From Bacteroidota bacterium (GTDB lineage Bacteria > Bacteroidota > Ignavibacteria > Kapaibacteriales > UBA2268): a stretch of 43,699 nt of DNA. Below the pieces are notes generated by a model. That model did no database searches, was not told the DNA's origin, and saw nothing but the letters and a program-made list of their open reading frames with translations. Of this stretch, positions 1 to 43,699 are shown piece after piece (positions within the stretch are counted from its first letter, which is position 1; each line of letters opens with the position of its first letter). The stretch spans positions 1 through 43,699 of the forward strand of contig WRLB01000004.1 of NCBI GenBank assembly GCA_009777815.1, written 5' to 3'. The position numbers were made by a program, and so were the translations under genes.

Positions 1-34
1 TATTTAAAATAATAATTATATTATAAAAAAACAT

Positions 35-42
35 TATATTTG
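35..42 (+). promoter_or_regulatory. Bacteroidota-type -7 box TATATTTG upstream of rpoC
   Basis: Matches TAnnTTTG; lies 87 nt before the rpoC ATG. Confidence 0.4.
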
Positions 43-128
43 TATTCTTTAAAATGGAAAGGTGTCCGTTTTTTAGTTTTTTATAATTTTAAAACTTTAA
101 TTTAAGATAAAATTCAAGGAAAATATAT

Positions 129-3100
129 ATGACAACTGTGCAAGTTGCAAGCAACAGAATAAAAAATATTTCTATTAAATTATCATCACCTGACGATATC
201 CTAAATCGCTCAAAAGGTGAAGTGGTTAAACCCGAAACAATTAATCACAAGTCGTTTAGACCTGAACGTGATGGTCTGTTTTGCGAAAAAATATTCGGTC
301 CCGTTAGAGATTGGGAGTGCGCCTGCGGAAAATACAAGCGAATAAGATACAAAGGTATCATCTGTGATAAATGTGGTGTTGAAGTAACACAAAAATCTGT
401 CAGACGTGATAGAATGGGACATATTACGCTTGCTGTTCCAATAGTTCATATCTGGTTCTTACGTTCACAGCCAAGCAAAATAAAAGATGCACTTGGACTT
501 TCTTCAAAAGATATAGAACGTATTACTTACTACGAATCTTATATTGTAATACAGCCAGGTAAAACAGGTTGTCTAACACATGACCTACTTACAGAAGAAG
601 AATATAATAGAGTTCTTTCAGAAGCAGGTGCAATAAATGATTCATTAGATGATGACGACCCTAACAAGTTTATTGCTCTATCAGGCGGTGAAGCAGTAAA
701 AGAAATACTAAAGCAAGTAGATCCCGATAAAACATATAGAGAGTTAAAAGAACAATTAAGATTCGAAACATCTGCAACAAAAAAAACAGCAATATCTAAA
801 CGTTTAAGGGTCCTTGATGCATTCCGTCAAAGTGCAAAGAACCCAGGTCTAAAGAACGACCCACATTGGATGGTGTTAGATATAGTTCCTGTAACTCCTC
901 CTGATTTACGTCCATTAGTTCCGTTAGAAGGCGGTAGGTTTGCTACTTCTGATTTGAACGACTTGTATCGCAGAGTTTTAATAAGAAATAACCGACTAAA
1001 AAGATTAATGGATATTAAAGCACCTGAAGTAATTTTAAGAAATGAAAAAAGGATGCTCCAAGAATCTGTAGATGCATTGTTTGATAATTCGCGTAGAACT
1101 GTCCGTAGTGAAGCACAGCGTCCGTTGAAGTCATTAGCAGATAATTTAAAAGGAAAAACAGGACGTTTCCGCCAGAATTTGCTAGGAAAACGAGTTGATT
1201 ACTCGGGACGTTCTGTAATAGTTGTTGGACCTGAGTTGAAGTTGCATGAGTGTGGTTTGCCAAAAGATTTAGCATTAGAATTATTTAAACCATTCGTTAT
1301 TCGTAGATTGCTTGAAAGAGGATATGTAAAAACAGTTAAAACAGCAAAAAAAGTAATAGAAAGAAAAGATACTATTGTATATGATATTTTAGAACTGGCA
1401 ATAGAAGGACATCCTGTATTGCTGAATCGCGCTCCGACATTGCATAGATTAGGCATTCAAGCATTTCAGCCAAAATTAATAGAAGGAAAGGCAATTCAAT
1501 TGCATCCATTAGTTTGCACGGCGTTTAATGCTGATTTTGATGGTGACCAGATGGCAGTGCATTTACCTATTAGTTTTGAAGCACAATTAGAGGCATTTTT
1601 ATTAATGCTTGCTCCTAATAACATAATGCACACTCAAAATGGCGAACCAATTACGGTGCCTTCGCAAGATATGGTATTGGGTTGCTATTATCTAACAAAG
1701 ATGCGACCAGGTGCAAAAGGTGAAAGAAAGTTATTTGCTTCAAAAGATGAATTGTTAGTCGCTTATAATTTAAAACAAGTTGATTTGCACGCTAATGTAA
1801 AAATCCGATATAATGGAAAAATAATAGAAACTACCCCTGGTAGGGTGTTATTTAATGAAATAGTTCCTGATGAGTTAGGTTTCTTGAATGAACTTCTAAC
1901 AAAAACACGTTTAAAAGATATTATCGGTTTTTGCTTCAGAAAAGTAGGCTTGGATAAAACAGCAGCATTCTTGGATAATCTAAAAAATATGGGCTACAAA
2001 TATGCTACAATTGGCGGTTTGTCTGTAAATATATCCGATGTTATTATTCCAGTGGATAAAAACGATATCGTAAATGCAGCACAAAAAAAGGTAGATGCCG
2101 TTGAAAAAGCATACCGTAACTCTATAATATCAGCAAATGAAAGGTATAATAAAATAATAGATCTTTGGTCTACGGCTTCAAATAAAGTTGCAGATAGATT
2201 ATATAATGACTTGCAAAAATCTTATCAAGGGTTTAATTCTTTTTGGATGATGCTTGATTCAAAAGCAAGAGGTTCTAAAGAACAGATTCGCCAGTTAGCA
2301 GGTATGCGTGGTTTGATGGCAAAACCTAAAAAATCTTTGTCTGGTTCTACAGGTGAATTGATTGAAAACCCTATTATTGCTAATTTTAAAGAAGGATTAC
2401 CTATATTAGAATACTTTATTTCTACTCACGGTGCAAGAAAAGGTTTAGCCGATACTGCTCTAAAAACAGCCGATGCAGGATACTTAACAAGAAGATTGCA
2501 CGATGTTGCTCAAGACGTAATAATATCAGAAGATGACTGTGATACAATTCGCGGAATATGGATGACTGCTCTAAAAACAGGCGAAGAAGTAAAAGAGCCA
2601 TTGTATGAAAGGATATTAGGTAGAGTTGCATTGAACGAAGTAAAGGATCCTATAACAAGTGAAGTATTAGTAAAATCAGGGCAGTTAATTACCGAAGATG
2701 AAGCACGAACAATAGATTCTTCTGCAGTAGAAAAAGTTCAGATTCGTTCTGTATTAACTTGCGAATCAAGACGAGGCGTTTGTGCTAAATGCTATGGCAA
2801 AAATATGGCAACAGGCAAAATAGTTGATGTCGGCGAAGCAGTAGGAACTATAGCATCACAATCTATCGGCGAGCCGGGAACTCAGCTTACGCTACGAACA
2901 TTCCACACAGGCGGAACTGCTGCATTAGTAGCATCACAATCGGCTGTAAATGCTAAATTTAAAGGTATGATATTGTTCGAAAATGTAAAAACAATAAGTT
3001 ATCCCGGTGACGATGGTATGATTGACGTTGTTGTAAGCAGAAATGGTAATATACAAATTATAGACCCTGATTCTAATAATACATTAACAAAATATGATGT

Positions 3101-4484
3101 AACTCACGGTTCAGTTCTTAAAGTTGTTGATGGACAACCAGTAGAAAAAGAACAACTAATTTACGAATGGGACCCATATAATGCGTCTATTATAGCAGAA
3201 GTAAATGGTATGGTGAAATTTACAGATTTAGTATTAAATGTTACTTATAGAGAAATAAATGACGAACAAACAGGACATACTACTAAGTTAGTTATAGATT
3301 CACGAGATAAAACAAAAACACCTTCCATAGATATTATTGACGATGATGGCAACGTTCTTAAATCATACAGTATTCCAGCAAAAGCACAAATTAGAATAGA
3401 AGATGCAGAAATTGTTACTATCGGCACATCATTAGCAAAAATACCAAGAGACCTTGGAAGAACGCGTGATATTACAGGAGGTCTGCCACGAGTTACCGAA
3501 TTACTTGAAGCAAGAACTCCACAAACTCCTGCTGTTGTATCCGACATAGATGGCTATATTTCTACGGGAACACCGAAAAGAAATATGAAATGTATAGTAG
3601 TTACATCTCCTGATGGTGTTTCCCAAAATGATTACTATATCCCTAAAGGTAAATATATAATAGTTCAAGAAGGTGACTACGTTAAAGCAGGCGACAGAAT
3701 TACTGAAGGTTCAGTTGACCCACACGACATCTTAAGAATCAAAGGACCAAATGCCGTTCAAGAATACTTAGTAAACGAAATACAAGAAGTATATCGTATG
3801 CAAGGCGTTAAAATAAACGACAAGCATATAGAAGTTATAGTAAGACAAATGCTCCAAAAAGTTAGAATTGTTGATGCTGGTGACTCTACATTTATTGAAG
3901 GCGATTGTATAGATAAATTAAGATTGTTAGACGAAAACCAAGCACTGAAAAATATGGTCTGTGTGGAAGATAAAGGCACTACTAAACTTAACCAAGGTGC
4001 TTTGTATCCAAGGAAACAAATAAATACAATAAACAAAGAAATGAAAAATAAAGGCAAAAATCTTGCAGTAGTCAGACAAGCCGACCCTGCTATTTCAGAA
4101 CCTGTTCTACTCGGCATAACGCAAGCAGCAATAGCAACCGAAAGTTGGCTGTCGGCAGCATCGTTCCAAGAAACTACTAAAGTCCTATCACAAGTATCAT
4201 TATCATCCAAAAAAGATAATTTGGCGGGACTAAAAGAAAATATAATTATTGGACAACTAATTCCAGCAGGAACAGGATTACGCCATTATTATGATATGTT
4301 TATTGATAGCGAAATTGGAAATGTATTTGGCAGAGCATTCGAGGAAAAATTAGAAGAAGAACGAAAAACGAAAACTAAAATAGAACGAGATAGCATATTA
4401 GAAGACATACAATCTGAAATGACACAAAAGATAGGACAAACAGATATAGACGAAATGAACGACATTGACGAAAGCGAATTGTAG
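129..4484 (+). CDS. rpoC: DNA-directed RNA polymerase subunit beta'
   Basis: Full-length 1451-aa ORF with [12 protein letters not shown] catalytic motif, N-terminal Zn motif [23 protein letters not shown], and [12 protein letters not shown] second Zn site; aagga SD-like sequence upstream. Confidence 0.99.
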
Positions 4485-4504
4485 GAATATAGTTTTTTCT
4501 ATAT

Positions 4505-4564
4505 CATATCGCACTTGTTTCGGCATCTACTAATTATTAAAGAGATGCTGAACAAGTGCGATAG
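4505..4564. terminator. Long near-perfect hairpin between convergent rpoC and PAS gene; member of the dispersed palindrome family
   Basis: tatcgcacttgtttcggcatct ... agatgctgaacaagtgcgata: ~21-22 bp stem with one mismatch and one indel. Confidence 0.7.
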
Positions 4565-4583
4565 ACATTTGGGGGCAACATTT

Positions 4584-4952
4584 CTACTTATCTCTATTGT
4601 GGTGGGGCATATTATCAGGAAGGATAATTGATAACTCAACTAATCCTGCAATAGCACCGTTCTTATACCAAGGCGTTTGGTGAATAAGTTTTTTTACACC
4701 ATTCTTTTGAACGGTGTAAGTGTTAGAAATATTGTTTTCTAACATTTTGCTAATTATTTCATTTGATTGTTTAGAGTGACAATTATCTAATTTGTCGCCT
4801 ATATTTGTAGTAGGAAAAGTAGTTTTAGATTTGTCATTCATATAAATGATTTCGTTTTTTTTATCAGTAACAGTTATTGCTAAATTTAATTCTTTTGCCC
4901 ATTCTACAATGTTAGAAAAGTCGTTCACATTAGTATTCATAATAGTTTTCAA
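4584..4952 (-). CDS. Stand-alone PAS-domain protein
   Basis: 122-aa ORF; LAITVTDKKNEIIYMNDKS and NGVKKLIHQTPWYKNGAIAGLVELSI resemble a PAS fold; no output domain. Confidence 0.65.
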   Translation of the reverse strand: MKTIMNTNVNDFSNIVEWAKELNLAITVTDKKNEIIYMNDKSKTTFPTTNIGDKLDNCHSKQSNEIISKMLENNISNTYTVQKNGVKKLIHQTPWYKNGAIAGLVELSIILPDNMPHHNRDK

Positions 4953-5272
4953 GTTTTTTTTTATTTAAAATATGTATAAAAAAAATAATTGTTGATATAA
5001 TTGAAATTTTTCGGCATTTTCCTTGTAAATTATTTATATGTATTTTGTAGTAGTAATTTTTATATAATATTTTAGAAAAAATTATATTTTTTGTTTTTTT
5101 TATAAAAAAAATATTTTTTTTATAAAAAAGTTGCTTTTTTTTGTTTTTTTTAATAAAAATAAATTATATTTAATTTTTTATAAAAGCCATTAACATAAAA
5201 TGTTTTTATAAAACAATAATTTTATGCTAATAATTTTAGTTTTGATTTAGAATTTTTTTTTAATAAATAGAT

Positions 5273-5293
5273 AACGGCGAAAGCCGTTGGAGG
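5273..5293 (+). promoter_or_regulatory. GAAA-tetraloop hairpin directly abutting a GGAGG Shine-Dalgarno
   Basis: aacggc-GAAA-gccgtt (6-bp perfect stem) followed immediately by ggagg, 9 nt before the ATG at 5303. Confidence 0.6.
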
Positions 5294-5302
5294 TTTAATT
5301 TA

Positions 5303-7624
5303 ATGGGAAAAGGCAGTCAAGCCAAGGTCTATTTTGTGTTATACCTTGCCATTGTGGTGGAACTTCTGATCATTATCGTAGAGCGTGATGAGGCAGAAGA
5401 ACATCTACATAAAATGAACAACGAGACGATGAAAATCGTTGAGAGTATTTTATCTCAATTATATTCAGGTTCGGGTTCAGAAGGTATAAATACAAAACCC
5501 CAAGACGAGATTACTCTGCCCGCAGATGCCGATATGGCAGCAGTAAAAGAAATATTTGGTAGCGAATTGAAAACGTGGCGCAGATACCAAATAGACGTAG
5601 GTGTAACAGATGTAACACTTGCAATAAAGCGAAAAGAAGGTGAAAACGCAAAAGAATACGAGGAACGTTTATTCAATATGCTTTCACTTGCTAACGTAGA
5701 AGATTTAGAATACCAGATTTTCTTTATTCCTACGCAAAGCACAGATACTATGCCTTCTTTTCATTCAGATGACTATATCAGGACTAATGATATAGATTTT
5801 ATGTCTTTCCAGAATGGTCAAAGTTTTCCTGGTCCGAATGGTGAACCTTGGCAATTCATAGGAGCATATAAATTATCTATTGATAAGCAAGATGCATTTT
5901 CTAAATTAGACAGAAATAATCTGCTAACTACTTTAGATTTTGTGCCCGTGTATAAGCCCGTATCAAGAATCGGTAACGGTGCTTCACCGCGGGGACAAGA
6001 AGATTCTTCATTTTTCTATTCGGATATAAAAACGCGAGAATCGTTTGCGGCATCCGATGGCAAAGGGTCTCCTAAACGTTCTTTTTTAGTTGGTTTTGAA
6101 CCACCTGATAGAACAAAAGCAGGTCTATACAAACTACGTTTTGCGTCTAAAACTAATCGTATCCTCGGCGTAACAGTTTTAGAAGATGGACAAAGGCGCG
6201 GCTCCGATGAAGAAACAAAAGTTAATATCGGAACAGTGCAACTTACCGTTAAGGACTTGAAAAAAGTTGCCGTAGAGTTAAAGAAAAGGCATAATGAACT
6301 TGATAAAGTTCCAGCCGTAGATGACTTATCTAATGCATCAGGTTCAGAAATTGCAAGTAGATTAGATGCATTTAATGCAGCAATAGAAGATGCAAAAAGT
6401 AAAGCAGAAACAAGCGATAATTCTGCTGACTTAATTGCTAAAATAAGATTGTATGAATACATAGCACGGCTTGTAATTCCAGGACAATCTGCTAATTTTG
6501 ATCAAAATAGAAGCAATTTTGATATAAATGTTAGAGTCCAAACAGCAAAACCAAGCACTGCAAAACCATATGTTTCTATGCTCTCTGCTAATAAATGTTT
6601 CACAAATGCAAAACACGTATTAGAAATAGAAGCAGGTCCTTATAAGACAAATAATAAAGTAACAGGTCGGGTTCTTGGTTCTTATAATGCTGATATTACT
6701 TTCGTTCAAGATGGTGCTACGCCTGAACGAGATAAGCAATATAAACTGCGAGGAACTGTAAATAACGTGTTGCCTGCAGGTAAATATGTAATAGAAATTA
6801 CGCACGATATTGCAGGCAAGTTTGAAGTTTTTAGAGATACTTTGACCGTCTATGAGGCAGGTATCCAAGAAGAAACAAGAACTAATACAAGAGTCAGAAA
6901 CAGAATCGTATATGGAAAAATGCTCGCATTTGACCTATTTCCGAATTCTGGCAATGAAGTTCAAGCGAACCAATTTAAAACAATAGTTACGTTCGACGGC
7001 GGAAATGAACGAAGTGTTAATGGTTATAAAGTTACAAGAGATGCAGGAATTATGTGTAAAGCAGAATATAATACCGCAAGTGTAAAACTTGTATGGGTTC
7101 AACCTATTACTTACCAAGAGTTTGAACTTTATAGCACAAACGGCGACTTAAAATTAGAAGAACCATCAATATTTGGTGATATGATACCAAAATATTCAAG
7201 TAGTGGCAACAAAATAAAAATAGAAGCAACAGGATTACAAATACTTTCACCAGAAACAGGATTGGATGATAAAAATGCTGTATGCAGAATGCCAGAGCCA
7301 AAATTAAGAGATGGTTCTGCGGATGTAAATGGTTATAGTATATCAAGCCAGCCACAAATAGTAGGTGGCGATGCAAACAACGGATATATTATAGAATTAG
7401 AAATACAGAAAAATCCAGGTGTGAATGTTAAATCGGCAGAAGGTTCAATTACAATCCCTGTAACTGTTACAGCAACGCATCCTACAAATGGTAAAACATC
7501 TGTCGGAGAAAGTGAAATAATACTTAACATTAATTATACACAAAGTGCGGCTAGACCATCTTCTACACAACAAAAGAAAGGAACACCTGCTCCTAAAAAA
7601 GCACCTGCTCCTAAAAAGAAGTAA
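5303..7624 (+). CDS. GldM-like single-pass envelope protein (putative T9SS/gliding-motor-associated)
   Basis: 773 aa; one N-terminal TM helix (VYFVLYLAIVVELLIIIV) followed by a long periplasmic region, the GldM/PorM topology; Lys/Pro-rich C-tail. Sequence homology not verified. Confidence 0.5.
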   Translation: MGKGSQAKVYFVLYLAIVVELLIIIVERDEAEEHLHKMNNETMKIVESILSQLYSGSGSEGINTKPQDEITLPADADMAAVKEIFGSELKTWRRYQIDVGVTDVTLAIKRKEGENAKEYEERLFNMLSLANVEDLEYQIFFIPTQSTDTMPSFHSDDYIRTNDIDFMSFQNGQSFPGPNGEPWQFIGAYKLSIDKQDAFSKLDRNNLLTTLDFVPVYKPVSRIGNGASPRGQEDSSFFYSDIKTRESFAASDGKGSPKRSFLVGFEPPDRTKAGLYKLRFASKTNRILGVTVLEDGQRRGSDEETKVNIGTVQLTVKDLKKVAVELKKRHNELDKVPAVDDLSNASGSEIASRLDAFNAAIEDAKSKAETSDNSADLIAKIRLYEYIARLVIPGQSANFDQNRSNFDINVRVQTAKPSTAKPYVSMLSANKCFTNAKHVLEIEAGPYKTNNKVTGRVLGSYNADITFVQDGATPERDKQYKLRGTVNNVLPAGKYVIEITHDIAGKFEVFRDTLTVYEAGIQEETRTNTRVRNRIVYGKMLAFDLFPNSGNEVQANQFKTIVTFDGGNERSVNGYKVTRDAGIMCKAEYNTASVKLVWVQPITYQEFELYSTNGDLKLEEPSIFGDMIPKYSSSGNKIKIEATGLQILSPETGLDDKNAVCRMPEPKLRDGSADVNGYSISSQPQIVGGDANNGYIIELEIQKNPGVNVKSAEGSITIPVTVTATHPTNGKTSVGESEIILNINYTQSAARPSSTQQKKGTPAPKKAPAPKKK

Positions 7625-7665
7625 CTTTAATTTTTTATTAGAATAATATAAGGAAACATAAATTT

Positions 7666-9510
7666 ATGTTAATTAAAAAAAGAAACCTAATTCTTAGTGC
7701 AATATTAATCGGATTGATAGCGTTATTTATCACTCCTGCAAAAGCACAAGAATCCACCCAAAATAAAGTAAAATCTATTATGGGTAATTTTAGTAATATT
7801 CGTTTTTCTTCTGTGAACTATTATGAATTAAACGACAAAAGAGTTCGAGATTTAAAAGAAATTATTAAAAGCAAAATTGGTATGGAAGAAGATAATCAAG
7901 ATGATGGCAATCCAAACAATCAGATTATCGATTCTGCCAGATTAATGCCGATTGTCAATGAATTAAAAAGGTTAATTGCTCAAAATCCACAAAACAGAAC
8001 ATTACCTTTTGTCATTAGGCAAATGAATAGCGGTGTTGAACAATATGAAGAGTTAGTTGATTTGTTTGACCAAATTAATCCTACCGACCAAGAACAAAGG
8101 TTGGCTATGCAACTGGCGAATCCTGTTCAAAGAGCAAGGGCGGACATTTATAGAATGTTCATTATAACAACGCCCGTAGATAACCCTAACGACCTATACT
8201 ATGTGCCTGATATAATAGGACTCGTTCTATGTAAAGAACGAATAGATAAAGATGAGTTTGAAAACGAACTTATTAGTTATTACAATATAGTTATAGGTAA
8301 TTCGGTTGCTAATGAAAATAATATTATAACCTACAACCAACTTCAAAATTTAGTATATACGGATCCTAATACAAATGAGGATGTCAGTTTATACGACAAG
8401 TTAATAATGGAATATAGACAAAATAATTTTATTCCTGTCACTGCTGAAGTTAGAGGTATAGGCACAGAATTAGTGTTTATGAACACTTACGGAAAATCTA
8501 CTTCGTTAATATCTAATGAGAACGATATTGCCGAAGAAGACATCCAAAGTTTCATTAGAATCACTGAGGGACAACCATTTGATTACTTTAAAGAAAATGA
8601 AGTAATTGTAAGTCCTGATTATATAAGTTGGCGTAGATACCGAATAGATTATTATGAAGAAGAAGATTCATTGGGTAATATGGTTATGGTGCCAAGCGGC
8701 TTTGCTGCAAATTCTACGCTTCCATTATATGGAGTAGAACTTAAATTTGGGTTAGACGAAATAAACTATCCAAGTTTCTTCAGCGAAAGAATGATGGTTC
8801 GTGCCATTTGGGATAATATCAAATTAGGAGTCATATTACCTACTCCAGGCTGGTCTTCATTTACAAAAGATGTCTTTGATATAGACAGAAGATTCACATT
8901 CGGTGGATTAGGTATAACAGGTGCATTTGATTTTCCGATAAAAGTAATACCACAAAGCGGTGTATTCAGTATGAGTGCATCTTATTTGTTCGGTGATGCT
9001 AAAACTCCTTCATATAAAGATAGAAAAAAATTATATGATGAGGATGGCTTTAACTACATAGAAGACGACCTGTTTTACAACGACTACTTAATAAGATATA
9101 CTGCTCAAGCACACTATACTTTTGGTTTTGCTATAGACCAATCTTATTTATTTAGATTTGGAATAGGCGGAACTATATATGGTGCTGAAACTTGGCACGA
9201 CTACGAAGCAATAAACGATATGGACGAAGATATAGTCGTTTACAAGAAATCTGATAACGAAGCCGTAGGCGGTATATCTATGAAAGTAGAGTTTATGGCA
9301 AGGGATATTACTACACCTTTTGGCGTGTCGTTACAATACTTTGACGAGTCATTATTTGCTAATGCTTGGATACAAATACCGATAGTAGAAGATGCTTTCT
9401 TTTTAAGATTTGAAGCAAAAGGATGTGCTGCTGCTTTCAAAGAAACATTACATCCGTGGGAAAACAAAGCAGTTTTTATGCCGAGTGTACGACTTGTATT
9501 TAATTTTTAA
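7666..9510 (+). CDS. Outer-membrane beta-barrel protein with N-terminal soluble region
   Basis: 614 aa, signal peptide (LILSAILIGLIALFITPAKAQ), C-terminal half of alternating beta-strand pattern ending ...VRLVFNF. Confidence 0.6.
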   Translation: MLIKKRNLILSAILIGLIALFITPAKAQESTQNKVKSIMGNFSNIRFSSVNYYELNDKRVRDLKEIIKSKIGMEEDNQDDGNPNNQIIDSARLMPIVNELKRLIAQNPQNRTLPFVIRQMNSGVEQYEELVDLFDQINPTDQEQRLAMQLANPVQRARADIYRMFIITTPVDNPNDLYYVPDIIGLVLCKERIDKDEFENELISYYNIVIGNSVANENNIITYNQLQNLVYTDPNTNEDVSLYDKLIMEYRQNNFIPVTAEVRGIGTELVFMNTYGKSTSLISNENDIAEEDIQSFIRITEGQPFDYFKENEVIVSPDYISWRRYRIDYYEEEDSLGNMVMVPSGFAANSTLPLYGVELKFGLDEINYPSFFSERMMVRAIWDNIKLGVILPTPGWSSFTKDVFDIDRRFTFGGLGITGAFDFPIKVIPQSGVFSMSASYLFGDAKTPSYKDRKKLYDEDGFNYIEDDLFYNDYLIRYTAQAHYTFGFAIDQSYLFRFGIGGTIYGAETWHDYEAINDMDEDIVVYKKSDNEAVGGISMKVEFMARDITTPFGVSLQYFDESLFANAWIQIPIVEDAFFLRFEAKGCAAAFKETLHPWENKAVFMPSVRLVFNF

Positions 9511-9543
9511 TAACTATTTTTTAATAACAAAAAGATATAACAA

Positions 9544-11013
9544 ATGAATATAAACAAAATCATAACATCAATAATTACTATCTCAATACTATTTTTGTCA
9601 AGCATAGTAGTATATCCTCAGAGTTTTAGTTCTGACAAAGAGCAAAGAATATTAAACTCTTTAGAAACTTTGGATAATGAAATAGTAAAATACTTTCCCC
9701 GTTGGAAAGTATGTGAGCCAAACCTTCAATTGCATATATATAATATATTTAAGCAGGCGGGTTATCCAGCCGATAGGTTAAACTCAAGTAATATAGAAGT
9801 ATTAGCGGCACCAGGTCAATTTGATACCGAAAACGGCAATTATCAACTATTACTCGTCCAATGTGGCGATGCTGCAATGCAAACCTCAAAAATAAATCTT
9901 TACTTTACAGCACAATTAAGAAAAAAATTGTCAGGTGAAGAAAGTTATTCAGGCGTAGGAATAGGCAGAACATATTGCTATAAAGAAATTCCACCTGAAG
10001 CACCAGTTTCTACTTATCAAGCAGAAGCAATAATCAATTATTACCAGCCGACAGATGTCACGCACGCTATTTCACTTTCATTGTTTGAACAGGACTTAAA
10101 ACTCGGTGAAAGCGGCTTCTGGATAAAAAACGTGTTCGGAAATGATGATGCAGGATACCAATTCTGGGCATCGGGGCAAGTAGCAGTCCAACTGCAAAGA
10201 CCTTTATATGTAAATAAAGATATAGGAACAAGTAGAGCAATTCCTTATCTATTAAGTTTCTATATAGGTGGAGGCTACCGAATCTCATCTGGATTGCATC
10301 CCGAAGGAACAATGTTTTCATGGGTGCCAAAAAGAGTGCTAAACGCATCACAAAGCGGCGATTTTGTCGCAGGATTAGATTTCCATCTACCATTTGCTCC
10401 AGAATTCGGTATAAGTGCTTATGCAAGAGTTCCATTTGAATCGCCAAAGACAAAATCAATTAGATTAAGTGATTGGGGATATTACGATATAGAATCTTTA
10501 ATTAATGATGAGGAACGTGATGAAGTTATAGACACTTTGCCAGGTGACAAATATGGTAATACATATAATAATATAGTTCCTGTAATGCACTCATCAGGCA
10601 GAATATCATTGTTCTATAATTTATGGTTAGACAAGAAAAAACCAGAAAATTATTTTAGATTTGATTTAGGACTTAACTATGCCGAAACACGCGAAATGGC
10701 ATTAATTGGTGACCCTATTTCAACATCTAATGATTTAGAAGTCAGGGCAGATGATATCACGGGATTGCTAAATTATAAACCCGAAGGATTAGATTGGCTA
10801 TATTTCAAATTAGAATATAGAAACCAAGCAACTTGGCCCTTCGGAGCATCTTTGCAAATATCTAACCAGATATTGTTAACAAAAGTATGGGTTCCATTAT
10901 TAGGAAATTGGTTCTTGTTGGAGGCAAAATACTCTAATGTTTTACGTGATGCACGTCCATTTGAGTTAAAGAACTTTTTTATGATATCGCCTGTTATCAG
11001 GATAACGATATAG
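9544..11013 (+). CDS. Outer-membrane beta-barrel protein, second of a tandem pair
   Basis: 489 aa, signal peptide, beta-strand-rich C-terminal region; 33-bp gap from the previous ORF suggests an operon. Confidence 0.55.
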   Translation: MNINKIITSIITISILFLSSIVVYPQSFSSDKEQRILNSLETLDNEIVKYFPRWKVCEPNLQLHIYNIFKQAGYPADRLNSSNIEVLAAPGQFDTENGNYQLLLVQCGDAAMQTSKINLYFTAQLRKKLSGEESYSGVGIGRTYCYKEIPPEAPVSTYQAEAIINYYQPTDVTHAISLSLFEQDLKLGESGFWIKNVFGNDDAGYQFWASGQVAVQLQRPLYVNKDIGTSRAIPYLLSFYIGGGYRISSGLHPEGTMFSWVPKRVLNASQSGDFVAGLDFHLPFAPEFGISAYARVPFESPKTKSIRLSDWGYYDIESLINDEERDEVIDTLPGDKYGNTYNNIVPVMHSSGRISLFYNLWLDKKKPENYFRFDLGLNYAETREMALIGDPISTSNDLEVRADDITGLLNYKPEGLDWLYFKLEYRNQATWPFGASLQISNQILLTKVWVPLLGNWFLLEAKYSNVLRDARPFELKNFFMISPVIRITI

Positions 11014-11033
11014 TAAAAAACTACTTAAATTAT

Positions 11034-11061
11034 AAGGGAACGAGTAATCGTTCCCTTTTTT
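11034..11061 (+). terminator. Intrinsic terminator
   Basis: aagggaacga-gtaa-tcgttccctt followed by ttttt. Confidence 0.85.
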
Positions 11062-11120
11062 TATATGCTATCTGTAAGTGATAAATTGCACATTTCTTTT
11101 TATATTAAGATTTTTAAGCA

Positions 11121-11211
11121 TTTATATATCAATAACTTACGGCGTTGTTTTTTATCTTCCCAAAAAACTTCCCGTTTTTTTTTGCTAAAAATGATATATT
11201 TTATTTACAAA
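11121..11211 (+). repeat. ~90-bp noncoding element, copy 1
   Basis: tttatatatcaataacttacggcgttgttttttatcttcccaaaaaacttcccgttttt...gctaaaaatgatatattttatttacaaa; about 90% identical by eye to the reverse complement of 16339-16427. Confidence 0.85.
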
Positions 11212-11252
11212 AAAAATGTATATTGTATTAAATAATTAAAAAATTAATAGTT

Positions 11253-12524
11253 ATGAAAAGATTTTTAACTCTACTTACTCTAATTTTAGCAAGCCAAAAT
11301 GCAAATGCAGGTGTATTTGATGGCACACAAGGTGAAGGAACTGAAATTTCTCCCTATCTAATTTATAATATTACCGACTTAAAAGAAGTTGCAGATACTA
11401 TTAATCTAACAAATGTTTTTAATAGAAATTTTCATTTCAAACTAATGGCAGATATTACTACGCCCGTTGATTTTAGTATTGGACATAATAATCCACAAAT
11501 TACTCATCGTTTTAGCCATAGTTTTGATGGCAATATGTATAAGATTACAGTTGCAATAAATACATCGCAATATGTAGCATTATTTGGATTTATAGATAGT
11601 AATGGTGTTATTAAAAATTTAAGTGTAGATGGTGAAGTTATATCTGCAACAGGCGAGGTTGGGAGTATTGCAGGTAGGAATTATGGCATCATTCAAAATT
11701 GCACTAATTATGCATCAATAAACTCCTCACTTATTGCTCATGCTGGTGGAATTGTTGGTGTAAATTATGGCATCATTCAAAACTGCATTAACTACGGAGA
11801 AATTATAGGTAATTTATATGCAGGCGGGATTGTTGGTGTAATGTCTGCTGGTCTATTGTTTGGCTGCATAAATGCTGCTAATGTAACGGGAACAACTATT
11901 ACAGGTGGAATTGTTGGATATGCTACTGGCGCACAAGGTTACAACGATGGCGTTATTATTACTAATTGCCTAAACATTGGAACTATAATCTGCGATAATT
12001 ATGTAGGTGGTATTGTAGGACGGGCTGTAAGAACTGATAATAGAGACCCTGCTATGTTTATTCAGAATTGTGTTAATGCAGGTTTTATTAAAGGAACAGG
12101 TCAAAATAATGCTACCGCTGGGATTGTATGTATTTTTTTTGCTCCTTCTTCTGCTGGTGCTGATATCATTATATCTAACTCAATAAATACAGGAGTTGTA
12201 GAAGGGAATAATAATGTAAGTGCTATAATATCTTTCGTAGGGACATCTACATCACTCACACTTACAAATTGCCATTATGATAAGCAATTTTGCAATCATA
12301 AAGGTGTAAATGGCGTAGATATTATAGGACAAGCAGAAGGTCATTTAACAAGAAATATGGTTGGCAGAAAGTTAGCATCTTTGCTCGGCGATATTGATTG
12401 GACCTATGTAGAAAGAGCAACTTTAATAGAATGTCTTTATCCACAACTAAAAGTATTAGACAACACAGATGCAAGCAAAGTTGGTGCCACACCAATATTT
12501 TTATATGATGGGATAAAAGATTAA
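11253..12524 (+). CDS. GLUG-motif repeat surface protein (possibly C-terminally truncated)
   Basis: Signal peptide; repeated GGIVGVNYGIIQNCINYGEI-type units (GLUG); ends abruptly at ...SKVGATPIFLYDGIKD. Confidence 0.75.
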   Translation: MKRFLTLLTLILASQNANAGVFDGTQGEGTEISPYLIYNITDLKEVADTINLTNVFNRNFHFKLMADITTPVDFSIGHNNPQITHRFSHSFDGNMYKITVAINTSQYVALFGFIDSNGVIKNLSVDGEVISATGEVGSIAGRNYGIIQNCTNYASINSSLIAHAGGIVGVNYGIIQNCINYGEIIGNLYAGGIVGVMSAGLLFGCINAANVTGTTITGGIVGYATGAQGYNDGVIITNCLNIGTIICDNYVGGIVGRAVRTDNRDPAMFIQNCVNAGFIKGTGQNNATAGIVCIFFAPSSAGADIIISNSINTGVVEGNNNVSAIISFVGTSTSLTLTNCHYDKQFCNHKGVNGVDIIGQAEGHLTRNMVGRKLASLLGDIDWTYVERATLIECLYPQLKVLDNTDASKVGATPIFLYDGIKD

Positions 12525-12527
12525 ATT

Positions 12528-12590
12528 GTCATATTGTACTTGTTTCATCATCTACATAATAAAGGGATGCCGAAGCGAGTTCGCCATGAC
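12528..12590. repeat. Dispersed two-arm palindromic element
   Basis: gtcatattgtacttgtttcatcatctacataataaagggatgccgaagcgagttcgccatgac. Confidence 0.75.
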
Positions 12591-12616
12591 AACGTTACTT
12601 TATATGAAAAAAATAG

Positions 12617-12624
12617 TATTTTTG
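12617..12624 (+). promoter_or_regulatory. -7 box TATTTTTG upstream of rsmI
   Basis: TAnnTTTG match 20 nt before the ATG at 12645. Confidence 0.5.
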
Positions 12625-12644
12625 TAACAATCAAATTAGATATT

Positions 12645-13481
12645 ATGTTAAAAGCAGAAAAAAGAGGAAAATTATATGTCGTATCTACTCACATCGGAAA
12701 TATAGAAGATGTTACTATTAGAGCAAAAGAAGTATTAAAACTTTGCGACATTGTCGTCTGCGAAGAATTAAAAGTAGGTTCTGTTTTATTAAAAAAATTA
12801 CAAATAAATAAAAAATTATTAATACTTAACGAGCAAAATGAATCCGAAGTAGTATTAGAACTAATACACACTATCAAAGAAGACGATAAAAAAATATCTC
12901 TAATATCTGATTGCGGAACACCTGTTTTTGCTGACCCAGGATTCCAATTAGTAAAAACAGCGCTACTTTCTGATATAGATGTAATAGTTGTCCCCGGTGC
13001 TACAAGTTTGATGACCGCATTGGTCAGAAGTGGAATGGATTTAAATCAATTTTTATATGCAGGATTTCTCTCTCGCAAGCGTGAAGAAAGAATAGAACAA
13101 CTAATTTCTTTATCCAAAGAACCCCGCACTGTTGTTATTTATGATACGCCTTATCGTTTGCTACCCGTATTAGAAGATGCAAGCAAAGTTATGCCTAACA
13201 GAAACATATATATCGGTATGAACCTAACTATGCCATTTGAAACACATCATTACGGGACATTTGCCGAACTATTTAATAAGTTTGAAAAAGAGAAAACAAA
13301 AGCAGAATTTGTTATATGTTTCGAAGGAAATGATAATTCTGAACTTTCTATGCGTTTCGCACCTAAAAAGGAAGATATAATCAAAATAATTCCAAGAAAA
13401 GATACTAAATTTAAAACTAAAAATAATTTTAGAAAACAACAACCACCAAAATTTAGAAAAAGAGATAGAAAGATGAAGTAA
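12645..13481 (+). CDS. rsmI: 16S rRNA (cytidine(1402)-2'-O)-methyltransferase
   Basis: KLYVVSTHIGNIEDVTIRAKEVLKLCDIVVCEE, ISDCGTPVFADPGF, VVPGATSLMTALVRSGM; start moved to MLKAEK because the upstream ORF extension is encoded by the palindromic repeat. Confidence 0.92.
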   Translation: MLKAEKRGKLYVVSTHIGNIEDVTIRAKEVLKLCDIVVCEELKVGSVLLKKLQINKKLLILNEQNESEVVLELIHTIKEDDKKISLISDCGTPVFADPGFQLVKTALLSDIDVIVVPGATSLMTALVRSGMDLNQFLYAGFLSRKREERIEQLISLSKEPRTVVIYDTPYRLLPVLEDASKVMPNRNIYIGMNLTMPFETHHYGTFAELFNKFEKEKTKAEFVICFEGNDNSELSMRFAPKKEDIIKIIPRKDTKFKTKNNFRKQQPPKFRKRDRKMK

Positions 13482-13510
13482 AAGTTTCTTCCTGTTACAT
13501 CTAAAAAATA

Positions 13511-15091
13511 TTACACCAATATATCAATTATTTCTATAACCTTATCAGTATAATTGCTAAACTTATCTGTATTTTTAAAATCAAGCAATGTATGTAATTT
13601 TATTAAAGTATTTTTAGCAATAAGAACATCATTATATTCTTCGTTTATAGTTATATTTTCTATATTTGTAAGTTTTTCGAGCCATCTATTTTTACCATAT
13701 CCGCCAATAATTCTATATTTATTAGCAACAGAAATTAGCGTAATTAAATTATATTTGATATTATCAACTTGGCTTTCTTTATTAAGATAATTAATCAGCA
13801 ATTTGCAATTATGTAGACGTTCTAAATCTGTTCTTCTCCATCTTCTAACAACTAATTCCAGCAAATAAAATATCTGCACAATATGATCGCTACTTGCTAA
13901 ATCATATCTATCAGATATATTTACAACAACTCCACTTTCACTAAAATACTCTCTAAATAGTTCAGCATAATTATCGGATTGGCGACTGCAAATACACATA
14001 TCAGAAAAAGGAATACCCTGCTTTTTATTTAAATCAACACACAGACGGACAATATTTTTAACTTCCTCTGCTTGATTTTCTGCTTCATAAATAGATATTT
14101 GTTTTTTTAGATTAGGGTTAAATAGTTTCACATTATCATTAAATAGCCACGTTTTTATGTTATTTACGATGCCATAAGTATTATCTAATTCTAAATTAGT
14201 ATTTAGTTCATTTGTTACTAATCTTCTAACATTTTGTGGCAAATTATCAATCATCGGACCGCTTTCTTTACTATAATCTATGCTAACTAAAACGGGAACA
14301 TTGCATTCACTAAACAGCGACACAAACTTTGCTTCGGGCATCTTAAATTCAGTAAAATCATAAAAATAAATCATACTATCTTTATCCAAAAAAGATAAAT
14401 CGTTCATATTGAATTGACTCTCAATAATAGCATTAAATATACCTACTTCATCAGTTTTATAATACTTTCTGTCATGCCGTGCTTGACTCGGCATCTCTTT
14501 ATTAGAATAATCAGGAGAATTAATCAAATATTCGTTATGACAATCGTTGCTGTTAGCCGCTAATAAATCCTCATATAACGAATATATTTTAGTTATATCT
14601 GAAAATCTTTTATCAGCCGATGTAATACCTTCCTGATAAACTAATTCATCTTGCATACTTTTAGAAGTAATTCCATCTTTTCGTAGCCCATTTACAACAT
14701 CAAAAATCTTTTCCAATATATTATAGGAAATACGATTATAATATACCAAACTTCCTTCGTTATGCAATATTTTCATTGCCTCTTCCATCAAACTTAACAA
14801 AGCAGCATCCGAATAACAACAGACATTATTATGTTTTTTTATTTCTTTAAGAACCAAAGTAGCAAAGTCAATTAAATTATAGATATGTAATTTAGTTATT
14901 GCTTTATTGTGGTGGGTGTAGTATTGTTTTATCCATTCTTTTTTTATGTAGTTGACGTATTTTCTTGTAGGAACGACTAAAACAGCCGATGAGCATTTAT
15001 CTTTTTTTATATAATATTCTAAAAATGCTTCGAGCGATGTCGGATAGATATTTCTATTATACGAACGATTATAAACTAATTGCATATACAA
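13511..15091 (-). CDS. AddB-like ATP-dependent helicase/nuclease subunit, apparently lacking the C-terminal nuclease half
   Basis: AVLVVPTRKYVNYIKKEWIKQYY near the N-terminus; QAEEVKNIVRLCVDLNKKQGIPFSDMCICSRQSDNYAELFREYF is typical of the UvrD-like/AddB fold; only 526 aa. First codon of the ORF is TTG; ATG at 15085 is a plausible start. Confidence 0.6.
   Translation of the reverse strand: MYMQLVYNRSYNRNIYPTSLEAFLEYYIKKDKCSSAVLVVPTRKYVNYIKKEWIKQYYTHHNKAITKLHIYNLIDFATLVLKEIKKHNNVCCYSDAALLSLMEEAMKILHNEGSLVYYNRISYNILEKIFDVVNGLRKDGITSKSMQDELVYQEGITSADKRFSDITKIYSLYEDLLAANSNDCHNEYLINSPDYSNKEMPSQARHDRKYYKTDEVGIFNAIIESQFNMNDLSFLDKDSMIYFYDFTEFKMPEAKFVSLFSECNVPVLVSIDYSKESGPMIDNLPQNVRRLVTNELNTNLELDNTYGIVNNIKTWLFNDNVKLFNPNLKKQISIYEAENQAEEVKNIVRLCVDLNKKQGIPFSDMCICSRQSDNYAELFREYFSESGVVVNISDRYDLASSDHIVQIFYLLELVVRRWRRTDLERLHNCKLLINYLNKESQVDNIKYNLITLISVANKYRIIGGYGKNRWLEKLTNIENITINEEYNDVLIAKNTLIKLHTLLDFKNTDKFSNYTDKVIEIIDILV
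14471..14541. repeat. Palindromic element inside the addB-like CDS
   Basis: gtcatgccgtgcttgactcggcatctc...ggagaattaatcaaatattcgttatgac; reads in frame as CHNEYLINSPDYSNKEMPSQARHD on the minus strand. Confidence 0.7.
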
Positions 15092-15096
15092 AAATA
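15089..15096 (-). promoter_or_regulatory. -7 box TATTTTTG (minus strand) overlapping the annotated addB-like start
   Basis: caaaaata on +; ends 3 nt before an in-frame ATG (15085). Confidence 0.4.
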
Positions 15097-15159
15097 ATGA
15101 AAAAAAGAGTATGTAATAAAGTCACCTCTAAAATTGTGACAATAACGCAAATATCTTTA

Positions 15160-16104
15160 TTATCTTTTTGGTCTTCTTTGGTCGTCTAATTTGTAAGTTG
15201 CGTAGCAGGGCACAAGACGTTTTGCTTGATAAGTATTTACGGCGACATTTTCTTTTTCGCAAAATGTTCCGAACCAGAATGGCAAATTCTTTTTATCATC
15301 TTGCAAATATAGACGCAAAGTAGTAATATAAGGGTATTCTCTCATTACAATAAATGATTGATGTGGCGGTTTAGTTGCAGGAATATATTGTCCCGTAGAA
15401 TCATTATAACCGACACGCAAAATCTTATAAAACTTTCCTTGAACTTGCGATAAATAACATATACCAATCGCTTTAGAATTGTCTTTAACATATTCTAAAA
15501 CAGAATCAGTTGTAGGCAATAATTTAGGATGATTAGAAACTTTTTTTTGCTTGCAAATAAGATTTACAAAGTTGCCATATTCTGAAGAGTTTTGCTCGGC
15601 AATTACAAATTCAGGTTCAAAAGTTAGATTGTTTAATTGACTTTGTAGCGATTTATGATTAGTAAAATGTTCTGTTAAAATATCAGTATTTATTGTGTCT
15701 AATGGGGAATCTGCTTGAACAAAGAAAACTATTCCATCATTTACAAGTTCCATTTTATAAAAGTCAGGAACATTATATTCATTTAATAGCGAATCTTCAT
15801 CTCGTAAATAATCTCGTCCTATAATTGCTACGCGTGTTTTACCTGATAGCAAATGCGATGTAGCATTTCGCGAATTAACATAATTGATTGCAAGTTCTAC
15901 TTTGGGATAACGCTCTTGATACATAAAAAATATAGAATCCATAGCAAATTGATAAGAAGCATCGCAATAAACTTCAATCCTGCCTGAATCTATTGTTTCA
16001 GTAGTTGGCACTTTGTTTTGCCTTTCACCACACGAGCAAAGCAAAATTACTACAAAAAGCAAAATAAGATTATTATTTTTCATCATTTTCATTCTTGTTT
16101 TCAT
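15160..16104 (-). CDS. PstS-like phosphate-binding-type lipoprotein
   Basis: Lipobox LLCSC; GRIEVYCDASYQFAMDSIFFMYQERYPKVELAINYVNSRNATSHLLSGKTRVAIIGRD is typical of PBP-like/PstS domains. Confidence 0.65.
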   Translation of the reverse strand: MKTRMKMMKNNNLILLFVVILLCSCGERQNKVPTTETIDSGRIEVYCDASYQFAMDSIFFMYQERYPKVELAINYVNSRNATSHLLSGKTRVAIIGRDYLRDEDSLLNEYNVPDFYKMELVNDGIVFFVQADSPLDTINTDILTEHFTNHKSLQSQLNNLTFEPEFVIAEQNSSEYGNFVNLICKQKKVSNHPKLLPTTDSVLEYVKDNSKAIGICYLSQVQGKFYKILRVGYNDSTGQYIPATKPPHQSFIVMREYPYITTLRLYLQDDKKNLPFWFGTFCEKENVAVNTYQAKRLVPCYATYKLDDQRRPKR

Positions 16105-16297
16105 TATTTTTAAAATTATATTCTTTATATTTCATTCTGTATAAAACTATTCTATAAACCCCAAATAAAACAAACACTCCGCCCATAACTCTAAAAAGGA
16201 CAGCATCTTCTTTTGCGGCAGGTATTACACCAATAATAAATACTATTCCTATGATAATTATAGAAATTTTAACAATGTAATTGATTATGTGTAGCAT
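16073..16297 (-). CDS. Small two-TM membrane protein
   Basis: 74 aa; two hydrophobic helices; 32-bp overlap with the PstS-like ORF; TATTTTTG box 22 nt upstream. Confidence 0.6.
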   Translation of the reverse strand: MLHIINYIVKISIIIIGIVFIIGVIPAAKEDAVLFRVMGGVFVLFGVYRIVLYRMKYKEYNFKNNENKNENDEK

Positions 16298-16318
16298 ATT
16301 TTATTTATTATATTTTTA

Positions 16319-16326
16319 CAAAAATA
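16319..16326 (-). promoter_or_regulatory. -7 box TATTTTTG for 16073..16297
   Basis: caaaaata on + strand. Confidence 0.5.
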
Positions 16327-16338
16327 ATGTTTTTTTTA

Positions 16339-16427
16339 TTTGTAAATTAAATATATCATTTTTAGCAAAAAAATGGGAAGTTTTTTGAGAAGGTAAAAAA
16401 TAACGCCGTAAGTTATTGATATGTAAA
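16339..16427 (-). repeat. ~90-bp noncoding element, copy 2 (inverted relative to copy 1)
   Basis: Reverse complement tttacatatcaataacttacggcgttattttttaccttctcaaaaaacttcccattttt..gctaaaaatgatatatttaatttacaaa. Confidence 0.85.
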
Positions 16428-16535
16428 GAGATATTTTTTAGTATGCATTAGTTGTATTTACACTGATGGCAATTCTATATTTACAAGCGTTATAGCAAGA
16501 CATTATTCGGTTGTGTCTGTCCTGCGGCTGGCGAT

Positions 16536-16733
16536 TTGATAAGTCAAATATCAGAGCATGGAAATACAAAAACATTTTTTAGATTTTTATGTTCCGTAGT
16601 TCATAAGTATAGCGATAAGAAGGTTTATATGCTTAAAAGCATAGAAGAAAGGATTAACGGTTTTGAAAAATGGAGCAACGATATTGATAAAGAAAAAATC
16701 AAGAATATATGCAATCTTATTGTAAATCTTTAA
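16536..16733 (+). pseudogene. Short ORF, possible gene remnant
   Basis: 65-aa ORF; the open frame extends upstream without a start (CVCPAAGDLISQISEHGN...); no family recognised. Confidence 0.25.
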
Positions 16734-16764
16734 AAGACATTATATTATTAATCTTTTTTTTCAT

Positions 16765-16772
16765 TATTTTTG
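16765..16772 (+). promoter_or_regulatory. -7 box TATTTTTG upstream of gcvT
   Basis: TAnnTTTG, 27 nt before the ATG at 16800. Confidence 0.5.
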
Positions 16773-16799
16773 TGTTTTGTAAATAAATTAATTAGTAAA

Positions 16800-17894
16800 A
16801 TGAAATTAACAAAATTTAACGCTATACATAAAAAACTTAATGCAAAAATGGTAGAATTTGCAGGTTTTGAAATGCCAATACAATATCCTAATGGAATTAT
16901 CAACGAACATAAAATTGTTCGTAATAAAGTTGGTGTTTTTGATGTATCACACATGGGCGAGTTTGAAGTTAGAGGAAATGATGCTCTGAACTTCCTTCAA
17001 TATCTTACGGTAAATGATGCCGCTAAACTAAATTATGGTGAAGTCCAATATTCCTGTATGTGTTATGAAAATGGTGGCATCGTTGATGACTTCCTTGTTT
17101 ATAATATGGATGACCATTATATGCTGGTTGTTAATGGTGCCAATATAGATAAAGATTGGGAATGGGTAAATAAAATTGCTGCTAAATTTAGCGTAGAATT
17201 AAAAAATACTTCTGATGATTATAATCTATTAGCAGTGCAAGGTCCAATGTCTCGCCAAACTTTACAAAAACTAACAGATGTAGATATTTCAGATGCAAAT
17301 ATGCCATTCTATACTTTCAAAAAAGGTTCTATTGCAAATGTCAATGCAATCATTTCTCGCACAGGATATACAGGTGAGTTGGGCTATGAAATTTATTTCA
17401 AAGGAGACGAGCAAACTTGCGAAAAGATATGGAATGCTATATTTGAAGCGGGTGCAGAGTTTGGTATAGAGCCGACAGGACTTGGTTGCCGTGATACTTT
17501 GCGATTAGAAAAATGTTATTGCCTTTATGGAAATGATATAGACCAAACTACTAATCCTATTGAAGCAGGTTTAGGATGGATAACTAAACTTAATAAGGGG
17601 TGCGATTTTGTTGCATCCGATTTATTAAAGAAAGTAAAAGAAGAAAAACCTGCTCGTAATTTAGTTGGAATAAACATTTTAGCAGATAGATTTATTGCTC
17701 GTCACGGCTATAAAGTATTTGCTGATGGCAAAGAAATCGGTTATGTTACAAGTGGTAGTATGTCGCCAACATTAGAAAAACCTATTGCTATGGGATATGT
17801 AGCGGCTGCCTACAAGTCCATCGGAACAAAAATTGAAATAGAAGCAAGAGGAAAGTTATTTCCTGCCGAAGTGATAAAGATGCCATTTGTTTAA
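16800..17894 (+). CDS. gcvT: Aminomethyltransferase (glycine cleavage system T protein)
   Basis: FAGFEMPIQYPNGIINEHKIVRNKVGVFDVSHMGEFEVRG; SRTGYTGELGYEIY; start at MKLTKFNAIH. Confidence 0.95.
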   Translation: MKLTKFNAIHKKLNAKMVEFAGFEMPIQYPNGIINEHKIVRNKVGVFDVSHMGEFEVRGNDALNFLQYLTVNDAAKLNYGEVQYSCMCYENGGIVDDFLVYNMDDHYMLVVNGANIDKDWEWVNKIAAKFSVELKNTSDDYNLLAVQGPMSRQTLQKLTDVDISDANMPFYTFKKGSIANVNAIISRTGYTGELGYEIYFKGDEQTCEKIWNAIFEAGAEFGIEPTGLGCRDTLRLEKCYCLYGNDIDQTTNPIEAGLGWITKLNKGCDFVASDLLKKVKEEKPARNLVGINILADRFIARHGYKVFADGKEIGYVTSGSMSPTLEKPIAMGYVAAAYKSIGTKIEIEARGKLFPAEVIKMPFV

Positions 17895-17959
17895 AATGAT
17901 AATCTCTGAATGTTATAATGAACTTGATGGGGCTTTTCCTTATTAGTTAATGTATATTT

Positions 17960-17983
17960 AACACGGGGATTCATCCCCGTGTT
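17960..17983. repeat. aacacggggattcatccccgtgtt hairpin
   Basis: Perfect palindrome recurring at 24589, 27332 and (imperfectly) 42601. Confidence 0.8.
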
Positions 17984-18136
17984 GTGTACATTTTTGTTAT
18001 TTTTTTGTATTTTTGCATTAATGTTTTATTTAAAAATTATGAGAGTGTTACTTACATAACATAAGCAATTTAATTGAATTTATAGAAAATACAATATAAA
18101 CCTTTTAAGTAATGCTCTCTTTTATAAAAAAAATTG

Positions 18137-18144
18137 TATATTTG
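18137..18144 (+). promoter_or_regulatory. -7 box TATATTTG
   Basis: TAnnTTTG 31 nt before the ATG at 18176. Confidence 0.45.
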
Positions 18145-18175
18145 TAAAAAATAAAATAATAAATTGTAAAGTATT

Positions 18176-18592
18176 ATGGAAAATGACAATAGTTTCTTCA
18201 GCGATGTAAACAATATAAAAACATCTAATATCAATGTTAATGCATTCGATAAAAATTATAGTAAACATTATTCTGAAGATGGAATATGGAATAAAATAAA
18301 AAAACATTATAAGAGTATCGGTAAAAAGTTTATTAAATTAGTTTTAGTTTTATACTATACTTTAAGAGATGATGATACTCCTAAATGGGCAAAAGCAATT
18401 ATATTAGGTGCGTTAGGATATTTTATTTTGCCATTAGATATTATTCCTGATTTTGTTCCTGTAATGGGATTTGCTGATGATTTAGTATCTATAACATTGG
18501 CTATTAGTTCTGTTATATTGCATATTAAAGAAGAACATAAAGAAAAAGCAGATAAAATGTTAGAAGCATTAAAAATTGATGCTAATGTTTAG
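18176..18592 (+). CDS. YkvA/DUF1232 family membrane protein
   Basis: DTPKWAKAIILGALGYFILPLDIIPDFVPVMGFADDLVSITLAISSV is the DUF1232 signature. Confidence 0.85.
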   Translation: MENDNSFFSDVNNIKTSNINVNAFDKNYSKHYSEDGIWNKIKKHYKSIGKKFIKLVLVLYYTLRDDDTPKWAKAIILGALGYFILPLDIIPDFVPVMGFADDLVSITLAISSVILHIKEEHKEKADKMLEALKIDANV

Positions 18593-18643
18593 TTTGCATA
18601 TAAATATAATTTTACATTATATAATTTTTTGTATAAAAAAAAT

Positions 18644-18651
18644 TATATTTG
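18644..18651 (+). promoter_or_regulatory. -7 box TATATTTG
   Basis: TAnnTTTG 60 nt before the ATG at 18712. Confidence 0.4.
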
Positions 18652-18711
18652 TATATTGTAAAATGTAATTAATGATAATAATTTTATTAAATATTTGTAG
18701 AGGTAAATATC

Positions 18712-21700
18712 ATGATTAAAAAATCAGTTATTTTCATGTTTTTGATGGGCATGTTTGCTGCATCAAATTTGGCTTATAGCCAAGCAGTATCCGATACGTT
18801 TGTAAGAAGTATTGGATATACCCCCCCTAGTGGATGGACTCAAACTTATAAAGAGTTCAAGGGCAATTTGTCTTACGATGGCTTTATGGTTCGGGGGGAT
18901 CTAACAGGTACTAATAGTAATAGAAGTATGTTTGCCGCCTATTTTTGTGGTGGAATTTCAGGTGAAGGTTATGGTGCAAACGACACCAGTGCCGCTGTAA
19001 CCTGCCACTTTCCAGTAATAATGGAATCTAATAGGAGTTATACTCTTATTACTTATACACAATCAGAAATAGGGCTAAATGTTCCATGCGACATTATTAA
19101 AATTAGAATTCCTGTTTGGATGGACCCTGGACGTGGAGGTCCTGATTGTCCATATTTTGCATGCACTTGGGAGTTAGGTAGCTTTGGCCAAATATCTATG
19201 AGCGGTGTTACTTGGCCATCAAATTATCAAAATCGTAATCCGACCCCAATAAGGATTTACTTTAAGAATGGTGCCGAAATTAATGGTTTTGACACTATTT
19301 GGAACAGAGGCAACCAACCCGTAGATATATCACCAAGTAGTGGTTGGGTAAATGTTTTTGATGGATATTGGGATCCAGATTATCCTAATTATAATGGTCA
19401 ATTGGTATGGAATGGTATTTCTGATACTGCTACGCTTGTATTAGAATTTGAAACTCCATTTGCTTATACAGGAGGTCATTTAAGTGTAGTATTTGAAAAT
19501 CGAGTGGGTGTTACTGCCGGTGCTCCTTCATCTAATGTAATGGGACCTGATTGGGAACCATATTGGATTTATAGATTTAAATCTTTTCTATCTGTTCCTA
19601 CTACTACTACCGACAACACTGCTCCATATTATGGACCTTTAATAAGTTACTCTGACCATATGTTTGTGTCATATTGGTTTATGTATGATGATGGAACCAG
19701 AGTTTATGCTGGTGGTGCTACTCCTGCTGTTTTTGGACCTGAGCCGCCAAGAACGTGGGTAGTGAATTGGAATGGTGGTGGTGTCCAAGTTGGCGGAGGA
19801 CAAGGTGATATAAGTAATTATACTTTCTTTGCACCATTTAGTTATGCAGGAGTCAAAGGCCCCGGGGGTTCTCTTTTTGGTACAGGTACTCCTCCTGGTG
19901 GTCCTTGTCAATTTAATGCATCAATCCGTCCTAATATGCTATTAACAGGTAAGTTACAAACATTAGGCAATCCTGTTTATGCAACATCCACGGTAAATTC
20001 AGGAAGAGAGACAAGGTATGTAATGTCTGATATGAATATAAATATGGATGGGACAGGTTTTAAACTTAGATTAAAACGTCTAAAATTCACAATAGACGGC
20101 ACAAAACCAGGTATATATCCAACAGCAAGATTATATTATAGTCCAACGGGACTTTATAGTGATACACTTTTTTTAGGTTCTGTTCAGACCACTGCAGGTA
20201 ATAATGAACTTATTGTTACAACTCCGCATATACTTGAAAATGGGGACAACAATTTCATACTTGCTTACGATGTGCCAGAGCCAACAGTATCTAATGGTAT
20301 AGGTTGTAATGACCCGTTAGTATTCAATCTAACAGGTTATGTTTTGGGGAATAGAGAAAATGGTTCTTTAGTAGGTGATACACAAGACCACGAATTCATA
20401 GCAAGTCATACTTCCACAAAATATATGCAGTTTGCAGAGCCAATATTAGTATTAGGAGGTGCTGAAGGTCGGATTACAGACAAACGTTTTTGTATAGAAG
20501 AAACGGGCGACTTTATGAGCATTTCTATAATAGGTAATCTATATGGTGGTTACATATTAGGAAGATATTTTGGTTTCACTTGGGATAGGTCCACAGATGG
20601 TGGTCTGACTTGGGAAACAGGTGTGTCTACTGATTCAATATACGTTTTCCCAAAAGATTATACTTATAATGCTTATAGAGGTTCATTAGTTGGTCCTTCA
20701 AATTGTTCAAGCAATGCTTATTTTGTTTATAACATTATATGGGAAAATCAAAATACAGGTGTTTCTATAGATTACACTGGTACCCTAACTACGCCTGAAT
20801 TAGAAGCGGTAAGTCCGGGTTCAATATTAACATTTACGGCTACGCCTGAATTAGGTAATAATTCTATACCTGCTTATAATTGGCAATATACGTTAGATGG
20901 CGGTCTAACTTGGGGCGAGATAGTAGGTGCAACATCACAAGAATTGGATTACACAATCCCAGTAGGAATGTTTGGTAATGTCGGAGTTAGAGTCCGATTA
21001 AGCGCTCAAAGACCAGAATGTAATTGCCAAAATATAATAAATAGTAATGTTTTCTACTTTAATGTTATAGGCGGAGAAATTGGATTTATTTACGTTAATC
21101 AGCCGCCTGCGAATTTGCATCTATGTCCTAATGGCAGATTAGAACTAATGGTATCATATTCAGGCAGAATAGATGCAACAAGAAGTTGCTGGCAAAAAGA
21201 TGGCGTAGATTTACCATATACAGACAGAGTTTTAACTATAAATGGTTTAAATTTAAGCCATGCAGGTGTATATCGCTATAAAGCCGTAGATACTGCTACC
21301 GTTTTAATAAATGGAGATTATGTAACAATAACCGACAATATTAGTTATTCAAATGTTTGCAATGTAAATATCGTCCAACCATTAGAAATATATTATGTGA
21401 GCAACGCTCAGAACTACGCTGTGCCTGGTCAAAGCGTAGGATTTAAAGTTTATTCTTCTTTTGAAGGAGCAAATGGCGAGCAATTTAATGAAAACTCTAA
21501 TATTGGTTTCCAATGGTATAGGCATCAATCAAATGGCGGTGATGTAAAAATTGATGACAACTATTATTTCAAAGGGGCGCGTTCTAATGCTTTAGTTATC
21601 GTAAATATGCCTGAAAAAGGCGATAATATGTATGAACAACTTTATACTTTTGATGGCGCTTACTATTATTTAGAAATTACTGGTCCTTGTGGCACAGCAA

Positions 21701-22716
21701 ATTCGCGAACTACTCCTATATTTGTAAATCCTGGTGAAGGTATTGACTTTATTAAAAACAATACTAATTTTACAATTTGCGAGAACGATGTAAATGATTT
21801 TACTGCTACTTTTGAAGTTCAAGTGCAAACTCCAGACCTTGATTTAGTTAAATATCAGTGGTATATTGATGGAGTTGCTGCCGAAGATGGTCCAAATGTA
21901 GAAGGAAGCAAAACGCCAAAACTTACATTACATAATCCTAACTTATCAATAAAAACATACTGTGTAGTTTCTGCATTTGTTAATTACTATTTTTTAGATA
22001 TTAGTAGTGAAGAAGCAGAAATAGAAATTACTGATATGGAATTATGGCAGGTAGTGTCGCCAACTGCTGATTTGACATCAACGGAAATAAGAGGTTTCCT
22101 TGAGAATAATGGTGGTATATCAATAAGTATAAGGATAGAAACAAACAAGCCATCAAGCAGTTTTGTATTTGATATCAGTGTTAGTAATTCTGAAGAAACT
22201 ATTCCAATTTATACGGGAACAATTCCTGCAGGAACTTATTTTCAGTCGCAATTTGCTATTGACTATTCAGTAATAGGCGATGATTTACAAAAGATATTAA
22301 ATCTTTTAGAATATGAAGACACTGCCGTTCTAAAAATGAGTGTTACTAACGAGTGTGGTAGCGTTGTTAATGTAGAATGGAATATCATTAAGGTTGAAGA
22401 TGACGAGGAAGAAGAGGATGGTCCTGTAATAAGTAGTATTAAAGGAAATGCTATCGGCGATTTTTCATTAACTCCTAATCCTACAACTGGTATAATCAAT
22501 GTGGCATATAATTCAAATACAGAGATGGAAGTTTCTTTGCAATTATGCAACACAGCAGGAAGCACTATTTTCACATTACACGAAGGAATGGCAAATATTG
22601 GTGAAAATAAATTTGAATTTGATTTAGCAAAACTCAATCTTGCTGCAGGCACTTACACCTTAAAGATTGCAAATAAAAAAGGTTTTATAACCAAACAATT
22701 TGTATTTGTTAGGTAG
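18712..22716 (+). CDS. Large secreted Ig-like protein with T9SS C-terminal sorting domain
   Basis: Signal peptide; C-terminus FSLTPNPTTGIINVAYNSNTEMEVSLQLCNTAGSTIF...LNLAAGTYTLKIANKKGFITKQFVFVR matches a type A T9SS sorting domain. Confidence 0.85.
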   Translation: MIKKSVIFMFLMGMFAASNLAYSQAVSDTFVRSIGYTPPSGWTQTYKEFKGNLSYDGFMVRGDLTGTNSNRSMFAAYFCGGISGEGYGANDTSAAVTCHFPVIMESNRSYTLITYTQSEIGLNVPCDIIKIRIPVWMDPGRGGPDCPYFACTWELGSFGQISMSGVTWPSNYQNRNPTPIRIYFKNGAEINGFDTIWNRGNQPVDISPSSGWVNVFDGYWDPDYPNYNGQLVWNGISDTATLVLEFETPFAYTGGHLSVVFENRVGVTAGAPSSNVMGPDWEPYWIYRFKSFLSVPTTTTDNTAPYYGPLISYSDHMFVSYWFMYDDGTRVYAGGATPAVFGPEPPRTWVVNWNGGGVQVGGGQGDISNYTFFAPFSYAGVKGPGGSLFGTGTPPGGPCQFNASIRPNMLLTGKLQTLGNPVYATSTVNSGRETRYVMSDMNINMDGTGFKLRLKRLKFTIDGTKPGIYPTARLYYSPTGLYSDTLFLGSVQTTAGNNELIVTTPHILENGDNNFILAYDVPEPTVSNGIGCNDPLVFNLTGYVLGNRENGSLVGDTQDHEFIASHTSTKYMQFAEPILVLGGAEGRITDKRFCIEETGDFMSISIIGNLYGGYILGRYFGFTWDRSTDGGLTWETGVSTDSIYVFPKDYTYNAYRGSLVGPSNCSSNAYFVYNIIWENQNTGVSIDYTGTLTTPELEAVSPGSILTFTATPELGNNSIPAYNWQYTLDGGLTWGEIVGATSQELDYTIPVGMFGNVGVRVRLSAQRPECNCQNIINSNVFYFNVIGGEIGFIYVNQPPANLHLCPNGRLELMVSYSGRIDATRSCWQKDGVDLPYTDRVLTINGLNLSHAGVYRYKAVDTATVLINGDYVTITDNISYSNVCNVNIVQPLEIYYVSNAQNYAVPGQSVGFKVYSSFEGANGEQFNENSNIGFQWYRHQSNGGDVKIDDNYYFKGARSNALVIVNMPEKGDNMYEQLYTFDGAYYYLEITGPCGTANSRTTPIFVNPGEGIDFIKNNTNFTICENDVNDFTATFEVQVQTPDLDLVKYQWYIDGVAAEDGPNVEGSKTPKLTLHNPNLSIKTYCVVSAFVNYYFLDISSEEAEIEITDMELWQVVSPTADLTSTEIRGFLENNGGISISIRIETNKPSSSFVFDISVSNSEETIPIYTGTIPAGTYFQSQFAIDYSVIGDDLQKILNLLEYEDTAVLKMSVTNECGSVVNVEWNIIKVEDDEEEEDGPVISSIKGNAIGDFSLTPNPTTGIINVAYNSNTEMEVSLQLCNTAGSTIFTLHEGMANIGENKFEFDLAKLNLAAGTYTLKIANKKGFITKQFVFVR

Positions 22717-22738
22717 TAGTGTTTTACCCTAAATCCGT

Positions 22739-22767
22739 AAGGGCGAACATTGTTCGCCCTTTTTTTA
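22739..22767 (+). terminator. Intrinsic terminator
   Basis: aagggcgaacattgttcgcccttttttt. Confidence 0.9.
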
Positions 22768-22801
22768 TTATTTTAAATTGCTTTTTTTCATAAAAAATCC
22801 T

Positions 22802-22809
22802 TATTTTTG
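22802..22809 (+). promoter_or_regulatory. Promoter: ttg (22778-22780) + 21 nt + TATTTTTG
   Basis: -33 TTG / -7 TAnnTTTG architecture, 23 nt before the ATG. Confidence 0.6.
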
Positions 22810-22832
22810 TATAAAAAAGTAAAGCGAATATT

Positions 22833-24284
22833 ATGATAAAGTTTGGAACTGATGGATGGCGTGCGGAAATTGCACGCGACTTTACATTCGAAAATATAAG
22901 ATATGTTGCATTAGCAACTGCTAAATATATCTTGCAAATAGCAGAAATTAAGCAAAAAAATAAACCACCCTCTAAAGCAAAAAGAACACGTCCTATACTC
23001 CCGTCTTGTGTTGTAGGTTATGATACGCGTTTTCTATCAAAAGAATTTGCCTATGAAGTAGCAATGGTGATTGCAAGCCAAGGTGTTGTTGTGCATCTTA
23101 CAGATGATTTTGCTTCTACGCCGCAAGTATCTTTTAATACTAAACAAAAAGGAGCAAACCTTGGAATAGTAATTACTGCAAGCCATAACCCTGCTCAATA
23201 TAATGGTTTCAAAATAAAAGGAACATTCGGCGGACCTGCTACTCCCGAACAAATAGAGGCAGTAGAACAAGAACTAAAAAAAATTGTTGCTAAACCACCA
23301 AATCTAAAATTGCTTCCTTTTGATGATTATGTAGAACAAAAAATGATTAAGTTTTTTGAACATAGAGAACCATATATTCGCACTATAAAAAAGAAAATTG
23401 ATGTTGATGCTATTAGCGATGCAAATCATAAAATTGTATTTGATATGATGTATGGTGCAGGTATGAAAAGTGTAGAGCCACTGCAACTTAATGCTACATT
23501 TATTCATAATGAAATAAATCCACTTTTTGGAAATTTAGGACATCCTGAACCTATTGCAGAAAATCTTACAGAACTATCTCATATTGTTAAAACAGGTAAT
23601 TATGATGTCGGTTTTGCTTTTGATGGTGATGCTGATAGATTAGGGGCTGTAGATCATTTAGGAAACTTTGTTGATTCGCAGAAAATTTTTATGATACTTC
23701 TAAAATATTTCGTTGAGGTTAAAAAGAAACGTGGTGCTGTTGTTAAAACCGTTTCGCTTACTTCTATGGTAGATAAGTATTGTGAAATGAAAAAATTAGA
23801 TTTGATTGAAACTCCTGTCGGATTTAAATATATTGCTGAAAATATGAACAAAACTTCTGTTCTTATTGGCGGCGAAGAATCAGGCGGACTTGCTACAAAT
23901 CTGCATATTCCTGAACGTGATGGAATATTTAATGCTATGTTGTTATTAGAGGTTATGACTGTAAGAAACAAATCTTTGTCCGAACTATGTAATGAATTAG
24001 ATAAAGAATTCGGTGCTTATCGCTTTATGCGAAGAGATAAAATTGTGTCTCAAAAGGTTAAAGATGCTATATTAAATGCCGCACAAAAAGGAATCACTAA
24101 AATAGGTAAAGATGATATTATTAAAACTAATACTAAAGATGGCTATAAGTTTTATGTAAATAATGGTTGGGTTCTTATTAGAGCATCGGGAACAGAACCA
24201 CTTATTAGATTTTATGCTGAATCAGATAGTATTGGTCGCGTTGCAGAATTGATAAATGAAGCAGAAAAGTTAGGGAAAATGTAA
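22833..24284 (+). CDS. Phosphoglucomutase/phosphomannomutase family protein
   Basis: IKFGTDGWRAEIARDFTFENIR; GIVITASHNPAQYNGFKIKG (phosphoserine loop TASHNP); FDGDADRLG; RASGTEPLIRFYAE. Confidence 0.95.
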   Translation: MIKFGTDGWRAEIARDFTFENIRYVALATAKYILQIAEIKQKNKPPSKAKRTRPILPSCVVGYDTRFLSKEFAYEVAMVIASQGVVVHLTDDFASTPQVSFNTKQKGANLGIVITASHNPAQYNGFKIKGTFGGPATPEQIEAVEQELKKIVAKPPNLKLLPFDDYVEQKMIKFFEHREPYIRTIKKKIDVDAISDANHKIVFDMMYGAGMKSVEPLQLNATFIHNEINPLFGNLGHPEPIAENLTELSHIVKTGNYDVGFAFDGDADRLGAVDHLGNFVDSQKIFMILLKYFVEVKKKRGAVVKTVSLTSMVDKYCEMKKLDLIETPVGFKYIAENMNKTSVLIGGEESGGLATNLHIPERDGIFNAMLLLEVMTVRNKSLSELCNELDKEFGAYRFMRRDKIVSQKVKDAILNAAQKGITKIGKDDIIKTNTKDGYKFYVNNGWVLIRASGTEPLIRFYAESDSIGRVAELINEAEKLGKM

Positions 24285-24310
24285 AATTAAATTATTAGAA
24301 CCTATAAAAT

Positions 24311-24383
24311 GTTATGCTGAATTAATACGGCATAACATTTTTTATATTTAATTACGAGATTCCGAAACAAGTTCAGAATGACA
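24311..24383. repeat. Dispersed two-arm palindromic element
   Basis: gttatgctgaattaatacggcataac (arm 1) ... gagattccgaaacaagttcagaatgac (arm 2). Confidence 0.65.
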
Positions 24384-24393
24384 GATTTTTGTT

Positions 24394-24551
24394 CAGGTTT
24401 TTCTAATTATTTTTAGAAATTTCTAATTAGTAAACAGGTTTTTCTAATTTATTTTAGAAATTTCTAATTAGTGACAGGTTTTTCTAATTATTTTTAGAAA
24501 TTTCTAATTAGTAAACAGGTTTTTCTAATTATTTTTAGAAATTTCTAATTT
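24394..24551 (+). repeat. Tandem array, four ~41-bp units
   Basis: caggtttttctaattatttttagaaatttctaattagtaaa; units start at 24394, 24435, 24475, 24516; each contains tttctaa-N6-ttagaaa. Confidence 0.95.
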
Positions 24552-24588
24552 ATTTTTGCTTGGTTATATAATGTTTAGTTATATTTAG

Positions 24589-24608
24589 CACGGGGATGAA
24601 TCCCCGTG
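24589..24608. repeat. cacggggatgaatccccgtg hairpin
   Basis: Perfect palindrome, same family as 17960. Confidence 0.8.
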
Positions 24609-24628
24609 TTAATTACGAGCAAAATCAA

Positions 24629-24696
24629 GTAAAATATGAGTAAATCCGAGTAAAAATTAGTAAAATTATGTAAAATATGAGTAAATCCGAGTAAAA
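24629..24696 (+). repeat. Direct repeat gtaaaatatgagtaaatccgagtaaaa, two copies 41 bp apart
   Basis: 27-nt identical copies at 24629-24655 and 24670-24696. Confidence 0.9.
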
Positions 24697-24788
24697 TCGG
24701 CGAACCGCCGAAGGTAATTTGTTAGCAATAATTAGCATTCGGAATAACAAATTTTAATAGGTTACTCATTACATAAACTAATTTTTCT

Positions 24789-24796
24789 TATATTTG
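24789..24796 (+). promoter_or_regulatory. -7 box TATATTTG upstream of nadC
   Basis: TAnnTTTG 20 nt before the ATG at 24817. Confidence 0.5.
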
Positions 24797-24816
24797 TGAA
24801 AATTAGAGATATTTGT

Positions 24817-25707
24817 ATGATAAAATATAAACAAATAACACAAATAGAACCATATATTTTAGAAAAAAATATAGACCAATGGTTAGATGAAGATAAAGCC
24901 GAAATAGATATGACTACTCGCTATTGCGTCCCTAATAAATCTATATGCAACGCTATTATTGAAGCAGAAAATGAATGCGTTTTTGTAGGAGAACAAGTAA
25001 TTAATTATATATTTAAAAAGTGTAAAATAAATATAAAAGTTAAAGATGGCGATATTGTGAAAAAAAACGAAATTATTGCTGAAATAAACGGCAAATCCAA
25101 ATATATTTTGTCTCGCGAAAGAGTTATGTTAAATATAATTCAGCGTCTATCGGGGATTGCAACCACTACCAAACAATATGTAGATATTGCCAAACCATAT
25201 AATGTTCAGATTTTAGATACAAGGAAAACTACGCCCGGCATGAGACATTTTGAAAAATATGCCGTGTATGCAGGAGGTGGAACGAACCACCGATTTGATT
25301 TGGCGTCTGCTATTTTAATTAAAGATAATCACATCGTGGCGGGCGGAAGTATTGAAAATGTAATTAAAAACGTCAATGAAAAAAATAAATATAACCTCCA
25401 AATTGAATTAGAAATCGATAATATAGAACAATTAAAAAATGCACTTAAACTCGGAGTTAAAGGGTTTTTATTGGATAATATGCCGCCTGATGAAATCAAA
25501 AAATGCGTAGAGTTAATTCGCAATAGCAATGATGATGGCGAAGATATATTTATTGAAGCATCGGGCGGAATTACATTAGAAAACTTGCCTAAATATCTTA
25601 CTACGGGCATAAATGCTATTTCTATTGGTGCTTTAACACATCGGATTGTATCGGCAGATATACATTTGAATTTTACGCATAGCACACTCGTTTCAGCATC
25701 TACATAA
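24817..25707 (+). CDS. nadC: Nicotinate-nucleotide pyrophosphorylase (carboxylating)
   Basis: LNIIQRLSGIATTTKQYV, LDTRKTTPGMRHFEKYAVYAGGGTNHRFDLASAILIKDNH, EASGGITLENL; last residues come from a palindromic repeat. Confidence 0.95.
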   Translation: MIKYKQITQIEPYILEKNIDQWLDEDKAEIDMTTRYCVPNKSICNAIIEAENECVFVGEQVINYIFKKCKINIKVKDGDIVKKNEIIAEINGKSKYILSRERVMLNIIQRLSGIATTTKQYVDIAKPYNVQILDTRKTTPGMRHFEKYAVYAGGGTNHRFDLASAILIKDNHIVAGGSIENVIKNVNEKNKYNLQIELEIDNIEQLKNALKLGVKGFLLDNMPPDEIKKCVELIRNSNDDGEDIFIEASGGITLENLPKYLTTGINAISIGALTHRIVSADIHLNFTHSTLVSAST

Positions 25708-25740
25708 AATTAGGGGATGCTGAAATGAATTCAGCATGAC
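25676..25740. repeat. Dispersed two-arm palindromic element overlapping the nadC 3' end
   Basis: ...actcgtttcagcatctacataaaattaggggatgctgaaatgaattcagcatgac; left end decayed. Confidence 0.8.
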
Positions 25741-25755
25741 AGAAGCAAAATATCC

Positions 25756-25790
25756 GTCATGCTGAACTTGTTTCAGCATCTACATAAAAG
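25756..25790. repeat. Left arm of the palindromic element
   Basis: gtcatgctgaacttgtttcagcatctacataaaa. Confidence 0.85.
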
Positions 25791-25816
25791 CATAATATTT
25801 CTTAAATGTTTTTCAT

Positions 25817-25824
25817 TATTTTTG
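25817..25824 (+). promoter_or_regulatory. -7 box TATTTTTG upstream of permease
   Basis: TAnnTTTG 21 nt before the ATG. Confidence 0.5.
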
Positions 25825-25845
25825 TAAAAAATAATATAAAAAAAT

Positions 25846-27291
25846 ATGAACCTACAACGACTATTTGCAAGAAAAGATATAAAAAAACTTATAGAAGAAG
25901 CAGGAACAGGGAATACTCTTAAACGAACCCTTACAACAACTAATCTCGTAGCACTTGGAATCGGTGCTATAGTTGGAACAGGGATCTTCGTAATTACAGG
26001 ACAAGCAGCAGCCGAATATGCAGGACCAGCATTAACTATTTCATTTGTTATATCAGCACTTGCGTGTGTATTTGCAGGGTTATGTTATGCTGAACTTGCA
26101 GCAATGATACCCGTATCGGGAAGCGTATATTCTTATTCATATGCTACTATTGGCGAATTTATTGCGTGGTTTATAGGATGGGATTTGATATTAGAATATA
26201 TGTTTGCTTGTTCTACGGTTGCTGTTGGATGGTCTGGATATATGAATAATTTATTAGCAAGTATTGGATTTATTATTCCACCACATTTAGCACAATCTAC
26301 ATTAGAACATACAAAAGATGGATGGTTCTTTACAGGAAGTATTATTAACTTTCCTGCAATGTTTATAATTGCAATTCTAACTACTTTTCATTTATTAGGA
26401 ACTAAAAACTCCGCTAAACTTAATAACATTATGGTTGTTGTTAAAGTCGCTGTTGTATTACTATTTATCGGTTTCGGATTATCTTATATAGATACAACAA
26501 ATTGGATTCCTTATATACCTGAAAATACAGGCGAGTTCGGACATTTCGGTTGGAGCGGTATTTTTAGAGGTGCTGCCGTTGTATTCTTTGCTTATATCGG
26601 ATTTGATGCACTATCAACAACAGCACAAGAAGCAATTAATCCACAAAAAACAATGCCACGAGGAATACTAATATCTCTTGCTATTTGTGTAGTTCTATAT
26701 ATAGCCGTAACAGCAATAATGACAGGTATAGTCCCATATTACGAACTCGGTGTTGATGCTCCCGTTGCATTAGCAATAGATAGAACAGACGGAGCATTAA
26801 GTTGGATAAGTCCGCTAATAAAACTCGGCGCAATAGTAGGAATGACATCAGTGCTATTAGTAATGTTATTAGGGCAAGCAAGAATATATTATGCAATATC
26901 ACGAGATCACTTATTACCTTCTTTTCTTTGCAAAGTAACAAAAAAAGGTGTTCCACGAAATGCACAAATTATTGCAGGAGTTATATCAGGTTTAGTCGCA
27001 GGAATATTCCCTTTGCACTCATTAGCAGAAATGGTATCAGTCGGAACATTACTTGCGTTTGCTATAGTATGTTTTGCTATTATATTTTTACGAAAAGCAC
27101 AACCCGATTTACAGCGTCCTTTTAAAGTTCCATTAGTTCCTTTTATTCCGATTATGGGAGCAACTATTTGTTTAATACAAATAGCAGCGCTGCCAATGAC
27201 AACAATACTACGATTAGTAGGTTGGGCAGCAATAGGTATAATTATCTATTTTATATACGGAATAAAAAATAGCAAATTAAATAAAATATAA
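25846..27291 (+). CDS. APC-superfamily amino acid permease
   Basis: GIGAIVGTGIFVITGQAAAEYAGPALTISFVISALACVFAGLCYAELAAMIPVSGSVYSYSYATIGE; about 12 TM helices. Confidence 0.92.
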   Translation: MNLQRLFARKDIKKLIEEAGTGNTLKRTLTTTNLVALGIGAIVGTGIFVITGQAAAEYAGPALTISFVISALACVFAGLCYAELAAMIPVSGSVYSYSYATIGEFIAWFIGWDLILEYMFACSTVAVGWSGYMNNLLASIGFIIPPHLAQSTLEHTKDGWFFTGSIINFPAMFIIAILTTFHLLGTKNSAKLNNIMVVVKVAVVLLFIGFGLSYIDTTNWIPYIPENTGEFGHFGWSGIFRGAAVVFFAYIGFDALSTTAQEAINPQKTMPRGILISLAICVVLYIAVTAIMTGIVPYYELGVDAPVALAIDRTDGALSWISPLIKLGAIVGMTSVLLVMLLGQARIYYAISRDHLLPSFLCKVTKKGVPRNAQIIAGVISGLVAGIFPLHSLAEMVSVGTLLAFAIVCFAIIFLRKAQPDLQRPFKVPLVPFIPIMGATICLIQIAALPMTTILRLVGWAAIGIIIYFIYGIKNSKLNKI

Positions 27292-27331
27292 AAAGAAAAT
27301 AATACTCTTCGCCATTGCGAGCAAGTTTTAA

Positions 27332-27390
27332 CACGGGGATTCATCCCCGTGCTGAAAAAAATGGGGATGCTGAAACGAGTTCAGTATGAC
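27332..27390. repeat. cacggggattcatccccgtg hairpin fused to palindromic-element right arm
   Basis: cacggggattcatccccgtg (27332-27351) then ggggatgctgaaacgagttcagtatgac ending at 27390. Confidence 0.8.
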
Positions 27391-27431
27391 AGAAGATGGA
27401 ATATGTGAGTTTTTATTCATAGATGTTGTAT

Positions 27432-28628
27432 TTAATTAACTTTTTTTAGTTGAATTTTAAATGTAGTGCCTTTTTGGTCAGAGTATATAGAAATCTTTCC
27501 TTTGTGTCCAATAATTATATTTTGAGCAATCTTATATAAAAGATGTGATTTAATTTTTTGATTAGATAGGTCAAGATTAGCAATAATGCTTCCTTCAAAT
27601 TCATTTTCTTCAAAACCAACTCCGTCATTAGAAACAATAATATTTATTATTTCAGCATCTAATTTTTGAGTAGTATTGTCATTTTTGAAAATATTAATGT
27701 TAATAGTGCCTCCATTTTGCATAGAGTAAATAGAACTTGAAATAAAATTATAAATAGCAAAAATAATTTGTATTTTGAAACAATTAATAAGAATATTTTT
27801 GTCTATATTTTCTTTTATATTAGTTAATAAAGTGATGCCGTGTTTGTTTAGAATCGGGTTGGCTATTGAAATTGTTTCTTCTATAATATCAAAAACATTA
27901 TAATTTTGAGGCGAATTATTAATTTCGTTAGATAATTCTTGTATTTTATTTTGGATATTAGTTATAGAGTTAAATTGTTCTTCTATAATACTTATTCTTC
28001 TTTTATTATCGCCGATGTTTTTTTGAATTAGTTCTAAATTTGTTTTAATTATTTTTTGTGGAATATCTAAACCATTATTTAGTGCAACCAACAATTCACT
28101 AATAGCAATTTGATTAGACGCTAAAATAGTTTGCTGTTTCAATAAATTATATTTTTTCTTGCTATTATTTTTATCTGTAATAGATTGGCAAGTATTAATA
28201 AGTGCAAAAGAATGTTTGGCAATAAGATGTATATTATTTATGTTAGAAGTATCTATATTAGCAGTATTTAATGGGCTATTAGCAATAAAATAAGCACTAA
28301 TTTTATTCATCAAAATAATAGGAATAATAATAATGGATTTAATTTTTTCTATATTATCATCTATATTAGGAATAATTTTTATTTGGTTTGTATTAACAGC
28401 AAAATCAAGTAATCCTCTTTCTTCAAGTTCATTATAAATATTTTCTAAAGTAACCGAAGAACTTATATTATCTAATTTACTTATTTTATTTTCATCTACT
28501 AAAAATAAATCCATTTCAACAATTTGCCATTCTTGTGCTAATACTTTATACAAATTATCAAAAATACATTCTATAGAACTATCTTTAGAAAACTCATTTA
28601 TTAAATCATTATTAATATATTCTTTCAT
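27432..28628 (-). CDS. GAF-like + degenerate HATPase_c (pseudo-histidine kinase) protein
   Basis: C-terminal HATPase-like region IINIIVSNDGVGFEENEFEGS...GHKGKISIYSDQKGTTFKIQL; N-terminal region GAF-like; canonical H/N/G1 residues not seen. Confidence 0.6.
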   Translation of the reverse strand: MKEYINNDLINEFSKDSSIECIFDNLYKVLAQEWQIVEMDLFLVDENKISKLDNISSSVTLENIYNELEERGLLDFAVNTNQIKIIPNIDDNIEKIKSIIIIPIILMNKISAYFIANSPLNTANIDTSNINNIHLIAKHSFALINTCQSITDKNNSKKKYNLLKQQTILASNQIAISELLVALNNGLDIPQKIIKTNLELIQKNIGDNKRRISIIEEQFNSITNIQNKIQELSNEINNSPQNYNVFDIIEETISIANPILNKHGITLLTNIKENIDKNILINCFKIQIIFAIYNFISSSIYSMQNGGTININIFKNDNTTQKLDAEIINIIVSNDGVGFEENEFEGSIIANLDLSNQKIKSHLLYKIAQNIIIGHKGKISIYSDQKGTTFKIQLKKVN

Positions 28629-28705
28629 ATTATAATTATCGGCTATTTTTGTATATTTTTTATTGTTAAAAAATATATTTTGCTATTCCGTATTTAAATA
28701 TTTAT

Positions 28706-28713
28706 TATTTTTG
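28706..28713 (+). promoter_or_regulatory. -7 box TATTTTTG upstream of MTase
   Basis: TAnnTTTG ending only 7 nt before the ATG at 28721. Confidence 0.5.
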
Positions 28714-28720
28714 TATAAAT

Positions 28721-30301
28721 ATGGATATGAAATTATTAAATATTAAAGAAGCAAGTGTATGGGCTACAAATTGGACGGAGAAAAATATAACTCCGTCTAA
28801 TATCTCTTATCTTATACAATATGGGCGTATAAAAAAGTTCGGTAATAATGGCACTACGCAAGTTTCAGAAGCAGATTTAATAGAGTATTATGGAGAATAT
28901 AGCGTTTGTAGAGAAGCGTTTTTTAAAGAAAAATTAGGTGAAAATTTAAATTGGGCATTGTCTTTTGAGCAGTATAAAGAAGCAGAAACAACAAAACATA
29001 TTCATCGTTTGCATCCGTATAAGGGTAAGTTTATTCCGCAATTAGTAGAATATTTTTTAGATAATCATACTGATAATTTTAAAACGCAAACTTATTTTAA
29101 GTCAGGTGATATTGTTTTAGATCCATTTTCAGGGAGCGGAACAACGATGGTGCAAGCGTGTGAATTAGGTATGAATGCAATAGGAGTTGATGTTTCGGCG
29201 TTTAATACTTTGATTGCAAATTGCAAAATTGCTCGCTATGATATTGCAGATGTTTTAGATGAAATAAAACATATTACTTTAAGTTTAGAAAAATTTGTTA
29301 ATGATTTTAATGTTATTGATTTTGAATATAAACTTTTACAAGAATTAAACACATTTAATAGTAAATACTTCACTGTTCCTGATTATAAATTTAATGTTAG
29401 AAAAGGCAAAATTGATGAAAAAGAATATGGATTAGAAAAAGAAAATCAATTTTTGCCAACTTATGAAAAACTAATAGCGAAATACAACATAAAATTAAAA
29501 CAAGAAAAAAACGAAACATTTTTAGATAAGTGGTATTCGCAACATATTAGAAATGAAATTGACTTTGTTTTTGAAAAAATAAAAAATATACAAAACACTA
29601 ATACAAAAAAAATAATTAGTATAATTTTAAGTAGAACAATTCGTAGTTGTAGAAGCACAACACACGCTGATTTAGGAACACTTTTAGAGCCAATTACTAC
29701 CACTTATTATTGCAAAAAACACGGAAAATTATGTAAGCCATTGTTCTCTATTTTGAAATGGTGGAAAACTTATTCTAAAGATACAATTAAAAGATTGCAA
29801 CAATTTGACAAATTAAGAACAAATACATTTCAACTTTGTTTGACAGGAGATAGCAGGAATATTGATATTTTAGAGCAAGTAAAAAAGAAAAATGCTGTGT
29901 TCGGAAGGTTATTAGAAGAACAAAAAATAAAAGGAATTTTTTCTTCGCCGCCTTATGTTGGCTTGATTGATTATCACGAACAACACGCTTACGCCTACGA
30001 TTTATTTGGTTTTGAAAGAAATGATGAGTTAGAAATTGGTCCGCTTTTTAGAGGACAAAAAAAAGATGCACAGCAAAGTTATATACAAGGAATTTCTGAT
30101 GTGCTAAATAATTGCAAGCGTTTTTTAGTAGATGATTATGATATATTTCTTGTAGCAAACGATAAAAATAATATGTATCCAACTATTGCAGAAAATACAG
30201 GAATGCAAATTATAAATCAATTTCATCGTCCCGTATTAAACAGAACAGAAAAAGATAAAACCGCATATTCAGAAACAATATTTCATTTGAAAAAGAAGTA
30301 A
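28721..30301 (+). CDS. Type II DNA methyltransferase (SPPY motif) with N-terminal HTH-like domain
   Basis: DIVLDPFSGSGTTMVQACELGMNAIGVDVS (motif I) and GIFSSPPYVGLIDYHEQHAYAYDLF (motif IV, SPPY); N-terminal LNIKEASVWATNW...NISYLIQYGRIKKFGNNGTTQVSEADLIEYYG. Confidence 0.88.
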   Translation: MDMKLLNIKEASVWATNWTEKNITPSNISYLIQYGRIKKFGNNGTTQVSEADLIEYYGEYSVCREAFFKEKLGENLNWALSFEQYKEAETTKHIHRLHPYKGKFIPQLVEYFLDNHTDNFKTQTYFKSGDIVLDPFSGSGTTMVQACELGMNAIGVDVSAFNTLIANCKIARYDIADVLDEIKHITLSLEKFVNDFNVIDFEYKLLQELNTFNSKYFTVPDYKFNVRKGKIDEKEYGLEKENQFLPTYEKLIAKYNIKLKQEKNETFLDKWYSQHIRNEIDFVFEKIKNIQNTNTKKIISIILSRTIRSCRSTTHADLGTLLEPITTTYYCKKHGKLCKPLFSILKWWKTYSKDTIKRLQQFDKLRTNTFQLCLTGDSRNIDILEQVKKKNAVFGRLLEEQKIKGIFSSPPYVGLIDYHEQHAYAYDLFGFERNDELEIGPLFRGQKKDAQQSYIQGISDVLNNCKRFLVDDYDIFLVANDKNNMYPTIAENTGMQIINQFHRPVLNRTEKDKTAYSETIFHLKKK

Positions 30302-30303
30302 TT

Positions 30304-31077
30304 ATGGCATTAACAAAAGAACAAAAACAAGATATACAAGAAGTAATTAAAACTTGTTTAAGAAATAAATTCAAAAATTATAACCCTGAAAGCAATAATA
30401 TGCCTTTTCATTTTCGTTTGCTTGGGCGAGATAGGATGGCTTTATATTCGTTTATTCAATCGTTAAATACAACTTTTGGCACGTCCATTTTTGAACCTGT
30501 TGCTGTTGCTTTGGCTAAAAATAATTTTGTAAAAGTAGCATCACAATATATTGTAGGTGATACAATTTTTGAAAATTGTCAACAAAGTATTCAACATATT
30601 ATAAATCAACTCACTGTTGGTGCTACTCCCGATAAAAATAAAGAAATTGAAATATTAAAGAAATCATTAAAAGGAAATAAAAATCAAATAAAAACTATTA
30701 AAGTTGATTTATTTGTTGAAAATAAAAAAGGAGAAATGTTTCTATTTGATTTAAAAACTGCTAAACCAAATATTAGTAATTTTAAAGATTTTAAGCGGAC
30801 ATTATTAGAATGGGCTGGTATTGCTTTAACGCAAGATAGCAACAAAAATATAAATACTTTGGTTGCTATACCTTACAATCCATATCATCCAGAACCTTAT
30901 GCTCGTTGGACGATGAAAGGAATGCTTGATTTAGAAAAAGAATTAAAAGTTGCTGAAGAGTTTTGGGATTTTCTTGGTGGCGAAGGGGCATATCAGGAAT
31001 TACTTGACTGCTTTGAAAAAGCAGGCATAGAATTAAGAACCGAAATAGATAATTATTTTAATAAATTTAATTACTAA
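30304..31077 (+). CDS. TdeIII/MjaII-like type II restriction endonuclease
   Basis: 257 aa directly after the MTase; FHFRLLGRDRMALYSFIQSLNTTFGTSIFEPVA and IKVDLFVENKKGEMFLFDLKTAKPN (D-x(n)-DLK PD-(D/E)XK-like core) resemble the TdeIII/MjaII family. Confidence 0.75.
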   Translation: MALTKEQKQDIQEVIKTCLRNKFKNYNPESNNMPFHFRLLGRDRMALYSFIQSLNTTFGTSIFEPVAVALAKNNFVKVASQYIVGDTIFENCQQSIQHIINQLTVGATPDKNKEIEILKKSLKGNKNQIKTIKVDLFVENKKGEMFLFDLKTAKPNISNFKDFKRTLLEWAGIALTQDSNKNINTLVAIPYNPYHPEPYARWTMKGMLDLEKELKVAEEFWDFLGGEGAYQELLDCFEKAGIELRTEIDNYFNKFNY

Positions 31078-31115
31078 ATTACATAAAATAATACTAAAAT
31101 AAAAAGAGAATAACT

Positions 31116-31649
31116 ATGATTTTATCATTAAGAAATATAAATAAAAAATTAACACAAAATAAATATATAAAGTATTCTATTATTTTAATACTGATATCCA
31201 TTTTAAACTTTTCATTTATCAATTTTTTTTCTATATTCAATGTTACGCCTGATATATTTTTAATTTTTGTTGTCTGGGCGGCTATAAAAGAAGGAAGGTT
31301 GTTTGGTATTTTAGCAGGATTTGTTATCGGTTTATATTTAGATTTTATTAGCGGCGATATAATGGGGACAAATGCTTTAACTAAAACTATTTCGGGATTT
31401 ATTGCTGCTGGTTTTCATAAAAAAGATGCAACCAGACAGATTGTTAATGAATGGAAATTTGTTTTTGTGGTATTTATTTGTGCAGTAGTGCATAACTTAA
31501 TATACTCATTGTTTTTTATAGAAATAAGTAGACATAATTATATGTTATCTTATTTACGATTTGGTTTTGCATCGTCATTTTACACTGCTTTTTTATCTAT
31601 TTTTGTTTATTTATATCAATTACGTCCGAAATCAAAATACTATTCTTAA
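31116..31649 (+). CDS. mreD: Rod shape-determining protein MreD
   Basis: 177 aa, multi-TM; TPDIFLIFVVWAAIKEGRLFGILAGFVIGLYLDFISGDIMGTNALTKTISGFIAG-like MreD signature. Confidence 0.8.
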   Translation: MILSLRNINKKLTQNKYIKYSIILILISILNFSFINFFSIFNVTPDIFLIFVVWAAIKEGRLFGILAGFVIGLYLDFISGDIMGTNALTKTISGFIAAGFHKKDATRQIVNEWKFVFVVFICAVVHNLIYSLFFIEISRHNYMLSYLRFGFASSFYTAFLSIFVYLYQLRPKSKYYS

Positions 31650-31665
31650 CATATAAATTAAAATT

Positions 31666-31733
31666 ACTCATTCCGAACTCGTTTCGGAATCTCCTAGCAA
31701 AATTAGTAGATGCTGAAATAAATTCAGCATAAC
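31666..31733. repeat. Dispersed palindromic element with two different arm types
   Basis: actcattccgaactcgtttcggaatctcc...agatgctgaaataaattcagcataac. Confidence 0.8.
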
Positions 31734-31742
31734 ATTATAAAA

Positions 31743-31772
31743 AAACAGCAAAGCCGGATCCCTGCTGTTTTA
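31743..31772. terminator. Bidirectional hairpin terminator between mreD and thrS
   Basis: aaaacagca-agccggatccc-tgctgtttt between convergent genes. Confidence 0.75.
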
Positions 31773-31839
31773 AATCGCTAAAACTTTTTGTTCTAAAGTA
31801 AAAATACATTTTTTTATAGGTTTCATATTTCATAAAATA

Positions 31840-33768
31840 TTACTTCTTATTTACTATCAAGTCGGTAAATAGGTCAATTATTTCGGCTTGTGTTTTAGTT
31901 CCGATGTCGCCTTTTGTATGTTCGCGGACGGATAAAGTATTATTATCCATTTCTTTTTGACCTATAATTAGTGCAAACGGAATTTTCTTTTGTTCTGATT
32001 CTGCGATTTTTCTATTTATTTTTTCATTGCGGGTATCTACATAAGTTCTAAAACCGAGTGCATCAAGTTTTTCATAAATAGCATTAGCATAATCGTGCTG
32101 ATTACTACCAATAGGCAGAATACTAACCTGTATAGGTGCAAGCCAAAACGGAAAATTCCCCGCATAATGTTCTATCAAAATTGCCATAAATCGTTCCATA
32201 GAACCAAGCGGCGCCCTATGTATAATAACGGGACGATGTGCTGAATTATCAGAACCAATATATTCTAATTGAAAGCGTTCGGGCATAACATAATCAACTT
32301 GAACGGTGCCAAGTTGCCACTTACGACCAATTGCATCTTTAATTATAAAATCAATTTTTGGTCCATAAAATGCGGCTTCACCTTCGGCGATTACAAAATT
32401 AAGACCAAGTTCTTCGGCTGCTTCGGTAATTTCTTTTTGTGCTTTATTCCAAAGCGTAATATCGCCGCCGTATTTATCTTTTTCATTGTCGCGGAATGAA
32501 AGACGGGTCTGAATTGCATCTGCCATACCGAATGTTTTGAATAAATAGTGAATTATTTCCACAACACTTTTTATTTCATCTTTAAGTTGTTCGACTGTGC
32601 AATAAATATGTGCATCGTCTTGCGTAAAACCGCGAACCCTTATCATTCCTGACAACTCGCCTGATTGCTCATAACGATATACAGTTCCATTTTCAAATAA
32701 TCTTAATGGCAAGTCCTTATATGAGTGCGGACTATTTAGATATATTTGATGATGATGCGGACAATTCATCGGCTTCAATAAATATTCTTCATCATCTATT
32801 ACTATTGGTGGATATTGCGAATCTGCATAATAAGGATAATGCCCCGATGTTTTATACAAATTAAGATTGCCAAGATGCGGAGTTATTACTTCTTTATAAC
32901 CTCTTTTTATATGCTCTTTGCGAATAAAATCTTCTATAATTCTTCGAATGATTGTGCCATTTGGAAGCCAAGTTGGCAATCCACCACCAACATTCGGCGT
33001 AAGCATAAATAATTCCAATTCCTTTCCTAATTTTCTATGGTCTCTTTTTTCTGCTTCTTCTCGCATTTGTATATAATCATCAAGCATTTTCTTTTTAGGA
33101 AACGAAATTCCATAAATACGCGTCATCATTTTTCTGTTCGAATCGCCACGCCAATACGCCCCCGCAATAGAAAGCAATTTAACCGCTTTTATTAAACTTG
33201 TATTTGGAAGATGCGCCCCACGACACAAATCCGTAAAACTTCCATGCTTATAAAACGATATTTGCTGCCCTTGAAAACCTTCTAATAATTCTGTTTTATA
33301 TTCATCTTTTACTTCATCACGCCAATGTTTTATAGCATCTTCCCATTCCACTTCTTCACGAACATAATCAGAATTAGTTTTAGTTAATTCTAACATTTTG
33401 TTTTCAATTTTAACCAAATCATCGGGCGTAATTTTTATATCATCGGGCAAATCCACATCATAATAAAAACCATTTTCTATTGCAGGACCTATTCCAAATT
33501 TAATTCCAGGATAAAGTTGTTGCAATGCTTCTGCCATAAGATGTGCTGATGAATGCCAATATATTTGCTTTCCTTCTTCATTATCGAAGGTTAAAATTCG
33601 CAAATTACAATCTGCATTAATTGGACGATTTAAATCATATCCTTCGCCATTTACTAAAACTCCGACTGCATTTCTTGCAAGTCCTTCGGATATTGATTTT
33701 GCAATATCTAATCCTGTGCTATTATCAGGATATTCTTTTATATTACCATCGGGGAAAGTTATTTTCAT
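31840..33768 (-). CDS. thrS: Threonine--tRNA ligase
   Basis: TGS domain, HWRDEVKDEY; GGGLPTWLPNGTIIRRIIEDFIRKEH; NCPHHHQIY; APIQVSILPIG anticodon-binding domain. Confidence 0.97.
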   Translation of the reverse strand: MKITFPDGNIKEYPDNSTGLDIAKSISEGLARNAVGVLVNGEGYDLNRPINADCNLRILTFDNEEGKQIYWHSSAHLMAEALQQLYPGIKFGIGPAIENGFYYDVDLPDDIKITPDDLVKIENKMLELTKTNSDYVREEVEWEDAIKHWRDEVKDEYKTELLEGFQGQQISFYKHGSFTDLCRGAHLPNTSLIKAVKLLSIAGAYWRGDSNRKMMTRIYGISFPKKKMLDDYIQMREEAEKRDHRKLGKELELFMLTPNVGGGLPTWLPNGTIIRRIIEDFIRKEHIKRGYKEVITPHLGNLNLYKTSGHYPYYADSQYPPIVIDDEEYLLKPMNCPHHHQIYLNSPHSYKDLPLRLFENGTVYRYEQSGELSGMIRVRGFTQDDAHIYCTVEQLKDEIKSVVEIIHYLFKTFGMADAIQTRLSFRDNEKDKYGGDITLWNKAQKEITEAAEELGLNFVIAEGEAAFYGPKIDFIIKDAIGRKWQLGTVQVDYVMPERFQLEYIGSDNSAHRPVIIHRAPLGSMERFMAILIEHYAGNFPFWLAPIQVSILPIGSNQHDYANAIYEKLDALGFRTYVDTRNEKINRKIAESEQKKIPFALIIGQKEMDNNTLSVREHTKGDIGTKTQAEIIDLFTDLIVNKK

Positions 33769-33791
33769 TTTACTTATTAAATTATTAAAAG

Positions 33792-33799
33792 CAAAAATA
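33792..33799 (-). promoter_or_regulatory. -7 box TATTTTTG for thrS
   Basis: caaaaata on +; 23 nt upstream of ATG. Confidence 0.5.
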
Positions 33800-33992
33800 A
33801 GTATTTTTTGTTAGAATATTGCTAAAAAAAGAGCATTATAATGCATTAAAACAATAATACACCGAAGTAAATTCAGCAGGACAGGTTTAAATGTTTGTCA
33901 TTACGCATAATAGCAAAATCATTTGATTTAATAAGTAAATATAAAAAAATGTTTATATTTATACAATTTTTCAATAATTACAGTAAAATACT

Positions 33993-34487
33993 ATGGAAAG
34001 AATTTGGTCTCCATGGCGTTCTAAATATATAAAAACGCTTAATAATAAAGAACATAAAAACGAATGTTTTGTATGTAATGCTATAAATTCAAAAAATAAA
34101 GACAAAGAGTTTCTTATCGTTACAAGACGTAAAAAATGTATAGTTATTATGAATAAATACCCCTATAATAGCGGGCATACACTTGTTTGTCCTTTAAAAC
34201 ATATTTCAAAATTCGAAGAGTTTGAAACAGACGAACTACTAAGCATTATGACTACATCACAAGAAATTATTGTCGTAATGAAAGAATTATTTAATCCACA
34301 TGGCTTCAATTTTGGTCTGAATGTTGGACAATCTGCGGGTGCAGGATTGCCAGGTCACCTCCATTTTCACATAGTTCCACGTTGGAACGGCGATGCTAAT
34401 TTTACAGCAACTATTGCTGAAACGAAGTTCTTTCCTGATGCATTAGAGGATACTCGAAAAAAAATATCTAATATGTTGAACAATTAA
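33993..34487 (+). CDS. HIT-family hydrolase
   Basis: CFVCN Zn motif; GQSAGAGLPGHLHFHIVPRW HIT triad. Confidence 0.93.
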   Translation: MERIWSPWRSKYIKTLNNKEHKNECFVCNAINSKNKDKEFLIVTRRKKCIVIMNKYPYNSGHTLVCPLKHISKFEEFETDELLSIMTTSQEIIVVMKELFNPHGFNFGLNVGQSAGAGLPGHLHFHIVPRWNGDANFTATIAETKFFPDALEDTRKKISNMLNN

Positions 34488-34619
34488 AAGTAATACTGGC
34501 TGTTCTTTACTTTATACCTGCATAGTTGGATACAATTTAGTAACATAGTGTTTAGTTTTTTATGTATTTATTATGGGATACAGAACGAGTTCAGCAGGAC
34601 ATTTTAGAGTTGCCATATA

Positions 34620-35756
34620 TTAAAGCGTAATATTTCTAACATAATGCTTGCCGGGGAGTTGGCGGACTAATTCTTCGAATTCCATATCTATGAGTTGGAC
34701 TAATAATTCTGAAATATCTAATCCTGTAAGACCTATAAGTGTATCTATATGTATAGGTTCGTTGGAAAGATTATTATATATTTTTTCTTCGGCAGGATTG
34801 CTGAAAGTAATATTTTGTTCAAATGTGTTTTTATTTTGGTTGTCTACAACGGATTTATCATCTATTTCAAGGATTCCCATATCTTCTAACATAGTTTTAG
34901 GACTAATAGCAATAATTGCTTTGTGCCTTCTAATTAGGTTATTTGTGCCTAAACTTTTTTCAGAAGTAATATTTCCTGGTATCACAAAAACATCTCTACT
35001 GTGCATATCGGCAAACTTTGCAGTATTCATCGCACCACCTTTATATGCCGATTCTACGACTAATGTTGCTTTAGAAATGCCACTAATAATTCTATTTCTA
35101 TGCAAAAAATATCCTTGCATAGCAGGAGTTCCGAACTTATATTCAGTAATAACTGCACCGCCTGATGTTACAATATCATTAGCAGTTTGGTTTGCTACCT
35201 GCGAACTTATTTTATCTAATCCGCTTGCAATTAAAGCATAAGTTATTCCGTTATTTTTTATTGCTGTTCCGTGGGCGATAGAATCAATTCCATTAGCCAT
35301 ACCGCTTGTAATTAATATATTTTGTTTAACAAACTCGGATACAAATTGTTCGGTGACCATTTTGCCGTAGTATGTACATTTTCTTGTTCCTACTACCGAG
35401 ATAGATATAGCATCGGCGGGCTGTAAGTCGCCCCAAATATAAAGGACAATCGGCGGATAATCTATTTGTTTCAGCAATGATGGATAAGCATCATTCCAAA
35501 CAGTTATTATTTTATAATCATTTTTTTCTGCAAATTCTATTTGTTCTTCTGATTTTTGTATTACACTTATGCCATTTTTATCTTTACTTTCATTCTCAAA
35601 AAAATCTCCTTGCCGTAAATTAAAAGCATTTTTAGAAAAATCATCAAAAGATACATACTTATTTATTATCCGTGTGCATTCATTATAAGTCAATCCTTTA
35701 ACAAATGTTAACGAAATAATAGATGCCAAATCCCAACCGTTAGGTATATTTTCCAC
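34620..35756 (-). CDS. dprA: DNA-processing protein DprA
   Basis: SVVGTRKCTYYGK, ITSGMANGIDSIAHGTAI, ALIASGLDKI, winged-helix C-terminus; GTG start overlapping the nusB stop. Confidence 0.93.
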   Translation of the reverse strand: MENIPNGWDLASIISLTFVKGLTYNECTRIINKYVSFDDFSKNAFNLRQGDFFENESKDKNGISVIQKSEEQIEFAEKNDYKIITVWNDAYPSLLKQIDYPPIVLYIWGDLQPADAISISVVGTRKCTYYGKMVTEQFVSEFVKQNILITSGMANGIDSIAHGTAIKNNGITYALIASGLDKISSQVANQTANDIVTSGGAVITEYKFGTPAMQGYFLHRNRIISGISKATLVVESAYKGGAMNTAKFADMHSRDVFVIPGNITSEKSLGTNNLIRRHKAIIAISPKTMLEDMGILEIDDKSVVDNQNKNTFEQNITFSNPAEEKIYNNLSNEPIHIDTLIGLTGLDISELLVQLIDMEFEELVRQLPGKHYVRNITL

Positions 35757-36376
35757 TATTGCAACCCTCTATCTGATTTGTGAATTAATTTTTTATCTTC
35801 AAATATACCTTTTATTTTTTCTAACATACCATTAACAAACGCAGTTGATTTTTCGGTAGAATAATTTTTTGCCAACTCTAATGCTTCATTTATACTCACT
35901 TTTACTGGCACATCAGGTATAAACAAAAATTCTGACATAGCAATCATCATAATTATTCTATCAGTTGTTGCAATTCTGTTGAAATCCCAATTGTCTGCTG
36001 TTTGCCTAATATATTCAACAAATGAGTTATAATTTTTAATAGTAGCATTTATTATTAACATAGCAAATTCTTGGTCTTGCTGTCGCCAAGAAATTAAAGA
36101 ATCTAAGTTTGCATCTGCTAATCTTTCTTCATCTACTACTACTTTATTATCGCTTAATTTATCGTTCTTATTAGCATCTTCATATTCGTTTTCAACGTTA
36201 AAAGAACGATTAAAGATATGGTCTATTAAAAAATCAATAGATATATCTGATACGAAATGAGCCATCAGTATTTGCAAAACTTTTTCTCTTACTAATCTGC
36301 GAGTTCCTTTGACTATTTTTTTAGTATTTAGTGCAAAACCTATTTTTTTTTCTTCAGTAATTTGTTTGGTATCCAT
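35756..36376 (-). CDS. nusB: Transcription antitermination factor NusB
   Basis: RRLVREKVLQILMAHF; RIATTDRIIMMIAMSEFLFIPDVPVKVSINEALELAKNYSTEKSTAFVNGMLEKI. Confidence 0.9.
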   Translation of the reverse strand: MDTKQITEEKKIGFALNTKKIVKGTRRLVREKVLQILMAHFVSDISIDFLIDHIFNRSFNVENEYEDANKNDKLSDNKVVVDEERLADANLDSLISWRQQDQEFAMLIINATIKNYNSFVEYIRQTADNWDFNRIATTDRIIMMIAMSEFLFIPDVPVKVSINEALELAKNYSTEKSTAFVNGMLEKIKGIFEDKKLIHKSDRGLQ

Positions 36377-36400
36377 ATATAAATAACATATAAAAGATTA

Positions 36401-36408
36401 CAAAAATA
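36401..36408 (-). promoter_or_regulatory. -7 box TATTTTTG for nusB-dprA
   Basis: caaaaata on +; 24 nt upstream of ATG. Confidence 0.5.
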
Positions 36409-36431
36409 CAAAAAAATATTGTAAAAATTAT

Positions 36432-36439
36432 TATTTTTG
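36432..36439 (+). promoter_or_regulatory. -7 box TATTTTTG for UDP-sugar dehydrogenase
   Basis: TAnnTTTG 24 nt before the ATG at 36464. Confidence 0.5.
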
Positions 36440-36463
36440 CATATATATATTAAAATAAAAATT

Positions 36464-37813
36464 ATGGCATATAATATTGGTATAATTGGAACGGGCTATG
36501 TAGGGCTTGTTACAGGGAATTGCTTCGCTTCCGTAGGCAATAATGTTTGGTGTATTGATATAGACCAAGAAAAAGTTAATAAATTGCAAAAATCTATCTG
36601 CACAATTTATGAACCCGGATTAGATAAATTACTCACTTCTAATAACGCAAATGGCAATATAAATTTTACCACTGATCTTGAAGAATGTGTTAAAAATTGC
36701 AATATAATATTTTTATGTTTGCCTACTCCTCCCGGCGAAGATGGTTCTGCTGACCTTCATTATGTATTGCAGATGGCAGATTCATTGGGACAGTTAATTA
36801 AAAAATTAGATAGCAATAACAAAACAAATAGCAAAAAAATAATAATAAATAAAAGCACTGTTCCCGTAGGCACTGCCGATAAAACAACAGAAATATTGCT
36901 AAAATATCTGCCAAAAGATAGATTTGCAGTTGTAAGCAATCCTGAATTTTTGCGAGAAGGAGTAGCAGTAGAAGATGCACTTAAGCCCGATAGAATAGTT
37001 ATTGGCACCGATGATAACGAGATTGTTGCGATATTTAACGACCTATATGCACCTTATGTTCGCAATGGTAATCCAATTATATTTATGGATACTAAAAGTG
37101 CTGAAGTCACTAAATATGCTGCGAATTCATTTCTTGCTACAAAGATTTCATTTATGAACGATTTATCGGCGTATTGCGAAGTAGTAGGAGCAGATATAGA
37201 AAAAATTAGAATCGGGATAGGAACTGATTCGCGTATAGGAAATAAATTTTTGTATCCTGGAATTGGATATGGTGGTTCTTGTTTTCCGAAAGATGTCCAA
37301 GCACTATCTTTTTCTGCAAACAGCGTGGGTTCTCCATTAAGTATTGTTGATGCTACCCAACGTGTAAATTATGAACAAATAAATAGATTTTTTGCTCGTA
37401 TAGAAAAACGATTTAATCATTTAAAAGGACTAAAATTTGCTATTTGGGGACTTGCATTTAAGCCGAATACTGACGATATTCGCGAAGCCCCTTCACATAA
37501 ATTAATTAACTTTTTACTTAATAAAGGAGCATCCGTATCCGCATTTGACGAAGAAGCAACCGAAACTACAAAAATAGTATTCGGCGACAAAATACATTAT
37601 GCCGAAAAAATGTATGACACTTTAGACAATGCAGATGCACTGATAATATGCACGGAATGGATAAGTTTTAGGAATCCTAATTTTGATTTAATTAACGAAA
37701 AATTAAACAACAAAATTATTTTTGATGGCAGAAATTTATATAATTTATCTGATATGGAGAAACTTTGTTTTGAATACCATTCCATCGGCAGAAAAACAAT
37801 CATTAACCACTAA
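36464..37813 (+). CDS. UDP-glucose/GDP-mannose dehydrogenase family protein (probable UDP-glucose 6-dehydrogenase)
   Basis: IGIIGTGYVGLVTGNCFASVGNNVWCIDID; LPTPPGEDGSADL; NPEFLREGVAVEDALKPDRIVIG; PGIGYGGSCFPKDVQAL active-site Cys. Confidence 0.95.
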   Translation: MAYNIGIIGTGYVGLVTGNCFASVGNNVWCIDIDQEKVNKLQKSICTIYEPGLDKLLTSNNANGNINFTTDLEECVKNCNIIFLCLPTPPGEDGSADLHYVLQMADSLGQLIKKLDSNNKTNSKKIIINKSTVPVGTADKTTEILLKYLPKDRFAVVSNPEFLREGVAVEDALKPDRIVIGTDDNEIVAIFNDLYAPYVRNGNPIIFMDTKSAEVTKYAANSFLATKISFMNDLSAYCEVVGADIEKIRIGIGTDSRIGNKFLYPGIGYGGSCFPKDVQALSFSANSVGSPLSIVDATQRVNYEQINRFFARIEKRFNHLKGLKFAIWGLAFKPNTDDIREAPSHKLINFLLNKGASVSAFDEEATETTKIVFGDKIHYAEKMYDTLDNADALIICTEWISFRNPNFDLINEKLNNKIIFDGRNLYNLSDMEKLCFEYHSIGRKTIINH

Positions 37814-37895
37814 AAATAATATATTACGTGTTTTGTTATGCCAAATTTATTTTGGATAAAGATGTAGAAATGTTATAACATTAAAATAAACAACA

Positions 37896-38258
37896 CTATA
37901 TAACATTTTCTAAATGTGTAATATCAGGTAAATTAGTTATCATATCTATGGCTATAAAATCTATTCTGCATTCTTGGTTTGTGATATTATGTTTTAGCAT
38001 ATAGCCATTAGCAGCAAAACGAATACTGCGTTTTTTCTTTTCAGTAATAGATAAAAGTGGATGTCCGAAATTATGATTAGTTCTTGTTTTTACTTCAATA
38101 AAAACAAGAACATTGTTTTTATCGGTAGCAATTATATCTATCTCACCTTCTTTTCCAAAATGGAAGTTCTTTTCAATAATGCTATATCCTTTATCTATCA
38201 GATACTTTTCAGCAATACTTTCTCCTTTATTTCCGACATTTTTATTATGTGTATTCAT
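37896..38258 (-). CDS. YraN/UPF0102 family endonuclease-like protein
   Basis: NKGESIAEKYLIDKGYSIIEKNFHFGKEGEIDIIATDKNNVLVFIEVKTRTN. Confidence 0.92.
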   Translation of the reverse strand: MNTHNKNVGNKGESIAEKYLIDKGYSIIEKNFHFGKEGEIDIIATDKNNVLVFIEVKTRTNHNFGHPLLSITEKKKRSIRFAANGYMLKHNITNQECRIDFIAIDMITNLPDITHLENVI

Positions 38259-40531
38259 TACATTTTAACGACTTTTTGTATTGATTTTGCTTTGTGGTTA
38301 TGTAGTTTTATAAAGTAAGTGCCTGTAGTAAGTTTAGATAAATCTATTTGTTTTTCTGTATCTATTGATGATAAATAAACTAACCTTCCTGTTTCGTCAT
38401 AAACATTTATAATATAAGGCATTTCTGTTGTATTTTCTACTTGTATATTCGCATTTCCGTTTGTTATTGGATTAGGAAAAATGTTAAATACGAAATCTTG
38501 TTCATCGTCTTCTATACCTAATGTTAGATGCTTCATTATTTCGTGTGCATTAATTTTGCCCCATCCCCAGATAGTAGATTTATTTTCTTTAGCATTTCCT
38601 GTATATTCGTCATTAATTGCTGTGATTCGCAATATATCTTTAATTTCAGAATGCGTAAGTTTTGGATTTACTTCGAGCATAAGTGCAACAATTCCTGTTA
38701 CCATTGGCGAAGACATAGATGTTCCTTGTGCGGCAATAAATTCGTATGTAGCGTTAGGAGTTTTGTCTGTAACATATAAATCCTTATAAGCATTAGAGAT
38801 ACCTACAAAACTATGAAGTGCAGAATACAATATACTGCCAGGTGCTGTAATATCAGGTTTAATTCTTCCGTCAGTTAATGGACCTTTAGAACTGAAATTT
38901 GCAATGTTATTAATAGTTTGCGAAGTTGGAGTTTTGTTGCCTGCAAATGGAACTATTGTATCTCGTGTAACATAAGCACCAACAGATATTACTTCCTCTT
39001 CTGTTCCCGGTGAACTAATTGTATAATTTGCATCGGGTTCAATTCCTTGAGTTTTAACTATAAAAGGATGACCATGCGGAGATGATTGATTCCAACAATG
39101 TATTATACCTGAATCTGAAAATATTCTAACAGACATATATGCATCCGCATTCTCTATACCAGATACATAAATGGGGATTATTCTACCGACAATTAAAGGT
39201 TTTTTATTTGTTATATATGGCTCCAAATAAGATTCATAAGCCCACACGTGAACATAAAACCTTCTTGCAGGATTATTAAAAGAAGATATCATTGTATCTA
39301 ATAATAATCCCGAAGAACCTACGGTAGATATAGTAAAAGAATCTGTTAATATCTCAAAATCTTTATCTAAAATTTTAGTTGTTATAGAAAACTCTTTGTC
39401 TATTTCGCCCATCGCATAAAAATAAGCGTAACCCCACTCTAATGTAGATAAAAGGCATTCTACAGATTTAATTGTGTTAGAAAAATTATTTTCAAGATGT
39501 GCTTTTGTATTTCCTACATTTCCTGCTGAAGCAACTAATATTCTGCCTTCAGGATTTTCATTAACCATTTCTTTTATCATTATTCCTGCAGAATGTGTAC
39601 CGTCATTAGGGTATCCTATTGTTCCAAAACTCATATTAATAACTATAGGTTTGCCAACAGAGTCCGCATAACTGAATAAATAATCAATACCTTCAATATA
39701 AGTAGGGCTGTCGTACTTACTAGTTGCATAACTATGTATACCTAATTCAACGATAGCAATATCTGACTTTGTTGCTATTCCCGAATGTGTATACTTTTGT
39801 CCTTCAACTTTTGAACCCGCTGCAATAGCAAGAACATGTGTCCCATGATACTCAGTATTTGAACTATAATCTGAAATAAATTTAATGTCAAAGTCATGAA
39901 GGTCAGTTAAAAGGAAACCAACATCAGAATTTTTAGGTGGCGGAAAAAATTCCAACAAGATATCATCATCAATATATGCATAAGGCACCCAAGCCCGCTT
40001 AATGCGTCCCTTTCCGTTTTCATCTGAAAACATTGGATGAGTAAAATCAAAACCATAATCTAAAACGCCAACAATTACACCTTCACCAAAATAAGAACGC
40101 TCAAGGTCTATACCTTGATGAACCTTATCTACATTAGAAGATTGCAATGCCTTATCTAAAAGTGGCTGTGGCTGTTTTGCAATCTCAATAAGTTCTACAA
40201 AATTAAAAGCAGATAATTGCTCTATTTTATCTATCGGAACAGACAGCAAAGCAACGCTTTTAGTTTTTACTAACTCTTTGCAACCAAGATTTTCAACTTG
40301 CAATTTGGAATAATTTTCGTTTACTTTTATATAAAGTTTAGTATATTCAATTCCATTTTTGGATTGCAAAAAGTAATCTTTTGATTTGATTTTATTATTT
40401 AAGATACTTTTATTTTCGTGCATTTTTAGGAACACATAAGTATCTGCGGTCAGTTTATTATTATAGTTTTCTGCGAACACATTGGCAGAAATCCAAACTG
40501 ATAAAATTAAGATAATAAATATATTTTTCAT
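38258..40531 (-). CDS. S8 (subtilisin-like) serine protease with T9SS C-terminal sorting domain
   Basis: GVLDYGFDFTHPMF (Asp), YHGTHVLAIAAG (His), GTSMSSPMVTGIVALM (Ser); C-terminus NIFPNPITNGNANIQV...LTTGTYFIKLHNHKAKSIQKVVKM. Confidence 0.94.
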   Translation of the reverse strand: MKNIFIILILSVWISANVFAENYNNKLTADTYVFLKMHENKSILNNKIKSKDYFLQSKNGIEYTKLYIKVNENYSKLQVENLGCKELVKTKSVALLSVPIDKIEQLSAFNFVELIEIAKQPQPLLDKALQSSNVDKVHQGIDLERSYFGEGVIVGVLDYGFDFTHPMFSDENGKGRIKRAWVPYAYIDDDILLEFFPPPKNSDVGFLLTDLHDFDIKFISDYSSNTEYHGTHVLAIAAGSKVEGQKYTHSGIATKSDIAIVELGIHSYATSKYDSPTYIEGIDYLFSYADSVGKPIVINMSFGTIGYPNDGTHSAGIMIKEMVNENPEGRILVASAGNVGNTKAHLENNFSNTIKSVECLLSTLEWGYAYFYAMGEIDKEFSITTKILDKDFEILTDSFTISTVGSSGLLLDTMISSFNNPARRFYVHVWAYESYLEPYITNKKPLIVGRIIPIYVSGIENADAYMSVRIFSDSGIIHCWNQSSPHGHPFIVKTQGIEPDANYTISSPGTEEEVISVGAYVTRDTIVPFAGNKTPTSQTINNIANFSSKGPLTDGRIKPDITAPGSILYSALHSFVGISNAYKDLYVTDKTPNATYEFIAAQGTSMSSPMVTGIVALMLEVNPKLTHSEIKDILRITAINDEYTGNAKENKSTIWGWGKINAHEIMKHLTLGIEDDEQDFVFNIFPNPITNGNANIQVENTTEMPYIINVYDETGRLVYLSSIDTEKQIDLSKLTTGTYFIKLHNHKAKSIQKVVKM

Positions 40532-40553
40532 AACACGTTAATTATTTATTTTA

Positions 40554-40561
40554 CAAATATA
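40554..40561 (-). promoter_or_regulatory. -7 box TATATTTG for S8 protease
   Basis: caaatata on +; 22 nt upstream of ATG. Confidence 0.5.
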
Positions 40562-40690
40562 AAGAAAAGATTTTAATTATCAACCTTTAGGTAAAATTAT
40601 ACAAAAATAACAAATGTGACAATTTTTCTAAATATATTTTTTAATAAAATATGTGGATTAATTCCTACTAAAATAGAAAACAGGTCTCCA

Positions 40691-41425
40691 TTAATAATAG
40701 TATTCGTCAGGCAACTCAATTAAATTGAATAAGAAATTCAATCCTAATTGAATAGAAGCAGGGCGAGGATTATAGTAATTTGTAATTATTTGATTCCCTA
40801 ACGCCGGAACTACATTCTTTAACGGATCGTTATTAACAAAATCAGTATATACACCATTTAGCGCATAACTTGCATTGAAAAATATATTTAATCTTCCAAC
40901 CTTATCGTAATACAACGGATGCGTATAACCTGCTTTAAACTCTATTAAGTTCTGCAACTTATCTGTATTTATATTAATTCCTATCCAATCGGCAGAAACA
41001 GGGAATCCAACAGAAAAACCAAGTTTAATACCGCAATGACTAAAAGTCGGACTAATAGTTATATAACTAAAACGCATTCTATCTTGCGTTAAATAATTTT
41101 TTGTATCAGCATCGTAGTTATATTTCATCAGAAAACTATTGGTATTATATCCAATATCAAGATACAAACCCAAATTATATTCAAAATCTAAAGGAATATA
41201 AGTTGTAATTCCAACATCGGGAACATTGTTAAATGCGAAACCATTTTTTCGTCCTTGTGGATTAGGGAAGCCATTGATTGCACATTTATAGCCAATAGAA
41301 AGTCCTAACTCAGGCGGAAAATATTGTTCTTCTTGGGCTGTTAGTTTAATACTTGAAATGCAAAACAGCACTAAAATTAAGGTTATTACTATTTTTTGTA
41401 GCATATTTTTATTCTTATTTTTCAT
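40691..41425 (-). CDS. Outer-membrane beta-barrel protein
   Basis: Signal peptide (KIVITLILVLFCISSIKLTAQ); alternating beta-strand pattern across 244 aa. Confidence 0.6.
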   Translation of the reverse strand: MKNKNKNMLQKIVITLILVLFCISSIKLTAQEEQYFPPELGLSIGYKCAINGFPNPQGRKNGFAFNNVPDVGITTYIPLDFEYNLGLYLDIGYNTNSFLMKYNYDADTKNYLTQDRMRFSYITISPTFSHCGIKLGFSVGFPVSADWIGININTDKLQNLIEFKAGYTHPLYYDKVGRLNIFFNASYALNGVYTDFVNNDPLKNVVPALGNQIITNYYNPRPASIQLGLNFLFNLIELPDEYYY

Positions 41426-41489
41426 TAATTATCGGATATAAAGTGTTATTTCTTTATAATGAACTTATAAAAATTGTGCCAAAAAATGC

Positions 41490-41515
41490 AGTTATGCTGA
41501 ATATATTAAGCATAA
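41490..41515. repeat. gttatgctgaatatattaagcataac palindromic arm
   Basis: Palindrome similar to 24311-24336. Confidence 0.6.
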
Positions 41516-41817
41516 CGCAAAAATTGAAAAAACATTTTTTACATTATTTTTGTAGAATACTGCAATTTGATGCTATAAAAAGCATTATTGATGTATTTTT
41601 AATAGCGAATTTGAAATCGGTAGACACCAAATTAGAATAAATTAAAATACATATTTTAACAGGGAATTAGTTCATTAATTACATATATTATACTGTGCTT
41701 GATGCGGCATATTATAATTATGTGCTATTGTCATTGCAAGACGATTTATTGACGTGGCAAGTTGCATTAAAAAAATAATATAAAAATTGCTATCTAAATA
41801 AATAAATCGGAAATCAT

Positions 41818-41825
41818 TATATTTG
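41818..41825 (+). promoter_or_regulatory. -7 box TATATTTG for truB
   Basis: TAnnTTTG overlapping the TTG of the ORF call; supports the ATG start at 41847. Confidence 0.5.
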
Positions 41826-41846
41826 CAAATAATATCTTATAATAGT

Positions 41847-42563
41847 ATGTTTGTTCTTAATACAGATACAATTAATGAAATAAATAATTTTTCGGTTTGG
41901 ATAGATATATGTAATACATCAGGGAGTGCTATTCTTATTAATAAAAGTGCAAATTGGACATCCTTTGATGTTGTCGCTAAAATGCGAAATATAACTAAAA
42001 TAAGAAAAATAGGACATTGCGGAACACTTGATCCTTTTGCTACGGGCTTGCTGATTCTATGTTTAGGAAAAGGAACAAAACAAATATCTACTTTCCAAAA
42101 TCTTCCCAAACAATATAATGCAACTATTAAAATCGGTGCTACTACTAAATCAAGTGATATAGAACAACCCGAAGAAAATATTTGCGACATTTCACATATA
42201 AAAAATAATGATATTGAGGATGTTATTAATTCTTTCAATGGTATTATTATGCAAGTTCCACCGATGTTTTCTGCTAAAAAAATTAAAGGACGTAAATTAT
42301 ATGAACTTGCTCGTAAAAATATAGAAATAGAACTTCCTGCTGTAGAAGTTAATATTCATAGTATTGAAATTAGTAAAATTGATTTGCCTTCAATTAATGT
42401 TATAATTGATTGTTCTAAAGGGACATATATTAGAGCATTAGCAAGAGATATTGGAATTAAATTGGGAGTTGGTGGTTATCTTACGCAACTTAAACGAACC
42501 AAAATTGGCGAACATAATACTACTAATGCCTTCACTATTGATGAGTTGCAATCTATAATTTAA
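41847..42563 (+). CDS. truB: tRNA pseudouridine(55) synthase TruB
   Basis: ILINKSANWTSFDVVAKMRN; RKIGHCGTLDPFATGLLILCLGKGTK; CSKGTYIRALARDIG. Confidence 0.95.
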   Translation: MFVLNTDTINEINNFSVWIDICNTSGSAILINKSANWTSFDVVAKMRNITKIRKIGHCGTLDPFATGLLILCLGKGTKQISTFQNLPKQYNATIKIGATTKSSDIEQPEENICDISHIKNNDIEDVINSFNGIIMQVPPMFSAKKIKGRKLYELARKNIEIELPAVEVNIHSIEISKIDLPSINVIIDCSKGTYIRALARDIGIKLGVGGYLTQLKRTKIGEHNTTNAFTIDELQSII

Positions 42564-42658
42564 GAGATGCTAAAACAAGTTCAGCATAACTAATTTCTAA
42601 CACAGGGATTAATCCCCGTGCTAAGTGTATATTATGCCGAACTTATTTCAGCATATCA
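42564..42658. repeat. Composite: palindromic arm + cac(a/g)gggattaatccccgtg hairpin + second arm
   Basis: gagatgctaaaacaagttcagcataac; cacagggattaatccccgtg (42601-42620); attatgccgaacttatttcagcatatcat. Confidence 0.75.
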
Positions 42659-42725
42659 TTATTTATGTGGACGTTATTGATTGCTTTTTGTCGCTAATAT
42701 TTCACCTACGGTAGAACCATAGAAA

Positions 42726-43250
42726 CTATAAACTTTTTAAAGCAACCATATAAATTTGTGCTGTTTTTGCCGGTTTAGATTCCATAATATCTAATTGAAT
42801 AGCGTATTTGGGAGTATCAAAATTCCACAATGGCATTAATATTCCCATCATTGTAGGAATTTCTTCTATTGTGCCATCGTCATCGTAATTTCCTTTTGAA
42901 GGAACAATTGATGCTGTTAAATCAAAAATATACTGCACAAATGCTAAATACTCAGCATCAAAATCTTCCGCAGTTGTTGTAAACTGAATAGAATAAGAAG
43001 GAGCAGAACTTTGTCTTTTACCTTCTTTAAACGTCCAACCTACAGGGGCAGTGATGTCAAATCCATAAACATCTTTAATTACAGTTTGCCAATTGCTTGC
43101 TGTTAGGTCTGATGTATTGTTATCACCAGTGGGATTATTTGGCTTTTCATTTTCGCTACAAGCCGTAGCAATAAACAAAACTGATAGAATTGCTATAAAG
43201 TTTTGTTTAAACAGGTTCGTTTTGCCTGAAAATTGATTTAAATAAAACAT
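42726..43250 (-). CDS. Small lipoprotein of unknown function
   Basis: Lipobox-like LFIATAC; 174 aa; PVGWTF motif. Confidence 0.55.
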   Translation of the reverse strand: MFYLNQFSGKTNLFKQNFIAILSVLFIATACSENEKPNNPTGDNNTSDLTASNWQTVIKDVYGFDITAPVGWTFKEGKRQSSAPSYSIQFTTTAEDFDAEYLAFVQYIFDLTASIVPSKGNYDDDGTIEEIPTMMGILMPLWNFDTPKYAIQLDIMESKPAKTAQIYMVALKSL

Positions 43251-43325
43251 AAAATTTAATAATTTATTTTATAAAAAAATGTTCGTTTTTATAGAATGCA
43301 ATAATAAGAAAAATAAATGAAAAAA

Positions 43326-43699
43326 TTATAAAGCAACTTGTGGTTCTTCTGTTAATACGTCTTTGTTTTTAAAAACATCAGTTATTTTATTTATTATTTC
43401 TTTGAATGTATTTTGTTGTTCTTTAAGTTCAGTTTTAGTTTCAGTTTCTAATTTATCTATTCTTTTATTAGTTGTAGCAATTTGTTGGTTAGTAGCAGTA
43501 ATTTTTTCTTCTACTTTTTGATTAAGATTAGTATGCTTATCTTCTAATCTATCAAATTTAGAGTTTAATTTTTCTATTTCTACTTTTACATTAGTTAATT
43601 CGGTTTTAACATCATCAATTTTATTAGATTGATTAATATGCAAAGCAATTATTACTGCAATTATACCTATGGCAATAGTGATATTAGTAGAAATTATAA
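43326..43699 (-). CDS. Membrane-anchored coiled-coil protein (5' end beyond the window)
   Basis: The ORF-track start at 43643 is a TTG; the frame stays open to the window edge and encodes a TM helix (TNITIAIGIIAVIIALHIN) before the heptad-rich coiled coil. Confidence 0.5.
   Translation of the reverse strand, partial: IISTNITIAIGIIAVIIALHINQSNKIDDVKTELTNVKVEIEKLNSKFDRLEDKHTNLNQKVEEKITATNQQIATTNKRIDKLETETKTELKEQQNTFKEIINKITDVFKNKDVLTEEPQVAL

Follow-up and report, generated by a model that had tools for sequence, protein, structure and literature searches.

The two matching non-coding elements in the window, that is, in the whole 43,699 nt stretch of Bacteroidota DNA that was analyzed, belong to a family of short repeats dispersed through the same genome. 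The copies probably represent a lineage-specific, promoter-bearing, MITE-like dispersed repeat, a "mobile promoter". It adds a further case to the promoter-carrying dispersed repeats, an already known class, and is not a special pair of switch elements.

That the window contains two matching elements in opposite orientation, each 41 nt from an ATG, had been noted in a preliminary description and was borne out by sequence inspection and by BLASTN (Table 1). Copy 1 (91 nt) and copy 2 (89 nt) are 93% identical when gaps are disregarded and differ by a single 2 nt indel. The match terminates in TTTACAAA, and the distance from its end to the start codon is exactly 41 nt in both cases (ATG at 11253 on the plus strand and at 16297 on the minus strand). 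When the genome was searched with copy 1 using BLASTN, copy 2 was recovered with E = 1.1e-31, and six more copies had E values from 7e-33 to 4e-15. The likeness of copies 1 and 2 is far above chance. The element is, however, not the two-copy feature that it had been taken for: the genome carries 11 copies at 10 loci as well as two probable diverged copies. The assembly is a draft of 1.94 Mb that is 73% complete; the copy number is at least 11.

Table 1. Features of the two loci, in positions of the window
Feature	Position	Strand	Basis
Intrinsic terminator of the upstream operon	11034..11057	+	1 found vs 0.0 expected in shuffles
Left flank of copy 1, type 2: GATTTTTAAGCA	11109-11120	+	
Copy 1 of the dispersed element	11121..11211	+	Genome search and family alignment
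Conserved 33-nt core, copy 1: TTTATATATCAATAACTTACGGCGTTGTTTTTT	11121..11153	+	Low pairwise divergence
Predicted core promoter of the gene after copy 1: TTTACAAA-type stretch and box TATATTGT	11204..11226	+	Generic promoter consensus of the genome
Repeat-rich secreted protein gene downstream of copy 1	11253..12524	+	
Substrate-binding protein gene, after the small membrane protein gene	15160-16104		
Small membrane protein gene that follows copy 2	16073..16297	-	
TAnnTTTG box TATTTTTG before the small membrane protein gene	16319..16326	-	Exact match
Copy 2 of the dispersed element	16339..16427	-	Genome search and family alignment
Conserved 33-nt core, copy 2: TTTACATATCAATAACTTACGGCGTTATTTTTT	16395..16427	-	
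Left flank of copy 2, type 1: TACTAAAAAATATCTC	16443-16428	-	

The copies form a unit of about 90–120 bp that is AT-rich, non-coding, and dispersed over intergenic regions. Besides copies 1 and 2, seven are single, and two stand in tandem or far apart on a shared contig; the C6 copies are a direct tandem pair that faces no start codon. Five copies (C4a, C4b, C14b, C35, and C109) form the most similar subfamily, which we read as young. The left flanks are of two types with fuzzy boundaries. Within the unit, a 33-nt core (TTTAYAWATCAATRRCTTACGGCGTTATTTTTT) diverges by 7% between copies, compared with 22–25% elsewhere in the element (permutation p = 2e-4). A search with the core pattern yielded 12 matches, versus one for the reversed-pattern control; the twelfth, with three mismatches, falls in a coding region, and the strong matches are the 11 copies. 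The roughly threefold stronger conservation of the core relative to the remainder counts against the mobile-promoter explanation, since inserted copies decaying neutrally would not be expected to show it.

The family is restricted to one species lineage in the genomes sampled. BLASTN against 40 relatives gave no convincing copies. In a model search of 55 family genomes, strong matches were confined to the genome that carries the window; neither the genus-mate nor 53 further family genomes had copies above chance, and matches outside the own genome were weak (best E 5e-4). None of about a dozen of these weak matches that were inspected resembles the repeat, and several look coding; a core-like sequence in the relative G001 (C70:31495) apparently lies within a reading frame. 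Scanning public genomes with the core pattern produced 14 matches, none of them with flanking similarity; plasmids and phages had zero matches, and viral contigs had none with the strict pattern and four with a loose one.

The core is absent upstream of seven orthologs in G001 and/or G003, namely those of prs, rplP, the ECF sigma factor gene, lon, the small membrane protein gene, C29_r, and a PMT-like gene. In G003 the small membrane protein gene and the substrate-binding protein gene have the same two-gene order, and the element is absent. In G001, G003, G006, and G009, prs is directly preceded by a tRNA-Gln gene, with no more than some 40 nt left to the start codon; in this genome, that position is taken by the element and a predicted promoter. 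Even within the genus, gene order is too little conserved for a clean empty site of the element to be made out. An association of the copies with rearrangement breakpoints was considered and set aside as uninformative: neighbors of the copies are not adjacent in G001, yet order there is generally lost outside operons.

The placement of the element beside start codons is non-random. At nine of the ten loci it lies 42–65 nt from a start codon, whereas only 14% of random intergenic points fall 35–70 nt from one (p = 2e-7). Another dispersed repeat, abundant but unrelated, lies near start codons in 13 of 93 cases (Fisher p = 2e-6 versus the element); the p-values are somewhat optimistic because the element ends were fixed after the alignment had been viewed. 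The right end faces the gene at six loci and the left end at three. Among the copies with the right end facing the gene, the spacings are 41, 41, 60, 45, 45, and about 53 nt. Copies thus keep neither a constant distance of about 41 bp to the gene nor a constant orientation: spacing ranges from 41 to 60 nt, orientation is divided six to three, and one tandem pair faces no start codon. Genome-wide, copies are not placed at random relative to genes, nor were any found as ends of transposase-bearing units, the two arrangements that the preliminary description had set against its own reading. The neighboring genes encode GLUG proteins, RplP, Prs, an ECF sigma factor, and Lon, with no obvious common function; the gene after copy 1 encodes a protein with 48% identity to the GLUG-motif protein whose gene follows the contig C35 copy.

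In this genome, the generic core promoter has the form TTTACAAA-N7-12-TAnnTTTG. The TTTACAAA right end together with the box corresponds to this promoter, and therefore part of the apparent element is ordinary promoter. Six copies (C4b, C14b, C35, C109, C14a, and C29) have an exact TAnnTTTG at 94–101 nt, counted from the start of the element, so that the offset of the box is nearly fixed among copies. The TAnnTTTG-like box reported earlier for the spacer was confirmed, in exact form for copy 2 and as the variant TATATTGT for copy 1, where it lies at 11219–11226, 98 nt from the element start, and has a TA-to-TTG gap one base short. The predicted promoter after copy 1 overlaps the right end of the copy. 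An intrinsic terminator ends the upstream operon, and therefore copy 1 starts a new transcription unit. As judged from motif and position, a promoter motif at the end of the repeat faces the neighboring gene, as in other promoter-bearing dispersed repeats. The short repeats lie directly before predicted core promoters of the kind known from Bacteroidota and overlap them in part, and an arriving copy would supply or replace the upstream half of the promoter of a gene; the subfamily of C4a, C4b, C14b, C35, and C109 probably brought the whole promoter, −7 box included. The promoters at the element are presumed to be active.

In its size (below 500 bp), AT-richness, lack of coding capacity, and several dispersed intergenic copies, the repeat agrees with the description of MITEs. 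No convincing terminal inverted repeats were seen: the inverted repeats are AT-rich, imperfect, and different between copies, and an 8 bp pair, ATATATCA/TGATATAT, is free of mismatches in copy 1 alone. No target-site duplication is evident in the flanks of the copies, and no transposase-bearing element related to the repeat was found in the 73% complete draft genome. The unit may move as DNA, either through a transposase acting in trans or by ectopic recombination. A REP/RAYT system is not supported: the Y1 transposase (PF01797) was absent from the draft genome, while control genomes were positive. An IS630-like origin was rejected: the fragment found at C14a belongs to an independent IS relic that inserted next to the element, and the ends of the IS630-like relics (TATACTCTCCTCTGTCATAGATTG) are unlike those of the element.

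The main rival to the mobile promoter, which we consider unlikely, is that the 33-nt core is the site of an activator or repressor located about 80–110 bp upstream of the transcription start, with promoters copied within a lineage-specific regulon. The low divergence of the core and its near-constant distance to the −7 box are consistent with such a site, as is the inverted repeat AATAAC-N7-GTTATT inside it (in copy 1 a 6 bp repeat, AATAAC-TTACGGC-GTT(A/G)TT). The two probable diverged copies carry another inverted repeat at this place, AATATGT-N7-ACATATT. However, the core was never found outside the longer repeat or without flanking homology, it is missing upstream of the seven orthologs in G001/G003, its orientation is opposite at three loci with none at one, and its targets, rplP and prs among them, have no function in common; the counterparts of these two genes in relatives lack it. 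The exchange of AC/GT for TGT/ACA in the palindrome between main and diverged copies is suggestive as a single comparison. Under the mobile-promoter explanation, too, conservation of the core may reflect recognition by a protein. A rather unlikely extension is that the core is a protein recognition site that moves together with a core promoter of its own as a self-spreading regulatory cassette, which would place unrelated genes (rplP, prs, and surface protein genes) under one regulator in one species lineage. It is decidedly improbable that, with no mobile element involved, the sequence was seeded from GLUG gene promoters and passed between AT-rich promoter regions through ectopic homologous recombination or gene conversion. 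Such a process would fit the GLUG paralogs C4a and C35, which carry the whole element, a third GLUG-like gene (C103), which has only the right part and the promoter (AAAAATGATATATTTTATTTATAAAAAAAACCTTATTTTTGTA), and the reassortment of left-flank types and right ends among copies; yet most loci lack homology beyond the unit, and no GLUG gene adjoins the copies before lon, before the ECF sigma factor gene, or in the C6 tandem.

Two further proposals are very improbable. Copies 1 and 2 are mutually inverted and 93% identical, and they had been suggested to be the ends of a 5.3-kb segment that can flip or move; as recombination sites they would invert that segment. This explanation is not needed: the remaining copies are singles and one direct tandem pair rather than close inverted pairs, and the identity of 93% is barely above the 91% that each shows to C14b, the copy before rplP. 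Moreover, both genes would move with their promoters, so that the outer flanks alone would change and no obvious switch would result, and no recombinase gene was seen beside the copies examined. For a structured 5′ leader or attenuator RNA, equally hard to credit, one can cite copy 1, the single copy to fold better than its shuffles (z −3.1), and four copies that have, 18 nt away on their left side, a TAnnTTTG box from which the core would be transcribed. Against this, seven of the eight copies folded no better than their shuffles, and the consensus fold is one A-U-rich 6 bp hairpin of −1.35 kcal/mol, in which no pair had changed on both sides. Rfam gave no match, and in most copies the predicted transcription start comes only after the core. 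The folds, the consensus fold, the pair counts, and Rfam all failed to support an RNA structure. From the proposal of a shared operator or activator site or a structured leader, the location in the promoter region and the box in the spacer are retained; the leader and the fixed spacing and orientation are not.

If the promoters are active, the essential genes prs and rplP have changed their promoter through an arriving dispersed repeat, and prs has its own promoter at the element instead of lying behind tRNA-Gln as in the four relatives. Otherwise the repeat is an ordinary lineage-specific one. With only two copies in view, a shared block at fixed spacing mimics an operator or riboswitch, and yet it can be a repeat family that abuts a generic promoter.

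Mobile promoters, or horizontal regulatory transfer, denote homologous promoter blocks upstream of non-homologous genes and are usually defined across genomes. The repeat described here likewise places homologous promoter blocks before non-homologous genes, all within one genome. It resembles the REP elements, which are mobilized by Y1/RAYT, in being a short intergenic repeat with a small palindrome, but differs in that the draft genome has no Y1 transposase and the core lies upstream of promoters. A precedent is given by MITEs that lie upstream of genes and carry outward promoters (PMC10969869; PMC4596501). Correia elements of Neisseria are short dispersed repeats that lie mostly immediately upstream of genes and carry outward promoters (PMC10969869); our repeat is similarly short, dispersed, and mostly directly before genes, while Correia elements are marked by defined terminal inverted repeats, carry an IHF site, and undergo RNase III processing. 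Within the Bacteroidota, the MITE-like BrickBuilt of Porphyromonas gingivalis has 19 copies in one strain, is always intergenic, and contains promoter elements, and its authors, who cite the concept of putative mobile promoters, propose that it may be one (PMC4596501). Both repeats are dispersed in one species, intergenic, and associated with promoter elements. BrickBuilt has a 23-nt tandem repeat, terminal inverted repeats related to ISPg elements of the IS5 family, and empty sites between strains, whereas the element reported here, set apart by description, has neither such a tandem array nor a clear terminal inverted repeat.

The two copies in the window (C4a and C4b) exist as the preliminary description had them, 93% identical with one 2-nt indel and each ending 41 nt from an ATG. 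However, they are not a two-copy feature. The draft genome is about 73% complete, at 1.94 Mb in 121 contigs, with the window as contig 4. Searches of it by BLASTN, by a mismatch pattern and with a sequence model gave the same result, 11 copies at 10 loci (C4a, C4b, C14a, C14b, C35, C109, C30, C44, C29 and C6, named by contig); as a control, the reversed mismatch pattern gave 1 match vs. 12 for the forward one. The element is a real, well-defined repeat family. Five copies (C4a, C4b, C14b, C35 and C109), with a mutual identity of 85–93% and the right, promoter-side end toward a gene in 5/5, apparently form a young subfamily. The C29 copy has lost its right half, and at C6 two copies stand in tandem with a 99-bp period. 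Two additional matches, on C32 and C114, with E about 0.01 over nearly the whole model length, appear to represent a diverged subfamily; both arms of the central inverted repeat are altered (AATATGT-TACAGGC-ACATATT vs. AATAAC-TTACGGC-GTTATT). A sigma-54-like string, TGGCACGCTTTTTGAT, adjoins the C114 copy.

Coordinates of the element copies and other features
Feature	Sequence	Position
Copy 1 (+)	window	11121-11211
Copy 2 (-)	window	16427-16339
Terminator upstream of copy 1	window	11034-11057
Variant box of copy 1	window	11219-11226
Tandem copies	C6 (L078)	1180-1379
Place before prs where tRNA-Gln is missing	C109 (L074)	444-592
Another tRNA-Gln (CTG), downstream of prs	C109 (L074)	1556-1627
rplP-rpmC	L071 (L111 in the genus-mate)	5202-5815
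Diverged copy	C32 (L172, L174 for both diverged copies)	50-130
Diverged copy	C114	3752-3833
Control repeat, examples	window	24363, 25721, 27371, 42571
Transposase-like family	L084, L091-L098	C14:350-475, C43:16971, C40:13880 and 13377, C48:15061, C88:5731, C36:76, C18:26601, C9:12345
DNA methylase (N6_N4_Mtase, E 2e-15), then 257-aa ORF; possibly a restriction-modification pair	window	28721-31077

In the aligned copies, a 33-nt core, TTTAYAWATCAATRRCTTACGGCGTTATTTTTT, leads into a pyrimidine/A-tract stretch, after which comes the right end, GCTAAAAATGATATATTTTATTTACAAA. Two types of left flank occur, TACTAAAAAATATCTC or GATTTTTAAGYR; in four copies of the latter type a TAnnTTTG box precedes, 18 nt left of the core, as in each unit of the C6 tandem. 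The element is promoter-proximal, and the random placement considered in the preliminary description was not found: a start codon lies 42–65 nt away at 9 of the 10 loci, vs. a start at 35–70 nt for 14% of random intergenic points in 850 kb of the genome (p = 2e-7) and for 13 of 93 intergenic regions with an unrelated abundant dispersed repeat (Fisher p = 2e-6), p-values that are approximate because the element ends were set after viewing the alignment and the genes are simple reading-frame calls. This control repeat, TGAAACAAGTTCAGCA with an inverted partner, occurs in ~93 intergenic regions of these 850 kb. The orientation proposed as constant varies: the right end faces the gene at six loci (GLUG-type gene, small membrane protein, rplP, second GLUG gene, prs and small secreted protein), the left, core-side end at three (PMT-like gene, ECF sigma factor gene and lon), and neither end of the C6 tandem faces a start codon.

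Judged by its sequence, the right end is an ordinary promoter of this genome. The core promoter TTTACAAA-N-TAnnTTTG was found in the upstream regions of 133 reading frames, with the TAnnTTTG box in 76/133 and the reversed motif in 28/133, and a near-identical string, TTTACAAAAAAAACCTTATTTTTGTA, precedes unrelated genes. In Bacteroidota, sigma-A is known to use TAnnTTTG as its −7 box (PMC9723704). The "identical 41 bp", which holds for both window copies but not for the family (41, 41, 60, 45, 45 and about 53 nt), would therefore be a promoter plus a short untranslated leader. The box itself has a near-fixed offset, 94–101 nt from the element start in six copies; copy 1 has a variant, TATATTGT, at offset 98. 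This variant matches TAnnTTGY (SM5), a motif assigned to an alternative sigma factor in a study of Flavobacterium psychrophilum (PMC9723704). A terminator closes the operon upstream of copy 1, which therefore starts a new transcription unit. At C14a, an IS-like derivative sits at the right end, cutting the promoter off from any gene.

Within the sample, the repeat is restricted to this lineage. BLASTN against 40 relatives gave no convincing copies, its two partial matches being weak (E 4e-4 and 7e-4), and the sequence model, run over 55 genomes of the family including the genus-mate, had strong matches only in this genome; those outside it that were inspected look like chance. Exact matches in a public genome scan were all unrelated, and plasmid and phage searches gave none. 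Seven of the genes (prs, rplP, the ECF sigma factor gene, lon, the small membrane protein gene, the C29 gene and the PMT-like gene) have orthologs in the genus-mate G001 and/or the relative G003, and none of these orthologs is preceded by the core. In G001, G003, G006 and G009, a tRNA-Gln lies about 40 nt before prs (L103-L106; ARAGORN in G001, sequence reading in the others), whereas here it is gone from that place, which the element and promoter occupy. The DNA upstream of rplP differs between the two genus members, in both of which rplP-rpmC stands apart from the upstream ribosomal-protein genes, unlike in G003, G006 and G009, where it is not separated from them. Clean empty sites could not be demonstrated because gene order outside operons is lost even within the genus.

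We infer a spread of the copies as DNA inside this lineage, in which the young subfamily would bring an outward promoter to new places, replacing or extending that of the gene met there. Neither a transposase with ends matching the element nor a Y1 transposase was found in the draft genome. One family with ends TATACTCTCCTCTGTCATAGATTG, which we take to be IS630-like, comprises transposase-like genes in decay together with derivatives that carry internal deletions; a short transposase-like fragment had no Pfam match. Alternatively, the core could be a regulator binding site, for which its stronger conservation (pairwise divergence 7% vs. 22–25% in the remainder, permutation p = 2e-4) is the best argument, since neutral decay does not explain it; however, every occurrence of the core is within the repeat, and the adjoining genes have no obvious common function. 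The suggested structured leader RNA fared poorly, as, among eight copies, copy 1 alone had a better fold than its shuffled versions, and the consensus fold is one weak hairpin with no both-side changes. The 5.3-kb segment between copies 1 and 2 could invert, but no observation suggests that it does.

The family stands beside Correia elements and BrickBuilt, promoter-bearing, MITE-like dispersed repeats of the same kind (PMC10969869, PMC4596501). A formal assignment to the MITEs would be premature, since no terminal repeats (no clear inverted ones in the copies), no target duplications and no parent element were detected; the kind is already known, and the family is a new example of it.
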